From positions 1 to 64,000 of the forward strand of contig VGXR01000002.1 in assembly GCA_016873255.1 (NCBI GenBank): a stretch of 64,000 bases of DNA, given 5' to 3'. Below are positions 1 to 64,000 of this stretch, piece after piece. Under the pieces are notes generated by a model. The model was not told the DNA's origin, ran no database searches, and saw only the letters and a list, made by a program, of their open reading frames with translations. This DNA is from Planctomycetota bacterium (lineage in GTDB: Bacteria > Planctomycetota > Phycisphaerae > Phycisphaerales > SM1A02). Made by a program: the position numbers and the translations under genes. How positions within the stretch are numbered: position 1 is the stretch's first letter; each line of letters starts with the position of its first letter.

Positions 1-186
1 ATGGTCGGCGCGATCCTTGCGCGCGTGCAGTACCTCTCCGGCGACCGCACCTCCGCCGCCGCCACCGCGAAGCGCGCGCTCTCCGTCGCCACGACCCCCG
101 ACGTACGCAAGGCGCTGGCGGAGGATGTGGGCGTGTACGAGGGGAAGCGGGGTGGGGGTGACGCCGGGCCCAGCGGGACTAGGTGA
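1..186 (+). CDS. Left-truncated C-terminal end of an unknown protein
   Basis: An open frame enters from the left edge and stops at a TGA at 184-186. The visible 61 residues are Ala-rich helical sequence (ARVQYLSGDRTSAAATAKRA), in the style of the last helix pair of a TPR-type repeat protein, followed by a Gly-rich disordered tail. No motif allows a function to be named. The stop overlaps by a few bases the stop of the convergent flippase gene. The true start lies outside the window. It could also be a chance frame in GC-rich DNA, but the absence of any other gene here makes a real gene end more likely. Confidence 0.4.
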   Translation: MVGAILARVQYLSGDRTSAAATAKRALSVATTPDVRKALAEDVGVYEGKRGGGDAGPSGTR

Positions 187-1784
187 GCAACAGGATCCGG
201 CGGAGCGGATCTGAAACAGGCCTCGGCAGCGTCATCAGCGTGTCTCTGAGCGTGCCTTCAGCCGTGAAGCGCACCGCGAGGACGATGAGGGCAACGTAGG
301 TCAATGAAACCGTCAGGAGCTCCCAGGCGGCGCCGGGCCGATCATGCGTGATCCCGAGGGAGGTGTTGAGGCTTGAGGCGATCGACGTGGCGGCGATCGC
401 CGTCAAGGCACTCAATGCGGGTCCGAAGCAGAGGTGGCGTATCGTGTCAGCCTTGCCGAGGTGGTAGGCGCGAGCAACCCAGAGGATCTGCGCGAGGGCT
501 GACCCCGCCGTTCCGACGGAAACGCAGGCGGAAATTGCGGTGAGAGCGGACATCCCAAAAATCTCTCGCCCATCACTAGCTCGGATGAGCAGCGCGCCGG
601 CCAGGACCCCAAGCATCATGCCGACCATCTTGAGGAACTCGAAGCCTGCCGCTGCCTTGAATCGTTGCAGTCCGACCAGCGGTCCGACGAGCAGCGCGGC
701 AACAGTGGTGTAGGTGGCGGCTGCGCAGAGCCAGTACAGGCTCGCCGATGCAGAGGCCCACTTCCCGTTCCAAAGGAGGTGCTCGGCGGCCGGGAAGAAC
801 GAAGCCGCGGCCATGGTGGTGATCGGGACAAAGAGCATCGAGCTCGCGAGCACTCGCTCGATGCCAGCGCGTTCGGCCTCGGTGCTACCACGATCCCGTG
901 CGACCATCGGAGCAATGATGTTCGGCAGTGCGCCGCCGATCATCATGGTCGGCTGGTTTGCGAGCTGGAACGCGAAGTAGAAGACGCCGAGCGCGGCAGA
1001 GGGGATGGTGAGGCCGACGAGCAGGAATGCGGCCTCGCCTCGGATCGAGCCAAGCACCGCCATTGCCAATGGCCAAGCGAGCAGCGTTCCCAGGCCACCC
1101 AGTTTCCATGTCCTGAGGTCGAAATCGCGACGGTTGAAGCCACCCATGAAGGCAAGGCAGATCGCCTCGAGCGCTGTGGCTGCCACGTACGGGATTGCCA
1201 ACGCGAGGGCCGCGCCGCCCTCCCTGGCCACGATCCACGTCATCCCCACCCGGAGGACAGCCAGCAGCGCATCGAGACGTGCCACCGATGTGAACTGGTG
1301 CGAGACGAGCAGACGCATCCGCCCGAGCAGGGCGAGGGGGTGGATCACTGCGCGAGCTGCGAGAAGCAGAAGGATCAGGGTGAGCGAAGGCGCGCGATAG
1401 CGATCGAATTCGGACGGCAGCATCGGGATGCTCAGCACCACCAGCCCGGTCGCAAGTGCCGTTGCCCCCCCCGAACATCACCGCCCAGGCGAAGAGTGGC
1501 CCTGACATGAAATCGAACCGCTCCGGCTTCAGGGACGGGAAGTAGGTGGCTGAGCCTCCGTTGCGCCAGATTCCGGTGACGCCGATGATGCCGACGGCGA
1601 CTGCCCACTCGCCCACCTGGGCATCCGTCAGAAAGATCCCGACGATCACCTGCGACGCCAGCGACGACAGCCTCGAAAGGAGGCTCGCGAGGGTCGTTGC
1701 GACAACGGCGACGGTCTGGGTGTTGGTCAGTTGCGCGCTCTCTGTCCCCCCGAGAAACGACCCCAGTGCCCTGGAACCGGGCAC
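179..1784 (-). pseudogene. Wzx/MATE-like polysaccharide flippase, broken by one extra G in a G8 tract
   Basis: A polytopic membrane protein of the oligosaccharide flippase type is split over two frames. The N-terminal part starts at a GTG near 1784, runs through hydrophobic segments (LSSLASQVIVGIFL, SLKPERFDFMSGPLFAWAVMF) and leaves frame in a run of eight G on the coding strand (1465-1472). The other frame carries the remaining ~425 residues, with many membrane segments, to the stop at 179. Removing one G restores a continuous frame of about 534 codons (FGG-ATALATGLVV), a normal size for the family. The gene follows the Rrf2 gene on the same strand after 44 nt. Whether this is a sequencing error, a phase-variable tract or a fixed mutation cannot be decided from the sequence. 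The family call rests on topology and style, not on a diagnostic motif. Confidence 0.65.
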
Positions 1785-1828
1785 TAGAAGTGGACAATGG
1801 TACTTCCCCGCCCCTCCGCCGTCTTCCC

Positions 1829-2323
1829 CTACCTCTTCCTCCGCTCCGGCGCGCGGTAACTCTCGCGGGGGGACGCGGTTGGCGTGTCCTTGGGCGTCGG
1901 CTTGAGGCCCTTCTCCTGGCTGGCGACGCGGAACGTTTCCAAGGTGTTCGACTTCAGGAAATCCCTGATGCTCGCCTGCATGCGGACAAGCTGGTCGTGC
2001 ATGGCGCACGGCTCCCCCACGCCGCAGACGCCGCCGCCGAAGGGGCAGGTATTGCTGCGATCCTCGCGCTCGAAGAGTTCGTACACCTCGCGCAGGCTGA
2101 TCTGCGCGGGCGGGCGCGCGAGGCAGTAGCCGCCGCCGGGGCCGGGCGAGCCGCTCACCAGGTTGGCCTGCGACAGGCTGGTCAGGATCTTGGCCACCAT
2201 CGGCCTCGGCAGCCCGCGCTGGTCGGCGATCTCGAACGCCGACAGCCGCGTCTTGCCGCCGTCCCACACCTCGGCAAGGCGGCTCATGGCGCCGATCGCG
2301 CGCTCGGTCTGCTTTCCGTACAT
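1829..2323 (-). CDS. Rrf2-family transcriptional regulator with putative Fe-S cysteines
   Basis: A 164-residue protein with an N-terminal winged helix typical of Rrf2 (MYGKQTERAIGAMSRLAEV, then SAFEIADQRGLPRPMVAKIL as recognition region and a GGGYCLARP wing). Three cysteines follow in the order C-x6-C-x5-C (TCPFGGGVCGVGEPC), matching the position of the [2Fe-2S] ligands of IscR/NsrR-type members, so an iron-sulfur or redox/NO-sensing role is inferred. The C-terminal ~35 residues are basic and Pro-rich. A perfect palindrome lies 57 bp upstream and probably serves as its operator. The next gene on this strand is the broken flippase. The target pathway is not evident; no isc or suf genes are nearby. 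Confidence 0.85.
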   Translation of the reverse strand: MYGKQTERAIGAMSRLAEVWDGGKTRLSAFEIADQRGLPRPMVAKILTSLSQANLVSGSPGPGGGYCLARPPAQISLREVYELFEREDRSNTCPFGGGVCGVGEPCAMHDQLVRMQASIRDFLKSNTLETFRVASQEKGLKPTPKDTPTASPRESYRAPERRKR

Positions 2324-2379
2324 GTCACGGACTCCTGTGCTGGTTGCAACCGAATCGGCCGGGCAATTCCGACGATCAA

Positions 2380-2399
2380 GATATCAGATTCCTGATATC
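2380..2399. promoter_or_regulatory. Palindromic operator candidate upstream of the Rrf2 gene
   Basis: Two 8-bp inverted arms, GATATCAG and CTGATATC, are separated by 4 bp. This AT-rich palindrome is exceptional in its GC-rich surroundings and sits between the divergent Rrf2 gene and the YCII-SRPBCC gene. Rrf2 proteins bind inverted repeats of this general size, so autoregulation is likely, with possible control of the divergent gene. Confidence 0.55.
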
Positions 2400-2599
2400 C
2401 GGAGATGTCAGTTCCATCGCCTCGAGGGCTGGGCACCGTGGTCGGCGACCTCGCGACCATCCCGCGCATCTCGCCGGCGTCGACACCGCGTGCGCTCGGC
2501 AAGCGCGCAAGCGCGCACTCCGGGTTTGCGGCTTCGACCGAGGCCGCCACGCGCGTGTGCGCGCCGAGTTCCACCTCGTTCGGTGCCGAAATGCGCCGC

Positions 2600-2605
2600 T
2601 ACCTT
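2600..2605 (+). promoter_or_regulatory. -10 hexamer TACCTT, leaderless start of the YCII-SRPBCC gene
   Basis: TACCTT ends 6 nt before ATG 2612. Transcription would begin at or next to the A of the start codon, and no Shine-Dalgarno is present. Confidence 0.45.
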
Positions 2606-2611
2606 CCGCGC

Positions 2612-3436
2612 ATGGCCGCGATCGCGTTCCTTCGACCAGTCCGCGCCGACTTCCACCTTGATCCCACCGAGGACGAGATGGAGGCCCTCGGACGGCACCT
2701 GACGTTCCTGCAGGGGCTGGTCGCCGCCGGCGACGTGGTGACGGCGGGACCTGCCGAGGATGGATCGCTTGGCCTCGTGGTCTTCTCGAGGCTCGATGCC
2801 GCGGGCGCGGCGGCGCGAATGGCCGAGGACCCTGCCGTGGAGGCAGGCGTCTTCCGCGTGGAGTGCCTGCCGTGGCGCATGAGCCTCTTCGGCACGGGGA
2901 CCGGTCGCGATTGGCTGGGCTTCACGCAGGCCGTTCACCTCCGTGCGCCGGCCGCAGCCGTGTGGCGCGCGGTGGCCACGCCCGAGGGAATGGAGCGCTG
3001 GTTCCTGCTGCGTGCCGACGCGTCGACGGCCGATGGCCGCGAGTTGCCCCGCGACCGCGCGCTGGAGCCGGGTGCGCGCCTTCGCCTGACATGGCCCACC
3101 GTCGTGGACACCGACGCCGCCGGCCGCGCGGTGCCCGGCGAGGTGAGCGAGGGCGACGAGGTCCTTCGCGCCGAGCCGCCGCAGCGGCTGCGGATCTCCT
3201 GGTACGAGGGGAAGGGCTGGGTGGAGTTCCGCATCGTGCCGAGGCCCGACGGCCGAGTGACCGTGGAACTCGAGCAGCGCATGCACCCGACCGCTGACTT
3301 CCGCCAGCTCGAGTCCGCCTACGTCGGCTGCCACGCAGGGTGGGCGTTCTTCCTCACGAACCTCAAGAGCGTGCTCGAGCACGGCATCGACCTTCGCGAG
3401 GGCATCCCCGACCGCCGCGGCCTCGTCAACGCCTGA
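2612..3436 (+). CDS. YCII-related domain fused to SRPBCC/AHSA1 domain
   Basis: The N-terminal ~95 residues are YciI-like (MAAIAFLRPVRADFHLDPT, HLTFLQGLVAAGDVVTAGP, then a two-strand segment ending at VECLPWRMSL). From about residue 105 an AHSA1/SRPBCC hydrophobic-pocket domain begins (AVHLRAPAAAVWRAVATPEG-MERWFL) and continues through acidic strands to a C-terminal helix (CHAGWAFFLTNLKSVLEHG). Each domain is usually a separate small protein, so this is a natural fusion; neither domain alone tells the substrate. ATG 2612 is preferred over upstream starts because conservation begins there and a -10 box precedes it at leaderless distance; ATG 2591 is the alternative. The frame is open back to 2405 but that part looks non-coding. 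Confidence 0.8.
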   Translation: MAAIAFLRPVRADFHLDPTEDEMEALGRHLTFLQGLVAAGDVVTAGPAEDGSLGLVVFSRLDAAGAAARMAEDPAVEAGVFRVECLPWRMSLFGTGTGRDWLGFTQAVHLRAPAAAVWRAVATPEGMERWFLLRADASTADGRELPRDRALEPGARLRLTWPTVVDTDAAGRAVPGEVSEGDEVLRAEPPQRLRISWYEGKGWVEFRIVPRPDGRVTVELEQRMHPTADFRQLESAYVGCHAGWAFFLTNLKSVLEHGIDLREGIPDRRGLVNA

Positions 3437-3513
3437 CGCCCGAAATCCGTTCCTGGTCACTTTGGCACCAGTTTCCGGCATCGTGATCCACGTGATCGAT
3501 GCCGTCGCGTCAT

Positions 3514-3519
3514 TACGAT
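3514..3519 (+). promoter_or_regulatory. -10 hexamer TACGAT, leaderless start of tag operon
   Basis: TACGAT is followed by 6 nt and then ATG 3526. It decides the start: the in-frame ATG at 3499 lies upstream of this box. Confidence 0.5.
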
Positions 3520-3525
3520 TCGCGC

Positions 3526-4143
3526 ATGCCGGCATCGAACACCGCTCCTTCGCGCGGAACCCGCTGCTGGTGGTGCGGCACGGACCCGGTGTACGTGCGT
3601 TACCACGACACCGAGTGGGGCGTGCCCGTCACCGCCGACCGCGCGCTCTTCGAGAAGCTGGTGCTCGACGGCTTCCAGGCGGGCCTCAGCTGGATCACCA
3701 TCCTGCGCAAGCGCGCCGCGTTCCGGCGTGCGTTCGACGGCTTCGACCCCGCGAAGGTCGCGCGCTACGGCGCACGTGACGTGGCGCGCCTGCTGCGGGA
3801 CGACGGCATCGTCCGGAGCCGCGCGAAGATCGAGGGCGCCATCGCCAACGCCCGCGCGTGGGAGCGCGTGATGGAGCGGGGCGGCCGCGGCGCGTTCCGC
3901 GACCTGCTGTGGCGGCACGTCGATCACCAGACCATGGTCGGGCGCCTGCGGTCGCCCGCGGACATCCGTGCTCAGACGGCAGAGAGCGAGCGCATGGCAA
4001 AGTCGCTTCGCAAGGAGGGCTTCAAGTTCTGCGGGCCCGTCATCTGCTACGCGTTCATGCAGGCCGTGGGCATGGTGAACGACCACCTCGTCGGCTGCTC
4101 GCGGCATGCGGCGTGCACGAAGCTTGCGCGGAGGGATGCGTGA
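3526..4143 (+). CDS. tag: DNA-3-methyladenine glycosylase I
   Basis: A 205-residue base-excision repair enzyme that removes 3-methyladenine from alkylated DNA. The whole Tag fold is recognisable: the Zn-binding CWWCGTDPVYVRYHDTEWG near the N-terminus, FQAGLSWITILRKR, a GIVRSRAKI segment, GFKFCGPVICYAFMQAVG and the C-terminal NDHLVGCSRHAAC that supplies the other His/Cys metal ligands. The length is slightly longer than E. coli Tag. The gene opens a four-gene operon: its TGA overlaps the GTG of the copper ATPase by 4 nt. The link between alkylation repair and metal/fluoride export genes is probably only one of shared transcription. Confidence 0.93.
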   Translation: MPASNTAPSRGTRCWWCGTDPVYVRYHDTEWGVPVTADRALFEKLVLDGFQAGLSWITILRKRAAFRRAFDGFDPAKVARYGARDVARLLRDDGIVRSRAKIEGAIANARAWERVMERGGRGAFRDLLWRHVDHQTMVGRLRSPADIRAQTAESERMAKSLRKEGFKFCGPVICYAFMQAVGMVNDHLVGCSRHAACTKLARRDA

Positions 4144-6428
4144 CGGAGCGCCTCGAGCTTCGGGTCGACGGCATGTCGTGCGCGAGCTGCGCCGCGAGCG
4201 TCACGCGCGTGCTGCGCGCGCAGGCGGGCGTGCGCGATGCGACGGTGGACTTCATGCTCGGCCGGGCGGTGGTGGAGGCACTTGCCGGCGCCGATGTCGA
4301 CGCGCTCGCACGCGCAGTGAGCGAGGCTGGGTATCCGACGCGGCCTTCCGCCGCAGGCGCCGGAAGCACCGTATCACGGCTTGCCGAGGTGGATTCCGCT
4401 GCCCGCCGCGAGCTGCGCGCACTGGGCGTTCGGCTCCTCGTCGCCTTGGTGCTCTGCGCACCGCTCGTGTGGGTGGCAATGACGTCGCACCACCTGTGGT
4501 CGGCGGAAACGGTCGCGGTGGATGCATCGGCACCGCATCTCGGCGGTCACCGCGTGAGGACTGAGCAAGGCAAGTCGGTGGTGCTCCAGTTCGCGCTCTC
4601 GGTGCCGCTCGTCCTCTGGTGCGGCTGGCCCATCCTCCGCGCGGCGGCGCTCGGTGCGCGCAAGCGGACGGCCAACATGGACACGCTGCTCGCGCTCGGC
4701 ATCGGTGCCGCGTTCGGGTGGTCGTCGCTTGTCTTCCTGGATGGCTTTCTTCCGCGCGCGGGGTCTTCGCCAATGCCCGCGGTGCACTTCGAGGCTGCGG
4801 GCGTGATCGTCACGCTGGCGCTCCTCGGGCGCTGGCTCGAGACCCGGGCCACCATCCGCACGCGCGATGCCGTGCGTGGGCTCGCGGAACTGCAGCCGCC
4901 CGTGGCACGCGTCCGGCGCGGCGATGCGGAGTTGGACATCCCCGTTTCCGAGGTCCGCCGGGGCGACCTGGTGGTGGTCCGCCCCGGCGACCGAGTGCCG
5001 GTTGACGGCCCGGTGGCGGAGGGTGCCTCCGAGGTCGACCAGTCGATGCTCACGGGCGAGAGCGTGCCCGTCTCCAAGCGGCCGGGTGACCAGGCCTATG
5101 CGGGCACGCTGAACGCGGGCGGCGTGCTGGTCGTGCGCGCCGCGCAGGTCGGAGCCGAGACGCTGCTTGCGGGGGTCGCGCGGATGGTCGAGGAGGCGCA
5201 GGCGAGTCGCGCGCCCGTCGCGCGGCTTGCCGACCGCGTGAGCGCATGGTTCACCTTCGCGGTGCTCGGCGTGGCGGCAGCGACGTTCGCGGCGTGGGCT
5301 TTCTCGGGCGATCCCGGCCGCGGGCTCGAGTGCACCGTGGCGGTGCTCGTCGTCGCGTGCCCGTGCGCGCTTGGGCTCGCAACTCCAACCGCCATCATGG
5401 TGGCGACCGGTGCCGCCGCTCGCCGCGGCATCCTGGTGAAGGGCGGGGCATCCCTCGAGGCCCTGGCGCGCGTCGACACGGTGGTGCTCGACAAGACCGG
5501 GACCGTCACGGCGGGCCGGCCCGCGGTCGCGGCGATGATTCCCGCAGAGGGCATCGATCTGCGCGCGCTGCTCTCGGCGGCGGCATCCGCCGAGCGCGCG
5601 AGCGAGCACCCGCTCGGCGAGGCGATCGTGCGTGCCGCATCCGCCGAAGGTGCGCCGACATCGATGGCCCTCAACTTCGCCTCCACGCCCGGCGCCGGGG
5701 TGTCCGCCATCGTCGACCGTCGGCGCGTGCGGGTCGGGACGCCGCAGTTCGCGCTCGAAGGCCCGTTGCCCGCGCCGCTTGCCGGGGCCATCGACCGCGA
5801 GCGCGATGCCGGCCGCACGGCCGTCGTCGTGTCCGCGGACGGCGCGGCACTCGGCGTCATCAGCGTCGCGGATGCGCTCCTTGCAGATGCGCGCGAGTCC
5901 GTTGCGAGCCTTCGCGCCGATGGGCTCGCGGTCGCCATGGCCTCGGGCGACGACCCGCGCGTGGCGCGCCGGATCGCAGACGACGCCGGCATCGACGAGG
6001 TGCACGCGGGCATCCTGCCCGACGGCAAGGCGCGAATCGTCCAGGCGAAGCGAGCCGCCGGTCGTCGCGTGGCGATGGTTGGCGACGGCGTGAACGACGC
6101 GCCCGCGCTTGCGACCGCCGACGTCGGGATCGCCGTCGGCACGGGCGCCGACATCGCCGCGGATGCCGCCGGCGTGGTGCTGATGCGCCAGGGCGTGGGC
6201 GGCGTGGTCGATGCGATCCGCATCGCGCGCGCGACGCTCCGGACCATCCGGCAGAACCTGTGGTGGGCGTTTGGCTACAACGCAGTCGGCATTCCGCTTG
6301 CCGCCGGGGTGCTCTGGCCGTTCACGGAGTGGACCCCGAGCCCGATGCTCGCGGCGCTGGCGATGAGCGTGTCGAGCGTCGCGGTCGTCCTGAACAGCCT
6401 GCGCCTGCGGAGGTTTGCGCGCGCATGA
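4140..6428 (+). CDS. copA: Cu(I)-exporting P1B-type ATPase
   Basis: 762 residues. One N-terminal heavy-metal domain has GMSCASCA (Cys14/Cys17). Membrane segments follow, then the actuator TGES loop, the CPC metal site in the membrane (around 407-409, giving P1B-1 copper/silver specificity), the phosphorylated Asp in DKTGT (about 451), the SEHPL nucleotide-binding motif and the hinge GDGVNDAPAL. All catalytic motifs are intact. An insert rich in His and polar residues lies between the first two membrane segments (HHLWSAETVAVDASAPHLGG), longer than usual. Start is GTG 4140 overlapping the tag stop; the stop overlaps the crcB ATG. It pumps cytosolic copper outwards; no CopY/CueR-like regulator is adjacent. 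Confidence 0.93.
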   Translation: MTERLELRVDGMSCASCAASVTRVLRAQAGVRDATVDFMLGRAVVEALAGADVDALARAVSEAGYPTRPSAAGAGSTVSRLAEVDSAARRELRALGVRLLVALVLCAPLVWVAMTSHHLWSAETVAVDASAPHLGGHRVRTEQGKSVVLQFALSVPLVLWCGWPILRAAALGARKRTANMDTLLALGIGAAFGWSSLVFLDGFLPRAGSSPMPAVHFEAAGVIVTLALLGRWLETRATIRTRDAVRGLAELQPPVARVRRGDAELDIPVSEVRRGDLVVVRPGDRVPVDGPVAEGASEVDQSMLTGESVPVSKRPGDQAYAGTLNAGGVLVVRAAQVGAETLLAGVARMVEEAQASRAPVARLADRVSAWFTFAVLGVAAATFAAWAFSGDPGRGLECTVAVLVVACPCALGLATPTAIMVATGAAARRGILVKGGASLEALARVDTVVLDKTGTVTAGRPAVAAMIPAEGIDLRALLSAAASAERASEHPLGEAIVRAASAEGAPTSMALNFASTPGAGVSAIVDRRRVRVGTPQFALEGPLPAPLAGAIDRERDAGRTAVVVSADGAALGVISVADALLADARESVASLRADGLAVAMASGDDPRVARRIADDAGIDEVHAGILPDGKARIVQAKRAAGRRVAMVGDGVNDAPALATADVGIAVGTGADIAADAAGVVLMRQGVGGVVDAIRIARATLRTIRQNLWWAFGYNAVGIPLAAGVLWPFTEWTPSPMLAALAMSVSSVAVVLNSLRLRRFARA

Positions 6429-6820
6429 GCCCGCTTGCGCACCTTGCCGTGGTGGCGCCCTGCGGCGGCATCGGCTGCGCATTGCGCGTGCTGGTGCGCG
6501 ATGCGCTGGTGCGGCGCGGCACGCATCCGTGGTGGTCCACGTGCGCCGTCAACCTGTCCGGTGCGTTCGTGATGGGTCTGCTCGCGGGCAGCGCGTCCGG
6601 CGCCAGCCCACCGCTTGGGCCGTTGACGCTCGGCGCCGCCACCGGGCTTCTCGCGGGCTGGACCACCTACTCCGCGTTCTCGATGGACGTCGTGCAGCTC
6701 TGGCTGCGCGGCGCGCGCGGGCATGCGATCGGCCTGTGGGCCGTCACGATCGCGGGTGCGCCGGCTGCCGCGCTCGCGGGCAGTGCGATCGCGCACGCGG
6801 CGCTCGGGGGTGCAGCGTGA
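6425..6820 (+). CDS. crcB: CrcB/FluC fluoride channel subunit 1
   Basis: A 131-residue protein with four hydrophobic helices. Family signatures are present: GGIGCALRVLVRD in helix 1, WSTCAVNLSGAFVMGLL with the pore Asn in helix 2 and GLLAGWTTYSAFSMDVV with the Thr-Thr-Ser/Phe box in helix 3. FluC proteins export fluoride as dual-topology dimers. The gene overlaps copA by ATGA and the next gene by GTGA. No fluoride riboswitch could be made out; the operon promoter lies before tag. Confidence 0.9.
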   Translation: MSPLAHLAVVAPCGGIGCALRVLVRDALVRRGTHPWWSTCAVNLSGAFVMGLLAGSASGASPPLGPLTLGAATGLLAGWTTYSAFSMDVVQLWLRGARGHAIGLWAVTIAGAPAAALAGSAIAHAALGGAA

Positions 6821-7269
6821 CCCCGGGCGAGCATCACAAGCCCGCGGTCGCGCCGCTCGCGGCGTGGAAGCTCGCGTCAGCCGCCTTCGCAGGCGGTGCG
6901 CTCGGCTCGCTCGGACGCGGCGTGGCCGAGATCGCCCTCGCCGCGCTCGGCCTGCCGGCATGGCCTTCGCGGATCGCCGTGAACGTGCTCGGCGCCTTCC
7001 TCATCGGCTGCCTGTTCGCGCGGATCGCGGTGCGTGACGATGGCGGGGCTCCCGTGGGCATCCCGCACGTGCACCGGATGCGCGAGCATCTCCTGGGTGC
7101 CGGGTTCCTCGGTGGATTCACCACGGTCAGCGGCATGGCGTGGGACGTGGCGGACGGTCTTTCCGCGGCTGACCTTGCCGCGGTGTCCGCCGTCCTTGTC
7201 GCGAACGCCGTCGTCGGCCTCGCTGCGTGTGCATCGGGCTTTGCCGTTGCGGCGCGTCGAGCGAACTGA
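6817..7269 (+). CDS. crcB: CrcB/FluC fluoride channel subunit 2
   Basis: 150 residues, the second FluC homologue in tandem. It has a ~20-residue N-terminal extension rich in His and Pro before GGALGSLGRGV, then RIAVNVLGAFLIGCLF (pore Asn), GFLGGFTTVSGMAWDV and a last helix. The Arg/Ser residues of helix 1 and the TTxS box are retained, though less canonical than in its neighbour. Tandem crcB pairs are known to form heterodimers of fixed opposite orientation, which would explain the pairing here. GTG 6817 overlaps the stop of subunit 1. Confidence 0.85.
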   Translation: MTPGEHHKPAVAPLAAWKLASAAFAGGALGSLGRGVAEIALAALGLPAWPSRIAVNVLGAFLIGCLFARIAVRDDGGAPVGIPHVHRMREHLLGAGFLGGFTTVSGMAWDVADGLSAADLAAVSAVLVANAVVGLAACASGFAVAARRAN

Positions 7270-7276
7270 GCCCCGG

Positions 7277-7282
7277 TACCCT
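7277..7282 (+). promoter_or_regulatory. -10 hexamer TACCCT, leaderless start of adenine deaminase
   Basis: TACCCT, 6 nt, then ATG 7289. No Shine-Dalgarno is visible. Confidence 0.5.
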
Positions 7283-7288
7283 CGCGAC

Positions 7289-8944
7289 ATGCCCGATGCC
7301 GTTCATCGCCACCTTGTTGCCGACGTCGTCTCCGGCAACGTGTTCCCCGCGGAGGTCGCGGTCCGCGGCGGCCGCATCGCCTCCATCGCCCCCGCGTCCG
7401 GGCCCGTGGACCCGGGCGTGCTCGTCCCCGGCTTCGTGGACGCCCACGTCCACGTCGAGAGCAGCATGCTCCCGCCGTGGGAGTTCGCGCGCGTGGCAAT
7501 GCGGCACGGCACCGTCGCCAGCGTGAGCGATCCGCACGAGATCGCGAACGTGCTCGGCTCGGCGGGCGTCCGGTACATGCTCGAGGACATCGCGGGATCC
7601 CCGTTCACCTGCTGGCTCGGCTGCCCGTCCTGCGTGCCCGCCACGGGCTTCGAGACCGCGGGCGCGGTGCTCGATGCCGACGCCTGCGCGCGGCTCCTCG
7701 ATGACCCGCGCATCGGCTACCTCAGCGAGATGATGAACTGGCCCGGCGCGATCGGCGGCGACCCGCAGGTGCTCGCGAAGATCGCCGCCGCGAAGGCTCG
7801 CGGCAAGCCGGTCGACGGCCATGCCCCCGGCCTGCGCGGCGAGCAGGCGAAGGCGTACTTCGCGCGCGGGATCGAGACCGACCACGAGTGCTTCGCGCTC
7901 GACGAGGCGCGCGGCAAGGCCGCGATCGGCGTGAAGGTGCTCATCCGCGAGGGAAGCGCAGCGCGCAACTTCGACGCGCTGTGGCCGCTCCTCGCGGAGC
8001 ATCCCGACCGCTGCATGTTCTGCACCGACGACGCGCACCCGGACGACCTGCTCCTCGGGCACGTCGACCGCATCGCGGCCCGCGCGGTCGCCAACGGCAT
8101 CGATCCGATGGCGGCGCTCCGTGCGGCCACGCTCAATCCCATCCGCCACTATCGCCTCCCGTGCGGCCTGCTCCAGCCGGGCGACCGCGCGGACATGGTG
8201 CTGCTCGAGGACCTGCGCTCCTTCCGGCCGCTGCGCACGTGGATCGCCGGCGAGGTCGTCGCCGAGGGCGGTTCCGACCGCATCCCGCCGCGGCCGTCCG
8301 GCACCCCGAACGCCTTCCGCGCCGCCGCGTTTGCCGCTCCGGACTTCGCGGTGCGCCCGCCCGCCCGCTGCGCGGGTGCCGCGGGCGTCACCGTCCACGC
8401 GATCGTGGCCGAGGACGGGCAGCTCGTCACCGCGCGCGCCGACCTCCGTGCGCGCGTGACGGACGGCATCATCGAGCCGGATGCCGCGCAGGACCTGCTG
8501 CAGCTGACGGTGGTCAACCGCTACGTGGACGCGCCGCCGGCGCACGCCTTCATCCGCGGCTTCGGGCTCCGGCGCGGCGCCATCGCCGCGAGCGTCGCGC
8601 ACGACTGCCACAACGTGGTGGCCGTCGGCGCCACGCGCGAGGACATCGCCGCCGCCGTGAACGCCGTGTTCCGCGCTCGCGGCGGGCTCGCCGTGGCCGA
8701 CGGTGGCTCCGTCGACGTTCTGCCGCTACCCATCGCCGGGCTCATGAGCGACCGTCCCGCGGAAGAGGTGGCAGCCGCGTACGCCCGGCTCACGGCGAAG
8801 GCGAAGGCGCTCGGCTCCCCGCTGCGTGCACCGTTCATGACCACGAGCTTCATGGCGCTCCTGGTGATCCCTGCGCTCAAGCTGAGCGATCGCGGCCTCT
8901 TCGACGGCCAGGCGTTCCGCTTCGTACCGGCGGTCACCTGCTGA
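7289..8944 (+). CDS. ade: Adenine deaminase
   Basis: 551 residues of the amidohydrolase superfamily, converting adenine to hypoxanthine and ammonia in purine salvage. The metal-binding GFVDAHVHVESSM (His53, His55) opens the barrel. GTVASVSDPHEIANV, the EMMNWPGAI stretch, VDGHAPGL and CTDDAHPDDLL are all characteristic of Ade/AdeC. The N-terminal and C-terminal beta-sandwich parts are present and the length is normal. The 3' end overlaps the convergent arginase-family gene by 11 nt. It is monocistronic and probably leaderless. Confidence 0.92.
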   Translation: MPDAVHRHLVADVVSGNVFPAEVAVRGGRIASIAPASGPVDPGVLVPGFVDAHVHVESSMLPPWEFARVAMRHGTVASVSDPHEIANVLGSAGVRYMLEDIAGSPFTCWLGCPSCVPATGFETAGAVLDADACARLLDDPRIGYLSEMMNWPGAIGGDPQVLAKIAAAKARGKPVDGHAPGLRGEQAKAYFARGIETDHECFALDEARGKAAIGVKVLIREGSAARNFDALWPLLAEHPDRCMFCTDDAHPDDLLLGHVDRIAARAVANGIDPMAALRAATLNPIRHYRLPCGLLQPGDRADMVLLEDLRSFRPLRTWIAGEVVAEGGSDRIPPRPSGTPNAFRAAAFAAPDFAVRPPARCAGAAGVTVHAIVAEDGQLVTARADLRARVTDGIIEPDAAQDLLQLTVVNRYVDAPPAHAFIRGFGLRRGAIAASVAHDCHNVVAVGATREDIAAAVNAVFRARGGLAVADGGSVDVLPLPIAGLMSDRPAEEVAAAYARLTAKAKALGSPLRAPFMTTSFMALLVIPALKLSDRGLFDGQAFRFVPAVTC

Positions 8945-9962
8945 CGACGGCGGTCGCCACGTCGCGCACCACCTCGGCGCAGAGCTTGCCCAGCATGTCC
9001 GCGGGCCATGGCCCCAGTCCCGGTGCTCCCTCGGCCAGGTGTGCCGCATGCAGGTCGAGGGCGCGCGCAAGCGTTGCGGCCATGGCACGGAACTCGGCGC
9101 CCGTGAAGCCGCTGGCGGCCGCCGCGCTCGCGGGCGCATTGGCGACCGCGTCGAGGTCAAGCTCGAGCGTCGCGGGCCCGCTTCCCACGTGCGCGGCCGC
9201 CGCGGCCGCCGCAGACTGTGCCGTCACCCCCGTGCGCAGCATGGATTCGAGCGTCACGGCACACACGCGCGGGTCGCGCGCCACGGCGTCCACGATCGCC
9301 TGCGTGGCATACGCCTCGGACATGCCCACAACCGCATAGCGCGACAGGTGCCCGTCCTCGAGGGCGTACGAGAAGCCGTTGCCCGAGTGGCGCCCCTCCC
9401 GCGGCCGCAGGTCCGCGTGCAGGTCCACGTTCACGCAGCCGAGCGCGCGCCCGGCCGCGCGCGCGCAGCCGGCCAGCACCCCGTAGGCGTTGCCGTGCCC
9501 GCCGCCCACGACCACCGGGACGAACCCCGCGCGGCGCAGGCCCTCGACCACCGTCGCCACGCGCCCGTCGATCTCGCCCTGCGCGCGCCGCAGCGTCGCC
9601 AGCGCGTCGGCGCGGGCCCGCGGCCCGCCCACCGTCGGGTCGAGCCCCCTCGTCGTGCGCCGCAGGTCGCGCAGGTCGACGGTACCGGCCACCAGCACCG
9701 ACGCACCGTCGAGGAACGCGTTCGACTGCATGTTGAGGAAGCGCGGCAGGAAAGCGCGCCACATCCGCCGCGCGCCGGCGCGGCCGAGGTTGGCGCGGAC
9801 ACCGATGTCCTCGGGCACGCCGAGCAGCGCCACGCGCGGGCCGATCGGCAGCGTCCCGTCCCGGTCGGGCACGCGCACGCGCTCGCCGAGGCGCACCTCG
9901 CCCTCGCGCACGCCAGTCAGCGTGCGGATCTCGTCGGCCGTCGGCGGTCGCAGGTGCTTCAC
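8934..9962 (-). CDS. Arginase/formimidoylglutamase-family ureohydrolase
   Basis: 342 residues. The two-manganese site of the ureohydrolases is complete: GGGHGNAYG (His156), NVDLHADLRP (Asp180, His182, Asp184) and the ELDLDAV motif (Asp269, Asp271). NVDLHADLRP-x2-GRHSGNGFSYA resembles formimidoylglutamase (HutG) more than arginase or agmatinase, so hydrolysis of N-formimino-glutamate or a related guanidino compound is inferred. No other hut gene is present. The GTG start at 9962 is chosen because TACACT precedes it by 7 nt; a longer frame up to 10025 has no supporting sequence. Confidence 0.82.
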   Translation of the reverse strand: MKHLRPPTADEIRTLTGVREGEVRLGERVRVPDRDGTLPIGPRVALLGVPEDIGVRANLGRAGARRMWRAFLPRFLNMQSNAFLDGASVLVAGTVDLRDLRRTTRGLDPTVGGPRARADALATLRRAQGEIDGRVATVVEGLRRAGFVPVVVGGGHGNAYGVLAGCARAAGRALGCVNVDLHADLRPREGRHSGNGFSYALEDGHLSRYAVVGMSEAYATQAIVDAVARDPRVCAVTLESMLRTGVTAQSAAAAAAAHVGSGPATLELDLDAVANAPASAAAASGFTGAEFRAMAATLARALDLHAAHLAEGAPGLGPWPADMLGKLCAEVVRDVATAVVSR

Positions 9963-9969
9963 GCGCGCG

Positions 9970-9975
9970 AGTGTA
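9970..9975 (-). promoter_or_regulatory. -10 hexamer TACACT before the ureohydrolase GTG
   Basis: On the minus strand TACACT is followed by 7 nt and GTG 9962, consistent with a leaderless transcript. Confidence 0.45.
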
Positions 9976-10030
9976 CGGAATGCGTTCGTGCGCCCTTCAA
10001 CCCGCGCGCCGCTCGGCGGTATCACCGGGC

Positions 10031-11017
10031 ATGCAGCAGGGCCACGCCTCGGCTTCCGACCGTCGCGACTTTCTCCGCACCGCCATCGCCGGAGGCGCCG
10101 CGCTCGCCGCGGGACGCGCCGCGCTCGGCCACGATCGGGTGCCGCCCGCCGCGCCGCCCGCCGGCGCGTTCCGCATCGTGCACATGACCGACATCCACGT
10201 GCAGCCCGAGCTCGGTGCCGAGGCCGGCCTCGCCGCCGCGCTCGCGCACGCGCAGCGCCAGAAGCCAGACCTCATCGTCACGGGCGGCGACTCGGTGATG
10301 GACGTCTTCGAGGCCAAGCGCGGCCGCGCGGAGGAGCTTCGCGCGCTCCTGCTCGGGACGCTGAAGCGCGAGTGCTCGGTGCCGCTGCGGCACGCCGTCG
10401 GCAACCACGACATCTTCGGCTGGAACAAGTCGCGCAGCGGCACCTCAGGCACCGAGGCCGACTGGGGCAAGCGCTTCGCGTGCGACATGTTCGGCATCGA
10501 GCGCTCGTACCACTCCTTCGACCAGGGCGGGTGGCGCTTCGTTTGCCTCGACAGCGTGCAGCCGAAGGGCGACGGGTACACCGCCTACCTCGACGAGGCG
10601 CAGCATGACTGGCTGGTGCGCCTGCTCGCCGAGACGCCGCGGACCATGCCGGTGTGCGTCGTGAGCCACATCCCCATCATGTCGCTCACGACGCTCACCT
10701 TCGGCAAGCCGCGCGGCCGCGACAAGGTGGGCGAGGACAACGTCATCACCAACGGCGAGATGCACACCGACGCGACGCTGCTGCACGACCTCTTCAAGCG
10801 CAGCGGCAACGTGAGGCTCTGCCTCAGCGGGCACATCCACCTCGTGGACCGCTGCGCCATCGACGGCGTCACCTACATCTGCGACGGCGCGGTGAGCGGC
10901 TCGTGGTGGAAGGGCCCGCTGCAGGGCATCCCCGAGGGCTTCGGCGTGATCGACCTGCGTCCGGACGGCACGTTCGACCACCGCTACGAGGCGTACGGCT
11001 GGCAGGCGCGCAAGTGA
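10031..11017 (+). CDS. Tat-exported calcineurin-like metallophosphoesterase
   Basis: 328 residues. A twin-arginine signal (DRRDFLRTAIAGGAALAAG) is followed by a metallophosphoesterase domain with all metal motifs: HMTDIHVQPE, TGGDSVMD, AVGNHDIFG, VVSHIPIMS and LSGHIHLVD. Folding before export with two metal ions bound fits the Tat route. The product would be a periplasmic phosphatase or phosphodiesterase; substrate is unknown. ATG 10031 places the Arg pair 11 residues in, as expected. It lies 42 nt upstream of the exporter operon on the same strand but is probably independent of it. Confidence 0.88.
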   Translation: MQQGHASASDRRDFLRTAIAGGAALAAGRAALGHDRVPPAAPPAGAFRIVHMTDIHVQPELGAEAGLAAALAHAQRQKPDLIVTGGDSVMDVFEAKRGRAEELRALLLGTLKRECSVPLRHAVGNHDIFGWNKSRSGTSGTEADWGKRFACDMFGIERSYHSFDQGGWRFVCLDSVQPKGDGYTAYLDEAQHDWLVRLLAETPRTMPVCVVSHIPIMSLTTLTFGKPRGRDKVGEDNVITNGEMHTDATLLHDLFKRSGNVRLCLSGHIHLVDRCAIDGVTYICDGAVSGSWWKGPLQGIPEGFGVIDLRPDGTFDHRYEAYGWQARK

Positions 11018-11059
11018 CCGCGCCTGACGGGCAGTGGCTACGATGCGCGCGTCGAAGCC

Positions 11060-12322
11060 ATGGCCGGTGAAGACCTCCAATTCCGCGCGCGTGCCGTCGA
11101 GTCGGCCTCCAGCCCGGAAGCGGTCAACCGAGTGGCCCCCATCACGACCCCGCGCCTCTGGGTGCTGGTCGGCGCGGCCGGGTGCGTGGTCGCCGCGTTC
11201 GTCGCCTGGGGACTGCTCGGCACCGTGCCGCTGACCGTGCGCGGCATGGGCATCCTCATCGAGGGCACGATGGTGGTCGCCGCGGAGGCGCCGGTCGACG
11301 GCCGCATCGCCGAGGTGCGGGTGAAGGCCGGCGACACCGTCGCCCAGGGCGAGGTCATCGCCGTCGTGGCCAACCCCGCGCTCGAGGTGCAGCACCTCGA
11401 TGCGCGCAACGCCGTGCAGCGCCTGCGCGACCAGGATGCCGCCATGTCCGCCGCCGAGGACCGCGCCAACGCCGCTGCGGCCGCGGCGCTCGAGCTCCGC
11501 GAGCGCGAATGCGCCCGACGCATCGAGCAGGCGTCGGCGACAGCCGCGGAGTTCGCCAAGGCCATCGAGACCAAGCGCGACCTCGTCCGTCAGGGGCTGC
11601 TCGCGGAGGCGGACCTCCTCGGCAGCGTCAACACGCAGCTCGAGATCGAGCGCGCGCTCTCCGAGGCCCGCAACGAGCAGCGAAAGGTCGCCAGCGACCG
11701 TGCCGAAATGGCCACCCGCGTCGCGCAGGAACGGCAGCGCCGCAGCAACGGTGTCGCCGACGCCGAGGCCGCCGAGCGCCAGTGCGAGGCCCGGCTGGCA
11801 GCGGAGCGCCACGTGGTGGCGCCGCGCCCGGGCAAGGTCGTACAGCTGCAGCGCTCCGCCGGCGACCTCGTGCGACGCGGCGGAACCGTGGCAGTGGTGT
11901 CGGATGCGGGGGACGGCAGGCTTCGCTGCTACTCGTTCTTCCCGCTCGGCGAGGGCAAGCGCGTGGCTGCCGCCATGGGCGCGCGCGTTGAACCGTCGGT
12001 GGCCGACCGCGAGCGCTTCGGCATCGTCCGCGCCTCGGTGCGCGACGTCGAGCCGGTGGTCGGCACCCGCGAGTCGCTCCTGCGCATCATCAACAGCGCG
12101 GAGTTCGCGCAGGACGTGGAGCGCCGCTACGGCGGGCTCGTGTCGGCGGTGATCGACCTGGAGCAGGACGCTTCCACCCCGACCGGCCTCCGCTGGACCG
12201 GCGGCGCCGGCTACCCGCAGCCGCTGTCGGCGGGCACGGTGTGCGAGGTGGACGTGATCGCCGAGGAGGTCCGCCCAATCTCGCTCCTCCTTCCCTGGAT
12301 CAAGCAGGTCCTCGGTGGCTGA
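11060..12322 (+). CDS. HlyD-like adaptor of an NHLM-type peptide exporter
   Basis: 420 residues. A short cytoplasmic N-terminus precedes one membrane anchor (about 30-55, LWVLVGAAGCVVAAFVAWGL), then a lipoyl half-motif (APVDGRIAEVRVKAGDTVAQG), a long coiled coil (about 110-240) and the second lipoyl half (VVAPRPGKVVQLQRSAGDLV). This is the layout of the 'NHLM bacteriocin system secretion protein' that bridges the inner-membrane ABC transporter and the outer membrane. Its end overlaps the C39 transporter start by 8 nt. A TACGAT box lies 15 nt before the ATG, so a very short leader is likely. It is the first gene of the four-gene exporter operon. Confidence 0.87.
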   Translation: MAGEDLQFRARAVESASSPEAVNRVAPITTPRLWVLVGAAGCVVAAFVAWGLLGTVPLTVRGMGILIEGTMVVAAEAPVDGRIAEVRVKAGDTVAQGEVIAVVANPALEVQHLDARNAVQRLRDQDAAMSAAEDRANAAAAAALELRERECARRIEQASATAAEFAKAIETKRDLVRQGLLAEADLLGSVNTQLEIERALSEARNEQRKVASDRAEMATRVAQERQRRSNGVADAEAAERQCEARLAAERHVVAPRPGKVVQLQRSAGDLVRRGGTVAVVSDAGDGRLRCYSFFPLGEGKRVAAAMGARVEPSVADRERFGIVRASVRDVEPVVGTRESLLRIINSAEFAQDVERRYGGLVSAVIDLEQDASTPTGLRWTGGAGYPQPLSAGTVCEVDVIAEEVRPISLLLPWIKQVLGG

Positions 12323-14522
12323 GGCGGCGCAGGAAGCACCCGTCGCGCGCGGGACGCCCTTCGAGCCCCGGGGGCGCCGGCTGGTGGATGCGCCCGTCAT
12401 ACTGCAGATGGACGCCGTGGAGTGCTTTGCCGCCTGCCTGGTCTCGGTGCTCGCGCACCACGGCCGCCACCTCGCCCTCGAGGAGGCGCGTCGCATGTGC
12501 GGCGTCAGCCGCGACGGCAGCAACGCGCTGCAGGTGACCGCGGCGGCTGAGTCGCTCGGCATGTCGTGCGACGGCTACTCCGTGGAAAGCGAGGAGCTGC
12601 TGGAGCTCAAGCTGCCCGGCATCCTCTTCTGGGGGTTCGACCACTTCGTCGTCCTCGAGGGCTGGCGCGGCGGTCGCTGGCGGATCATGGACCCCGCGGT
12701 CGGCCGGCGCTGGGTGTCGCCCGAGGAGTTCGACCGCAAGTTCACCGGCGTGGTGCTCGAGCTGCAGCCGACGGATGCGTTCGAGCGCGGTGGCCGGCCC
12801 CACGGAGTGTGGGGCCTCGTGCGCGAGCGGATGCGCGGCTCGTGGGGCGCCGTGGCGATCGCCGCCGCATGCGGCCTGCTCCTCGCGGTGCCGGCATTCG
12901 CGCTCCCGGCGCTCGGCGCCGTCTACGTTGATCGCGTGCTCCTGGAGGGTGCCGGCCGCTGGATCGTGCCGATGGTTGCCATCGCGGCGGCATGCCTCGG
13001 GGTCACGGTGGCACTCGGCTGGATCCAGCAGGCAGTCCTGGCGCGTCTCGAGCAGCGCCTGGCCGTGACCGGATCCGCGGACTTCGCCGCGCACGTCCTG
13101 CGCCTTCCCGTCGACTTCTTCTCGCACCGCTACCCCGGCGAGATCGTGCAGCGCCTGGCCGGGTTCGAGATGCTGGCCGACACGCTGGCCGCGAAGGTGG
13201 CGCCGGCCGCCGTCGGCCTCCTCACTTCGCTCGTCTTCCTCGCGGCGATGGTCGCCATCGACGGACACCTCGCGCTGGTCGCGCTCTTCGTCGTCGCGGC
13301 CATCGCCGGCATCATGGTCCTCTCGGGCCGCGCGCTCGTGGAGCACTCGCGCACGCTGGAGAGGGACTCCGGCCTCGGCGCCGGCACGCTCTCGGCGGGG
13401 CTTTCCGCCATCGAGACCGTCAAGGGATCGGGCCGGGAGAACGACCTCTTCGCGCGGATCGCGGATGCCAATGCGCGCATCGCCTCAAGCCAGCAGGCGC
13501 TCGAGGGCCTTGCCGCGTGGACCACCGCGCTTCCGGAGCTGCTGTCGACGCTGCTCGTGTCCGCCGTGGTGCTCTCGTACGGCGGCTGGCAGGTGATGCA
13601 GGGGCACATGACGCTCGGGTCGCTCCTGGCGTTCCAGGCCATCCTCGTGGGCTTCATGGGTCCCGTCCTCGACCTCGCCGCCCTCGGGCAGGACGTCCAG
13701 GGACTTCGCGCGGCGATGACCCGCATCGACGACGTCATCCGCCATCCGCTCGATCCGCTGGCGCTGCCGTCGCCGGAAGTGCCGAAGCTTGCCGCGGCCG
13801 CGGACACGCTCGAGTTCCGCGACGTCGCGTTCGGCTACAGCGAGAGCAGCGACCCGCTGATCAGCGACTTCACGCTCGCGATCGGCGCGGGCCGCCGCGT
13901 GGCGCTCGTGGGACTCACCGGCAGCGGCAAGAGCACCGTGGCCAAGCTCGCGTGCGGCCTCTGCTTGCCGTGGTCGGGCGAGGTGCTCGTGGACGGCCGT
14001 CCGCTCGCCGACATCCCGCGTCACGAGCGCGTGTCGCTCATCGCGACCGTCGGGCAGTCGCCGTTCCTCGTGGAGGCGAGCCTCCGCGAGAACCTCTCGC
14101 TCTGGGACCCCGGCGTCACCGACGACGCCATGCGCGAGGCTGCGAACGATGCCGGCCTTGCCGCGCTCATGGAGTCGCGGGGCGGGCTCGGCATGCGCAT
14201 CGCCGAGGGCGGGTCAAACCTCTCCGGCGGCGAGGCGCAGCGGATCGAGATCGCGCGCGCCCTCTCGCGCAGGCCGTCGATCCTGGTGCTCGACGAGGCC
14301 ACGTCCTCGCTCGACGCCACCACCGAGAGCCAGCTCGACCGTGCCATCCGGCGCCGGGGCTGCACGTGCCTGGTGGTGGCGCACCGGCTGAGCACCATCC
14401 GCGATGCCGACGAGATCGTGGTGCTCGATCGGGGCGCGATCGCCGAGCGCGGGTCGCACGAGGAGCTCATGCGCCTCGACGGCGCCTATGCCGCATTCGT
14501 GCGCGGGGGAGGGCAGGGGTGA
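12315..14522 (+). CDS. Peptidase C39-ABC exporter (leader peptidase, permease, ATPase)
   Basis: 735 residues in three parts. An N-terminal C39 peptidase (about 25-150) carries Gln31, Cys37 in VECFAACL, His110 in GFDHFVVLEGW and Asp126 in IMDPAVG, so the catalytic triad is intact; Gly after the Cys is replaced by Phe. A six-helix permease follows, then an ATPase with GLTGSGKST, LSGGEAQR, ILVLDEATSSLD and the AHRLST His switch. Such proteins cut double-glycine leaders and export the core. The start is GTG 12315. With no modification genes beside it, the substrate should be an unmodified peptide; the ORF at 18938-19078 is the obvious candidate. Confidence 0.92.
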   Translation: MAEAAQEAPVARGTPFEPRGRRLVDAPVILQMDAVECFAACLVSVLAHHGRHLALEEARRMCGVSRDGSNALQVTAAAESLGMSCDGYSVESEELLELKLPGILFWGFDHFVVLEGWRGGRWRIMDPAVGRRWVSPEEFDRKFTGVVLELQPTDAFERGGRPHGVWGLVRERMRGSWGAVAIAAACGLLLAVPAFALPALGAVYVDRVLLEGAGRWIVPMVAIAAACLGVTVALGWIQQAVLARLEQRLAVTGSADFAAHVLRLPVDFFSHRYPGEIVQRLAGFEMLADTLAAKVAPAAVGLLTSLVFLAAMVAIDGHLALVALFVVAAIAGIMVLSGRALVEHSRTLERDSGLGAGTLSAGLSAIETVKGSGRENDLFARIADANARIASSQQALEGLAAWTTALPELLSTLLVSAVVLSYGGWQVMQGHMTLGSLLAFQAILVGFMGPVLDLAALGQDVQGLRAAMTRIDDVIRHPLDPLALPSPEVPKLAAAADTLEFRDVAFGYSESSDPLISDFTLAIGAGRRVALVGLTGSGKSTVAKLACGLCLPWSGEVLVDGRPLADIPRHERVSLIATVGQSPFLVEASLRENLSLWDPGVTDDAMREAANDAGLAALMESRGGLGMRIAEGGSNLSGGEAQRIEIARALSRRPSILVLDEATSSLDATTESQLDRAIRRRGCTCLVVAHRLSTIRDADEIVVLDRGAIAERGSHEELMRLDGAYAAFVRGGGQG

Positions 14523-17182
14523 AGCTTCCCGCGCCCGCATCCACCTTCGCCGCCGCCGGTGCGTCCGTGCGCCGCGTCGACGGCCGGCACCACGTCGACC
14601 TCTCGCTGGCGCAGCCCGCGTTCGCGGTCGCCTCGGGCATGGTGAGCGTCCTCGTGGCGCGTCGCCGCGCCGACGGCACGGCGGGCCGCCGCGCCTACCT
14701 CGGCACCGTGGCTCCCGGCGGCGTGGTGCCCATGCTCGCGGCGGAGCTTGCCGGAAGCCCCTTCACCGTGGTCGCCGTCCCGGACGGCCGAGCGCTCGTG
14801 GTCGATGCGCCCGCGGGCGTCCCTGCGTGCGACGAGGCCGTCGCCGAGGGCCGCTTCAGGTTCGCGCGCGCCATGATCCCGGCCGAGGCACGCGTATCGG
14901 CATCCACCGAGCCCGAGGCGGTGGCCGCGCTCATCGCGCGTGCCGCGGAGCTCGCCGCGCTCGACGAGGCATTCGTCGCTGCGGCCGTGTCCGCGCGCTC
15001 CGGCGCACCCGCGCGCGCGCAGGCACGCAGCCTGCGCGTCATCGGATCCGTCTTCGGGCTGCAGGACGAGCTGCTCAACGTCGATCCGTCGCTGCCGCCC
15101 CTCCTCCGCGCGTGCCGTCACGTGGCGGTCGAGGCAGGCGTCCCGCTCGCGGCCATCCCACGGCGCATCCCGGCCGACCCGCTCCTTTCTCCGACCGAGG
15201 CCTTCGCCCACGCGGCACGCATCGGTTGCCGGCGCATCGAGCTGCCGGACCGGTGGTGGCGGGGTGACTTCGGCCCCATCCTCGGCCAGGCCGGGGATGC
15301 TCCCGTGGCGCTGGTCCCGGCCGGCCGCGGCGGCTACCGCGCATTCACCTACGAACCCGGCGTGGCCCCGCGCGGTCGCACCGTGGACCGGGCATTCGCC
15401 GCAACCCTGGCACCCGACGCGGTGGCATTCGCGGCGCCGCTGCCGGCATCCGTGACGGGCGTGCGCTCGCTTGCCGCCTTCGTCCTCGGCGGCAGCGCGC
15501 CCGACCTCTGGATCGCGGGCGCGGTCTCCCTGGCCGGCAGCTTCCTCAACCTTGCCGTGCCGTTCGCCACGGGGCTCCTCGTGAGCCGCCTCATCCCGGC
15601 CGGGAACGGCGGATCGCTTCTCTTCCTCGGCCTTGCGCTCGGTTCGGCCATCCTGGCGGTGGCGGCCTGCGACCTCGTGACGCGCTTCCTGCTCCTGCGC
15701 GTGGAGACGCGTGCGACGGTCCGGGGATCATCCGCCGTGATCCTCCGGACGCTGCAGCTGCCGATCGCCTTCTTCCGGCGCAACCCGGTGGGCGACCTCG
15801 CCGAGCGCCTCGGCGTCATCGAGCAGGTGCAGCGGCGCATCACCAGCACCATGGTCGTGTCCGTGGTGGGGGGCGCCTTCTCGCTCACGTACCTGGGCCT
15901 CATGGCGGCCATCGATCCCCTTGCGGCGTTCGCTTCCGCGCTGGCGTTCCTCGCGATCTTCGCGGTCACCGCGTTCGTCGCGCGGCAGCAGGCCCGGCTC
16001 GCCGCCGATGCCGCCGAGCGCAGCGGCCGGCTCTCCGGCTTCGCGCTGCAGCTCCTCGACGGCATCGACCGGATCCGGACCACGGGCACCGAGGAGCACG
16101 CGCTGCTCCAGTGGCTTCAGCGCTACCGTCCCGAGCGACGGGCCATGTACCGCGCGTCCATCGCCGCGGCCCGCCTGCGCGTCCTCGGGCTGGCGGTTCC
16201 CTTCGCCGCCGCGGGCTTCCTCTGGTGGCGTTTCGCCGCGCTTCCGGGGTCCGAGGAAGTCAAGGTCGCGGCGTTCATGGCGTTCAACGCCGCCTTCAGC
16301 GCGGCGCTGGCGGCCATCGCGCAGCTCGGCACGGCGGTCGGCGACATCTCGGAGGCCATCCCGCCCCTCGACCGGCTCTCGTCCATCCTCCAGGAGCGGC
16401 CGGAATCGGACCCCGGCGCGGAGACCCCTGGCGAGCTCTCCGGCGCCATCGCGCTGCAGGACGTCCGCTTCGCGTATCCCGGCTCGGCGGGCGAGGTGGT
16501 GCGGGGCGTCAGCCTCGAGGCCTCGCCCGGCGACTTCGTCGCGATCGTCGGCGCATCGGGGAGCGGCAAGTCCACGCTCGCGCAGCTCATCCTCGGGCTG
16601 CTTCGGCCCACGGCGGGCAAGGTGCTCTTCGACGGACGCGACCTCGGCAAGCTCGACCTGCCTTCCGTGCGGAGGCAGCTCGGCGTGGTCGGGCAGCACG
16701 CGCGCGTGATGCCCGGCACCATGCTCGAGAACATCGTGGGTGCCACGCTCCTGACGCAGGATGACGCGTGGGAGGCCGCGGAGGCCGCGGGGCTCGCGGA
16801 CGACATCCGCGACATGCCCATGCGGATGCACACGTTCGTCAACGAGCACACGCTCAGCGGCGGGCAGCTGCAGAAGCTCCTCATCGCGCGCGCCCTGGTG
16901 ACGCGCCCGGCCATCTTCCTCTTCGACGAGGCCACGAGCGCCCTCGACGAGGTCTCGCAGGCGCACGTGTCGGCGGCGCTCGCGGAGCGCGCGGTCACAC
17001 GCATCGTGATCGCGCACCGTCTCAGCACCGTCCGGCTCGCCGACCGCATCCACGTGCTCTCGGCCGGCGAGGTCGTGCAGGCCGGCACGTTCGACGAGCT
17101 CGCCGCGGTGGAGGGGCCGTTCCGCGAGCTCGTGCGCCGGCAGCTCGTCGACGCACCTGCCGTGGCGGGAGGTGCCGCATGA
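14519..17182 (+). CDS. NHLM-type ABC transporter subunit with N-terminal extra domain
   Basis: 887 residues. The first ~300 residues form a domain without catalytic motifs, as in the partner 'NHLM bacteriocin system ABC transporter, ATP-binding protein'. A six-helix permease begins near residue 320 (LWIAGAVSLAGSFLNLAVPF), followed by an ATPase with GASGSGKST, LSGGQLQK, IFLFDEATSALDE and an AHRLST switch. It lacks a C39 domain, so it probably pairs with the preceding protein as a heterodimer. It is joined to both neighbours by 4-nt overlaps (GTGA, ATGA). Confidence 0.88.
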   Translation: MKLPAPASTFAAAGASVRRVDGRHHVDLSLAQPAFAVASGMVSVLVARRRADGTAGRRAYLGTVAPGGVVPMLAAELAGSPFTVVAVPDGRALVVDAPAGVPACDEAVAEGRFRFARAMIPAEARVSASTEPEAVAALIARAAELAALDEAFVAAAVSARSGAPARAQARSLRVIGSVFGLQDELLNVDPSLPPLLRACRHVAVEAGVPLAAIPRRIPADPLLSPTEAFAHAARIGCRRIELPDRWWRGDFGPILGQAGDAPVALVPAGRGGYRAFTYEPGVAPRGRTVDRAFAATLAPDAVAFAAPLPASVTGVRSLAAFVLGGSAPDLWIAGAVSLAGSFLNLAVPFATGLLVSRLIPAGNGGSLLFLGLALGSAILAVAACDLVTRFLLLRVETRATVRGSSAVILRTLQLPIAFFRRNPVGDLAERLGVIEQVQRRITSTMVVSVVGGAFSLTYLGLMAAIDPLAAFASALAFLAIFAVTAFVARQQARLAADAAERSGRLSGFALQLLDGIDRIRTTGTEEHALLQWLQRYRPERRAMYRASIAAARLRVLGLAVPFAAAGFLWWRFAALPGSEEVKVAAFMAFNAAFSAALAAIAQLGTAVGDISEAIPPLDRLSSILQERPESDPGAETPGELSGAIALQDVRFAYPGSAGEVVRGVSLEASPGDFVAIVGASGSGKSTLAQLILGLLRPTAGKVLFDGRDLGKLDLPSVRRQLGVVGQHARVMPGTMLENIVGATLLTQDDAWEAAEAAGLADDIRDMPMRMHTFVNEHTLSGGQLQKLLIARALVTRPAIFLFDEATSALDEVSQAHVSAALAERAVTRIVIAHRLSTVRLADRIHVLSAGEVVQAGTFDELAAVEGPFRELVRRQLVDAPAVAGGAA

Positions 17183-18963
17183 CCCGGCATGCCACTCGCG
17201 CCGCTCTGCCTGCGGCCCTCGTCGCCGCACTGGCCGCCGGCTGCGAGTCTCCTTACCAGGACCGCGGCATCCTCTCGAAGGACGTCGCCGACCGCATCTC
17301 CCGCGTCGACGGCACGGACCTCTCCGCGCTGGGGGAGGCGGGTCCGCTTCCGCCGTCGTCCGCCACGCCGCCCTCCCCGGAGGAACTGGCAGGCCTCGAG
17401 CCCGGGCAGCGCCGCACGGAGCTTGCGCTTCCGGACGTCCGTGCCTCGGTTCTCGAGAACAACCTCGGCATCAAGGTGGTGCGCATCGACCCTGCCATCG
17501 CCAGCGAGCGCGTCCGCAAGGAGCGTGCCCGGTTCGAGTGGACCTTCGGCCTGATCGCCGACGGCGGGCGCGACGTGAACTTCGAGCCCCCGCTGCAGGC
17601 CGAGCTCTGGAACGCCGAGGTGCGGCCCAACCTCAACGTGCCGCTCGCCGACGGCGGCCAGCTCGATGTCGACTGGCGCCTGCTGTACTTCGACAACCAG
17701 CTCAATTCGCTCGACCCCAACGAGGGCGTCGGCTACCAGAGCGTGCCCCGCGTGACGCTCACGCAGCCGATCCTGCGGGGCGGCGGCAGGCTCGTTAACG
17801 AGTCCGGCATCCTGCTCGCGTCATTCGGGCAGCGGAGGGTGGAGATCCGCACGCGCCTGATGGTGCAGCAGCTCCTCGTGGAGGCGGAGCGCTCGTACTG
17901 GCGTGCGTTCGGCGCATCGCGCGCGTTCGAGATCTCGCTCGAGAGCTACCGGCGTGCCGTGGAGCAGGTGGCAGTCGCCGAGCGGCTGGCCGCCGCGCGC
18001 ATGGCGGCCGCCACCGAGGTCATCAAGGCCAAGTACCTCGCCGTCAGCCAGGTCGACGACGTGATCGCCGCGAGCGAGCAGCTGCGCGCGCGCTCCCGCC
18101 AGCTCAAGCAGGCGATGAACCGCCCGGACCTGCCGCTCGACGACAGTGCCGTCGTCGGCTTCGGCACCGGGCCCGAACTGGTGCAGTACCGCTTTGCGCC
18201 GCAGACGGTTCTGGACGTGGCGCTGCGCCGACGGCCGGAGCTCCTGGAGGCGGAACTTGCCGTCGCCGAGGGTGCGCTGGGCATCGAGGTTGCAAAGAAC
18301 GGGCTGATGCCCCGGCTCGATGCCTTCGGCACGGCGGGGCCGGTGGGCTTCGGCACCAACCTCGGCGATGCCATCGCAGGAAGCGGGCCCGACGCCGCGA
18401 TGACCATGGCATTCAACGCGGGGGTTCGCCTGCAGGTGCCGCTGGGCAACGAGGCCGCCAAGGCCGACCTGCAGGCTGCGCTCTACCAGCGCCTCCGTGA
18501 GCTCGCCACCAGCCAGGATCGCCGACTCACCATCACCCGCGAGGTGCACGATGCCGTGTCGCGCACCCGCACCGGGTGGCAGGCGGTCGTGGCCACCCGG
18601 CAGGCGGTCGACCTGGCGGCGCGCGCGTACGACGGCGTGCGCACGCTCTACCAGAAGCGCGCGGCCACCATCACCGATCTCACGCAGTCGCTGCTCCAGC
18701 TGGCCGACGCCCAGCGGTCGGAGGCGACCGCCGTGGTGGGCTACCAGCTTGCGTTGCTCGACCTGTCGGACGCGGCCGGCTTGGTCCCGGGCCGGGCTGG
18801 GCTGTCGATCGATTCGGACATCCGTCTGCCGTCCGCCGAGGACGGCGACCCCGGGGCGGGCACCGAGTCGTTCCTGGAGGTCCCTCCGCTCCTCGAGGCG
18901 GAGCGCGGCGACCTCGGCCGTACGCCACGGGCGACGGTCAGCGCCGCTTCGAACCGAGGTTGA
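17179..18963 (+). CDS. TolC-like outer membrane efflux lipoprotein
   Basis: 594 residues. The lipoprotein signal ends at AALAAGCES (Cys about 19). Two efflux repeats with long amphipathic helices follow: ASVLENNLGIKVVRIDPAIA and the mirrored VLDVALRRRPELLEAELAVA are the TolC-type openings, with two beta segments each (VRPNLNVPLADGGQLDVDW; VRLQVPLGNEAAKADLQ). The product forms the outer-membrane tunnel that completes this exporter. It is the last operon gene, overlapping the preceding ATG by 4 nt. Its last 26 bp run antisense to the end of the precursor peptide gene, so the two transcripts converge. Confidence 0.88.
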   Translation: MTRHATRAALPAALVAALAAGCESPYQDRGILSKDVADRISRVDGTDLSALGEAGPLPPSSATPPSPEELAGLEPGQRRTELALPDVRASVLENNLGIKVVRIDPAIASERVRKERARFEWTFGLIADGGRDVNFEPPLQAELWNAEVRPNLNVPLADGGQLDVDWRLLYFDNQLNSLDPNEGVGYQSVPRVTLTQPILRGGGRLVNESGILLASFGQRRVEIRTRLMVQQLLVEAERSYWRAFGASRAFEISLESYRRAVEQVAVAERLAAARMAAATEVIKAKYLAVSQVDDVIAASEQLRARSRQLKQAMNRPDLPLDDSAVVGFGTGPELVQYRFAPQTVLDVALRRRPELLEAELAVAEGALGIEVAKNGLMPRLDAFGTAGPVGFGTNLGDAIAGSGPDAAMTMAFNAGVRLQVPLGNEAAKADLQAALYQRLRELATSQDRRLTITREVHDAVSRTRTGWQAVVATRQAVDLAARAYDGVRTLYQKRAATITDLTQSLLQLADAQRSEATAVVGYQLALLDLSDAAGLVPGRAGLSIDSDIRLPSAEDGDPGAGTESFLEVPPLLEAERGDLGRTPRATVSAASNRG

Positions 18964-19078
18964 CGCCCTTGGACGCCGTCCGGCCGCCGCTGGCCTTGGC
19001 CAAGCTGCTGCGCCCCTTGGCGGCGCCGCCCTTCACGCTGGCGAGGTCCTTGGCATTGAGCTTCTTGTCGTTGGTCAT
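18938..19078 (-). CDS. Double-glycine precursor peptide, predicted substrate of the adjacent exporter
   Basis: A 46-residue ORF. The first 18 residues, MTNDKKLNAKDLASVKGG, match the C39 leader consensus at every key position counted back from the cut: Leu -12, Asp -8, Leu -7, Val -4, Gly -2, Gly -1. The predicted 28-residue core has eight Lys/Arg, no acidic residue, no Cys and no aromatic residue, and is rich in Gly, Ser and Ala. It contains a second Gly-Gly pair (LAKASGG) with a shortened copy of the pattern. An AAAGG ribosome binding site is 6 nt before the ATG, and a promoter lies at 19121-19150. It faces the exporter operon and overlaps its last gene. Function (bacteriocin, signal or structural peptide) is not visible. 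The longer frame that contains it lacks any leader signal. Confidence 0.75.
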   Translation of the reverse strand: MTNDKKLNAKDLASVKGGAAKGRSSLAKASGGRTASKGVNLGSKRR

Positions 19079-19120
19079 CGTCAGCCTTTCTGGGGGCTCC
19101 TTGCGGGGCCGCCGATGGCT

Positions 19121-19150
19121 ACTATCGGTTGAACGCCGCACTGCGTGCAA
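19121..19150 (-). promoter_or_regulatory. Promoter candidate for the precursor peptide
   Basis: On the minus strand TTGCAC (19150-19145) and GATAGT (19126-19121) are 18 bp apart. Transcription would start near 19114, giving a leader of about 35 nt that holds the AAAGG ribosome binding site. Confidence 0.4.
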
Positions 19151-19175
19151 GCGCGTGCGGGGAGATTTCCGGGTT

Positions 19176-19217
19176 TCCAAAAGAACAAACCCCTTGGAGG
19201 CGTGTAACTCCAAGGGG
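19176..19217 (-). terminator. Hairpin with T-rich tail, leftward
   Basis: CCCCTTGGAG (19190-19199) and CTCCAAGGGG (19208-19217) form a perfect 10-bp stem with an 8-nt loop. Read leftward, it is followed by a T-rich stretch (GTTTGTTCTTTTGG). It lies just upstream of the peptide promoter, so it would insulate the peptide gene from leftward transcripts, or end an unseen one. Confidence 0.5.
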
Positions 19218-19317
19218 CAGTGTTTCTCCGCGGCCCTGCCAGGCGCGCGAAGGGAGTGGCTTGCAGAACCCGTCGGACACAACTCGGGGCGGCAGGTGCG
19301 GGTTCGCCTCTATAAAC

Positions 19318-19556
19318 GCAGTTCCCAAGGCGGTGCCATCACGGGATCGGCGCGGTCTGCGAGAAGAACACGCTTTCCCGGCATGCGCCGTGATCCCGGC
19401 GGAGCGTGTTTCTCGCCTCCATGGGCGGAGTGGGGTTGGCCGAGAGGTCAATAACCAATCCGCAACCCGCCCTTTTCAGCAGCTTGCCCCGTATGTGGGT
19501 CGAGGCTTGCTGAGGCCCGGAACGGTGCCTTTGCGCCATTCCGGGCCAATTTTTTG
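19318..19556 (+). ncRNA. Candidate structured RNA in gene-free region
   Basis: The ~540 bp between the peptide promoter and the sigma factor holds no gene on either strand. A TATAAA box (19311-19316) without a clear -35 precedes a stretch with strong pairing. Arms 19342-19353 and 19385-19398 pair over 12 bp with a 2-nt bulge; arms 19359-19374 and 19403-19416 pair over 14 bp with a 2-nt bulge. Their order a-b-a'-b' makes them a pseudoknot or mutually exclusive. A third element pairs 19423-19428 with 19467-19472 around an inner stem. The stretch ends in a strong intrinsic terminator. It matches no RNA class I recognise (not tmRNA, SRP or RNase P RNA). It could also be the leader of the downstream sigma factor, but the terminator argues against that. 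Confidence 0.4.
19514..19556 (+). terminator. Intrinsic terminator
   Basis: GGCCCGGAA (19514-19522) pairs with TTCCGGGCC (19539-19547), with further pairing in the loop, followed by AATTTTTT. This is a classic rightward terminator. No protein gene precedes it on this strand since 18963, so it either ends long exporter read-through or the RNA candidate. Confidence 0.75.
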
Positions 19557-19755
19557 ACCGGATTTCCGGGATTGCGCTGGGGCATTCACCGGACTTTGCG
19601 CGACTTTCGCTTGACCTCGGAGAAATCGGGGGCACAGTGGCCCCGTGGCCGTCTGCGCGGCCGCACACCGACAGGAGAGAAGGACCTAGGGGCGTGGACG
19701 TTCGTTCTCGAGCGCGTGGCTCGCTGACGTGCGTATTGATTGGAGTGGTTGCCCA

Positions 19756-20328
19756 ATGAGGTCCCTGCCTGTCTCGCCGCCAGCCGGCGAGCCTTCCCTG
19801 CCTGAACTGTTCGAGGCCATCTACGGCCGGCTCAAGGAGCTGTCCTCGATGTTCATGCGATCGCAGCCGATGGGCCACACGCTCCAGCCCACGGCCGTGG
19901 TCAACGAGGCATTCATCAAGCTGGCCGAGCGCGACGCGGGGTCCTTCGTGAGCGAGGAGCACTTCTTCGCCACCGCGGCCACGGTGCTTCGCAGCGTGCT
20001 GGTGGACCATGCGCGCCGGCGCAGCAGCAAGAAGCGAGGCGCGGGCAAGCGCGGCGCGTCGATGGGCATCTTTGATTTTGATCCGGCCGATCGCTCGTCG
20101 GATGTCACCGGCCTGCTCGAACTCGAGGACGCCCTGCAGGCCCTGGCCGAGATCGATGCGCGCGCGGCACACGTGGCCGAACTGCGCATCTACGGCGCGG
20201 TTTCCCTCGATCACTTGGCTCGGCTCCTCGGCACCAGCGTGCCGACCGTGGAGCGCGACTGGCGCTTCGCGCGTGCCTTCCTCGAGAAGCAGTACGGCGT
20301 CACGGCGAAGGGTCGCAGGTCGTCATGA
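19756..20328 (+). CDS. ECF sigma factor, planctomycete/acidobacterial type
   Basis: 190 residues. Region 2 is seen in ELFEAIYGRLKELSSMFM and LQPTAVVNEAFIKLAE, typical of the 'Sig-70, TIGR02999' group. HFFATAATVLRSVLVDHARR follows, and region 4 ends in a helix-turn-helix (AVSLDHLARLLGTSVPTVERDWRFARAFL). It directs RNA polymerase to a special promoter set. ATG 19756 is preferred with GGAG 12 nt upstream; GTG 19729 is an alternative. The stop overlaps the kinase start (ATGA), a coupling common in planctomycetes where a kinase probably controls the sigma factor. Confidence 0.9.
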   Translation: MRSLPVSPPAGEPSLPELFEAIYGRLKELSSMFMRSQPMGHTLQPTAVVNEAFIKLAERDAGSFVSEEHFFATAATVLRSVLVDHARRRSSKKRGAGKRGASMGIFDFDPADRSSDVTGLLELEDALQALAEIDARAAHVAELRIYGAVSLDHLARLLGTSVPTVERDWRFARAFLEKQYGVTAKGRRSS

Positions 20329-21380
20329 GCATCCCTGTGGCTGATCGCTGGGTCACGGTCCGGCGCCTCTTCGAGGCCGCCGTGGATCTTCCGCAGCACC
20401 AGCGCCTTGCCTTCCTGGACTCCGCATGCGCCGACGAGGGGACGCGCTGCGAGGTCCTTGGACTCCTGGCTGCCGATGAGTCGGCGGTCGACCTGCCCGT
20501 CGACCGGGATCCCGCAGCAACCAACGAAGGGGTGGCTGAGCGGTTCCCGGAAGTGCTGGGCTTCAGAATCGACCGTCGGCTCGGGGCAGGGGGCACCGGC
20601 CGCGTGTACGACGCCACCTGCCGCGAGAACGGCGCGCGCGTCGCGCTGAAGGTGATGAACGTCGGGGCCAACGGCCAGGCCCTGCAGCGGTTCCGCCAGG
20701 AGAGCCGCATCCTCGCGCGCCTGCGCCACTCCGGCATCGTTCAGCTGCACGAGAGCGGGCACACCGTGGACGGGCACTTCTACCTGGCGATGGACTACGT
20801 CGATGGCGCGACCATCGACCGCTGGTGCCGGGACCATGCCGCCGACGACCGCCGCAAGGCCGAGCTCTGCATCGAGGTGCTCGCGGCCCTCTCGCACGCG
20901 CACGCCGCAGGCGTGGTGCACCGCGACATCAAGCCCCACAACATCCTCGTGGACTCCTCCGGGCGCGTGCTGCTCGTGGACTTCGGCGTGGCGCGCCTGC
21001 ACCGCGACGACGGCAACCGCACCGGCTTCCGCACCGAGACCGGCAACATCGTCGGCACGTTCGCCTACATGAGCCCCGAGCAGGCTGACGGCAAGGCCAG
21101 CCGCATCGGGCCGTGCACCGACGTCTACCAGGTGGCGCTGGTGCTGTTCGAGCTGCTCACCGGACGGCTTCCCTACGACATCGAGGACCGTGGCGCGATG
21201 GCGCTCCTGAAGGCCGTGCTGTTCGAGCGCCGGGTGCGCCTCTCCGAGGCGCGCGAGGATCTCGCCGGCCCGCTCGACGAGGCGCTGCACGGGGCGCTCG
21301 AAATCGACCCGTCGAAGCGGCCGCAGAGCGCCGCGGAGTTCGCCGACCTGCTGTCTCGGGCGATCGCCGGACTGGCCTGA
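20325..21380 (+). CDS. Cytoplasmic Hanks-type serine/threonine kinase
   Basis: 351 residues. The first ~75 residues are an acidic helical domain often found before planctomycete kinases. The kinase domain is complete: GAGGTGRVY loop, Lys109 in VALKV, HRDIKPHN with Asp201, DFG with Asp219, and MSPEQADG as substrate-binding segment. There is no membrane helix, no PASTA or TPR tail. Overlap with the sigma factor gene suggests phosphorylation of, or co-regulation with, that factor. Confidence 0.92.
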   Translation: MSIPVADRWVTVRRLFEAAVDLPQHQRLAFLDSACADEGTRCEVLGLLAADESAVDLPVDRDPAATNEGVAERFPEVLGFRIDRRLGAGGTGRVYDATCRENGARVALKVMNVGANGQALQRFRQESRILARLRHSGIVQLHESGHTVDGHFYLAMDYVDGATIDRWCRDHAADDRRKAELCIEVLAALSHAHAAGVVHRDIKPHNILVDSSGRVLLVDFGVARLHRDDGNRTGFRTETGNIVGTFAYMSPEQADGKASRIGPCTDVYQVALVLFELLTGRLPYDIEDRGAMALLKAVLFERRVRLSEAREDLAGPLDEALHGALEIDPSKRPQSAAEFADLLSRAIAGLA

Positions 21381-21443
21381 GGACGCACCGCTGCGCGCGG
21401 CTCGCTCGCGGACCGGTCGATCTTCGGTCGGGGCACCGCGTGC

Positions 21444-21914
21444 TCAGCCCGCCGCACGCAGCAGGGCCGATTCGGAACTCACGCCGAGCCGCAGCACCAT
21501 CGATCCGTCCGACACGGACGCGCGAAGCAGGTAGCGACCGGGCATCAGGAGAGCGGGGTCCATCGCCGGGTTGCGGGCCGTCAGGTCCGGGATGGCCAGC
21601 ATCCCGAATGCACCGAGAACGCACGCCTCGGCGTTGCAGCGCCCGGGGCACAGCGCCCATGCATCGAACGGAAGCGGCCCGTTTGCAACCACCACCCATT
21701 CAAGTTCCACCTCGGTCAGCGGTCCGCCCGCGATGGTCACGATCGCGAGGTCGTGCTGCAGGTCAAGCGACGCCAATCCGGGCCCGGCAGCCGGGCGAAG
21801 CTCGATGGTTCGCCGTGATTCGATGCGGAGGACTTCGCGCAGCGCCTCGGTCCCGTCCGGAAGGACGACTCGGGCGCGCGCAGCCAGCAGGGTGATGGGG
21901 TCATATGTGGGCAT
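21444..21914 (-). CDS. Hypothetical protein
   Basis: 156 residues with no family I recognise. The sequence looks like a real, mostly beta protein: ARARVVLPDGTEALREV, DLAIVTIAGGPLTEVELEWVV, LMPGRYLLRASVSDGSMVL. It contains a CPGRC-NAEAC cysteine cluster in the middle and no signal peptide. It converges with the kinase gene (63 bp gap) and diverges from serC. Start at ATG 21914. Confidence 0.55.
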   Translation of the reverse strand: MPTYDPITLLAARARVVLPDGTEALREVLRIESRRTIELRPAAGPGLASLDLQHDLAIVTIAGGPLTEVELEWVVVANGPLPFDAWALCPGRCNAEACVLGAFGMLAIPDLTARNPAMDPALLMPGRYLLRASVSDGSMVLRLGVSSESALLRAAG

Positions 21915-22029
21915 GCAACATCTCGACCCGCGGCTGGCAGTCCGTGGACACCCCTACAAACGGAATCTGATTGCTTGCCACATCATCGGGTGACGAAATC
22001 CGATTGTTTTTTGCTGCGAATGCCTCCTG

Positions 22030-22053
22030 TATTCTCGCCCCTCCCCCCCGGAG
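22030..22053 (+). promoter_or_regulatory. -10 box and ribosome binding site of serC
   Basis: TATTCT (22030-22035) is followed 25 nt later by ATG 22061 with GGAG at 22050-22053. Unlike the leaderless genes of the window, this gene has a normal leader. Confidence 0.5.
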
Positions 22054-22060
22054 AAGCCCG

Positions 22061-23197
22061 ATGACCACCGCCACCCACGCCGTCAGGACCCCGGAACCCC
22101 CCGCCACGCCCGGCCCGGGGCGGGTCTACAACTTTTCCGCCGGCCCGGCCTGCATGCCCGAGTCGGTGCTTGCGCAGCTTCGCGACGAGCTGCTCGACTT
22201 CGGCGGCACGGGAATCGGCCTCCTCGAGCAGAGCCACCGGGGTGCCGCCTACGACCGGATCCTGGCTGAGGCCTTTGCGAGCGTCCGGGCCTGTGCCGGC
22301 ATCGGCGACGACTGGGAGGTGCTCTTCCTTCCGGGCGGGTCGATGCAGCACTTCCCGCTGATCGCCATGAACTTCGTGCCCAAGGACGGATGGGTCGCAT
22401 TCGCCGACACTGGCCTGTGGACCCACAAGGGCGAGAAGGAAGTGGCGTGCGTGCGCCGCACCAGGAAGGTCTTCGACGGCGCTTCCTGCCGCTTCGACCA
22501 CGTGCCGTCGGACGCCGAGATCGGTGATTGCTCGGGTGCCGCGTACTTCTGCTATTGCTCCAACAACACCGTCGAGGGGACGCAGTTCGCGCGGCCCCCG
22601 CGCGTGGCTGCGCCGCTCGTCTGCGACGCCACGAGCGACATCTTCTCGCGGCCGTGGGGCCTTGCAGCCCATGACCTGATCTTCTCGAGCGGCCAGAAGA
22701 ACCTCGGTGCCAGCGGCATCTCGCTGGTGCTGGTGCGGAAGTCGTTCCTGGAGCGCGCCGACCGATCGCTCCCGCCGATGCTCAGCTACGCGCACTTCGC
22801 CAAGACCGAGTCGCGTCCCAACACGCCGCCGACCTTCGGCGTCCGAACGATCGGCCTCATGGCCAAGTGGACCTTCGACCACGGCGGGCCCGAGGCGTTC
22901 GGCCCCCGCAACCGTGCGAAGGCCGCGCACGTCTACGGCGCGATCGACCGCAGCGGCGGCTTCTACCGCCCATCCATGCGCAGCGACTGCCGCAGCGACA
23001 TGTCGATCAGCTTCTGGCTCCCGAGCGACGCGCTCCTCGACCGCTTCGTTGCCGAGAGCGAGCGCGAGGGCCTGTGCGGCCTCCGCGGCCATCGCGACTG
23101 GGGCGGCGTGCGCGCCTGCGTCTACAACGCGTTCCCGTCGAAGGGCTGCGAGCTGCTCGCCCAGTTCATGGACGAATTCGCCAGGAAGAACGGGTGA
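22061..23197 (+). CDS. serC: Phosphoserine aminotransferase
   Basis: 378 residues, converting 3-phosphohydroxypyruvate and glutamate to phosphoserine in serine synthesis and acting in pyridoxal phosphate synthesis. VYNFSAGPACMPESVL, GTGIGLLEQSHRG, LFLPGGSMQHF and SSGQKNLGASG with the PLP lysine (Lys213) are diagnostic. The C-terminus has the RSDMSISFWLP and GLRGHRDWGGVRACVYNAFP strands. Length is standard. The stop overlaps the next start by GTGA. Confidence 0.95.
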   Translation: MTTATHAVRTPEPPATPGPGRVYNFSAGPACMPESVLAQLRDELLDFGGTGIGLLEQSHRGAAYDRILAEAFASVRACAGIGDDWEVLFLPGGSMQHFPLIAMNFVPKDGWVAFADTGLWTHKGEKEVACVRRTRKVFDGASCRFDHVPSDAEIGDCSGAAYFCYCSNNTVEGTQFARPPRVAAPLVCDATSDIFSRPWGLAAHDLIFSSGQKNLGASGISLVLVRKSFLERADRSLPPMLSYAHFAKTESRPNTPPTFGVRTIGLMAKWTFDHGGPEAFGPRNRAKAAHVYGAIDRSGGFYRPSMRSDCRSDMSISFWLPSDALLDRFVAESEREGLCGLRGHRDWGGVRACVYNAFPSKGCELLAQFMDEFARKNG

Positions 23198-24747
23198 CCG
23201 CGGTGGCGGGGTCGTCGCGGCGGGGCGCGCGAGCGCTCTGGTGCGTGGCGCTCGTGCTTGCCTCGTTCGTCGCCCTGTGGCCTTCCGTCGCCGGCGCGCG
23301 CGTCACGAACGACGACCTCAAGTTCGTCCGGCTCGTCGAACATGCCGGTGAGCCGTGGGCTGCGATCGTCGATGCCTGGCGCCACGGCTTCGCGTTCAGG
23401 CCGATGGAGATCCTGCTCGGTTCGACCTGCGATGCGGAAACCCTCGCGCCGGGGTGGACCGATGCCGCGCAGGTGGCGGGACTCGTGGTGCTGGTGGCCG
23501 CCACCGTCGCGCTTGCTGGCCGCGTGAGCCCTGCCCGCCGCTCGGCCGTGGCTCCGGTCGCCGTGCTCCTCCTGCTGCTCTCGCCCGGAACGACCAACGC
23601 ACTCTGGCAGATGGACGCGGCCTCGCAGACGTGGTCAGCGGCCCTCGGCGCGGTCGCGTTGGTGCTTTCCTGGGACGGCCTGCAGGCGGTGCGCGCCGGG
23701 CGGAGCCCCGTGCGTTCTGCGCTCGCCCTTGCCGCGGTGTTCCTCCTCGGGTGCACCGTGAAGGAGACGTTCTACGGTTGGAGCGTCGCCATCGGCGGAG
23801 CCGTCGCCCTGGCCTGGGTGGCCTCGTGGCGCCGGGGCAACCCAGGCACGCGCGGCATCGCCGTGCTCCTGCTGCCGACCGTGGCTTTGCCGCTTGCGCA
23901 CGCGGTCCTGCGGATGACCACGGGTGCGCTCGGTGCCGTGCCCGTGGGCGGGGAGGGCGGCAGGTACCAGGCCGAGTTCGGCATCAACATCGTGGTGAAC
24001 GCGGCCTTCTCCGTGGCGGGCTCCATCGCCAATGGCCCCTTCCATGCAGTGACCGATTCGTCGGCATCGCCATTGATCCGGGTGCTTCCGCTGCTCTCGT
24101 GCCTCTTCGTCATCGGTGCCCTCGCGGTGGCCGGCGGCTTCGCGTGGCTGCACCGTCGCGAAGGCGACGGCAGCTTTCGCCGCGCCCTCGGGCTTGCCGC
24201 GGTCTGCCTTGCGAGCACCGTGGCGACGCTGCCCGCGGGTGCGGTCTCGGAGCTCTACTGCTTCGGCGCGAACATCGGCGCATCGGTGCTGCTGGCGGTG
24301 GTGCTGGCGTCGCTTTGGTCGCCGGTTGCGGCCGACGAGCGGACGATCGGTCGATCCGTGGCGGGCGTCGCTTTCGCCGTCATCGTCGCGGTCGGCGCGT
24401 TCGGGCTCGCCGGCCGTGCCTATCACCACCTCGTCACGTGGCAGTACGCGCGACTCACGAACGAGGCGATCCTCGCGCACGCCGCGTCCGTCGCCCCGGT
24501 CGACCCCGCCTCAGGCAAGGCGGCTGGTGTCGTCTACCTGACGTCCTCCTGCATCCTCGGCCGCACCTATGGCCAGTACGTCATCCCGCCCGCGCAGGCC
24601 CTCGGCCTCGACTGCACGCAGCCGTGGCTCCTCCGCAGGGATCCCGCCCGTCCGGTCATCTTCACGCTGGACCCGCCGCCCGGCGTCCTGCGCCCCGGGG
24701 ACATGGTCCTTGACTGCGCGTCCATGCCCCGCCGCGCGAACTGGTGA
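23194..24747 (+). CDS. Polytopic membrane protein, possibly GT-C type
   Basis: 517 residues with about ten hydrophobic segments and large loops. After the first helix comes RVTNDDLKFVRLVEHAG, an acidic loop in the place where GT-C glycosyltransferases carry their catalytic Asp, and later a FRPMEILLGS segment and a KETFYGW motif. A soluble C-terminal part follows the last helix. GT-C membership is only suggested by topology. It overlaps serC, but there is no clear metabolic link. Confidence 0.7.
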   Translation: MTAVAGSSRRGARALWCVALVLASFVALWPSVAGARVTNDDLKFVRLVEHAGEPWAAIVDAWRHGFAFRPMEILLGSTCDAETLAPGWTDAAQVAGLVVLVAATVALAGRVSPARRSAVAPVAVLLLLLSPGTTNALWQMDAASQTWSAALGAVALVLSWDGLQAVRAGRSPVRSALALAAVFLLGCTVKETFYGWSVAIGGAVALAWVASWRRGNPGTRGIAVLLLPTVALPLAHAVLRMTTGALGAVPVGGEGGRYQAEFGINIVVNAAFSVAGSIANGPFHAVTDSSASPLIRVLPLLSCLFVIGALAVAGGFAWLHRREGDGSFRRALGLAAVCLASTVATLPAGAVSELYCFGANIGASVLLAVVLASLWSPVAADERTIGRSVAGVAFAVIVAVGAFGLAGRAYHHLVTWQYARLTNEAILAHAASVAPVDPASGKAAGVVYLTSSCILGRTYGQYVIPPAQALGLDCTQPWLLRRDPARPVIFTLDPPPGVLRPGDMVLDCASMPRRANW

Positions 24748-24750
24748 CCC

Positions 24751-25329
24751 TCACCCCGCGGGGTCCGTGCCGCGGCCGTTCCAGCGGCGCACCGCGCGGG
24801 TGTCGATGTCGAACAGGTCGAGCGCGCGGCCCACGGTCTGCGTGACGATGTCGTCGATGGTCGCGGGCCGGTGGTAGAAGGCCGGCACCGGCGGCATCAC
24901 GATGGCGCCGTTCATCGTGGCGCGCTCCATGATGGCGATGTGCCCGGCGTGCAGCGGGGTCTCGCGGAAGAGCAGCACCACCCGCCTGCGTTCCTTGAGC
25001 TGCACGTCGGCGGCGCGCGCGACGAGCTCGTCCGCCGCGCAGTGCGCGATCGCCGACAGCGTCTTGACCGAGCACGGCGCCACCAGCATCCCGTCGACCC
25101 GGAACGAGCCGCTCGCGATCGACGCGCCGATGTCCTTGAACCCGTGGACCTCGGTGGCCAGCGCCTTCACCTCGTCGAGGGTCCGATCCGTCTCCTCGGC
25201 GATCGTGCGCGTCCCCGACGGCGACACCACGAGGTGCGACTCGACGCCCGCCGCACGCAGGAGCTCGAGCGTGCGGATGCCGTAGATGGCTCCCGATGCT
25301 CCGGTGATGGCGACGATGATCCGCTTCAT
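24751..25329 (-). CDS. ubiX: Flavin prenyltransferase UbiX
   Basis: 192 residues. KRIIVAITGASGAIYGIRTLELL is the FMN-binding start of UbiX/Pad1; APCSVKTLSAIAHCAADEL and RRVVLLFRETPLHAGHIAIM are the other signatures, and ending PPVPAFYHRPATIDDIV is typical. It makes the prenylated FMN cofactor used by UbiD-type decarboxylases. No UbiD is in the window. The ATG overlaps the stop of the upstream FMN-like gene. Confidence 0.93.
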   Translation of the reverse strand: MKRIIVAITGASGAIYGIRTLELLRAAGVESHLVVSPSGTRTIAEETDRTLDEVKALATEVHGFKDIGASIASGSFRVDGMLVAPCSVKTLSAIAHCAADELVARAADVQLKERRRVVLLFRETPLHAGHIAIMERATMNGAIVMPPVPAFYHRPATIDDIVTQTVGRALDLFDIDTRAVRRWNGRGTDPAG

Positions 25330-25784
25330 GCGAGCATCCGCAGCGCGGCGACCTGCGCCTCCCACCGGGGAAGGACCGCGTCCGCGTCATGCAGCCGGTA
25401 GCGCGGGCCGCAGGTCACCTCGGCATACTTCGCGCGGTGCTCGCGCACCGATTCAACCGAGCCCCGGAAATACGCCAGCGCCGGGGCGCCCGGCGGGGCA
25501 GGGCGCTCCTCGACTCGCAGGCGCAGCTCCCACAGCGCGCCTGCCTCGGCGATGAGCAGCGTGGCCTGCCCGCTCCTGCGGAGGTTCGCGGCCGTGCCGG
25601 AGCCTGGCCACGTGCAGAGGTTGACGGTTGCGGCATCCACCGCCACCGCCTCGGCCTCCGAGAGCTCGGCGCCATGCGGCCACCCGTCGGCATCCACGGT
25701 CGAAAGCCGCATCGACTCGCCGTGGCGATGCGCGAGGTCGCGCCCGTCGAGCCGCCGCAGCAGTGCGTCCGTGAGCCGTTCCAC
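25326..25784 (-). CDS. Pyridoxamine 5'-phosphate oxidase-like split-barrel protein
   Basis: 152 residues with the split-barrel pattern: MRLSTVDADGWPHGAELS, then VNLCTWPGSGTAANLRRSGQ and ATLLIAEAGALWELRLRVEE. Such proteins bind FMN or heme; the key residues are not clear enough to choose. The gene sits between a DUF3313 lipoprotein gene (4 bp gap) and ubiX (4-nt overlap), so it is co-transcribed with a flavin-modifying enzyme. Start is GTG 25784. Confidence 0.7.
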   Translation of the reverse strand: MERLTDALLRRLDGRDLAHRHGESMRLSTVDADGWPHGAELSEAEAVAVDAATVNLCTWPGSGTAANLRRSGQATLLIAEAGALWELRLRVEERPAPPGAPALAYFRGSVESVREHRAKYAEVTCGPRYRLHDADAVLPRWEAQVAALRMLA

Positions 25785-25788
25785 CCGT

Positions 25789-26376
25789 TCAGGTGCCGAG
25801 GAGCTTGCGGAACGCCGCGGCCCAGTCGCCGGCGGCGCGCTCGGCGGTGCCGGTCTCGGAGAGCTTCTCCGTGCTGAAGCGCGTGGTGTCGGAGGTCTGC
25901 ATGAGGGCCGCGAGCACGGGGCCGAGCTCGCCGTCGGACGCGTAGATCTCGCATGCCGCGTAGCCGTAACCGCGCTTCAGGATCTGGGTCTGCGGCGCGA
26001 TGTTGCGCATCGGCTGGTTGGGCTTGATGGCGGTGATGGCCGCATGGATCACGAGGGTGCGGTCACCGGTGCCGGGCGCCTTCGCGAACGCCTCCTTCAG
26101 ACGCTCGGAGAGGATCCGGCGGCAGTTCTCCAGCTGCTCGGCCGTCAGGTTGCCGTAGGCGCCCTGCTCGGGGGTCTCCACCGCCAGGATGGTGACCATG
26201 CCGTAGTCGGCCAGGTTGAGCCGCGGCGAACGCCAGCTGTGGGTGAGGTCGTCCTCGGTCTTCATCTTGACGGTGGTCGGGATGAAGCCGGTCGACCGGA
26301 CGGCCTTCTCGCACGCGGCGAGGGCGAGCAGTGCGACGGCGGCGGCAGGGAGGATCAGCGTGGCGCGGATGTTCAT
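25789..26376 (-). CDS. DUF3313-type lipoprotein
   Basis: 195 residues. A lipoprotein signal ends in ALLALAAC. The mature part matches the DUF3313 style: a short N-terminal FIPTTVKMKTEDDLTHSWRSP, a NLTAEQLENCRRILSERLKEAF helix, and TLVIHAAITAIKPNQP. Function of the family is unknown. It is the first gene of an operon with the split-barrel gene and ubiX. A -10 box TACTCT (26401-26406) and CGGAGAC ribosome binding site precede the ATG. Confidence 0.72.
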   Translation of the reverse strand: MNIRATLILPAAAVALLALAACEKAVRSTGFIPTTVKMKTEDDLTHSWRSPRLNLADYGMVTILAVETPEQGAYGNLTAEQLENCRRILSERLKEAFAKAPGTGDRTLVIHAAITAIKPNQPMRNIAPQTQILKRGYGYAACEIYASDGELGPVLAALMQTSDTTRFSTEKLSETGTAERAAGDWAAAFRKLLGT

Positions 26377-26426
26377 GTGTTTGTCTCCGTAGGACGCTCA
26401 AGAGTATCGCACGCCGCCCGAAAGCG

Positions 26427-26458
26427 CCGCAGCCGTCGCGCGGCGGCGACGGCTGCGG
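26427..26458 (-). terminator. Terminator after the EF-hand gene
   Basis: CCGCAGCCGTCG and CGACGGCTGCGG form a 12-bp perfect stem with 8-nt loop; leftward it is followed by CGCTTTCG. It separates the EF-hand gene from the DUF3313 operon promoter. Confidence 0.5.
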
Positions 26459-26483
26459 GGGTTTCGGTCAACGCGGGACGGGC

Positions 26484-26945
26484 TCAATTGCCCGACGGCG
26501 GCGCGGGGGGTGCCGGCGGCGGGGGCGGCGGGGTGCCGGGTCCGCCCTGTCCGGGGCCACCAGGGCCGGGCTTGCTGCCCTGACCCGGACCGCCCCGACC
26601 GGGACCGCGCGGGCGCGCCTCGCGCATCTCGTCCTCGGAGATCTTGCCGTCGCCGTTCTTGTCGGCATTCTTCAGGCGCTCCCATGCCTCGGCGGGCACC
26701 TCGTCCTGCGTGATGAAGCCGTCGCCGTTCTTGTCGAGGGTCTTGAAGTCGGGGCGACGGCGCTCGCCGCCCGGACCGCCCGGACCGCCGGGGCCGCCCC
26801 GGCCTCCGCCCTGTCCGCCCTTGCCGCCGCCTTGGCCACCCTGCTGCGGCGGCGTCTGCCCGCCGTCCTGCGGGAATGCGGCCAGCGCCGTCGAGGCGAC
26901 GCCGAGTGCGAGGAGTGCAGTTCCGATGGTCGCGATCATTCGCAT
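26484..26945 (-). CDS. Secreted EF-hand protein with Gly/Pro-rich linkers
   Basis: 153 residues. A signal peptide (MRMIATIGTALLALGVASTALA) is followed by a Gly-rich linker, then two calcium loops, DKNGDGFITQDE and DKNGDGKISEDE, each with the Asp/Asn/Asp/Glu ligands. The C-terminus is a Pro/Gly-rich tail ending in a Pro run. It is probably a periplasmic or surface calcium-binding protein, common in Phycisphaerae. An AAGGAA ribosome binding site is 9 nt before the ATG at 26945. The low-complexity parts are coding, not a DNA repeat element. Confidence 0.85.
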   Translation of the reverse strand: MRMIATIGTALLALGVASTALAAFPQDGGQTPPQQGGQGGGKGGQGGGRGGPGGPGGPGGERRRPDFKTLDKNGDGFITQDEVPAEAWERLKNADKNGDGKISEDEMREARPRGPGRGGPGQGSKPGPGGPGQGGPGTPPPPPPAPPAPPSGN

Positions 26946-27038
26946 GGAGGTGTTCCTTTCGTTGGTCCTTGCCGCGCCACCCGAGACGGGCGCGCGGCCA
27001 TGCATGGGCAGGACGCGGCCGCGCCGCGCGCGATTGCG

Positions 27039-27061
27039 AAAAACGCCCGAAGAATCGGGCG
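27039..27061 (-). terminator. Terminator after the oxidase/porin operon
   Basis: A 7-bp stem (27044-27050 with 27055-27061) closed by a tetranucleotide loop is followed leftward by five T. It ends the transcript of the MCO-SCO fusion and beta-barrel genes. Confidence 0.6.
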
Positions 27062-27129
27062 CCTCTCGCGGAAGAAAATCGTCGAATCCGTGCCGAAACA
27101 CGGTCACCGGCCGAGGACCGCGAATCCCG

Positions 27130-28332
27130 TCATTCCCAGAGCGGCGTCCACTCGAGGATGGTGATCGGGAAGTTGACCTGCAGGCCGATCTGGTGGTTGA
27201 TGTCCTGGCCTTCGGTGTCCTCGTACGCGTAGCCGAGCTGCACGAGCGACTGCGGGCCGAAGAAGTTGTAGCCGATGTTGGCCGTGACCAGTTCCGTGCG
27301 TCCGGGGTTGAGGCTGTTGGAGCCCACGCCCGCGGCGCCCGAGACGTTCTGGAAGCCCCACGTCACGTCCGCCTGCCAGTTGCCGTAGTTGGTGATGATT
27401 CCCACCGTGAAGTACTCGGTGGTCTGGTCGGCGGTGCCGCCGCTGTCCCAGAAGCGCACGTACTCGACGAGCGGGCCCACCGACCAGTAGCGCGCGTCGA
27501 GCGTGCTTTCGGTGCTGTTGTCGATCACGTACTGCCAGTAGGCGCCCGCGTTGAAGCCCTTCTGGTTCTCCTCGGCGCCACGGCCGTCGCCGAACTGGAT
27601 GTACGAGATGTTCCACTGGAGGGTCGGGAAGATCAGCGGCACGTTCTCGGCCGCGTACCCGATCACCCAGCTGTCGACGCCGCCGCCCGTGCCCGGGCCA
27701 TCCGCCTGCGGCGTGGCCACGAACACGTTGTTCGCCATGAACGTGGTGTCGACGCCGAAGAACCCCGCGTTCAGGGCATGGATGCCCAGTCCCTCGTCGC
27801 CCGTCGACAGCGTTCCGAGGCCGCCCATCAGCCCGCCGAAGCTGTAGTTGCTGACGAGCGTCGTGTCGAACACGCCCGGCAGGATCAGCGGCGCGAGCCC
27901 GAACGGCGCGGTGTACCGGCCGCCGATGATTCCGGTGCGCTGGTCGCTCCACTGGAGCCACACGTCGCCGGCCTGCGCGCCCATGCCGTAGGCGGCCCAG
28001 TCGTCGTTGGTCGGGCCCTGGTTCACCTGGTTGAGCGCGAGGTTCACGTTCATCGTGAGCTCGGGCGTGAACCACGTGTACGCCTGCCACGAGACCGTGG
28101 GCGAGAAGTTGTTCATCGGCACGCCGTCCGACTGCCACTGGTACTGCAGCTGCGGCTGCCAGGTCATGGTGACCCACGGCCCGTGCATGTCGCCGGCGGT
28201 GTCGAAGAGGTCGCGGAAGAGCGCGAACGGACGCGGGTCGGGCTGCTTGCCGCCGCCCTGCGCGTGCGCCGGGCGGGGTGCGGCCACGGCGAGCGCAATC
28301 GCGGCCAGGACGAGGAGGATGCGGCGGTTCAC
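27130..28332 (-). CDS. Outer-membrane beta-barrel (porin-like)
   Basis: 400 residues. Signal peptide MNRRILLVLAAIALAVAAPRP ends at AHA-Q. The mature protein alternates aromatic and polar residues (WVTMTWQPQLQYQWQ, TELVTANIGYNFFGPQSL, VQLGYAYEDTEGQDINHQIG), typical of outer-membrane strands. The middle (WLQWSDQRTGIIGGRYTAPFG) resembles phosphate-selective or DUF-type porins. It overlaps the preceding oxidase gene by ATGA, so the barrel and the copper oxidase are made together; it may be the outer-membrane partner of that oxidase. Substrate is unknown. Confidence 0.78.
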   Translation of the reverse strand: MNRRILLVLAAIALAVAAPRPAHAQGGGKQPDPRPFALFRDLFDTAGDMHGPWVTMTWQPQLQYQWQSDGVPMNNFSPTVSWQAYTWFTPELTMNVNLALNQVNQGPTNDDWAAYGMGAQAGDVWLQWSDQRTGIIGGRYTAPFGLAPLILPGVFDTTLVSNYSFGGLMGGLGTLSTGDEGLGIHALNAGFFGVDTTFMANNVFVATPQADGPGTGGGVDSWVIGYAAENVPLIFPTLQWNISYIQFGDGRGAEENQKGFNAGAYWQYVIDNSTESTLDARYWSVGPLVEYVRFWDSGGTADQTTEYFTVGIITNYGNWQADVTWGFQNVSGAAGVGSNSLNPGRTELVTANIGYNFFGPQSLVQLGYAYEDTEGQDINHQIGLQVNFPITILEWTPLWE

Positions 28333-30401
28333 CGGTCACCCCCTTCCGCGCGCGCGACGGCCTTCGCGGGAACGCGCGGCGCGTACTCGCGCACGGCCGC
28401 GGCGATCACCTGCGGATCGGTGTTGAGCGCGAACCGGCGGAAGATGCGCCCGCCGGGTCCCACCAGGTAGATGTCGGTCGAGTGGCGCACCGAGTAGCTG
28501 CCGTCCTCGCGCCTGGGCTGCGGCTGGTAGGCCGCTCCGAACGTGGCGGCCGCCTTCGCCACCTCCTCGGGGGTGCCCGTCAGCGCCACCAGCGGCACGG
28601 CAGCCGCGGCCTGGTACTCGGCCAGCTTCTTGCCCTGGTCGCGCGCGGGGTCCACGCTCACGAACACGAACCGCAGCGGCGGCCGGCCGCCCGGGGTGCT
28701 GTCGAGCACGTCGTCCACCGAGGAGAACGTCGCCATCGTGCGCGGGCATGCGCCCGTGCATTCCGTGTAGCCGAAGGTCATCAGCGCGAGTCCGTCGTTC
28801 AGCGACGCGTCGGTGAACGGCTTGCCCTCCGCGTCCTTGAGCGCGAACGGCCCTCCCGCCGCGTTGGGGTTGGACGCCGCCACCGTCTGGTGGGAGGCGT
28901 CCTCCACCGGCCCGAAGCCGTCGCCCGGGCGGATGGGAGGCATGGGCAGCGACGGGTCGTAGCAGCGGACCTTCTGCATCATGCCGCCGTCCTCGTGGCA
29001 GAGGATGTGGCAGTGGAAGACGTAGTCGCCCACCTGGCACGGCATGTCGAAGGGGATGATCACCTCCACCTCGCCGCGCACGGGCAGGTTGATGTTGTCG
29101 CGATGCTCGTTGAAGGGCACCTCCTTGCCGTTCACCTTCACCACCTGGAAGTCGGTCTGGTGGAAGTGGAAGACGTGCAGCTCGTCCGTGGAGTTGCGGA
29201 TGATCCACCTCTCCACCGTGCCCCACTTGATGAGCTGGTCGATGCGCGTGCCGTCGAAGTAGCGGTTGTCGATGCGGAAGTCGTTGTCCGTCTCGTTGAA
29301 GACGATGGTGCGGACGTTGTCAACCTTGACGCCGCGCAGGTCGCGCAGCGGCGACGGGCCCTCGGCCTTGAGCGGCAGCGCGATGGGCTTGGCCACCGGC
29401 TCGCCCTCGCACACCATGGTCAGGAGGTTCTCGGCGGAGTAGCCGTCGCCCGCGGGGCCGGTGCGGATCTCGCTGGTGTGCAGCTTGTAGCGGCCCGGCT
29501 TGTCGAACTTGACGAGCACGTCCGCGCGAGAGCCGGGCGGCAGCGCATAGCGGTCCACCTCGCGCATCTCGTTGACGGGGTTCCCGTCGGTGTTCACCAC
29601 CCAGAACTTCTCGCCGCCGAAGTCGAGGTAGTAGTAGATGTTGGGTCCCTGCGCCGAGAGCCGCAGCAGCTGCGTCTCGCCCGGGCGGATCGCCACCTCG
29701 GGGAACTTCTGGTCGTTCACCAGGCGGTACGTGGGCCATGACACCTGGATGCCCTGGGCCACCTCGCCGTTGAAGCTCTTCTGGTAGTCGTGCAGGACGC
29801 AGTTGCGCTCGGTGATGCCCCTCAGCTCGGGCCAGCGGTCGAGCTCGCCTTCCACGATGAGCGTCGCCGCCATCCCCTGCATCACCTGCCGCTGCGTGGT
29901 GGCGTGCGGGTGCGCATGGAACCAGTACGTGCCCGGGTGGTGGTACTCGGGGATGCGGATGCGGTACGTGAACTCGTGCCCGATGGGCACGATCGTGAAC
30001 ACGCTGTCGCCGTAGTCGTCGGGCGAGACCTGCAGCCCGTGGAAGTGCAGGTTGGTGTTGTATTCGCCGTCATTGATGAGGCGCACCTCGAGGATGTCGC
30101 CCGGCCGCACGCGCACGATCGGCCCCGTGTACTTGCCGTTGAAGCAGGTGGTCACCAGCTTCTGGTCGCCGGCCTGCACCTCCTGCTTGCGCAGGTGCAT
30201 CTCCACGCGGGCCACGCCGTTCTCGCTGCGGATGGTCAGCGACTCCTCGAACGCAGGCCGCGGCATCGGCGGGTCGCCGCCGAACCAGCTCAGCCCGTAC
30301 ATGGAGGAGCGGTCGCGGGTCTCCTTGGGGAACTCCGCGCCGTCGGGCACGAGGGCGGGGGCGAGCAGGGCGAGCGCGGTGATCGCGGCGTGGGTGAGCA
30401 T
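28329..30401 (-). CDS. Multicopper oxidase fused to SCO1/SenC domain
   Basis: 690 residues: signal peptide, three cupredoxin domains (about 50-480), then a SCO thioredoxin-fold domain (about 515-675). All copper ligands are present: His119/121, His162/164, HxxHxH at 409-414 and HCHxxxHxxxxM at 463-474, so type 1, 2 and 3 sites should be filled. The SCO part has Cys548/Cys552 (CTGAC) and His640, the copper-binding triad. Fusing an oxidase to its likely copper chaperone/thiol reductase is unusual; compare the separate pair at 45329-47748. Substrate may be a metal ion or phenolic. ATG 30401 is supported by a TACCCT box 9 nt upstream. It is co-transcribed with the following porin-like gene. Confidence 0.88.
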   Translation of the reverse strand: MLTHAAITALALLAPALVPDGAEFPKETRDRSSMYGLSWFGGDPPMPRPAFEESLTIRSENGVARVEMHLRKQEVQAGDQKLVTTCFNGKYTGPIVRVRPGDILEVRLINDGEYNTNLHFHGLQVSPDDYGDSVFTIVPIGHEFTYRIRIPEYHHPGTYWFHAHPHATTQRQVMQGMAATLIVEGELDRWPELRGITERNCVLHDYQKSFNGEVAQGIQVSWPTYRLVNDQKFPEVAIRPGETQLLRLSAQGPNIYYYLDFGGEKFWVVNTDGNPVNEMREVDRYALPPGSRADVLVKFDKPGRYKLHTSEIRTGPAGDGYSAENLLTMVCEGEPVAKPIALPLKAEGPSPLRDLRGVKVDNVRTIVFNETDNDFRIDNRYFDGTRIDQLIKWGTVERWIIRNSTDELHVFHFHQTDFQVVKVNGKEVPFNEHRDNINLPVRGEVEVIIPFDMPCQVGDYVFHCHILCHEDGGMMQKVRCYDPSLPMPPIRPGDGFGPVEDASHQTVAASNPNAAGGPFALKDAEGKPFTDASLNDGLALMTFGYTECTGACPRTMATFSSVDDVLDSTPGGRPPLRFVFVSVDPARDQGKKLAEYQAAAAVPLVALTGTPEEVAKAAATFGAAYQPQPRREDGSYSVRHSTDIYLVGPGGRIFRRFALNTDPQVIAAAVREYAPRVPAKAVARAEGGDR

Positions 30402-30410
30402 GGGGCGGGG

Positions 30411-30416
30411 AGGGTA
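30411..30416 (-). promoter_or_regulatory. -10 hexamer TACCCT of the MCO-SCO operon
   Basis: TACCCT on the minus strand ends 9 nt before ATG 30401. Confidence 0.4.
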
Positions 30417-30464
30417 CCCATTCCGGATCCAGGAACGGGAATCCAGGTTCCGGGCGGCGCTTCC

Positions 30465-30470
30465 TAGACT
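30465..30470 (+). promoter_or_regulatory. -10 hexamer TAGACT, leaderless start of MFS gene
   Basis: TAGACT, 7 nt, then ATG 30478. Confidence 0.45.
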
Positions 30471-30477
30471 GCGCCGC

Positions 30478-31740
30478 ATGCCAGAGCGCATCGGCAACCG
30501 CGGCGACGCTCCCGGAGGCACGCTTTCCCGGGGCACCGTGCTTGCGGTGCTCGTGGCGGCACTGGGCTACTTCGTCGACCTCTTCGACCTGGTGCTCTTC
30601 TCCATCCTGCGCATCCCCAGCCTCAAGGCGCTGGGCATCACCGACCCCGACCAGCTGACCGCGGTCGGCAAGCGGCTCCTGGACATCCAGCTCGTCGGCA
30701 TGCTCCTCGGCGGCGTGGCGTTCGGCATGCTCGGCGACCGGATGGGCCGGCTCAAGACGCTGTTCGGGTCCATCCTGCTGTACTCGGTCGCGAACATCCT
30801 GAACGCATTCGTCACGGACGTCTGGCAGTACGAGGTGCTCCGCTTCGTCGCGGGGTTCGGGCTGGCGGGCGAGCTCGGCGCGGGCATCACGCTGGTGGCT
30901 GAGCTGCTGCCGACCGCCAAGCGCGGGATCGGCACCACGATCGTGGCCACGGTCGGGCTGTCCGGGGCGGTGGCGGCCGGCGTCGCGGGCAGCTACCTGC
31001 AGTGGAACCACTGCTACCTCATCGGCGGGTGCATGGGGCTGGCGCTGCTTGCGCTGCGCGTGGGCGTGTCGGAGAGCGGCCTCTTCCGCAGCACGAAGGA
31101 GCGTTCGCACGCGGTGCACCGCGGCAACCCGCTCCAGCTGCTGTGGCCGCCAAGGCGCTTCGCTCGCTTCGCGATGGTGGTGCTCTCGGGAATGCCCATC
31201 TGGTTCGTGGGCGGCGTGATGTTCGTGTTCGCGCCCGAGCTCGGGAAGGCCATGGGAATCGAGCAGCCGATCGAGCCGGCGAAGGTCATCTTCTGGGCGT
31301 ACCTCGGCGTGGTGGTCGGCGACGTGGCCAGCGGGCTGGTCTCGCAGCTCGTGCGCAGCCGCACCCGCACGATCATGGGCTTCCTCGCCGGCCTCGCCGC
31401 GTGCATCGTGCTGTTCTTCGCGGTGGCGCCGAAGGGCCCCTCGCACTTCTACGGCATGATGTGCCTCGTCGGCGCCGCCACGGGCTACTGGGCGATCTTC
31501 GTCACCACCGCGAGCGAGCAGTTCGGCACCAACCTGCGCGCCACGGCCGCCACCAGCGCGCCGAACTTCGTGCGCGCGATGGCCGTGCCGATCACCAGCA
31601 TCTGGCTCGCCGCCAAGCCGGGCCTCGGCACCGTGCCTGCCACCGTCACCATCGGCATCTGCTGCGTGGCGGTCGGCCTGCTCGCGGCGCTCGCGCTCGA
31701 CGAGACGTTCCACCGCGACCTCGACTACCTGGAGCACTGA
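30478..31740 (+). CDS. Major facilitator superfamily transporter
   Basis: 420 residues, about 12 membrane helices. The N-terminal half shows ALGYFVDLFDLVLF in helix 1 and the loop 2-3 MFS signature GMLGDRMGRLKTL, then VLRFVAGFGLAGELGAG in helix 4. This resembles the metabolite:H+ symporter branch (sialic acid/aromatic acid/sugar-type carriers), but the substrate cannot be read. The gene is divergent from the MCO-SCO fusion, sharing a ~75-bp intergenic region. Confidence 0.85.
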   Translation: MPERIGNRGDAPGGTLSRGTVLAVLVAALGYFVDLFDLVLFSILRIPSLKALGITDPDQLTAVGKRLLDIQLVGMLLGGVAFGMLGDRMGRLKTLFGSILLYSVANILNAFVTDVWQYEVLRFVAGFGLAGELGAGITLVAELLPTAKRGIGTTIVATVGLSGAVAAGVAGSYLQWNHCYLIGGCMGLALLALRVGVSESGLFRSTKERSHAVHRGNPLQLLWPPRRFARFAMVVLSGMPIWFVGGVMFVFAPELGKAMGIEQPIEPAKVIFWAYLGVVVGDVASGLVSQLVRSRTRTIMGFLAGLAACIVLFFAVAPKGPSHFYGMMCLVGAATGYWAIFVTTASEQFGTNLRATAATSAPNFVRAMAVPITSIWLAAKPGLGTVPATVTIGICCVAVGLLAALALDETFHRDLDYLEH

Positions 31741-31817
31741 GTTCCCTGGCCGCGCCTCGGCATGGGCGGGCCTGGCGCTCCGGTTCCGATCCGCGTCGTG
31801 CCGCCGCCCGCGCGGGC

Positions 31818-31823
31818 TACGAT
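31818..31823 (+). promoter_or_regulatory. -10 hexamer TACGAT, leaderless start of DUF1338 gene
   Basis: TACGAT, 8 nt, then ATG 31832. Confidence 0.45.
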
Positions 31824-31831
31824 TGGGCTCC

Positions 31832-33565
31832 ATGGCCACGGAATTCGCCGACCGCCGCGAGATGCAGAACACGCTGTTCGCCGAGCTTTCCCGGATGTTC
31901 GGGAAGGAGGTGCCGCTCTACGACCGCTCGCTCGCCGTGAACGCCGAGACCAACAGGGCGGTGTGCGCGCTGGTGGAGCTCCTGCACCGCGGCTTCCGCA
32001 TCTCGCCCGGGCAGCTCGAGCGCACCAGCGGCGAGCGCCACGGCGCCATCCGCATCGGCAGGCCGGACGAGTACCGCTGGATCGCGCGCTTCTTCGGCTG
32101 CTTCGCCATGGAGCCGCACAACTTCTACGACATGACCTGCGTCGGCGCGAAGAGCCAGCCGATCATCGCGACCGCGTTCCGCTCCGTGCTCCGCCCCGAG
32201 CACCGCGTGTTCACCTCGCTGCTGCAGGTCAACTGGTTCGACGGACCCACCCGCGCCCGCATCGAGCGCGTGCTTGCAGCGCGCGAGGTCTTCTCGCCGC
32301 GCGCCAGGGAGCTCGTCGAGCGCTGCGAGCGCGACGGCGGCCTCTGCCGCGCCGACTTCGACGCGCTGGTGCGCGAGGGCGTCGAGCGCATCTTCCGCTG
32401 GACCGGCAAGGCGCGCGACCACGGGCTTTACGAGGACCTCTCCGACGCGGGCTTCCGGATCGCCGCGGACATCGCCTGCTTCGGGAGCCACCACCTCAAC
32501 CACCTGACGCCCAACACGCTGCTCATGGACCTGTACACCGCGGCCATGAAGCACTGCATGGGCGAGCTTGACGAGGCCGCCTTCCGCTCGCGCGCCACCG
32601 TCCTGCTGGCCCGGCTCGCCAAGTGCGCCGACCGCGACTGGCTGCGCCTCCACTTCAAGCACCTGAGCCACGCGGAGATCGATTCCTACCAGCCCGGCGA
32701 GGCCTCGTCCGCGGACATCGCGGCGCTGGTCGACGGCCTGGTGGCCGCGTTCCGCGGCAAGGCGTTCCGGCTGTCCGCGCTCCCGCATGCTGGCTTCAAG
32801 GACCTCACCGAGGGGCCCTCGCAGGACACGCCCGTGCTCCTGCGGCAGGACTCGTACAAGGCGCTCACCGAGCCCGTCGAGTTCACGGCCGACGACGGCA
32901 CGGTCACCGCGGCGACGCACACCGCGCGCTTCGGCGAGATCGAGGAGCGCGGCTACGCATGCACGCCCGCGGGCCGTGCGCTCTACGACGAGTGCCTCGC
33001 GAGGGCCGATGCCGTGCGCGAGCGCGACCCGAAGCTGCCGGCGCGCGACTCGGCCGGCTACGAGGAGCTCTACTCGGTGCCGTTCGCGCGGTTTCCGAAG
33101 GCGCTGCCGGCGCTCCTCGAGGGCGGGTTCGTGTTCGGGAGGTATGCGCCGACGCCCAACGGCCTGGCAGCCGCGCGCGCCGGCACGCTCGGCTCCGCGG
33201 ACATCCACGAGCTCGTCCGCAGGGGCCACGCGCAGCAGGAGGGGCTCCGGTACGAGGACTTCCTGCCCGTCAGCGCGGCGGGCATCTTCGCCTCCAACCT
33301 CAGCCAGTACGGCACCAGGTCCACCGCGGCGGTGCGTCCCACGTACTGCCAGAAGGACCTCGAGGACGTGATGGGCCGGCCCATCATCGACGCCACCGCG
33401 GTCTCCGCGGCGCTGGATGCCGCGTCGCGCCTCGACACGTTCTCGCAGCTGGGAATCCTCGGCCGCGTGCCCGCCGCCGAGCGCGCGCGCCTCGAGGCCG
33501 CGGTCGCGGCCTGCCCGGGTGGCGTGATCGCGGAGGCTCGGGCCTCGGTCGCCGTCGCCGTCTGA
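31832..33565 (+). CDS. DUF1338 family, 2-oxoadipate dioxygenase/decarboxylase-like
   Basis: 577 residues. HGAIRIGRPDEYRWIARFFGCFAMEPHNFYDM, with the metal-binding His early in the protein, RVFTSLLQVNWF and GSHHLNHLTPNTLLMD are the conserved blocks of DUF1338 (HglS/YdcJ), Fe(II) enzymes that turn 2-oxoadipate into 2-hydroxyglutarate in lysine catabolism. A second part (LPHAGFKDLTEGPSQDTPVL; VPFARFPKALPALLEGG) also fits. It is longer than E. coli YdcJ, with a ~60-residue insert. No other lysine-degradation gene is near, so the substrate is inferred only from family. Confidence 0.82.
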   Translation: MATEFADRREMQNTLFAELSRMFGKEVPLYDRSLAVNAETNRAVCALVELLHRGFRISPGQLERTSGERHGAIRIGRPDEYRWIARFFGCFAMEPHNFYDMTCVGAKSQPIIATAFRSVLRPEHRVFTSLLQVNWFDGPTRARIERVLAAREVFSPRARELVERCERDGGLCRADFDALVREGVERIFRWTGKARDHGLYEDLSDAGFRIAADIACFGSHHLNHLTPNTLLMDLYTAAMKHCMGELDEAAFRSRATVLLARLAKCADRDWLRLHFKHLSHAEIDSYQPGEASSADIAALVDGLVAAFRGKAFRLSALPHAGFKDLTEGPSQDTPVLLRQDSYKALTEPVEFTADDGTVTAATHTARFGEIEERGYACTPAGRALYDECLARADAVRERDPKLPARDSAGYEELYSVPFARFPKALPALLEGGFVFGRYAPTPNGLAAARAGTLGSADIHELVRRGHAQQEGLRYEDFLPVSAAGIFASNLSQYGTRSTAAVRPTYCQKDLEDVMGRPIIDATAVSAALDAASRLDTFSQLGILGRVPAAERARLEAAVAACPGGVIAEARASVAVAV

Positions 33566-33586
33566 CGCGCGCTGATCGCCCGCCGC

Positions 33587-34879
33587 TCAGTACATCAGCT
33601 GCAGCTGCGACACGAAGCTCGCGTTGTTGTCCGCGGCCGCGATGCCGAGTCCGCCGGAGATCTTGCGGATCCCGTTGACGTCGCCGCCCCCGAAGGGCAC
33701 GATCACCTTCATCGTCAGCTTGATGTGCGTGCCAGCGAGGAACAGGTTCGCGCCCGCCTGCGCGATCCACTCCACCGGCACGTCGCCCATCCAGCCCGCC
33801 TGCACGAACGCCTCGACGCTCTCCGTCAGGTACGCGCTCGCCTGCAGGTTGATGCCGTGGTACCAGCCGAGCTCCGGTGCGCCCACCGGGTCGCGCATCC
33901 ATGCGTACTGCGCGATCAGCGTGCTGCCGTGCATCGACGCGCGGACGTCCGCCGTCACGCCCTGCGCGGACGGCGTCGCGAGGCTCCCGGGCCCCTGCGG
34001 GTTCTGCGCGCGGCCGTTGCTCATGCAGCCGCCGAGGCCGAGCACCACCCCGGGCTCGTCGCGCGGCGTCCCGGACATCCACGAGAGCCGCTGCCAGTCG
34101 CCGCCGAACTTCAGCTCGCCGCGGCCGGCGACGGCGAACGAGAGGTACTCATCGGAGTCCCAGCCGCCGGCCGCGCGCACGTTGAGCTGGCTGAAGGTGC
34201 CCGCGGAGAAGCGCGCCGAGTCGCCCTGCCGGCGCAGCGTCACGCCCGGCTGCTTGCCGGCGCCGAAGCGGTAGTTGAACACCGAGTAGTCGCCGGTCGT
34301 CAGCCGCGACGAGCCGAAGAAGTCGCTCTCCAGGTCCCACGGCACGTTCTGCAGGCCGACCACCGCGCACCATCCCTCGCCGAGGTCCTTCGCCAGCTGC
34401 GCGTACATCGGTTGCAGCGTGTCGGGCACCTGCACGAACGGGTCGGCCTGCGACTGGTACGAGAGCAGCGCCAGGTAGGTCACCGACGGGTCGACCAGGT
34501 TGCCCTGCAGCGTGAGGTTGGTGCGGCGGTTCTCGAGCCCCCATCGCGTGTTCGACTCGCCGCTCCCGTCCGCTGGGCCGTACGCCGAGGAGCACACGAA
34601 GCGCACCTGCTCGAGCACCGTGAAGTTGGCGCTCATCGCGCCGTCGCCGGAGCGGAGCGTCGCTCCCGAGTCGTAGGAGACCGTCCATCCCGCATCGCCG
34701 AGCGACGTGCGCGTGGCGCTGTCCGCAAGCGTGTCCTGCACCACGGTACGCACCTGTCGCGCACGTTCCTCGTCCATCCAGCCGTCCTGCATCCTTGCCC
34801 GGATCGCGCGCAGGTCCGCGCGCATCGCCGCAAGCTCGCGCTGCATGTCGATCGGCGGCGGTTCCGGGACGGGAAGCAC
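33587..34879 (-). CDS. Porin-like beta-barrel with N-terminal coiled coil, no signal peptide seen
   Basis: 430 residues. The first part (MQRELAAMRADLRAIRARMQ) is a short coiled coil as in periplasmic anchors of OprP/OprO-like porins; the rest alternates polar and aromatic residues (TNLTLQGNLVDPSVTYLALL, SDEYLSFAVAGRGELKFGGD) and ends in the aromatic Tyr typical of barrel proteins. Unusually, no signal peptide precedes the coiled coil: two codons upstream of the GTG start lies the stop of the sialidase gene in the same frame. Either a signal was lost or the upstream coding boundary needs checking. It is the third gene of the glycosyltransferase-sialidase operon. Confidence 0.7.
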   Translation of the reverse strand: MLPVPEPPPIDMQRELAAMRADLRAIRARMQDGWMDEERARQVRTVVQDTLADSATRTSLGDAGWTVSYDSGATLRSGDGAMSANFTVLEQVRFVCSSAYGPADGSGESNTRWGLENRRTNLTLQGNLVDPSVTYLALLSYQSQADPFVQVPDTLQPMYAQLAKDLGEGWCAVVGLQNVPWDLESDFFGSSRLTTGDYSVFNYRFGAGKQPGVTLRRQGDSARFSAGTFSQLNVRAAGGWDSDEYLSFAVAGRGELKFGGDWQRLSWMSGTPRDEPGVVLGLGGCMSNGRAQNPQGPGSLATPSAQGVTADVRASMHGSTLIAQYAWMRDPVGAPELGWYHGINLQASAYLTESVEAFVQAGWMGDVPVEWIAQAGANLFLAGTHIKLTMKVIVPFGGGDVNGIRKISGGLGIAAADNNASFVSQLQLMY

Positions 34880-34885
34880 GGGCGT

Positions 34886-35818
34886 TCAGCGTACGGCTGC
34901 CCCGGGCACGGGTAGCGGCACCGCGGCAAACGCGATGCGCCGGCAGCCGTCGGCCTCATAGAGGACGCCGAGGCGTCCGTCCGCGAGCGCGACGGGCACG
35001 CTGTAGGCGAACTCGCCGGCATGGAACGGCACGCGCGCCGGCCAGCTTGCGCCGCCGTCGTCGGAGACCCATGCCGTGCCGTTGCGGCGTCGTGCGGTGT
35101 CATCGGGCCCGGTGACCACGAGCCGCCGCCCGCCCTCGGGCGCGGTCTCTCCCATGCGCCACGACTCGCCCGCATCGTCGGAGACCGCCATGAAGACGCG
35201 CCAGTCCCCGTAGGGCCCCTCGTTGAACGGCACCACGAGGCGCCCGGCATGCGGGCCCGACCGCAGCTCGATGCCCGCGCCCGGGCCGCTTGCGAGCGTG
35301 CTCACGGGCGGCGGCCGCTTCACCGCGCGCGTGATGTCCCTCGGCGCCGACCACCTCTCGCCCCCGTCGTCCGACGCGATGACGTGCGCATGGCATGTCT
35401 CGGGCCCGTCGATCCCGGCAGGGACCTCTCCCTCGTGCGCACCGGCCGGGTACGACTGGAACACGAGCACCGTGCGCCCCGCACGTGCGCCGCGCGTGAC
35501 CTCGACGACGCACGGATTGTTCAGCGAGCGGCCATCGATGGCCGCCACCTCGCGCATGGCATCCCACGCATGTCCGCCGTCGCTGCTTCGCCGCATCACG
35601 ATCGCGTTGCGCCCGATGTCCGCCTGCGACGCGCGCGCCTCGGCAAAGGCGAGCAGCCGCCCGTCGCGCAGCCGCGTGGCCGCCGGGATGCGGTACACCG
35701 CGTGCCCGCCCTCGCCGCCCACGAACACGTCGACCGGTGGCGTGCTCCCGGGATTCGACTTCGGGGCGACCGCGCATCCGGAGAGCGCCAGCGCGAGCAC
35801 CGCATCGAACAACCTCAC
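34886..35818 (-). CDS. Lipoprotein sialidase (BNR/Asp-box exo-alpha-sialidase family)
   Basis: 310 residues. A short lipoprotein signal (VLALALSGC) leads into a six-bladed propeller. The YRIPA motif at the start of blade 1 and four Asp boxes (SSDGGHAW, SDDGGERW, SDDAGESW, SDDGGASW) are diagnostic of the sialidase fold. Arginines around LVVPFNEGP and the acidic residues could form the active site, but similar proteins also act on other sugars or only bind. The GTG start overlaps the glycosyltransferase stop by 4 nt. It probably works at the outer membrane on glycans. Confidence 0.82.
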   Translation of the reverse strand: MRLFDAVLALALSGCAVAPKSNPGSTPPVDVFVGGEGGHAVYRIPAATRLRDGRLLAFAEARASQADIGRNAIVMRRSSDGGHAWDAMREVAAIDGRSLNNPCVVEVTRGARAGRTVLVFQSYPAGAHEGEVPAGIDGPETCHAHVIASDDGGERWSAPRDITRAVKRPPPVSTLASGPGAGIELRSGPHAGRLVVPFNEGPYGDWRVFMAVSDDAGESWRMGETAPEGGRRLVVTGPDDTARRRNGTAWVSDDGGASWPARVPFHAGEFAYSVPVALADGRLGVLYEADGCRRIAFAAVPLPVPGAAVR

Positions 35819-37572
35819 GGTGCACCCCTGCCGGCCGCGCAGTGCTCCTGCCATGCCTTGCGGATCGCGCCGTGGAAGCGCGCGGCATAGGCATCGGCAT
35901 CGAGCAGCGCCGAGGCACGCAGGCGGTCGCGCAGCCCGAGGCGGTACTCCGCCAGCCTCGCACGGTCGGTCGCGAGCGTTCGCGCGATCCGCACGAACGA
36001 GTCCGCGTCCCCTGCCACGAGCTCCGGGCACCCTGCGGCCGCAAGCAGGCTCGCGCCGACGCGCGCCGCGTGCCGGTCGCCGCGCAGGCTCACCACGGGG
36101 ACGCCCATCCAGAGCGCCTCGCAGGTGGTGGTCGTGCCGTTGTAGGGCGTGGTGTCGAGCGCAACATGCATGCGCGAGTAGAGCGCAAGGTGCTCGGCGG
36201 CCGTGGGCGTGAAGGCGATGGTCTCCACCCGCGCCGGATCGATCCCGCCGGCCTCGAGCCGCGCGAGGAGCCTCGTCCGCATGGCCGGGTCGCGCAGCGA
36301 GCGTGCCTTGATCAGCAGCCGCGCACCGGGCACCTCCGCGAGGACGCGCCCCCAGAGCTCGATGGTGTACTCGCGGATCTTCGACGTGAGGTTGAACGAC
36401 CCGAAGGTGACGCGCGTCCCATCCTCGGGCAGCGTCGGCTCGGGCGCCGCCTCGCCGGGCCGGTAGCACAGGAAGCAGGGGTCGAGCCGCGCAAGCCGCT
36501 CCGTGCACAGCGAGTCGCTTCCCGGCGGATCGGTCACGGAGTCGACGAGCCGCCAGTCGACGGCCGGGTGTCCCGTCGTGTTCGGGTAGCCGATCGCGCT
36601 GACGATGACGGGAGCGGGCTTGCGGTCGAGCGTCTGCAGCCTGCTTCCGCTCGTGTGCCCGCCGAGTTCCACCAGGACATCGATGCGCCGCCGGCGGATC
36701 TCGGCGTCGAGCGCCTCGTTCGACAGCGTCGCGCATTCCACCCATTCGTCGGCAAGCGACTCGAACCTCGTCCGCATCGCGTCGCGCGTGCTGCCCGAGT
36801 GCAGCGAGAACACCGTGAGCGTCCATCCAGCGGGCATGTGCGCCAGCGGCGCATCCGCGAAGTAGCCGACCGAGTGCTCGCGCAGGTCGCCGGAGAGCAC
36901 GCCGATGCGGAGCGGTCGCTCCGGGTCCCGGCCGGTCTCCGCCGGCTGCGGCGTGCCGCGGACCCCGAGCGCGACGCTGCGGTGCTCGCGGGCGATCTCC
37001 TCGGCGGGCAGCGGCAGGTAGTTGAGCGCAAGCAGGAACTGCCCGCGGAGCTCGGCGTCGTCGGGGCGGCGCTCGAGCACGCCGCGCATGGCGGCGGTCG
37101 CATCCTCGAGCCGGTCGGCCGCCGCGAGTGCCAGGCACCGGTTGAGGTGCATCTCCGTCCAGTCAGGCTGCAGGGCAAGTCCGCGATCCGCCGCCGCGAG
37201 GGCGGCATCGCTCTGCTCCAACGACGTCCGGCAGAATGCCAGGCCGAGCAGCGCCTGCGGATGGTCGGTCTCGAGCTGGAGCGCCCGCTCGTAGTGGCGC
37301 GCCGACTCCTCCAGTCGTCCCGACTGCAGGTAGGCGTTGGCCAGGTTGTTGTGCGCCATCGCCTGGCGCGGGTGCAGTGCAGCGCATCGCTCGAGGACGG
37401 GAACGGCCTGCGCGAGCTGTCCCGACTGCACGAGGATCGCACCGAGGGTGGACATGCCCTCGAGGTCATTTGGGCGCAGCTTCAGGTGCAGGCGCAGCGC
37501 GGCCACGGCCTCCGCCACGCGGCCCTGCGCCGCATCCGCAAGCGCGCGCTCGATGTGCTGCTTTCCGGCCAC
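35815..37572 (-). CDS. TPR protein with GT41 (O-GlcNAc transferase/SPINDLY-like) domain
   Basis: 585 residues. Five or so TPR units fill the first ~190 residues (GRVAEAVAALRLHLKLRPND, GQLAQAVPVLERCAALHP, AHNNLANAYLQSGRLEES). From about 225 the GT41 fold starts (RIGVLSGDLREHSVGYF), with IGYPNTTGHPAVDWRLVDS, FGSFNLTSKI and the UDP-site TPYNGTTTTCEALWMGVPVV. This suggests sugar transfer to Ser/Thr of proteins. The GTG start at 37572 has a TACCCT box 6 nt upstream. It begins an operon with a sialidase and a porin-like gene, a protein-glycan context. Confidence 0.9.
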   Translation of the reverse strand: MAGKQHIERALADAAQGRVAEAVAALRLHLKLRPNDLEGMSTLGAILVQSGQLAQAVPVLERCAALHPRQAMAHNNLANAYLQSGRLEESARHYERALQLETDHPQALLGLAFCRTSLEQSDAALAAADRGLALQPDWTEMHLNRCLALAAADRLEDATAAMRGVLERRPDDAELRGQFLLALNYLPLPAEEIAREHRSVALGVRGTPQPAETGRDPERPLRIGVLSGDLREHSVGYFADAPLAHMPAGWTLTVFSLHSGSTRDAMRTRFESLADEWVECATLSNEALDAEIRRRRIDVLVELGGHTSGSRLQTLDRKPAPVIVSAIGYPNTTGHPAVDWRLVDSVTDPPGSDSLCTERLARLDPCFLCYRPGEAAPEPTLPEDGTRVTFGSFNLTSKIREYTIELWGRVLAEVPGARLLIKARSLRDPAMRTRLLARLEAGGIDPARVETIAFTPTAAEHLALYSRMHVALDTTPYNGTTTTCEALWMGVPVVSLRGDRHAARVGASLLAAAGCPELVAGDADSFVRIARTLATDRARLAEYRLGLRDRLRASALLDADAYAARFHGAIRKAWQEHCAAGRGAP

Positions 37573-37578
37573 GCGTGG

Positions 37579-37584
37579 AGGGTA
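37579..37584 (-). promoter_or_regulatory. -10 hexamer TACCCT before the GT41 gene
   Basis: TACCCT, 6 nt, then GTG 37572 on the minus strand. Confidence 0.5.
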
Positions 37585-37599
37585 GCGGCGACCCCCGCG

Positions 37600-39063
37600 T
37601 CACCGCGACGCGCGCCTCGCCTCGTGCCGCGCCACCAGCGCGTCCCACTCGGGCCCGAACGCCCACTCGTAGTTCCGCCAGCGCCCGATGCTCGAGGAGT
37701 TGATGGGCTGCCGCACCTGCGCATGGCTGAGCGTGTGCACCGTCCGCCGGTTGTCCTGCGGGCGCAGCACCGCGTCCTCCATGGAGAGCCCCATGAGGCG
37801 CAGGCACCGGCCCGCGCCCTCGGCCGGATCCGCCACCAGGTCCTCGTAGACCACCGTCTCGTGCGGCAGTCCCAGCGTGGACAGCGCCTCGGGCAGGATG
37901 GACTCCCGCGCCTCCACCACGCGCCGGAGCATCTCGAGCGAGGCCGTCCATCCGTCGCGGTCGGGCCGGAAGAACGACAGGTGGATGCTGATGGCCATGT
38001 CGCGCGGGTCGCGCACCACGTGCAGGCAGCGCGTGCCCGGGAGCACCGCCGTCAGCGCCGGCAGCAGGCGCCATGCGCGAAGGGTCTTGTCGAGCATCCA
38101 CCGCGCACCGCGCCTGCGCCGCCGCAGCGCGTCGTCGAGGTACGCCCGCTGCAGTCGGATGGCGTCAGGGCGCGAAAGCTGCGAGAGCGCGCGCCCGGTG
38201 CGGTCCATCGCCGCGAGCGATTCCCCCATCAGCCGCACGCCCTCGTACTCGCCGATCCCGCTGACGGCCGGATGCGCGTCGAGCATCTGCTCGAGGAGCG
38301 ACGTTCCGCTGCGGGGCAGGGCGACCAGCATCGCCAGCCCCTCCACCGGTGCTGGCTGCGGCGTGAACCAGCGGCCGCCCTCCAGGAGCGCGCGCTGCAT
38401 GCGGACCGGCGCGAGGAACGCCTCCACGTCGAAGGGCGGCCCGCCATCGCGGTGCAGCCGCCCGGCCAGGTCCAGCGCCTCGCGGAATCGACCGGCGCGG
38501 TCGAGGAGCTGCACGGCATCGAACCCGGCGACGCGGCGCAGGACCGGGTTCGGCGATGATTCCGCGATGCCGCGCAGCGCGGTGGCCGCGCCTTCCGGGT
38601 CGGTGGCCGAAGCCCCGCGCGCCACCCACATGGCGTGGCGCGGGTCGGCAGCCCACGGTCCGGAGCGCGCCAGTTCCTCGCGCAGCTCGTCGGTCCTGCC
38701 TCCGATCCAGAGCGAGTCCGCAAGCGCAAGCCACGCCTCCACCGCGTCCGCGCCGTCGCCGGCGGTGAGCGGCCGAAGGCGTGCCACCGACGAATCGGTG
38801 CGCCCGAGGTGCTGGTCCACCAGCCCGCGCAGGAACGCCACGCGCCGGTCCCTGGGCGCGATGCGCTCCGCGGCCTCCAGGCCGCGATCGGCAGCGTCCA
38901 TTCGCCCGAGCTGCATGTCCGCGCTGGCGCGTGCAAGCCACGCGGCGACGCTCGTCCGCGCCCTGGCACACCATGCCTCGGCCACCTGCAGCGCCTCCGC
39001 GGCGCGTCCGGCGGCCAGCAGCCGCTCCGCCTCGGGCCCGAACTGTGCGTCCGCAGCGCTCAT
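37600..39063 (-). CDS. TPR-containing PAPS-dependent sulfotransferase
   Basis: 487 residues. A helical, TPR-like N-terminal half (WLARASADMQLGRMDAADRGLE) precedes a sulfotransferase domain. MLVALPRSGTSLLEQMLDAH is the 5'-phosphosulfate loop and HVVRDPRDMAISIHLSFF the 3'-phosphate motif; the C-terminal INSSSIGRWRNYE is typical of the TPR-sulfotransferase group. It would sulfate a glycan, protein or lipid in the cytoplasm. It is not overlapped with neighbours but lies just upstream of the GT41 operon on the same strand. Confidence 0.88.
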   Translation of the reverse strand: MSAADAQFGPEAERLLAAGRAAEALQVAEAWCARARTSVAAWLARASADMQLGRMDAADRGLEAAERIAPRDRRVAFLRGLVDQHLGRTDSSVARLRPLTAGDGADAVEAWLALADSLWIGGRTDELREELARSGPWAADPRHAMWVARGASATDPEGAATALRGIAESSPNPVLRRVAGFDAVQLLDRAGRFREALDLAGRLHRDGGPPFDVEAFLAPVRMQRALLEGGRWFTPQPAPVEGLAMLVALPRSGTSLLEQMLDAHPAVSGIGEYEGVRLMGESLAAMDRTGRALSQLSRPDAIRLQRAYLDDALRRRRRGARWMLDKTLRAWRLLPALTAVLPGTRCLHVVRDPRDMAISIHLSFFRPDRDGWTASLEMLRRVVEARESILPEALSTLGLPHETVVYEDLVADPAEGAGRCLRLMGLSMEDAVLRPQDNRRTVHTLSHAQVRQPINSSSIGRWRNYEWAFGPEWDALVARHEARRASR

Positions 39064-39070
39064 GCGCCGC

Positions 39071-39076
39071 AGGGTA
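39071..39076 (-). promoter_or_regulatory. -10 hexamer TACCCT before the sulfotransferase gene
   Basis: TACCCT, 7 nt, then ATG 39063 on the minus strand. Confidence 0.5.
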
Positions 39077-39095
39077 CGCCCTGCCCGGGCGCCGG

Positions 39096-41354
39096 TTATG
39101 CCGCCCCGGCGCCCACCCCGTCAAGGAAGTGCACGCGCCCCGTGGCCACGTCGTACATCGCGCCCACGATGGCCACCTCGCCGTTGAGCGCCATCGAGCG
39201 CAGCACCGGGCTGTGGTCCTCGATCCAGCGGATGGTGTTGCGGACGTGGATCTCGGCCACCTGGTCCACGAACTCGGGGTTGGTGGCGTCGCGCCGCTCC
39301 TTGGTGCGCGTCTCCATCCGCACGGCCTCGCTGATGGGCTCGGTGATCGAGCCCAGGTTGGTGAGCCCCGTGGCCTCCACCGGGTCGAGGCCCTTGGCCA
39401 CCAGGTCGCACGTGGCCTTCACCGCGCCGCATCGCGTGTGCCCGAGCACCACGACCAGCTTGGCCCCGGCCACCTTGCAGGCGAACTCCATGCTGCCGAG
39501 GGCCTCCGGGCTGGCCACGTTCCCGGCGAGGCGCACGCTGAAGATGTCGCCGATGCCGAGGTCGAAGAGGAGCTCCGCCGGCGAGCGGCTGTCGATGCAG
39601 CTCAGGATGCACGCCATCGGGTGCTGTCCGGCGGCGGTGTCGCCCACCTGCTGCGCCAGGTCGCGTGTGAGGCGCTGGCCGCTCGTGAACCGGTCGTTGC
39701 CCTCGCGGAGGAGGCGCAGCACCCGGTCGGGGGTGAGCGATGCCTGGATCTCCTTGCTGGTCCAGTCCACGTACTGCTTGCGGTCCTGCAGCGGATAGCG
39801 GTCCTTGAAGCCGAGCAGGCTGACCTTCACGCCGCGGGCGGGCGCCGTCTCGTGCACGAACTCGCGGATCATCGAGACGATGTCGGGATCGATGAACTCG
39901 GTGGCGCGCGCGTCGATCGCCACCTGGTCGCCGGAGCGGAACTCGCCGAATATCGTCGCGAGCTGCGCGCGGTTGAGGAAGCTGGCCTGGGTGGCAAGCT
40001 CGATCCGGTGCACCATGCCGCCCACGTGGTTCTCGCGGATGACGCGGAACCCGCGCTTGACGTTGCCGACGAGGATGAACGCCACGCTCGCGCCGAGGCC
40101 CACGAGCACGCCCGTCAGGAGGTCGGTGGCCACGATCGCCACCACCGTGATGGCGAACGGCCCGAACTGCCGCAGCCCCTCCGACCACATCTGCCGGATG
40201 ACCTTGGGGCTTGCGAGCTTGAAGCCCGTCACGATCAGCACCGCGGCGAGCGACGCCAGCGGGATGCGGTTCATGAGCTGCGCGCCGAACACGAACGCCA
40301 CGAGGAGCAGCACGCCGTGGAACACGGCCGATGCGCGCGTGCGTCCGCCCGACTGGGCGTTGACCGAGCTGCGGACGATCACCGACGTCATCGGCAGGCC
40401 GCCGATGCAGCCTGCCAGCATGTTGCCCGCGCCCTGCGCCACCAGCTCGCGGTTGGGCGGCGACGTGCGGCGCAGCGGGTCGAGCTTGTCCGTGGCCTCG
40501 AGGTTGAGGAGCGTCTCGAGCGACGCAACCACCGCGAGCGTCACGCCCGCCATCAGCACCGCGGGGTCGTTCCACCGCGAGAAATCAGGCGTGCGGAGCA
40601 CGTCGGCCCAGGCCATTCCCTCGCTGCCGACGATCGGCAGGCTGACGAGGTGGCTGTCCTCGATGGTCCACGAGCTTCCCTGCCGGCGCATCGCCTCGCT
40701 GATGGCCACTCCCACGAGCACGGCAATGAGCGACGCCGGCACCTTGAGGAGCCGCAGCGGGGTCTTGTCCCAGGCGAGCAGCACGGCGAGGCTCGCGAAG
40801 CCCACCGCCATGGCGCCGGGCACGAACGCCTTCAGCGCCTCGCCGAGGTCGGACACCGTGGTGCCGCCGCCGATGCGGCTGAAAGACATGTCGCCCTCGT
40901 AGTCGGCGTCGTAGCCAACGAGGTGCGGCACCTGCTTCAGCACCAGCAGCACGCCGATGGCCGCGAGCAGGCCCTTGATGACGTTGCTCGGGAAGTAGTT
41001 TGCGAGCGCACCGGCGCGGACCGCGCCCAGCACCAGCTGCAGGGCGCCGCCGATCATCACCGCCAGCAGGAACGCCTCGAACGTCCCGAGGTCGCGGATC
41101 TGCGCGAACACGATGGCGGCGAGGCCCGCCGCCGGACCCGAGACGCTGATGCTCGATCCGCTCATCAGGCCGACGACGATCCCGCCGACGATGCCGCTGA
41201 CGAGGCCCGACACGATCGGCGCGCCGGAGGCGAGCGCTATCCCGAGGCAGAGCGGCACGGCCACGAGGAACACCACGACACCTGCAACGAGGTCTCGGCC
41301 GAGCGTGGCGGGAACCGAGTGGGCGTGGGAGATCGACGGTGAATCGGCGCTCAT
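39096..41354 (-). CDS. SulP anion transporter fused to beta-carbonic anhydrase
   Basis: 752 residues. A SulP transporter (FLVAVPLCLGIALASGAPIV, SGSSISVSGPAAGLAAIVF, GGLPMTSVIVRSSVNAQSG) of about ten helices is followed by a STAS-like domain (VAIDARATEFIDPDIVSM, about 480-540) and a beta-carbonic anhydrase (about 560-750) with zinc-site CIDSRSP near 586 and GHTRCGA. The fusion suggests bicarbonate import coupled to CO2/bicarbonate interconversion. The ATG 41354 is supported by a TACTAT box 9 nt upstream; the frame extends further but without coding character. Similar fusions are known in several phyla. Confidence 0.92.
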   Translation of the reverse strand: MSADSPSISHAHSVPATLGRDLVAGVVVFLVAVPLCLGIALASGAPIVSGLVSGIVGGIVVGLMSGSSISVSGPAAGLAAIVFAQIRDLGTFEAFLLAVMIGGALQLVLGAVRAGALANYFPSNVIKGLLAAIGVLLVLKQVPHLVGYDADYEGDMSFSRIGGGTTVSDLGEALKAFVPGAMAVGFASLAVLLAWDKTPLRLLKVPASLIAVLVGVAISEAMRRQGSSWTIEDSHLVSLPIVGSEGMAWADVLRTPDFSRWNDPAVLMAGVTLAVVASLETLLNLEATDKLDPLRRTSPPNRELVAQGAGNMLAGCIGGLPMTSVIVRSSVNAQSGGRTRASAVFHGVLLLVAFVFGAQLMNRIPLASLAAVLIVTGFKLASPKVIRQMWSEGLRQFGPFAITVVAIVATDLLTGVLVGLGASVAFILVGNVKRGFRVIRENHVGGMVHRIELATQASFLNRAQLATIFGEFRSGDQVAIDARATEFIDPDIVSMIREFVHETAPARGVKVSLLGFKDRYPLQDRKQYVDWTSKEIQASLTPDRVLRLLREGNDRFTSGQRLTRDLAQQVGDTAAGQHPMACILSCIDSRSPAELLFDLGIGDIFSVRLAGNVASPEALGSMEFACKVAGAKLVVVLGHTRCGAVKATCDLVAKGLDPVEATGLTNLGSITEPISEAVRMETRTKERRDATNPEFVDQVAEIHVRNTIRWIEDHSPVLRSMALNGEVAIVGAMYDVATGRVHFLDGVGAGAA

Positions 41355-41363
41355 GGGCTGCGG

Positions 41364-41369
41364 ATAGTA
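41364..41369 (-). promoter_or_regulatory. -10 hexamer TACTAT of the SulP-CA gene
   Basis: TACTAT on the minus strand ends 9 nt before ATG 41354. Confidence 0.4.
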
Positions 41370-41613
41370 TGGGGCGGGATTCGCAATAACATTTGGCGAC
41401 GGCGTTCCGTGTTCGCGTTCCCTCCGAGCTTCGACGCTTACTTGCAAACAAGCGCAAAAAGAAGAACGGTTATCTGCAATGCCGCGCCATTTTTCTTGGC
41501 AGCACGCAGGATCGCGCGTATTCATTCGCACTCGTCCGCGCTCCCTTGCGGTGGTCGCGGTTCCGAACGTTCGGGACCGTGTCCGCTCGCGACCGATCCA
41601 GGAGATCCGCGTC

Positions 41614-43542
41614 ATGTCGACCGTCCTTGCGTCCTTCAGCTCCGCGCTCACCGCCGCGTCGCTCGTCGCCTCGCTCGTGCTGGCTTCGCCGGCGTCGGCG
41701 CAGATCAACCAAGTCGACCCCGGTGTTGCCAATCTCTCACCCGCCAAGAAGCTGCTGATCTCCGATCCCTCGCTCGAGTTCGACCCGTACTCGGTGCTGG
41801 TGCGCTTCCGTGCCGGCACCACGCAGGTGGACATGGACCGCGCGCTGGCGTCGGTGGGCGGCTCGCTGCTCAAGACGTTCGACCTCGTCCCGGGCCTTGC
41901 GCAGTTCAGCATCACGGGGACGGTGGAGAACGCCATCGCCGCCCTCTCCCGCAACCCAGCGGTCGAGTACGTCGAGCCCGATTACGTGGTCCGCGAGCAC
42001 GCGGTCATCCCGAACGACCCGAGCTTCGGCCAGCTCTGGGGCATGCGCAACACGGGCCAGACGGTGAACGCCGACCCCGGCATCGCGGGCGCCGACTGCC
42101 GCGCCACGAACGCCTGGAGCGTGCTCACGGGCAATGCGAACTTCGTGGTGGCCATCATCGACAGCGGCACGCTGACGACCCACCCGGACCTGGCCGCCAA
42201 CATCTGGGTGAATCCCGGAGAGATCGGGGGCAACGGCATCGACGACGACGCCAACGGCTACATCGACGACACCAAGGGCTGGGACTTCTTCTCCATCGAC
42301 AACAACCCCGATGACGGCGGCCACGGCACGCACACCGCGGGCACGGTCGGCGCCGTTGGGAACAACGGCGTGGGCGTCGCCGGCGTTGCCTGGAGCTGCA
42401 AGCTCATGGCCCTCCGCTTCATCGGGCCCACCGGCGGCTTCACGTCGGACGCGATCCTTGCCGTCCAGTACGCCGCACGCAAGAGCGTGAAGGTCTCCAA
42501 CAACTCGTGGGGCGGCGGTGCGTTCTCGCAGGCGCTCTACGACGCCATCGGCGCCTCGCGCTCGGTCGGCCACGTGTTCGTGGCCTCGGCCGGCAACAAC
42601 GGCGCCAATGGCGACACCAGCCCCTCCTACCCGGCGGCCTACAACCTCGACAACATCATCTCGGTGGCCGCCACCGACAACAACGATGCACGCGCCTCGT
42701 TCTCGAACTACGGCGCTACGTCCTGCGACATCGGCGCTCCGGGCGTCAACATCTATTCCACCTACGGCACCACCTACGGGTTCCTGAACGGGACATCGAT
42801 GGCCGGTCCGCACGTGGCCGGTGCCGCGGCCTTGGTCTACATCCAGAACCCCGCGTGGACCTACACGCAGGTGAAGGCGAAGATCCTCGCCACGGCGCGT
42901 CCGATCGCGGGACTCGCCGGGCTGTGCGTCACCGGCGGCGTGCTCGACGTGAACGCCTGCCTCGGCGGTGCGGCCCCCAACACGGCACCGACAGTCACCA
43001 TCACCTCGCCTGCCGCGGCAAGCTCCACGTTCACGCAGGGCGTGGCAGTCACCTTCGCCGGATCGGCCTCCGACCAGCAGGACGGCGCGCTCACGGCCGG
43101 CATGACCTGGACCTCCAGCCTGCAGGGCCAGATCGGCGTCGGCGGCTCGTTCACCACCTCCACGCTGGCGCTCGGCACCCACGTCATCACGGCCCGCGCC
43201 ACGGATTCGGGCGGCCTGACCACGAGCGTGACCCGCAACGTGACCATCGCGGCGCCGGTGGCGCCGACGGCTCCGGACCGCCTGCGCCTCACCCGCTCGG
43301 GCACCACGGTGACCGTCACGTGGCGCGACCGCTCGACCAACGAGACCGGCTTCCAGGTTCGTCGTGAGCGCTCGGTCAACGGAGTGTTCACCGAGCAGGT
43401 GGTGGTGGGAACGGTCGGCGCCAACACCACGAGGCTCGTCAACTCCGGCCTCATCGCCGGCACCTATCGCTACTCCGTCCGCGCCGTCAACGGCTCCGCC
43501 GGCAGCGCGTGGACGGCGTGGCTCAATATCACCGTGCCCTGA
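41614..43542 (+). CDS. Secreted subtilisin-like protease with Ig/Fn3 tail
   Basis: 642 residues. Signal peptide ending at SPASAQ, an I9-type propeptide (about 58-128, YSVLVRFRAGTTQVDMDRAL), then the S8 domain with Asp183 (VVAIIDSG), His237 (GGHGTHTAG) and Ser395 (NGTSMAGPHVAG). The triad is complete. The tail has an Ig-like segment (about 455-545, TVTITSPAAASSTFTQG) and a fibronectin III-like domain (DRLRLTRSGTTVTVTWRDRSTNETGFQV). An AGGAG ribosome binding site is 9 nt before ATG 41614. It is the first gene of the exported-protein island and has its own terminator. Confidence 0.93.
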   Translation: MSTVLASFSSALTAASLVASLVLASPASAQINQVDPGVANLSPAKKLLISDPSLEFDPYSVLVRFRAGTTQVDMDRALASVGGSLLKTFDLVPGLAQFSITGTVENAIAALSRNPAVEYVEPDYVVREHAVIPNDPSFGQLWGMRNTGQTVNADPGIAGADCRATNAWSVLTGNANFVVAIIDSGTLTTHPDLAANIWVNPGEIGGNGIDDDANGYIDDTKGWDFFSIDNNPDDGGHGTHTAGTVGAVGNNGVGVAGVAWSCKLMALRFIGPTGGFTSDAILAVQYAARKSVKVSNNSWGGGAFSQALYDAIGASRSVGHVFVASAGNNGANGDTSPSYPAAYNLDNIISVAATDNNDARASFSNYGATSCDIGAPGVNIYSTYGTTYGFLNGTSMAGPHVAGAAALVYIQNPAWTYTQVKAKILATARPIAGLAGLCVTGGVLDVNACLGGAAPNTAPTVTITSPAAASSTFTQGVAVTFAGSASDQQDGALTAGMTWTSSLQGQIGVGGSFTTSTLALGTHVITARATDSGGLTTSVTRNVTIAAPVAPTAPDRLRLTRSGTTVTVTWRDRSTNETGFQVRRERSVNGVFTEQVVVGTVGANTTRLVNSGLIAGTYRYSVRAVNGSAGSAWTAWLNITVP

Positions 43543-43566
43543 CATTCTCGGACTCCGGATCCACTT

Positions 43567-43599
43567 CCCGGGCCGTTCGCGTGATGCGAGCGGCCCGGG
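43567..43599 (+). terminator. Terminator after the subtilase gene
   Basis: A 14-bp stem (43567-43580 with 43586-43599, one G-T pair) and 5-nt loop GTGAT is followed by ACTTTCGTT. The T-run is weak but the stem is strong. Confidence 0.6.
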
Positions 43600-43760
43600 A
43601 CTTTCGTTCCATGGAGCGCAGGTTGCGTGCGTCGCCTGACCGTCGGCCGTCCTTGGCCGCAGCAGGAGCGTCCGCACCGGTCGCGTGTGTTCTCCCGCAC
43701 CCCTCGTGGGCTGCCCAGCTGCGACTCGCTGGTCGGCCCTCGGAAAGGACGAGTTTCGTG

Positions 43761-45080
43761 ATGCGCTCCCTCAACATCGTCTCCGTCGCCGCCGCCATCG
43801 GCGCCCTTGCCATTTCAGGGGCCTCACTGGCCCAGGCCGTCCCCACGGCGGTGCTGCACAACGGCACCGTCGTGACCCAGAAGGTGCCCCTGCAGCCATA
43901 CGCCGTGGAGGGGTCCATCTGGGACATCGACATCCCGAACCGATCGATCACCACGATGGGCCAGACGGTCCACGTGCCGTCCACGATCTGGGGTGCCACC
44001 TTCTTCCTTGAGAACCTCGAGTTCGTGAACTCCGCGGACCTCGTGGTCGGTCGCATCTCCGCCGCGAACTTCGACCGCATCAGCGATGCCAACGCCGTCG
44101 TGCGCGATGCCATCGCGGTGCCCGCGTGCCCGTCGTGTGGCCCGGTTCGCCTCGGCCCCGTTCGCGCCCTGGTCTCCACCACCGAGGCCCGCTCCAATCC
44201 CGTGGGCAGCCTCGACCGGTTCCCTGCCGCGCAGGCCACCATCGAGGACAACTACTTCCGCCTCGGGCTCAACCTCTTCCAGCGCTACCAAGGCGTGCTG
44301 CCGGTTGACTTCCTCGGGCGCATCGGCATCCGTACGTCCACCGGTGCCTACCCGGCCAACGCGTTCCAGCTGCCGCCGCGCACCCATTGGCGATATCCGC
44401 ACACCAGCGCGGCGACCATTCGGTCGGAGGGCAGCGTCTACGTGGACGCTCAGGGCCGCGAGTACCTGATCCCCGATTCGCTCGACCCCGGCACGATCAT
44501 GCACGTCGCACCCGCGGAACACGTCACCGTCGGCCCGTGCCGCGCCGTGCGCCGCGGCGACCTGGTGACGCCGGACTCGCTCTTGGTGGGTGACCTGCTC
44601 ATCACCCCCAACCAGGACCCGCGGTATCCCACCATCTTCCGCGGCATCGGCGGCAACGAACTGCCCCGCGACGTGTTCTTCCGGGCGCTGCAGCCCGGAC
44701 AGGAAGTCACGGTCCTGGGTGCCCTCACCGGTGACCACATCCTCTTCGGCAACGAGTTCGATGCGCCCACGCTCTACGACCCTGCGATGGGCATTGCAAT
44801 CTCCGCCACCAACTTCGATGCCCGTGCATCCACCGGCATTCTCCGGTGGCGCGGCGAGGTGTTTCCGGTGGATGGCCTCTCCCTCTCAGCCCGCGTCGGC
44901 TTCGGTGCCGAGGTGCCTGTCACCGTCATCGTCGATCCGCTGACCGGCATCGGCGCCTACAGCGTGCAACGGACGGGCATCGAAATGCCCGAGAACCATA
45001 CGGTGACCATGATTGCCCGCAATGCCAAGGGCGTCGCGCAGCGCGAAGCCACCTTCGACTTCTCGGCCTTCATTCGCTGA
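43761..45080 (+). CDS. Secreted protein, paralogue A of an unrecognised CxxC family
   Basis: 439 residues, no family recognised. The signal peptide (IGALAISGASLAQA) is followed by a short motif VLHNGTVVTQKVPLQPYAV, a PSCGP-type CxxC motif (CPSCGPVRLGPVRALVST) and conserved blocks FLGRIGIRTSTGAYPANAFQ, LPPRTHWRYP, MGIAISATNF and LRWRGEVF, ending in a short FDFSAFIR. It shares all these blocks with the gene at 53765-55066. The protein seems all-beta with one Cys pair; a cupredoxin- or adhesin-like role cannot be claimed. GGAAAGG 15 nt before the ATG is the ribosome binding site. Confidence 0.75.
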   Translation: MRSLNIVSVAAAIGALAISGASLAQAVPTAVLHNGTVVTQKVPLQPYAVEGSIWDIDIPNRSITTMGQTVHVPSTIWGATFFLENLEFVNSADLVVGRISAANFDRISDANAVVRDAIAVPACPSCGPVRLGPVRALVSTTEARSNPVGSLDRFPAAQATIEDNYFRLGLNLFQRYQGVLPVDFLGRIGIRTSTGAYPANAFQLPPRTHWRYPHTSAATIRSEGSVYVDAQGREYLIPDSLDPGTIMHVAPAEHVTVGPCRAVRRGDLVTPDSLLVGDLLITPNQDPRYPTIFRGIGGNELPRDVFFRALQPGQEVTVLGALTGDHILFGNEFDAPTLYDPAMGIAISATNFDARASTGILRWRGEVFPVDGLSLSARVGFGAEVPVTVIVDPLTGIGAYSVQRTGIEMPENHTVTMIARNAKGVAQREATFDFSAFIR

Positions 45081-45328
45081 CGGGGTTCTCGGACTTTGCT
45101 GCGCCGATTCACCCTGCAGTGGACCGGTGCAGCGGGTTCAGAACCTTGCAATCTCGTCACTAAGTGCGGAGAAATATCGTTCCCGGATTGACAGTCGAGC
45201 GAATAATGGCACCGTAATGAAGTTTACAGGCTCGCTCTCCCCCCCGGGGAGTGCGCCTCCCCTGAGGTGAGTTCTGCCCCCACGGACAGATACAAGCCCT
45301 TACTTAAGTTTTGGTGAGGTTTGAACAA

Positions 45329-47005
45329 ATGAAGACCCGTAAAACGGAGGCCTCGCGGCTTCCACTTCTGTCCCGGCGCCGCTTCGTCGGGGGTTCCGCC
45401 CTTGCCACCGGCGCATTTGCCATCTGGACGCAGCGCTCGCACGCGGAGACCATCAACACCGGCGCAGGCGTGGACTTCGGCAGTCCCGCCAGCACGCCCT
45501 GGGTCTGGCCGCTGGCGTTCGCCAAGCACGCCGTTCCATTGCCGGCGTGGAAGTCGCTCTTTCCCGTGGTGAATCCCGCCGCGCACCAGCGGTACGAGGA
45601 GTTCGTCCCGCAGAAGTTCTACGACATTTGCACGAGCGAGCACCTGAGCCGGCCGCATCCGCAGTACGCCGCCAGCACGCTCTTTGCCTACCAGAACTCC
45701 GTGCCCGGCGTGACGTTCATGATGCGCTACGGTGAGCCGGTGCTCTGCCGCATCCGCAACGAACTGCCGGCCGCGGTGCAGGGCTTCGGCAACCCGGACG
45801 TCATCACCCACGTCCACAACGGTCATCACGCGTCCGAATCTGATGGCTACCCCGAAGACTTCTACAGCCCCGGCACCTACCTCGACTACCACTGGCCCAA
45901 CATCTACGCGGGCGGTGACTGGCGCGAGAGCAAGGGCACGCTCTGGTACCACGACCACCGCGTGGATTACACGGCGCAGAACACGTACCGCGGCCTGGCG
46001 GGATTCTGGCTCCTCTTCGACCACCTCGACTCCGGCAACGAGAACGACCCGAACCCCGACGCCTTCCGCCTCCCGAGCGGCGTGCCCGACGGCGTGCGCG
46101 TGAAGGGGTGCTACGACATCCCGCTCATCTTCACGGACCGACGATACGACCCGATGGGTCGCCTGGTGATGGATGTCATGAACATGGACGGCCACCTCGG
46201 CGACAAGATGCTGGTCAACGGCCGCATCCAGCCGTACTTCGAGGTGGAACGCCGCAAGTACCGGTTCCGCCTGCTCGACGGCGGCCCGTCGCGCTTGTAC
46301 CGCTTTGAACTCTCCAATGGCATGAGCTTCATGCACATCGCCAACGACGGCAACATGCTGGCCGCGCCCATCGAGGTGCAGTTCGTCGAGCTGGGCGTCG
46401 CCGAGCGCGCCGACATCGTGGTGGACTTCAGCCAGGTGCCGGAAGGCGTCAACGAGCTTTACCTCATCAACCGGATGCTGCAGCAGGACGGCAGGAAGCC
46501 CACCGGCGACATCCTGCCGGTGGCGGACAGCTCGCAGCTCCTCAAGTTCATCATCCGCCCCGAGACCAACGTTCCGGACAACAGCCGCGTGCCATCCTTG
46601 CTGCGCCCGATGCCCGAGCGCAGCGCGGCCGTGGTCCGTACGCGTGACATCCGGCTTGACCGCTCCAATGGCATGTGGACTGTCAACGGCCGAGTCTGGA
46701 ACCGGGACCGCGTGGACGTGGCGTTCAAGCAGAACACCGCGGAGATCTGGCGGCTTTCCACGTCTGGCGGCTGGGCCCACCCCCTGCACATCCACATGGA
46801 GGAGATGCACGTCCTCCGCCTCAACGACGAGCCCGTGGACGGCACCATCCTGCACGCACGCAAGGACGTTTTCACTCTCTTTCCGGGCGACGAGATGGAG
46901 ATCTATGTCCGCTTCCGCGACTGGCTGGGGAGATACCCCATGCACTGCCACAACACCGTCCACGAGGACCATGCCATGATGGCCAGAATCGAGGTGGCGC
47001 CATGA
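45329..47005 (+). CDS. Tat-exported CotA-like multicopper oxidase
   Basis: 558 residues. A twin-arginine signal (SRRRFVGGSALATGAFAIW) precedes three cupredoxin domains. Copper ligands: HVHNGHH (His161/163), WYHDH (His208/210), HPLHIHMEEMHVL and HCHNTVHEDHAMM (539-550), with Met as axial type 1 ligand. The layout fits spore-coat laccase/bilirubin oxidase-like enzymes. It is coupled to the SCO lipoprotein gene by ATGA. Substrate is unknown; metal oxidation, phenol oxidation or copper detoxification are possible. The leader has two competing hairpins before a GGTGAGG ribosome binding site. Confidence 0.9.
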   Translation: MKTRKTEASRLPLLSRRRFVGGSALATGAFAIWTQRSHAETINTGAGVDFGSPASTPWVWPLAFAKHAVPLPAWKSLFPVVNPAAHQRYEEFVPQKFYDICTSEHLSRPHPQYAASTLFAYQNSVPGVTFMMRYGEPVLCRIRNELPAAVQGFGNPDVITHVHNGHHASESDGYPEDFYSPGTYLDYHWPNIYAGGDWRESKGTLWYHDHRVDYTAQNTYRGLAGFWLLFDHLDSGNENDPNPDAFRLPSGVPDGVRVKGCYDIPLIFTDRRYDPMGRLVMDVMNMDGHLGDKMLVNGRIQPYFEVERRKYRFRLLDGGPSRLYRFELSNGMSFMHIANDGNMLAAPIEVQFVELGVAERADIVVDFSQVPEGVNELYLINRMLQQDGRKPTGDILPVADSSQLLKFIIRPETNVPDNSRVPSLLRPMPERSAAVVRTRDIRLDRSNGMWTVNGRVWNRDRVDVAFKQNTAEIWRLSTSGGWAHPLHIHMEEMHVLRLNDEPVDGTILHARKDVFTLFPGDEMEIYVRFRDWLGRYPMHCHNTVHEDHAMMARIEVAP

Positions 47006-47748
47006 ACGACCGACGCGCCGCCCTCCGTTCGCTCCTGATCCCAGCCGGCGCCGCGCTGCTCGGAGGCTGCGCGTCCGCGACCCGTCTCGCTGGTGCGCCG
47101 GCCTCGCCCGAGCACGACCCTGGCTACGGCGGCACCCGCGCCGAGCCGGACGGCACCCGCACGTTCAAGAACTTCGTCCTCCACGACCAGGACGGCAACC
47201 GAGTGCGCTTCCACGACGACCTGATCCGCGGGCAGGTGTTCGCGGCCACGTTCGGGTACGTGAAGTGCCGCGGCATCTGCGGGCGCATGGCATCGAACAT
47301 GCAGCTCGCGTCCGAGATCCTGGCGCCGCTGATGGGCAACCCGGTCCGCTTCTACAACTTCTCGCTGGCCGAGGACAGCCCAGCCGACCTGAAGCAGTCG
47401 ATGGAGTTCCGTGGCCTCTACGGGAAGCCCGGCTGGCACTACCTCACGGCGTCGGCCGAGGTCATCCGCGAGATCCGCTGGTCCTTCGGCTTCTTCGACG
47501 TGGGCGAGGAAGACACGCTGGGCCAGCCGGACACCCACACCGGCATGGTGCGCTTCGGCCACCACGCGTTCGACAAGTGGAGTTCGTGCCCGTCGCTGGG
47601 CAACCCGGAATCGATCGCCAGCAGCATCGTCTGGCTCTACCCGGCGGACGCTCGCCCATCGCTGCCTGGCCTGGAGTGCTCGGCGCCTCGCTCGGCCAAC
47701 CCCATCCCTGGCTACGTTCCGCGCAAGCCGCTCATCGCACAGCTCTGA
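47002..47748 (+). CDS. SCO1/SenC-like lipoprotein
   Basis: 248 residues. Lipobox ALLGGC (Cys23) and a thioredoxin-like domain with the copper-binding CRGIC (Cys89, Cys93) and a downstream His in DTHTGMVRF (about 179). It would insert copper into, or keep reduced, the neighbouring oxidase outside the membrane. The domain has a longer insertion around GLYGKPGWHYLTA than classical SCO. The same domain occurs fused to a different oxidase at 28329-30401. Confidence 0.85.
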   Translation: MNDRRAALRSLLIPAGAALLGGCASATRLAGAPASPEHDPGYGGTRAEPDGTRTFKNFVLHDQDGNRVRFHDDLIRGQVFAATFGYVKCRGICGRMASNMQLASEILAPLMGNPVRFYNFSLAEDSPADLKQSMEFRGLYGKPGWHYLTASAEVIREIRWSFGFFDVGEEDTLGQPDTHTGMVRFGHHAFDKWSSCPSLGNPESIASSIVWLYPADARPSLPGLECSAPRSANPIPGYVPRKPLIAQL

Positions 47749-47790
47749 CCGCGGATTCGTCCGCGCTCGACACGTTATGGAGACCCAGAC

Positions 47791-48666
47791 ATGACAACTC
47801 GGTCCAGAACCCCTGCGTACCTCGGGCGCGCTCTGGCGGCGCTCTGCGCCGCCTCTGCCTCCGCGGACGTCATCATCACCGTCACCGACTTCCGCGTGCT
47901 CGGCATGCACTTTGCGCAGGTCGTGGCGCCCGGCGCGCTCACGGGCACGCTCACGGGCGTGTCCGTCGATGCAGCCATCAGCGGGTCGGTCTCCAAGACC
48001 TACGCCCAGGACCTGACCATCTACCTCGATGTCCCGCCGCTCGACGGCGAGGGCCTTCTGCAGGTCGGTGGCTACACGGCAGTCAACGATTGGGCCATCA
48101 ACCTGATGTGGCCGACTGGTGACCACTTCGTGGCAGGAACGCGCGCACTGGGCACGGTGAGCCTGCCCAATCCGGTATCGATGGACGCTTCGCCGCTCTC
48201 CGTGTACCTCGGCAACGGCTATGGGTCGCCGTGGGCCGCGGCCACGTGGAACGGCACCATCACCCTGCACGGCGTGACCCGTATCGACGCGCTCGATTCG
48301 GACGGCGACGGCGTGCCCAATACCGCCGACAACTGCCCGTCCACGCCCAACCTGCTCCAGTCCGACTGCGACCAGGACGGGATCGGCGATGCGTGCGACA
48401 CCGACACCGACTGCAACGCCGACGGGATCGCTGACATCTGTCAGCTCACGCCGGCCATGGATTCCAACAGCGACGGCCGACTGGACCACTGCCAGTACGC
48501 GTTCGGCGACCTCGATCTCTCCGGCGTGGTCGATGGCGTCGACCTCGGGATCCTGCTCGTGAAGTGGGGCAGCCACAATCCTGGCATCCCTGACCCGAGC
48601 GGTGACGGCATCTTCGATGGCACGGACCTCGGTCTTCTCCTGTTGCACTGGGGATTCGAGTCCTAA
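47791..48666 (+). CDS. Secreted protein with thrombospondin-3-like and dockerin-like repeats
   Basis: 291 residues. A signal peptide ends near ASASA. A beta-rich domain (about 30-165) is followed by calcium-type repeats DSDGDGVPNTADNCPSTPN and DCDQDGIGDACDTDTDC, as in thrombospondin type 3. The C-terminus has two dockerin-like units, GDLDLSGVVDGVDLGILLVK and SGDGIFDGTDLGLLLLHWG. It is probably a surface or matrix protein. GGAGACC 9 nt upstream is the ribosome binding site. It shares its transcript with the oxidase/SCO pair; a terminator follows. Confidence 0.83.
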   Translation: MTTRSRTPAYLGRALAALCAASASADVIITVTDFRVLGMHFAQVVAPGALTGTLTGVSVDAAISGSVSKTYAQDLTIYLDVPPLDGEGLLQVGGYTAVNDWAINLMWPTGDHFVAGTRALGTVSLPNPVSMDASPLSVYLGNGYGSPWAAATWNGTITLHGVTRIDALDSDGDGVPNTADNCPSTPNLLQSDCDQDGIGDACDTDTDCNADGIADICQLTPAMDSNSDGRLDHCQYAFGDLDLSGVVDGVDLGILLVKWGSHNPGIPDPSGDGIFDGTDLGLLLLHWGFES

Positions 48667-48696
48667 GCGTCCGGTGATCGTCTTGCCCACAATGAC

Positions 48697-48734
48697 GCCC
48701 GGAACTCCCTTCGCGGGGTTCCGGGCCATTTTGT
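48697..48734 (+). terminator. Terminator after the oxidase-SCO-TSP3 genes
   Basis: GCCCGGAAC (48697-48705) pairs with GTTCCGGGC (48718-48726), CCC/GGG extend inside, and CATTTTGTT follows. Confidence 0.75.
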
Positions 48735-48956
48735 TATCAGACGGCTTTGTTCTAGCGCGTGATGGAAGCGCGGCCCCGATTGCGTGTCTCTTGCTGAGCG
48801 ACTTCTCCAGAGAACCTCAAGTTCTCCACAGATTTCGCCGGAGCGGGGACTCGCCGTGTGGTGAGTACCGCAAGGGAAAGGGTCGCCGGTCGGCGGATCC
48901 GACCGCGTGCGCTTGGCGTCTGTGGACGCCGGGCGCCGCTTGCACGGAGCTTCCAG

Positions 48957-49754
48957 ATGCGCACCCGTCACACCCCCGTCCTTGCCCTGATCCCCGTTGC
49001 CCTCAGTGCCCTCGCATCCGATGCCAACGCCGACTTCGTGGGCTGGACCGCGAGCGCCCGCTCGGTGAGCGGCGGCTTCCTGGTGAACGTCTTCGCGGTG
49101 ACCGACAGCGTCACCGACCGCCTCTTCAACGTCTACGGCTCAAACCCGAAGTCGCCGAACGCCGGCTACATCACCACGACGTCGGCCGGCGGCTTCCTGC
49201 AGGGAGCGGGCACGCGGTCCGTCTTCCTGTCCGAGGAGCTGCAGAGTTCCTCGACGCTGGACAGCTTCCTCACGGTGGGAGCAGCCTGGGATTCCGCGTC
49301 GTCTTCGTGGCTTGCGGACAACACCACCGTCGGCGACCCGGTGTGGAACGTCACCTACACCGCCGCCAACGGGACCCTGCGCACCGCCAACAGCTTCAGC
49401 GTGCGATCGGGCAGCCCCCTGCACGCGTCGTTCGTGAATCCCAACACGCACTCGGTGCCAGCCACTGCCGGCTGGTTCCTGTCCGGAGCCGCGGCCGACG
49501 CGTACGACCTGAGCGTGCTGCCCAATCGCGTGGCCAGCTCCAATGCCGCCGCTGCGGCCGGCACCCACGGCATGATGGTGGCGCAGCTCTACGTGGCGCA
49601 GCTCAACCTCAACTGGAAGATGGGTGCCACCATCGGGCGCGCGAACGGCTCCGCCAGCCAGGGCACCTACACGCTTCAGATCGTGCCCGCGCCCGGCGCG
49701 CTGGCGCTCCTCGGCGTGGTAGGCCTGGTGTCCGGCCCGCGCCGGCGCCGCTGA
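48957..49754 (+). CDS. Exported protein with PAPGA C-terminal sorting-type tail
   Basis: 265 residues. Signal peptide MRTRHTPVLALIPVALSALA, then a Ser/Thr/Asn-rich domain with two NxT-like segments, and a C-terminus of VPAPGALALLGVVGLVSGPR followed by Arg. This is the PEP-CTERM-like tripartite signal used in Phycisphaerae: motif, hydrophobic helix, basic end, for processing at the membrane. The mature domain is not recognised. GGAG 8 nt upstream of ATG 48957; the upstream frame from 48858 is not likely to be translated. Confidence 0.75.
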   Translation: MRTRHTPVLALIPVALSALASDANADFVGWTASARSVSGGFLVNVFAVTDSVTDRLFNVYGSNPKSPNAGYITTTSAGGFLQGAGTRSVFLSEELQSSSTLDSFLTVGAAWDSASSSWLADNTTVGDPVWNVTYTAANGTLRTANSFSVRSGSPLHASFVNPNTHSVPATAGWFLSGAAADAYDLSVLPNRVASSNAAAAAGTHGMMVAQLYVAQLNLNWKMGATIGRANGSASQGTYTLQIVPAPGALALLGVVGLVSGPRRRR

Positions 49755-49803
49755 GCCGGGCCGAGGGGCCGTTGCCTTGTTCCATGCAACCGGAGTCCAC
49801 GCC

Positions 49804-52350
49804 ATGACTCGACCGTCCTTGAAACTTCCGCAGTTCGGCGTCGCTGTACTCGCAGCACTCGGCACCGCATTGCCCGCGGCAGGGAGGGAAGACCCCTATC
49901 CGCCGGCGCTCGCAGGGACGCAGATCCCCGAGCCGCCCAACCTGGTGGAGTTCGTGCAGAACCGACCGGCGGCCATCGCGCTCGGCAAGGCACTCTTCTG
50001 GGACACCGCGATCGGCAGCGACGGACAGACGGCCTGCGCCACGTGCCACGGCCACGCGGGCGTGGACCCCCGGCGCACCAACATGGTGCACCCCGGGCCC
50101 AACGGCACGTTTGACCTCGGCATCGGCCCCGGCGGAACCACGGGCCTCGGGCTCTTCCCCACGGTGCAGTTTGCCGATCCGCGGTCGCGCTTCAGCGCAC
50201 GCACCCGCGATGCCGACGACATCGTCGGATCTCAGGGCGTCCTGCGGCGTGCATTCCGCCAGATCGACCTGGCGGCACACTCCGATGCGTGCGACGACGT
50301 GGCCGACCCCGTGTTCCACGCCGACGGAGCGAATGTCCGTCAGGTGACCTCGCGCAATCCGCCTTCGGTCATCAACGCGGTCTTCAATGTCCGCAACTTC
50401 TGGGATGGCCGCGCCAACGCCTGGTTCAACGGCGTGAACGGGCTGGGACCGCTCGACCCGGGCGCCCGCGTCTGGCGGAAGGTCTTCGGCAGCAGTGCCG
50501 TCGAGCCCGTGCATGTCATGCTGCAGAACGCTTCGCTTGCCTCGCAGGCGGTCGGGCCCGTCACCAGCGGCGTCGAGATGTCCTGCTCGGGCAGGACCTT
50601 CCCCAACCTGGCTGCACGGCTCCTTGATCGCCGTGCGCTGGCCGGGCAGCGCGTGGCATCCACGGATTCCGTGCTCGGGAGCAGGGCTGCACCAGACGGA
50701 TTGGGGCTTGCGTCGACGTATCGCCAGCTCATCGCGCAGGCGTTCCGCGAGGACTGGCGCACGACCATCCCCACCCCCGACGGCACGCCGCAGGTGGAGG
50801 CGAACTTCCCGCTCCTCTTCGGCATCGCGCTGCAGATGTACCAGGCGACGCTGGTGTCGGACCAGACGCGGTACGACCAGTGGCGCGAGGCCGGCGGCCC
50901 GGAGTCGGCCGCTGCCAACGCCCTGCTCACGGTACAGGAGCGGCGTGGCCTCGACATCTTCGTCAATGACGGAACCCTCACCGGGGTGCCGGTGGGCAAT
51001 TGCGTTGGGTGCCACGGGACGGCCCTCTTCTCGACGGCAACGTGGCCCGCGGTGGCGCCGCTCGGCAACGGCGGCGCAGGGCTGCCACCGGTGGAACTGA
51101 TGGCGTCAGCTGCGGTGGCGCAGACCGGCGGCGCCACGTTCACCAATCATCCGCTGGCGGATGCTCCCGCCGCACTTCCGCTGAACTTCGTGGTGGACGG
51201 CGCGCTGGTCGAGCTCTACCGCGTGCTGCCGCCGCCAGAGCCTGGTGAGGTGCCCGGGCCCGACGATGTCCCGCTGCAGGCGTCCGTCCAGCTGCCGGAC
51301 ATGTCCGGGCTGGGATGCCCGACCGACGTGGCGCGCAGCGAAGCGCGCGAAGCCGACGGCGCCGAGGCACTGTTCTCGGTGATGGTGCGCAAGCGCGTGC
51401 TGGCCGGCGGCTCCTGCGGTACGTCGGTGGTCGTGCGCGTGCAGGGGTTCCTTGACGGCATCTACCAGATCCGCTTCAACGGCATTGTCCGCGCCACCAC
51501 CATCGTGCACGCGACCGGCGCATATGACCTCGGCTTCTACAACATCGGCGTGAGGCCCACGGCCGATGACGTGGGGCAGGGCGGCCTGCAGGCTGGCAGC
51601 GTGCCCCTGTCGTTCGCGCGCCGTCGCCAGCAGGGACTTCCCGTGCCCGAGTCGCCGGCGCCGCTGCCCTTCGTCGACCCTGCCATCCACGTGCAGGCCG
51701 ATGGCGTGTTCAAGACGCCCTCGCTTCGCAACGTGGAGCTGACGGGTCCGTACTTCCACAACGGCGGGCAGTCGTCGCTGCGGCAGGTCGTGGAGTTCTA
51801 CAATCGCGGCGGCGACTTCCACGAGGCCAACATCCTCAATCTCTCGCCCGAGATGTTCGCGCTGCAGCTGTCGGATGCCGACCTCGACTCGCTGGCGGCA
51901 TTCCTGAGGACGCTGACCGACCACCGCGTGCGCGACGAGCGCGCCCCGTTCGATCACCCGGAGCTGCCGATGCCCAACGGCGAGCACATCCCGGCGGTGG
52001 GTGCGCTCGGTCGTGCAGCCTCATGCATCGCGCCGCTCCTCCCGTTCGACGAGGCGATCGTCGTGGCGAACACGCCGCCCGACTGCGACGGCAACGGCCG
52101 CGTGGACAGCTGCGAGATCGCCTCGAACCCGGCCCTCGACCAGGACGGCAACGGCGTGCCCGATGCATGCCAGTGCGCGGGCGACATCGTGGCCGACGGC
52201 TACGTCGACGGCCAGGACCTTGGGGTACTTCTCATGCAGTGGGGGTCGACCGGCCCTGCGCTGGCCGCGGATCTCAGCCACGACGGCGTGGTGGACGGCG
52301 TCGACCTCGGGCTGCTCCTCGTTCGATGGGGGCCGTGCACCGCCCCGTGA
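49804..52350 (+). CDS. Exported di-heme cytochrome c peroxidase-like protein with dockerin-like tail
   Basis: 848 residues. After the signal peptide, a first heme site CATCH (78-82) begins a MauG/CCP-type domain (LGKALFWDTAIGSDGQTACA), with a second site CVGCH (400-404) and the conserved GVFKTPSLRNVELTGPYFHN near the C-terminal part. A long insert (about 430-620) has no clear match. The last ~70 residues contain two dockerin-like units (GYVDGQDLGVLLMQWG; DGVVDGVDLGLLLVRWG). The dockerin-like tail suggests surface attachment. It lies 49 bp after the PAPGA gene. Electron partner could be the neighbouring copper oxidase. Confidence 0.87.
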   Translation: MTRPSLKLPQFGVAVLAALGTALPAAGREDPYPPALAGTQIPEPPNLVEFVQNRPAAIALGKALFWDTAIGSDGQTACATCHGHAGVDPRRTNMVHPGPNGTFDLGIGPGGTTGLGLFPTVQFADPRSRFSARTRDADDIVGSQGVLRRAFRQIDLAAHSDACDDVADPVFHADGANVRQVTSRNPPSVINAVFNVRNFWDGRANAWFNGVNGLGPLDPGARVWRKVFGSSAVEPVHVMLQNASLASQAVGPVTSGVEMSCSGRTFPNLAARLLDRRALAGQRVASTDSVLGSRAAPDGLGLASTYRQLIAQAFREDWRTTIPTPDGTPQVEANFPLLFGIALQMYQATLVSDQTRYDQWREAGGPESAAANALLTVQERRGLDIFVNDGTLTGVPVGNCVGCHGTALFSTATWPAVAPLGNGGAGLPPVELMASAAVAQTGGATFTNHPLADAPAALPLNFVVDGALVELYRVLPPPEPGEVPGPDDVPLQASVQLPDMSGLGCPTDVARSEAREADGAEALFSVMVRKRVLAGGSCGTSVVVRVQGFLDGIYQIRFNGIVRATTIVHATGAYDLGFYNIGVRPTADDVGQGGLQAGSVPLSFARRRQQGLPVPESPAPLPFVDPAIHVQADGVFKTPSLRNVELTGPYFHNGGQSSLRQVVEFYNRGGDFHEANILNLSPEMFALQLSDADLDSLAAFLRTLTDHRVRDERAPFDHPELPMPNGEHIPAVGALGRAASCIAPLLPFDEAIVVANTPPDCDGNGRVDSCEIASNPALDQDGNGVPDACQCAGDIVADGYVDGQDLGVLLMQWGSTGPALAADLSHDGVVDGVDLGLLLVRWGPCTAP

Positions 52351-52383
52351 TGCACGCGTGTGGATCGGGGCTCGATGCAGGGT

Positions 52384-52418
52384 GACGCGCGGGCGCTGCG
52401 AAAGCACGCCCGCGCGTC
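52384..52418 (+). terminator. Terminator after the di-heme gene
   Basis: GACGCGCGGGCG and CGCCCGCGCGTC form a perfect 12-bp stem with an inner TGC/GCA pair around a GAAA loop, followed by GCTTTCG. Confidence 0.65.
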
Positions 52419-52624
52419 GCTTTCGCTCTACGGCGGTTTTTCTCGGGTGTTGTTCCATATTCCGATAAAAAGAAAGCTTCGCCAAGCGTGATGGTTTCGC
52501 TAGCCAGATTTCGATTTCTCTAGGGAAGCACAGTTTCTGCAGAGAAACCCCCTGGCGGGGGCCACTTTGCAGACGCATGCGCCAGAAGTCTCACGTGTCA
52601 CACACCATCGATAAGGAGTTCAAG

Positions 52625-53461
52625 ATGCAGTTCAATTCGTTCATTTCTCGCCTCACCATCGCCGCCACCGCGGCCGCGCTCCCTGCGGGCGCTGCCGATG
52701 CTGGCCTGGTCTTCGACTCATTCAACGCGTCGGCACAGGTTGCCTTGGCGGGTGGCTCGAGCTTGCAGGCGGTCGAGTCCGCGCCGAGCACCTCGGGTTC
52801 GAATGCCGGCATCGCCCCCGTCGCGGGCAGCCGCAACACGCGCGTGGCCCGCGCGGGCTGGCAGAGCTTCGGCGACGCCTTCTACACCGCCCAGCAGAAG
52901 GCTGCCCGGTATGCCAACACCATCGTCAACACCACCATCGGCGCCGCGGTGTTCGGCTTCGGCGGAAGGGTCGATGTCGCCCGCAGCAGCCTCAGCTACG
53001 CCGCGCAGGTGGGGTCCTGGATGGACTTCGCGTCCAACGGCTACGGCATCGGGCTGGAGGGCGCCCTCACGGGTGCGACCGGCATCAGTAACCCCTACTT
53101 CCAGGGCATGACCATCGACATCGTGGTGACGGATCGCTTCGGTGTCTCCGCCAACCACATGTTCTTCAGCAACACCGCGCAGGAGACATTCACCGGCCTT
53201 GACGGTGCGCTGCTGGCGAACTTCGCCGACTTCGCGTTCTTCGTGCCAACGGACGATCCGTTCGCCACTTCGGCAACGGTGGACTTCTCGGCGATCGTGT
53301 CCATGTCAATCAACTTCGAGTACCTCAGCAACAGCCTGGGCGGCGCACCCGACGTGGTGGGCTCATACCAGCTGAACCAGATCACCATCGTCCCCGCGCC
53401 GGGCGCCATCGCGCTCCTCGCCGCGGCGGGCCTGGTGGGCTCGGCCCGCCGCCGGGCCTGA
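52625..53461 (+). CDS. Exported protein with PAPGA tail, second copy
   Basis: 278 residues. Signal peptide (AATAAALPAGAADA), a beta-rich mature part without recognised domain, and a tail VPAPGAIALLAAAGLVGSAR plus Arg as in the gene at 48957. A good AAGGAG ribosome binding site is 6 nt before the ATG. Its 270-bp leader region is AT-rich relative to the rest and contains two short perfect hairpins at 52533-52548 and 52548-52561. Confidence 0.75.
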   Translation: MQFNSFISRLTIAATAAALPAGAADAGLVFDSFNASAQVALAGGSSLQAVESAPSTSGSNAGIAPVAGSRNTRVARAGWQSFGDAFYTAQQKAARYANTIVNTTIGAAVFGFGGRVDVARSSLSYAAQVGSWMDFASNGYGIGLEGALTGATGISNPYFQGMTIDIVVTDRFGVSANHMFFSNTAQETFTGLDGALLANFADFAFFVPTDDPFATSATVDFSAIVSMSINFEYLSNSLGGAPDVVGSYQLNQITIVPAPGAIALLAAAGLVGSARRRA

Positions 53462-53764
53462 AGAGGTGCGCATCTCCGCCGGCGGGCTCCTCACGCCGGC
53501 GCCACACTCCTCCGTCCCCCGTCGCTCACGCGTCGGGGGATGGATGTCTTTGCGCTGCGCCCGTTGCGTGCGTATTCCCGGACCGGGTGTTGCTCTCGAA
53601 TGAGGCAATTTCATGAAGGCAAACAGCGCGCGTGATGGGTTGCCCGGTCGGTTTCCGTTCATAAGGTCGACCGATCCAGGGATCTCGGCTTCTCACACGC
53701 ACCTGGCTTCGCCGCGGACGAGTGGTTCGTCCATCGTCGCAAGCCCTTCACAGAGGTCACCTCC
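53462..53764. other. Intergenic region before paralogue B
   Basis: No gene is supported in these ~300 bp. An 8-bp palindromic pair CGCCGGCG with 9-nt loop follows the PAPGA gene, without T-run. An AGAGG ribosome binding site lies just before ATG 53765. No clear promoter was found. Confidence 0.4.
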
Positions 53765-55066
53765 ATGCGTTCTCTCCTCTTGTCGGTCGCCATCGGCATC
53801 GCCGGATTCCCGGTGCTTGCCCATGGCCAGTCCGCCGTCCTCGCAGACGGCACCGTGCTCCAGCAGAAGGTGCCCCTGGAGATCTGGGCCACCGAGGCCC
53901 CGCTCTGGGATATCGACATCGCGGGCAAGACCCTCACCGCCATCGGGCAGGTGGTGACCGTGCCCGCTTCGATCAACGGCGTCCCGTACGGCATCGATGG
54001 AACGGAGATCATCAGCGCCAACGGCGCACAGCTCGGGTTGATCGACACCGCTACGTTCGACCGCCTGAGCGACACGTTCGCCCTGTCGCGCGACGCGGTG
54101 TTCCTGTCGCCTTGCCCAACCTGCGGCCCGTGGCGCCTGGGTCCCGTCCGGTCGGTTTTCAGCACGTCCGAGGCGCGCTCGGCTGCCGTGGGCCTGCTCG
54201 ACCGCGACCCGAATGCGCAGCGACTGATCGAGGACAACTTCTTCCGCATCGCGCTCAACTGCTTCCTTGCGCATCGACAGGTGCTGCCGGCCGACTTCCT
54301 CGGCCGCATCGGCATCCGCAACGCCCAGGGCCAGTACCCGACCAACCCGTTCCAGCTGCCGCCGCGCACCTACTGGCGCTACCCGTACAGTTCGGGCGGC
54401 ACCCTGAAGTCCGCGGGCCACATCTACGTGGACCTCGCAGGAAACGAATACCGCATCCCTGATTTGGGCCTGGTGTTGGAACTCGCCGAGAACGTGACGA
54501 TCGGCCGCATTCGGTCGTTCCAGGCGGGCTCGGCGACGCTGCCGCCTTCATTCGTGGTGAACGACGCACTGGTGGTCCTCAACCCGGACCCGCGCATCAT
54601 GATGCATGCCATCGGCGTGGGCGGCGCCACCATCTCACCGGAAGTGCTGGTGGAGGCGCTTGGCAACGGCGTGGAAGTCAGCGTCGTCGGCTACATGGTG
54701 AGCGACCACGTCCTCTTCGGCATCGAGCTGGAGATCGCCGACTACTGGCACCCGTCGATGGGCATTGTGGTGTCGGCCGACCGCTTCAGTGCCCGAGCCG
54801 ACCGCGGCGACCTGCGTTGGCGCGGCATACTGGCACCGCCGGAGGGCAAGACGCTGTGGGCTGTGATTGGCAAGCAGGAGTTCGCCGTGCCCTTCGTCGT
54901 CGATCCGGTCACGGGCGTCGGCCGGTACGACATGCGCCTCGAGGACCTCAACCTCGTCGAGCACACCACGCTGGACATGGTGGTGCGCGATGCCGAGACC
55001 GACGATGAGTTGCATCGCGAGACCTTCGACTTCTCGGAGTTCATCCGGCCGGACGACGACGCCTGA
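53765..55066 (+). CDS. Secreted protein, paralogue B of the unrecognised CxxC family
   Basis: 433 residues. Signal peptide MRSLLLSVAIGIAGFPVLA, then the same blocks as paralogue A (43761-45080): VLADGTVLQQKVPLEIWA, CPTCGPWRLGPVRSVFSTSE, FLGRIGIRNAQGQYPTNPFQ, LPPRTYWRYP, MGIVVSADRFSARA, LRWRGI, and the ending FDFSEFIR. The overall order and length are the same, so the pair arose by duplication and diverged strongly in the middle. No enzyme motif is seen. A CxxC at the same place in both points to a structural disulfide or metal site. Confidence 0.75.
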   Translation: MRSLLLSVAIGIAGFPVLAHGQSAVLADGTVLQQKVPLEIWATEAPLWDIDIAGKTLTAIGQVVTVPASINGVPYGIDGTEIISANGAQLGLIDTATFDRLSDTFALSRDAVFLSPCPTCGPWRLGPVRSVFSTSEARSAAVGLLDRDPNAQRLIEDNFFRIALNCFLAHRQVLPADFLGRIGIRNAQGQYPTNPFQLPPRTYWRYPYSSGGTLKSAGHIYVDLAGNEYRIPDLGLVLELAENVTIGRIRSFQAGSATLPPSFVVNDALVVLNPDPRIMMHAIGVGGATISPEVLVEALGNGVEVSVVGYMVSDHVLFGIELEIADYWHPSMGIVVSADRFSARADRGDLRWRGILAPPEGKTLWAVIGKQEFAVPFVVDPVTGVGRYDMRLEDLNLVEHTTLDMVVRDAETDDELHRETFDFSEFIRPDDDA

Positions 55067-55119
55067 GTGGGTCCTACGGTCCGTCGCCGCCGGCCCGGAC
55101 CCCCCTCTGCCCTGTTCTC

Positions 55120-55155
55120 GGCCCCCGTCGGAAGCGCTGCTTCCGGGCGGGGGCC
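55120..55155 (+). terminator. Terminator after paralogue B
   Basis: GGCCCCCG pairs with CGGGGGCC and GGAAGC with GCTTCC, with a small internal mismatch, followed by GATCTTTG. Confidence 0.5.
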
Positions 55156-55202
55156 GATCTTTGCGCCGCTGCGTCTCATTTCTCGCCCGCCCGTTTCCCG
55201 AG

Positions 55203-55879
55203 ATGAACCACGCCGATCGAACCATCGCAGGCCGCGACCATGCCGCCCGGCTGCTCTCCGAGCTGTCGTGGGTCTTGGCTGTCGAGCCGGACCCGTCGGC
55301 GGTGCGCAACGCCCTCGACGGGTGGGACCCCCGCGAGCCGCCTCGCTCCGTCGAGTCGGCGGCGGGCCATGCGGGCATGTCCGTGCTGCCGCGTCGCATG
55401 CGAGTGGCCGACATGGCGTGGCCTGCCGATGCCTCGATGCCGATCATCGCATGGAGCGAGTCGGCCGGCGAGTGGCTGCTCTGCGTATTCCGCTCGTGCG
55501 CGCGCGCGAGGTGCGGGACGACGGCAGCTTCATCGCCGGCAGCCGCGTGCGCCTGCAGTTCGAGGGCTGGCCGGCCATCCAGTTCGTCGGCTGGCCGAGC
55601 GTTGCCGTGGGCACCTTCGGCGGCGAGGTGATGACGGTCGATGCCACCGACGATGGGAAGGGCCAGTTCAGGATCATCGTGATGGCCGACCCCGGCGACG
55701 AGCCGTGGCCCGGTCCCCAGTACCTGCGCCAGGGCGTGCGCGCCAAGTCATGGGTGCTCCTGCGCACCGTCCCGGTGTGGCATGAGGCACGGTGGCAGTT
55801 CAACGGCTTCCCTCCGGCGGTGGCGGACAAGGAGCCCGCGAAGGCCGCCAAGAAGGACGACGACGCCGAATCGAAGTAG
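55203..55879 (+). pseudogene. Chimeric remnant of a type I secretion system (ABC N-terminus + HlyD C-terminus)
   Basis: Two coding styles meet in different frames. From ATG 55203 to about 55490, MNHADRTIAGRDHAARLLSE to IIAWSESAGEWLL resembles the inactive N-terminal domain in front of type I ABC exporters. From about 55490 the other frame reads RIPLVRAREVRDDGSFIAG, then VRLQFEGWPAIQF and VGWPSVAVGTFGGEV, the C-terminal end of HlyD-like adaptors, to the TAG at 55879. The switch is at a CG dinucleotide run. The total (~225 codons) fits no intact family, so a deletion that removed most of both genes plus a frame change is the best reading. The N-terminal assignment is less certain than the HlyD end. 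Confidence 0.55.
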
Positions 55880-55893
55880 CGTCCGCGCTCCCC

Positions 55894-56766
55894 ATGGAGC
55901 CGCAGATCCCGCTGATCCTCGATGTCGTGCTGCCTGCGCTCGGCGCCGGCGCGGTGGCGGTGCTGGCCACGGTCGCGGTGGAGCGGCTCGGCGGCGTGGC
56001 GGGCGGCATCCTCTCCAGCGTGCCGACGACCATCGTTCCCGCGGCCATCGGCATCCACGACGGCTCGGCGGACGACGCGGCCTTCGTGCACGCGATGTGC
56101 TTCGTGCCGCTGGGCATCCTCCTGAATGCGGCGTACCTCCTCCTCTGGCGCGTCGTGCCCGCGCGGCTCGGCATGCGGTCGCACCGCTGGCTGCTCGGAA
56201 AGACGGCGTGCGTTTCGCTCGGAGCATGGCTTGCGGCTGCCGCGGCGGTGGTGGCCGCGGAGCGCGCGCTGGCGCCGTCGCCCGCGGCATCGGCGGTGCT
56301 CGGGGCGTCGGCGTTCGCGGCGGGGCTGGTGGTCGCTGTGCTCGCCAACCGGGTGCCGCATCCGGCGCCGCGCGGCGGGCGCGGCGTTGGCGCGGCCACG
56401 CTCGTGCTGCGCGGCCTGGCGGCGGCGGTGGCCATCGGGCTGGCCATGGCGCTCGCGCGCTCCGGCATGCCCGTGGCCGGCGGCATCGCGTCGGTGTTTC
56501 CCGCGATCTTCACCACCATCATGGTGGCAACATGGATCTCGCAGGGCGCGCAGGTGCCGACCGGTGCCGTGGGCCCGCTGATGCTCGGCACCATGAGCGT
56601 CGGCGCATACGCGCTGCTGGCGGCCGTCCTCTTCCCGCGCATGCACGTCGCGGCGGCATCGGCCGCATGCTGGGTGATCGCGGTCTCGGCGATCAACGTT
56701 CCCGGCTACCTCTGGGTGCAACGCGTTCGCAGGCGGCATGCCGCGGCGGCGCGCATCAGCGAGTGA
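55894..56766 (+). CDS. Polytopic membrane protein of unknown function
   Basis: 290 residues with about eight hydrophobic helices in two similar halves. The first half has VERLGGVAGGILSSVPTTIV-P, the second ARSGMPVAGGIASVFPAIF, a repeated GGI-AS-x-P pattern that hints at an inverted-repeat carrier. I do not recognise the family. ATG 55894 follows the remnant after 14 bp. Its 3' end overlaps the convergent PKS gene by 11 nt. Confidence 0.65.
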   Translation: MEPQIPLILDVVLPALGAGAVAVLATVAVERLGGVAGGILSSVPTTIVPAAIGIHDGSADDAAFVHAMCFVPLGILLNAAYLLLWRVVPARLGMRSHRWLLGKTACVSLGAWLAAAAAVVAAERALAPSPAASAVLGASAFAAGLVVAVLANRVPHPAPRGGRGVGAATLVLRGLAAAVAIGLAMALARSGMPVAGGIASVFPAIFTTIMVATWISQGAQVPTGAVGPLMLGTMSVGAYALLAAVLFPRMHVAAASAACWVIAVSAINVPGYLWVQRVRRRHAAAARISE

Positions 56767-57826
56767 CGACGAGCTCGCCGGCAAGGCCGGGGCCGAACGC
56801 GAGGCCCGCCCACGGACGCGGCACCCCTGCCTGCGCGAGGGCGCGCAGGATGAAGAGCAGCGTCGCGCTCGACATGTTGCCATGGTCGCGCAGCACGCCT
56901 CGGCTGTGCGCTGCCGCACGCTCGTCGAGGCCGAGCGCATCGCGGACCGCGTCGATCACGCGGGGCCCGCCGGGGTGGATGGCCCAGCCGCCGATGTCGC
57001 CGATCGCGAGGCCGTGATCCGCGAGCGACCCCTCGACCCATGCGCGGATGCGCCCGCCGAGGATGTCCGGGACGCGCGCGCCGAGCGACATCTCGAAGCC
57101 ATGGTCGCCCACCGTCCAGGCCATCTCCGCGGCGCTGCCCGGGATGAGCGTCGAGTGCGTGCCGACAAGCAGCGGGTCGCCGGTGCGTCCCGCGGAGACG
57201 ACCGCCGCGGCCGAGCCGTCGGCGAACAGCGTGTTGGCGACGATCCGGTCGAGGCGGCCGCTGCGCTGGAAGTGCGCCGAGGAGATCTCGGTGCACGCCA
57301 CGAGGACTACCGCGTCCGGGTCCGCACGCACGGAGTCGCGCGCGCACGCCAGCGCGTTCACCGCGGCATGGCAGCCCATGAATCCCACGTTCGTGCGCCT
57401 GCACCCCGGCGCGATGCCGAGCGACTCGATCAGGTGCGCGTCGATCCCCGGCGACTCGAAGCCGGTGCAGGATGCGGTGATGACATGCGTGACATCGCAT
57501 GGCGAGTGGCCGCTCGCGGACATCGCATCGCGCGCCGAGGAAAGCGACAGCTCGCGCGCCCAGCGCGACCAGGTGCGCATGCGCACCTCGGTGCCGGGCT
57601 CCGGTGCATCGGCGCCCGGGAAGAGGCCGCCCTCCGGGTCGATCGAGGTCACGCAGCGCCGCCGTTCGATGCCGCTTCGCTCGGCGAGGCGCCGCAGGAC
57701 GCCGCGGTCGACATCGGCCGGCGTGATGCGGTCGGCGACGTGGAGCCACGATTCGACCGTCAGTTCGCCTGGCGGCACGGCGACGCCGATCGACCGGATG
57801 GCAGGCTGCGCACGGTCCGGCGTCAT
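56756..57826 (-). CDS. Type III polyketide synthase (chalcone/stilbene synthase family)
   Basis: 356 residues. The thiolase-fold triad is complete: Cys152 in NVGFMGCHAAVNAL, His284 in GGWAIHPGGPRV, Asn317 in RDHGNMSSATLLF. Such enzymes extend an acyl-CoA with malonyl-CoA to make alkylpyrones or alkylresorcinols. The start ATG overlaps the stop of the FAD oxidoreductase gene. With a methyltransferase and an oxidoreductase in the same operon, a methylated alkyl-quinone or resorcinol-type lipid is the likely product (inference). Confidence 0.92.
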   Translation of the reverse strand: MTPDRAQPAIRSIGVAVPPGELTVESWLHVADRITPADVDRGVLRRLAERSGIERRRCVTSIDPEGGLFPGADAPEPGTEVRMRTWSRWARELSLSSARDAMSASGHSPCDVTHVITASCTGFESPGIDAHLIESLGIAPGCRRTNVGFMGCHAAVNALACARDSVRADPDAVVLVACTEISSAHFQRSGRLDRIVANTLFADGSAAAVVSAGRTGDPLLVGTHSTLIPGSAAEMAWTVGDHGFEMSLGARVPDILGGRIRAWVEGSLADHGLAIGDIGGWAIHPGGPRVIDAVRDALGLDERAAAHSRGVLRDHGNMSSATLLFILRALAQAGVPRPWAGLAFGPGLAGELVVTR

Positions 57827-58935
57827 GCCCGGGCCCCTTCCGCGGCGGCCGGTCGGCCGATGCGGGAGGCGGCGCCCGCAAGCGCCGACGGCGCCAGGCG
57901 GCCGAGCGCGATGCACGCCTGCACAGCGGCTGGGCTGCGCAGGAGCAGGGCAATGGCCCTGCAGCGGGCCGCGGAGCGACGCGCGATGGCGGCGTGGATC
58001 GCGGGCCAGTCGCGTTCCGACGACTCACCTCGTGCGATGCCCGCGGCCAGGTGTCCCGCGGCGGCGCCGGTGGCGGCGGCCCAGCCGATTCCCTCGCCCG
58101 TGAAGGGCTCGACGTAGCCCGCGGCATCGCCCGCGAGGAGGAGCCCGGGGCCGGCGACGGTTCGTCGTCGGCGCGTGAGCGGCGGGGTGCCGCGCCAGCG
58201 CGCGGCGTGGAGCGCCGGCGGATCGACCACGGCACCGGCAAGGATCCGGAGTGCGATCTCCGCCGGGCCGCCGTGGGCGCGCACCGCCTCCGGCAGCACG
58301 GCGCCCGCGATGTCGATGGTTCCGTCAGGAAGCGCCACGGCGCCAACATAGCCGGAGCGGTCGACATGCATCCGTATCTCGCCCCCGGCGCAATCGACCG
58401 CGCCGGCCGGGACGGTCGCGCCGAAGCCGATGCGGCTTTCCGGCGCGACCTTCCACTCGGAAGTGCCGTCACCCGCGAGCGAGGAGCCCGCGATCCCGTC
58501 GGCAGCGACCACCACGGCCGCGCTGACGCGCTCCCGGGCATCGCCGAGCTCGATGACGCCCGGAGCCACGAGGCGCGCCGCGGTGCCGAGGCGCACGTCG
58601 GCGCCACGGTCGCGCGCGGCCGCCGCAAGCCGGCAGTCGAGCACGTCGCGCCCGATCGCCACGCCGGCGTCGCGCGCGAAGCGTGCCTCGCGTCCGCGGC
58701 TCGAGAGGCGGACCGTGCGCAGCGGCAGGGCATCGGCGAGCACGAAGCCCATGCCGAGCGCATCGATCGCGGCGATGGCCTGCGGCGAGAGGCAGCAGCC
58801 GCATGCCTTGGCACGCGGGAACTCCGCGCGGTCCACGAGCAGCACGCGGGCACCCGCGCGGCGCGCCGCGACCGCCGCGCACGAGCCTGCGGGCCCGGCG
58901 CCGATCACAGCGACGTCGAAGCGTGCCTCGGTCAT
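57823..58935 (-). CDS. FAD-dependent oxidoreductase (geranylgeranyl reductase-like)
   Basis: 370 residues. FDVAVIGAGPAGSCAAVAAR is the FAD-binding fold; CGCCLSPQAI in the early part, DCRLAAAARDRGADV, and GLLLAGDAAGYVEPFTGEG near residue 285 are group features of the geranylgeranyl reductase/halogenase-like monooxygenases. It would oxidise or reduce the polyketide product. Both ends overlap neighbours by ATGA. The C-terminal ~80 residues are Ala/Arg-rich and variable. Confidence 0.87.
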   Translation of the reverse strand: MTEARFDVAVIGAGPAGSCAAVAARRAGARVLLVDRAEFPRAKACGCCLSPQAIAAIDALGMGFVLADALPLRTVRLSSRGREARFARDAGVAIGRDVLDCRLAAAARDRGADVRLGTAARLVAPGVIELGDARERVSAAVVVAADGIAGSSLAGDGTSEWKVAPESRIGFGATVPAGAVDCAGGEIRMHVDRSGYVGAVALPDGTIDIAGAVLPEAVRAHGGPAEIALRILAGAVVDPPALHAARWRGTPPLTRRRRTVAGPGLLLAGDAAGYVEPFTGEGIGWAAATGAAAGHLAAGIARGESSERDWPAIHAAIARRSAARCRAIALLLRSPAAVQACIALGRLAPSALAGAASRIGRPAAAEGARA

Positions 58936-59627
58936 GCATGGCCCCATTCGATGGTCCACCGGCACGGCCAGCGGCGCACGACGAAGGCGCCCGCCATGCC
59001 TGCCTCGTGCGCGAGCGTGCGCGCTTCGTCCGCGGTGTAGGCCGCGTGCACGCTCGCCGGCGCATCGAAGTGCACCACGGGCGACCGGCTGGCGATGCGC
59101 GACGCGGCCCATGCAAGCGCAAGTCCGGTGCGCGAGCGGTCGAGGTCGGCGACGGCCACCGCGTGCCGTGCGGCATCGCGCAGGTGGCCGAGCATGCGCA
59201 CGGCGTCGGCGCGGTCGAGGTGGTGCACGAAGAGCGAGCAGGTGACGATGTCGGCACGCGCGGTTATGGGTGCGGCGACGGCATCGCAGCGCAGCGGCTC
59301 GGCATCGATGCCGGCGGCGCGTGCCCGCTCCGCGGCGATGGCCAGGGCATGCGCGCTTGCGTCGGCGAGCAACAGGCGCGTGCGCACGCCGTGGCGCGCA
59401 AGGTGCCGGGCGATGCGCACCGGGCCGTCCGCCGCGCCGGTCGCCACGTCGAGGATGGTCACCTTGCGCAGGCTTGCGCTGCGCACCGCGCGCAGCACCG
59501 CGGGCAGCAGCAGGCGGTGGCTCCGCGAGAGCGCATTCAGCCTGCACAGCCCGGCAAGGGCACGGTCGTGCTCCGCCGGGGCGAGCGCGGGGTCATCCAT
59601 CAGCTCGTCGACTCGGCGCTGCCTCAT
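58932..59627 (-). CDS. Class I SAM-dependent methyltransferase
   Basis: 231 residues. The Rossmann motif I is TILDVATGAADGPVRIARHL, with LLLADASAHALAIA as the acidic second strand and ADIVTCSLFVHHLDRADAV as motif IV. The N-terminal MDDPALAPAEHDRALAGLCR is shared with methyltransferases found beside type III PKS genes. It probably O- or C-methylates the polyketide. The gene follows the deoxyhypusine-synthase-like gene by 15 bp and overlaps the FAD gene. Confidence 0.85.
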   Translation of the reverse strand: MRQRRVDELMDDPALAPAEHDRALAGLCRLNALSRSHRLLLPAVLRAVRSASLRKVTILDVATGAADGPVRIARHLARHGVRTRLLLADASAHALAIAAERARAAGIDAEPLRCDAVAAPITARADIVTCSLFVHHLDRADAVRMLGHLRDAARHAVAVADLDRSRTGLALAWAASRIASRSPVVHFDAPASVHAAYTADEARTLAHEAGMAGAFVVRRWPCRWTIEWGHA

Positions 59628-59642
59628 CGACGGGCGCCCCGG

Positions 59643-60695
59643 TCAGCGGGCCCCTGCGAGCGACCTGCGCGTCTCGGCGCGCGAGGCCTTGATGATGCGG
59701 TCGGCGGCCTTCGGGTCGCGCGTGGCCTCGAGCAGCGCCTGGAGCATGAGCGGTGCCACGATGGTGGCATCGCTCTCCACCACGAACATCGGCGTCTTCT
59801 CGGTGAGCTTGTCCCAGGTGATCTTCTCGTTGGGCGTTGCGCCGGAGTAGCTGCCGTAGCTGGTGGTGCTGTCGGAGATCTGGCAGAAGTAGGCCCATGG
59901 CTTCACGGGCTTCTGCAGGTCGTACTTGATGCTCGGCACCACGCAGATCGGGAAGTCGCCGGCAATGCCGCCGCCGATCTGGAAGAAGCCGATGCCCTTG
60001 CCCTTCGAGAGTCGGCCGTAGTCGTCGTAGAACTGCGCCATGTACTCGATGCCGCTCTTGGCGATCGAGGCCGGGAAGTCGCCGTGCTTCACGTGCGACG
60101 CGAAGATGTTGCCGAAGGTCGAGTCCTCGTGGCCGGGCACCACCATCGGCAGGCGCGCCTTGGCGGCAGCGAGCAGCCAGCACTCGTCGGGGTTCCCCTC
60201 GAACTTCGAGCTCGGAAGCGACAGCACCAGGTCGTAGAAGTACTCGTGCCAGAAGCGGCGGGTGCCGTCCTTGCCCGCACGCTCCCACATCGGCACCAGC
60301 ACCTTCTCGACGGCGCGGAAGGCCTCGTCCTCGGGGATGCTGGTGTCGGTCACGCGGCGCATGCGCTGCTTGAGGATGCGCGTGTCGTCCTGCTTGGTGA
60401 AATAGCGGTACTCGGGGAAGTCCTTGTAGCTGTCGTGCGCCACCAGGCGGAAGAGCGACTCCTCGAGGTTGGCGCCGGTCACCGAGAGTCCGTGCACCAG
60501 CCCTGCGCGGATGGCCGGCGCGAGCGAGATGCCCAGCTGCGCGCTGCTCATGGCGCCTGCCACGGCCCAGTACATGCGCCCGCCCGCCTGGATGTGGTCC
60601 CAGTACGCATAGAGCGCGTCGCGCGCAGCGCGCGAGTTGAAGTTCCGGTAGTTGTCGGCGACGAACTGCAGGATGGGCAGCTGGGGGCGCGGCAT
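59643..60695 (-). CDS. Deoxyhypusine synthase-family protein
   Basis: 350 residues. Blocks MYWAVAGAMSSAQLGISLAP, GLSVTGANLEESLFRLVAH, IGFFQIGGGIAGDFPICVVP and GSYSGATPNEKITWDKL belong to the DHS family; the Lys in WDKL corresponds to the catalytic lysine. Bacteria lack eIF5A, so relatives act as homospermidine synthases or unknown NAD-dependent spermidine/polyamine enzymes. Its place ahead of a type III PKS operon is notable. The ATG 60695 has TACCTT 9 nt upstream and diverges from the PAPGA gene at 60899. Confidence 0.87.
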   Translation of the reverse strand: MPRPQLPILQFVADNYRNFNSRAARDALYAYWDHIQAGGRMYWAVAGAMSSAQLGISLAPAIRAGLVHGLSVTGANLEESLFRLVAHDSYKDFPEYRYFTKQDDTRILKQRMRRVTDTSIPEDEAFRAVEKVLVPMWERAGKDGTRRFWHEYFYDLVLSLPSSKFEGNPDECWLLAAAKARLPMVVPGHEDSTFGNIFASHVKHGDFPASIAKSGIEYMAQFYDDYGRLSKGKGIGFFQIGGGIAGDFPICVVPSIKYDLQKPVKPWAYFCQISDSTTSYGSYSGATPNEKITWDKLTEKTPMFVVESDATIVAPLMLQALLEATRDPKAADRIIKASRAETRRSLAGAR

Positions 60696-60704
60696 GGGCG
60701 GTGA

Positions 60705-60710
60705 AAGGTA
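60705..60710 (-). promoter_or_regulatory. -10 hexamer TACCTT of the DHS-PKS operon
   Basis: TACCTT on the minus strand ends 9 nt before ATG 60695; it would drive the four-gene PKS operon. Confidence 0.4.
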
Positions 60711-60898
60711 CATAAGCGGTGAGAACGGGGGCCTCCGTGTGTGAAGACCGTCAAAATCGGCGCGGTTTGTGTTTGCAGTTGCGCCCGACTGTGGCACATT
60801 CGCAATTCACCACGGTCACAGGGGTCGTGGAGGGAGAAGTTGTTATCGGTCCGGCCGCGTTGTGTTGGCTGGACTTGGTGGGAAAGGAACCCCCAAAC

Positions 60899-61546
60899 AT
60901 GCAGTGCTCAGTTCGCTTGACCGCGCTCGCGGTTGCATCGTTGGCTTCCGTGCACGCCTCTGACGCCGCGCTTGTCGTGTCCGCGGCCTCGCGCGAGACC
61001 AGCGTGCTCTCCGGTGGCGCCGTCGTTGACACCTACATCAACTCACTCGCAACGGGGTCATTCAACGGCGATGCCAACGATGTGGGTGCCGATTACTCCT
61101 CGATCGCCACGCAGGGCTCCAACCTGCTCAGTTCGCGCATGACGTTCGTCGGCGGCTGCACGGTGATTCAGTCGTCGGCCGGGGCACGCTCGGCTCGCAG
61201 CCTCGCGACCGTGACCTTCCAGGCGACCCTCGGGGAGGCGATTCGCTGGAGCGTGAACCTCAACAGTCTCGAGCTTGGTGAAAGCAACGTGGGCGCGGTG
61301 AGTGCCCGCCTCGTCGACACGGTCACGGGCACCGTGGTCTTCAACTACGCCCGAACGTTCGTCGCTCAGGGCACCGCGACGCTGCTTGCTGGCCGTAACT
61401 ACCGCCTCGAGATCTCCTCGACCGCCACTACCCTCCCGGCGGGCGATGCTGAGTCAACCTACAACGTTGGCGTATTCGTGATTCCGGCCCCGGGTGCCAT
61501 GGCGCTGCTCGGGCTCGCCGGCATCGCCGGCCGCCGTCGCCGCTGA
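60899..61546 (+). CDS. Exported protein with PAPGA tail, third copy
   Basis: 215 residues. Signal peptide (LTALAVASLASVHASDA), a beta-rich Ser/Thr domain (about 30-180) and an IPAPGAMALLGLAGIAG tail ending in Arg residues. The AAAGGA ribosome binding site is 9 nt before the ATG. No function known. It is a monocistronic gene with a strong terminator. Confidence 0.78.
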   Translation: MQCSVRLTALAVASLASVHASDAALVVSAASRETSVLSGGAVVDTYINSLATGSFNGDANDVGADYSSIATQGSNLLSSRMTFVGGCTVIQSSAGARSARSLATVTFQATLGEAIRWSVNLNSLELGESNVGAVSARLVDTVTGTVVFNYARTFVAQGTATLLAGRNYRLEISSTATTLPAGDAESTYNVGVFVIPAPGAMALLGLAGIAGRRRR

Positions 61547-61576
61547 GCCCGGCGCGACATCTCTATCGTGAATCTT

Positions 61577-61607
61577 CGCTGGCCCCGGACGTCGTCCGGG
61601 GCCAGCG
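61577..61607. terminator. Strong hairpin between convergent genes
   Basis: Two 14-nt perfect arms (61577-61590, 61594-61607) flank a 3-nt loop, followed by TCATTCGCTTG. It separates the PAPGA gene from the SDR remnant and may work in both directions. Confidence 0.65.
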
Positions 61608-61636
61608 TCATTCGCTTGTGCTTGCGCGGGCCACCC

Positions 61637-62095
61637 TCAGCCGCTCCAGCCGCCGTCGATCACGTGCACTGCGCCGCTGGTGTAGCCCGACTCGTCCGAT
61701 GCCAGGTGCACCACCAGCGCCGCGATCTCCTCGGCATTGCCGAGGCGCCCGACGGGCTGCCGTGCCACGAATGCGGCCATCGCGGCCGCCGCGTCGCCGT
61801 GCGCGGCCACCCGCCCGCGGAGGCTCGGCGTGTCGACGGTACCCGGGCAGATCGCGTTGCAGCGCACGCCCCGCGGAAGGAAGTCCGCGCTCACGGCCTT
61901 CGTGAGCCCGACCACCGCCGCCTTCGCGGCACGAATGCCCGCGTGCTCGCGCGCAAGCGACGCGAGCCCGGAGTCATCGATGTCGGTGGCCCATACCCGA
62001 GCGCCCTCGCGCGCCATCGCGAGCGCGCTCGCACGCCCGATGCCCGCCGCTGCGGCCGTGACCAGGGCCGTGCGGCCCTCGAGGCGGCCGCTCAC
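61637..62095 (-). pseudogene. SDR oxidoreductase with internal in-frame deletion
   Basis: 152 codons where about 245-250 are usual. The N-terminal nucleotide site is present ([27 protein letters not shown]), and the C-terminal half from the helix after the active site ([54 protein letters not shown]) is complete. What is missing is everything between: NNAG-like motif, catalytic Ser and the Tyr of YxxxK, deleted around 61926-61932 (GIR joined to AAKAAV). The reading frame is kept, so a protein could be made but not an active dehydrogenase. GTG 62095 is the probable start. Confidence 0.75.
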
Positions 62096-62119
62096 GTCGT
62101 GCCCTTGCGTGCGAGGCGC

Positions 62120-62560
62120 TCGGACCAGAGCGGTCCGTGGGACCAGCACGGCGACCTCCGCAAGGGTCACACGCAGAACGCGCGCGAGGTCGACAAGCCC
62201 ATCGCGGCGCTCGTGCGCGACCTGAAGCAGCGAGGGATGCTCGAGGACACGCTGGTGGTGTGGGGCGGCGAGTTCGGCCGTACGCCCGCGTCGCAGGGCG
62301 GCGATGACGGCCGCGACCACAACCCGCACGGCTTCACGTGGTTCCTCGCGGGGGGCGGCGTGAAGCCCGGGTTCTCGTTCGGCGCCACCGACGACTACGG
62401 CTGGTTTGCCGCCGAGGACAAGGTGCACGTCCATGACATGCATGCGACGATCCTGGCGCTGCTCGGCGTCGATCATGAGCGCCTGACCTGCTGGAGCGCG
62501 GGACGCGAGCACCGGCTGACCGACGTGGCCGGCACCGTCGTCCGCCCGATCATGGCTTGA
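62120..62560 (+). pseudogene. C-terminal fragment of a DUF1501 protein
   Basis: About 145 residues from [17 protein letters not shown] to [20 protein letters not shown] match the end of DUF1501 (sulfatase-like) proteins, including the typical [14 protein letters not shown] and [17 protein letters not shown]. The ~300 N-terminal residues, with the Tat signal and start, are absent; upstream lies the SDR remnant in the opposite direction. DUF1501 genes are very numerous in planctomycetes. This copy is therefore a leftover. Confidence 0.75.
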
Positions 62561-62571
62561 CGGGCGGCGCG

Positions 62572-62577
62572 TAGCCT
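62572..62577 (+). promoter_or_regulatory. -10 hexamer TAGCCT before the NRPS-like gene
   Basis: TAGCCT, 8 nt, then ATG 62586; no Shine-Dalgarno. Confidence 0.4.
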
Positions 62578-62585
62578 TCGCGCCG

Positions 62586-64000
62586 ATGCATCGCGCGGAC
62601 CAGCCGAGCACCGTGCTCGACCTCTTCGATGCCGCGTGCGCGCGGCACGGCGAGTGCGTGGCGCTGGAGGTGCCGCCCGCGGCGGGACGGCCGCGCGTTG
62701 CGTGGACCTATCGCGAGCTCGCGGCGATGGCCGAGGGCTTTCGCGCGGCCGTGGTGTCGCGCGCGTCACGCGACGCCGTGGTGGTGCTTGCCATGCCGCG
62801 CACCGATCCGCGCCTGTACGCGGCGATGCTCGGCGTGATGCGTGCGGGGTGCGCATACTGCGCGATCGACCCGAAGTTCCCCGAGCTGCAGGCGGCCGAG
62901 ATCGTGCGCGATGCGTGCGCATGCGCGATCATCGGCCCGGAGGGCCGCATCCGCGCGATCGCCGCGGCCGGCGGCGACGCCCCGTGGATCGACCCGGACT
63001 CGGTGCGTGCGGTTGCGCCCGGAGGGGGGTGCACGCGGGCCGATGCCCTCGCGCCGGACTCGCTCGCCTACGTCATCTACACCTCCGGCACCACGGGAAA
63101 GCCCAAGGGCGTCGAGGTCGAGCATCGCTCGCTCCTCAACCTGGTGGCGGGCGACATGGCGGAGTTCGGGCTCGGTCCCCGCGACCGTGCGGCGCAGGGC
63201 TCGAGCGCAAGCTACGACTCGAGCATCGAGGAGTCGTGGCTCGCGTGGGCGACCGGGGCGACGCTGGTGGTGATGGACGACGCCGCCGCGCGCCTGGGAC
63301 CGGACCTCGTCGACTGGCTCCGCCGCGAGCGCATCACGGTGCTGTGCCCGCCGCCCACGCTCCTGCGGACGCTCGGCGCGGAGGACCCTGCGCGCGCGCT
63401 TCCCGACCTTCGGTTCGTGTACGTCGGCGGCGAGGCGCTCCCGGAGGACGTGGCCGAGCGGTGGTCCCGCGGCATGCGTCTCGAGAATGGCTACGGGCCC
63501 ACGGAATGCACGGTCACGTGCCTCCGATGCACGGTGCAGCCGCGTTCACCGGTCACCATCGGCCGGCCGATCCCCGGCACGCGGGCGTGGGTGGTGGATC
63601 CGGAGCAGGGCGCGCTTCCGGAGGTGGCCGGCGGCGTGCGCGGCGAACTGGTGGTCGGCGGTGCATCGCTCGCCCGCGGCTACCGCGGCCAACCCGAGGT
63701 GACCGCTGCGCGATTCGTGCAGCATCCCACGCTCGGCCGGGTCTACCGAACGGGCGACCTGGTGCATCGCGACGCGTCGGGCGACTTCCACTACCACGGC
63801 CGCATCGATGCGCAGGTGAAGCTGCGCGGGCACCGCATCGAGCTCGGCGCGGTCGAGGCGCGCCTTGCGGCACAGCCCGGAGTGCTGGAGGCCGCGTGCA
63901 CCGTGGAGGGGCAGGGCATGCGCGAGCGGCTGGTGGCGCACGTGGTGCTCAACGCCGGTCATTCGCTCGACCCCGTCGCCATGCGTGCGGCGCTTGCGGA
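62586..64000 (+). CDS. NRPS-type amino acid adenylation protein, 3' end outside window
   Basis: The first 471 residues are visible and contain almost a whole adenylation domain: YVIYTSGTTGKPKGVEVEH (A3), YDSSIEESWLAWATGATL (A4), ENGYGPTECTVTCL (A5), VYRTGDLV (A7) and GRIDAQVKLRGHRIELGAVE (A8). The domain starts right at the N-terminus with no condensation domain, as in Pls/PosA-family synthetases. By comparison with GrsA, the pocket reads Asp235, Ser236, Glu239. Glu239 is typical of pockets for Orn or Lys, so a basic amino acid is inferred. What follows (carrier, membrane or acyltransferase parts) is outside the window. Confidence 0.85.
   Translation, partial: MHRADQPSTVLDLFDAACARHGECVALEVPPAAGRPRVAWTYRELAAMAEGFRAAVVSRASRDAVVVLAMPRTDPRLYAAMLGVMRAGCAYCAIDPKFPELQAAEIVRDACACAIIGPEGRIRAIAAAGGDAPWIDPDSVRAVAPGGGCTRADALAPDSLAYVIYTSGTTGKPKGVEVEHRSLLNLVAGDMAEFGLGPRDRAAQGSSASYDSSIEESWLAWATGATLVVMDDAAARLGPDLVDWLRRERITVLCPPPTLLRTLGAEDPARALPDLRFVYVGGEALPEDVAERWSRGMRLENGYGPTECTVTCLRCTVQPRSPVTIGRPIPGTRAWVVDPEQGALPEVAGGVRGELVVGGASLARGYRGQPEVTAARFVQHPTLGRVYRTGDLVHRDASGDFHYHGRIDAQVKLRGHRIELGAVEARLAAQPGVLEAACTVEGQGMRERLVAHVVLNAGHSLDPVAMRAALA

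Follow-up and report, generated by a model that had tools for sequence, protein, structure and literature searches.

A conserved double-glycine precursor peptide opposite a divergent NHLM-type exporter in Phycisphaerales, a candidate C39 export substrate

The window, which here means the whole 64,000-nucleotide stretch of DNA that was analysed, encodes a 46-aa double-glycine (GG) precursor peptide whose gene is convergent with the operon of a C39 peptidase-ABC exporter. Judged from comparative sequence data, the best explanation of the locus as a whole, with a probability of roughly 70%, is that the peptide is an exported C39 substrate with a signal or matrix role rather than a diversifying bacteriocin. 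The peptide would provide a concrete substrate for an export system of uncultured Planctomycetota, and the family is proposed to range over freshwater and related Phycisphaerales with a divergent NHLM-type exporter. NHLM-type exporters could then serve a short, apparently unmodified and conserved peptide, and not just modified hypervariable cargo. Secreted cargo that leaves by this route would be narrowed to a short list of 20-43-residue peptides, which can be synthesised and tested.

The precursor gene and its relatives

The precursor gene is located on the minus strand at 18938..19078 (stop codon 18938-18940), and its translation is MTNDKKLNAKDLASVKGGAAKGRSSLAKASGGRTASKGVNLGSKRR. The leader (19025-19078) comprises 18 aa with GG at its end, and the core (18941-19024) comprises 28 aa with a net charge of +8. 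The initial annotation had assigned Leu -12, Asp -8, Leu -7, Val -4, and Gly-Gly to the leader, which the translation confirms exactly, and had described the core as strongly cationic and free of Cys, acidic, and aromatic residues, which is also correct. All of the positions in a C39/PCAT leader test (Leu -12, acidic -8, Leu -7, hydrophobic -4, and Gly-Gly) are present in the peptide and are kept in its relatives. The claimed ribosome binding site corresponds to a purine-rich, Shine-Dalgarno-like AGAAAGG at 19085..19091 on the minus strand, 6 nt 5' of the ATG, and AAGGA-type purine runs are found at the equivalent position in most relatives. The gene overlaps the end of the TolC gene, as had been noted, by 26 bp (TolC stop at 18963), and the longer open frame in which it is nested measures 114 aa when counted from TTG. 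The promoter candidate that had been placed near 19114 received no support from a sigma-70 consensus scan.

A search with the peptide revealed orthologues in 12 of the 14 genomes of the host genus (g1), with E-values of 1e-13 to 5e-4 and one outlier at 0.07 that was lifted to 4e-15 by a profile. The two genomes that lack the peptide have a completeness of 64% and 69%. Genome records describe the relatives as lake and pond Phycisphaerales MAGs. The genus alignment keeps a leader of the form MT[ND]x[KR]KL..xxL..xxGG and features a core of the type GLAKASxGRVxPKAVNLGxKKR. The profile search located the peptide in 38 genomes from 4 genera of the family, in single copy, including 18 genomes of g43 (MSPKPANTSKTSKTNTKSVKLSDADLAKVSGGGASRVARNSSAARRSRTPKR and kin), 7 genomes of g18 (MAEAKKPKKLSADDMKKVAGGAKSRSTSTSSVGRTGPRKSTRGR), and one genome of g2 with a 43-residue core. 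The predicted mature cores of the family include AAKAGAKPSGLAKASTGRVAPKAVNLGAKKR and GASRVARNSSAARRSRTPKR, and the best reading of the family is that the released product would be an unmodified polycation of 20-43 residues. Core length and residue order differ strongly between genera, so that a function shared across genera is proposed from composition and position.

Outside the four genera, a search over 400 genomes of the order found no carrier, and the matches in a phylum sample of 392 genomes were noise, borderline, or generic GG leaders whose cores are unrelated. The host genome itself yielded no further relative of the peptide. A second match in genome G009 (C163) was rejected because it is not a GG peptide. 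The profile from the 38 genomes and 4 genera can be used to find more members.

Codon comparisons revealed that both leader and core are under purifying selection. The pooled pN/pS of the 12 g1 species is 0.46 as opposed to 0.99 for the antisense reading, and for the nine closer members of the genus it is 0.31, with an antisense control of 1.04. The corresponding pooled values are 0.30 versus 1.67 in g43 and 0.13 versus 2.25 in g18, and the cores alone give 0.53 in g1, 0.23 in g43, and 0.05 in g18. Most changes between species within the ORF are synonymous when read in the peptide frame, which does not hold for the antisense frame, and the indels that distinguish relatives preserve the reading frame. 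Conservation could also be due to a noncoding RNA or DNA element instead of the peptide, and a strongly conserved noncoding element is indeed located just upstream. This element, however, stops ~100-190 nt short of the ATG and does not behave like the ORF, and the codon evidence and frame-keeping indels refute such an origin, the probability of which is vanishingly small. The GG-leader small-ORF pattern has 1 match in the 64 kb of the window versus a mean of 0.05 over 60 dinucleotide shuffles. A chance ORF is ruled out by the conservation, the codon bias of the changes, and the shuffles; because the pattern is rare in shuffled sequence and the 46-codon ORF is conserved with a coding signature, the ORF is almost certainly a real gene.

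The exporter cassette and its linkage to the peptide

The exporter cassette is encoded on the plus strand and was classified with an NCBIfam scan. It starts with a HlyD-type membrane fusion protein (11060..12322) that scores 209.8 with TIGR03794, above the curated cut-off of 156.2. The C39 peptidase-ABC exporter that follows (ABC1, 12315..14522, with the C39 domain at about 12315-12830) has its best match among NCBIfam models in TIGR03796, with 786 bits and thus under the cut-off of 853. The second ABC permease/ATPase (ABC2, 14519..17182) has no C39 domain and is nearest to TIGR03797, its best match, with 669 bits and again under the cut-off, which is 709. Since only HlyD clears its curated cut-off, the cassette is termed divergent NHLM-type, a classification that the initial annotation had not given. 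It is followed by a TolC-type outer-membrane efflux protein (17179..18963, PF02321) with a lipoprotein-like N-terminus, the gene for which is found beside the cassette in only part of the genus.

The catalytic Cys, His, and Asp motifs of the C39 domain are all present in ABC1, and the gene is the single C39 domain gene of the host genome. The host ABC1 has ECFAACL at the site that is ECGAA in almost every relative, so that Phe replaces Gly after the catalytic Cys in the host species only, a point of caution for the proposed mechanism. C39-ABC proteins of the exporter type are present in 58 of 181 family genomes, and in the ABC1 tree the peptide-bearing exporters form one group with 100/100 support, apart from the other exporters. 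Elsewhere, locus L117 (and perhaps L126) encodes a C39-ABC protein without the catalytic Cys motif, L117 reading VEGPAAAL. This suggests that the C39-like domain is non-cleaving in these proteins, which are second exporter copies in G019 and G191.

The search for the peptide near homologous exporters that the initial annotation had called for was run, and leader and core were found to be conserved in the 38 genomes and 4 genera; its concern that they might be unconserved near related exporters was not borne out. The convergent orientation that it described for the peptide ORF and the C39-ABC operon holds in all 33 loci that lie on one contig (11 from g1, 16 from g43, 5 from g18, and 1 from g2), where the peptide gene is just downstream of ABC2 or TolC. 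The peptide start is ~2.8-3.1 kb past the C39-ABC match, or ~4.6 kb past it with TolC in between. In the remaining five carriers (G012, G074, G083, G159, and G164) the peptide and the exporter are on separate contigs. The exporter subtype itself is present in 41 genomes, and in the three in which the peptide is missing (G011, G082, and G162) the contig stops inside the ABC2 gene. Twenty other exporter loci have no such peptide at that position, and nothing convincing as a GG peptide adjoins the g58 exporters.

The cassette occurs in three unrelated neighbourhoods, of which the exporter and the peptide are the sole common genes. The g1 neighbourhood features a phosphoesterase-like gene, an ECF sigma factor, and a kinase, and the g18 neighbourhood consists of genes unrelated to those of g1 and g43. 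The g43 and g2 neighbourhood contains genes that we take to be ApaG-like, asd-like, and trpS-like. In none of the three contexts does a conserved modification enzyme accompany the cassette, and a scan of genes of at least 80 aa found no immunity gene conserved with it across contexts.

A strongly basic and disordered-looking core would also suit a small intracellular protein that binds ribosomes or nucleic acids, with a GG-like leader that is coincidental and an exporter that is a mere neighbour. The L-x4-L-x4-GG pattern and the exporter linkage, however, are kept across 38 genomes with three different gene contexts, and the peptide is absent where relatives lack this exporter subtype, which makes an intracellular role highly improbable. 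As the linkage indicates, the adjacent NHLM-type exporter instead very probably has the peptide as its dedicated substrate. The fixed site of the peptide gene facing the pump genes in 38 species argues strongly for cleavage and secretion by the pump, and these steps are also made likely by the strict genomic linkage, the intact Cys/His/Asp motifs, and the single C39 gene.

Proposed role and comparison with known precursors

In the proposed mechanism, a leftward transcript of its own would give the 46-aa precursor, and the short KKLxAxDLxxVxGG leader would dock onto ABC1, in its C39 domain. The C39 domain would then cut the precursor after Gly-Gly, and the 28-residue unmodified polycation would leave the cell by way of the ABC pair, HlyD, and TolC. 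Outside the cell it would most plausibly act as a secreted peptide that is conserved and lineage-specific, either as a cell-cell signal or as a surface or matrix peptide that binds polyanions.

A class II unmodified microcin or bacteriocin that kills competitors would use the same kind of route. The leader resembles class II leaders (PF10439, TIGR03949, and bactofencin A), the core is cationic, and the exporter is dedicated; the conservation of the core may be compatible with a bacteriocin as well. Class II bacteriocin models match the leaders weakly but repeatedly and always under their cut-offs (14.8 versus 15.7 for TIGR01847 and 15 versus 21.5 for TIGR03949). The core, however, is under purifying selection within genera, there is one copy per genome and no paralogous array, and the core is nearly without aromatics and has few large hydrophobics, unlike membrane-active bacteriocins. 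Among genes of at least 80 aa, none for immunity accompanies the cassette across contexts, so that self-protection would have to come from an unlinked or unrecognised gene, which could exist. A bacteriocin is therefore a minority possibility, rather unlikely on this evidence. A signal or envelope/matrix function is favoured because the core is conserved, the gene is in single copy, and an immunity or modification gene is lacking from the conserved cassette; taken by itself, a non-bacteriocin role has slightly better than even odds on these comparisons.

The exported peptide might also be processed further, or modified at Ser/Thr by enzymes encoded elsewhere, to give a smaller or modified pheromone-like product. 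Most members have Ser/Thr-rich cores and dibasic or basic C-termini, and modified peptides are the usual NHLM cargo (PMC2887384). Against this, none of the three contexts has a conserved modification enzyme, and the cores have no Cys from which lanthionines or azoles could be formed, so that such processing appears improbable and the unmodified polycation is retained as the predicted product.

The closest comparison in exporter type is with the NHLP/Nif11 precursors (N11P), which are associated with the TIGR03794/03796/03797 export cassette (Haft et al. 2010, PMC2887384). The leaders of these precursors are long, contain an NHase- or Nif11-like domain, and often occur in several copies; the cores are hypervariable, rich in Cys, Ser, and Thr, and adjoined by modification enzymes (PMC2887384). 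The three-gene exporter type (HlyD, C39-ABC, and ABC) and the Gly-Gly cleavage motif are shared with the present system. In contrast, the leaders here are 18-32 aa long without an NHase- or Nif11-like domain, the precursor is in one copy, the core is Cys-free and conserved within genera, no modification enzyme is present, and the gene is convergent with the operon. The Nif11 leader model (TIGR03798) matches neither the peptide nor anything else in the 13 genomes searched, and Nif11-type precursors were looked for elsewhere in the host genome and not found. The NHLP precursor model (TIGR03793) likewise gave no match to the peptide, with its leader of merely 18 aa, in the NCBIfam scan.

The class II GG bacteriocins (TIGR01847, PF10439, and bactofencin A, NF038163) share a short leader pattern and an unmodified cationic core with the peptide, which differs from them in its sub-cut-off scores, the lack of an immunity gene, and a core sequence that is not bacteriocin-like. 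A non-antibiotic precedent is provided by EbfG1-4 of Synechococcus elongatus, four related proteins with 9-10 kDa precursors on one transcript; with PteB, they form a system of C39-exported GG peptides that serve biofilm formation, a function that was shown (PMC4997328). The likeness to EbfG1-4/PteB, small GG-leader peptides with C39-ABC export, is drawn at the level of system type, and the non-antibiotic function that was shown there is proposed here.

The upstream noncoding element and other GG peptides

A conserved noncoding element of 85 nt is located upstream of the peptide gene on the minus strand (19176..19267). It consists of an unpaired, invariant CCACTCCC box, one hairpin, and a terminator-like hairpin with a T-run. 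A DNA search found it once per genome in 12/12 peptide-bearing species of the genus, with 82-95% identity, while its flanks align poorly among the 12 species. Two base pairs have changes on both sides, the fold is more stable than shuffles (z -3.0), and an Rfam scan gave no match. Matches outside the genus score 18-33 bits versus 97-112 bits inside it, and among the 18 that were inspected several resemble ordinary terminators, the box is absent, and ACTCCC occurs in one only. Occurrence beyond the genus was rejected and these matches are regarded as noise, on account of their low scores, the terminator-like look of several, and the missing box. The element might attenuate the peptide transcript or act as a small RNA in its own right.

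A promoter-like motif, TGATGG-N15-TGCGTT, at 19315..19341 on the minus strand faces the RNA element and, beyond it, the peptide gene. The form GATGG-N15-TGCGT is present upstream of the element in 11 of the 12 species, G004 being the one without it. The full motif occurs 73 times in the 14 genus genomes versus 0 times for a reversed control, and it is therefore probably a promoter class of the genus. A second match in the window, at 48760-48785 on the plus strand, has a shorter form that ends in TGCGT.

Divergent from the peptide gene are an ECF sigma factor (19756..20328, plus strand, PF07638, in an open frame from 19729) and, directly after it, a Ser/Thr protein kinase (20325..21380, plus strand); both genes adjoin the cassette in the host genus only. 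The ECF ribosome-binding region (19741-19758, plus strand) reads GGAGTGG, or GGAGTGCC in relatives, and is complementary to part of the CCACTCCC box in 8 of the 11 species checked. This complementarity could be due to chance because Shine-Dalgarno sites contain GGAG. A broader proposal that combines a new polycation family and a lineage-wide signal or matrix role with control, in the host genus, by the upstream RNA as an attenuator or small RNA, perhaps also by the ECF factor and kinase, is tentative, and its chances are judged to be below even.

Other GG leaders were encountered in the course of the searches. In a distant planctomycete family, locus L193 encodes a small GG-leader protein, MTEEKKLSDDELKDVAGGVKTYNTSKSNTSAMKPGDDKDPKRTSKPDGKFTAK, at 1501-1587 on the plus strand, with a similar leader and an unrelated core, and in the phylum sample G507 likewise combines a GG leader with a core that is unrelated. 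Genomes G170 and G202, which account for two of the 20 other exporter loci, carry arrays of MDVKVVENAD...LSDEEL..AAGG peptides upstream of another exporter subtype. Loci L121 and L130 feature, upstream of the exporter, MDVKVVENADNCVHITMPAPPSG..LSDEEL..AAGG arrays with variable cores that are unmatched by the Nif11 model, and these arrays are perhaps a second undescribed family of GG precursors.
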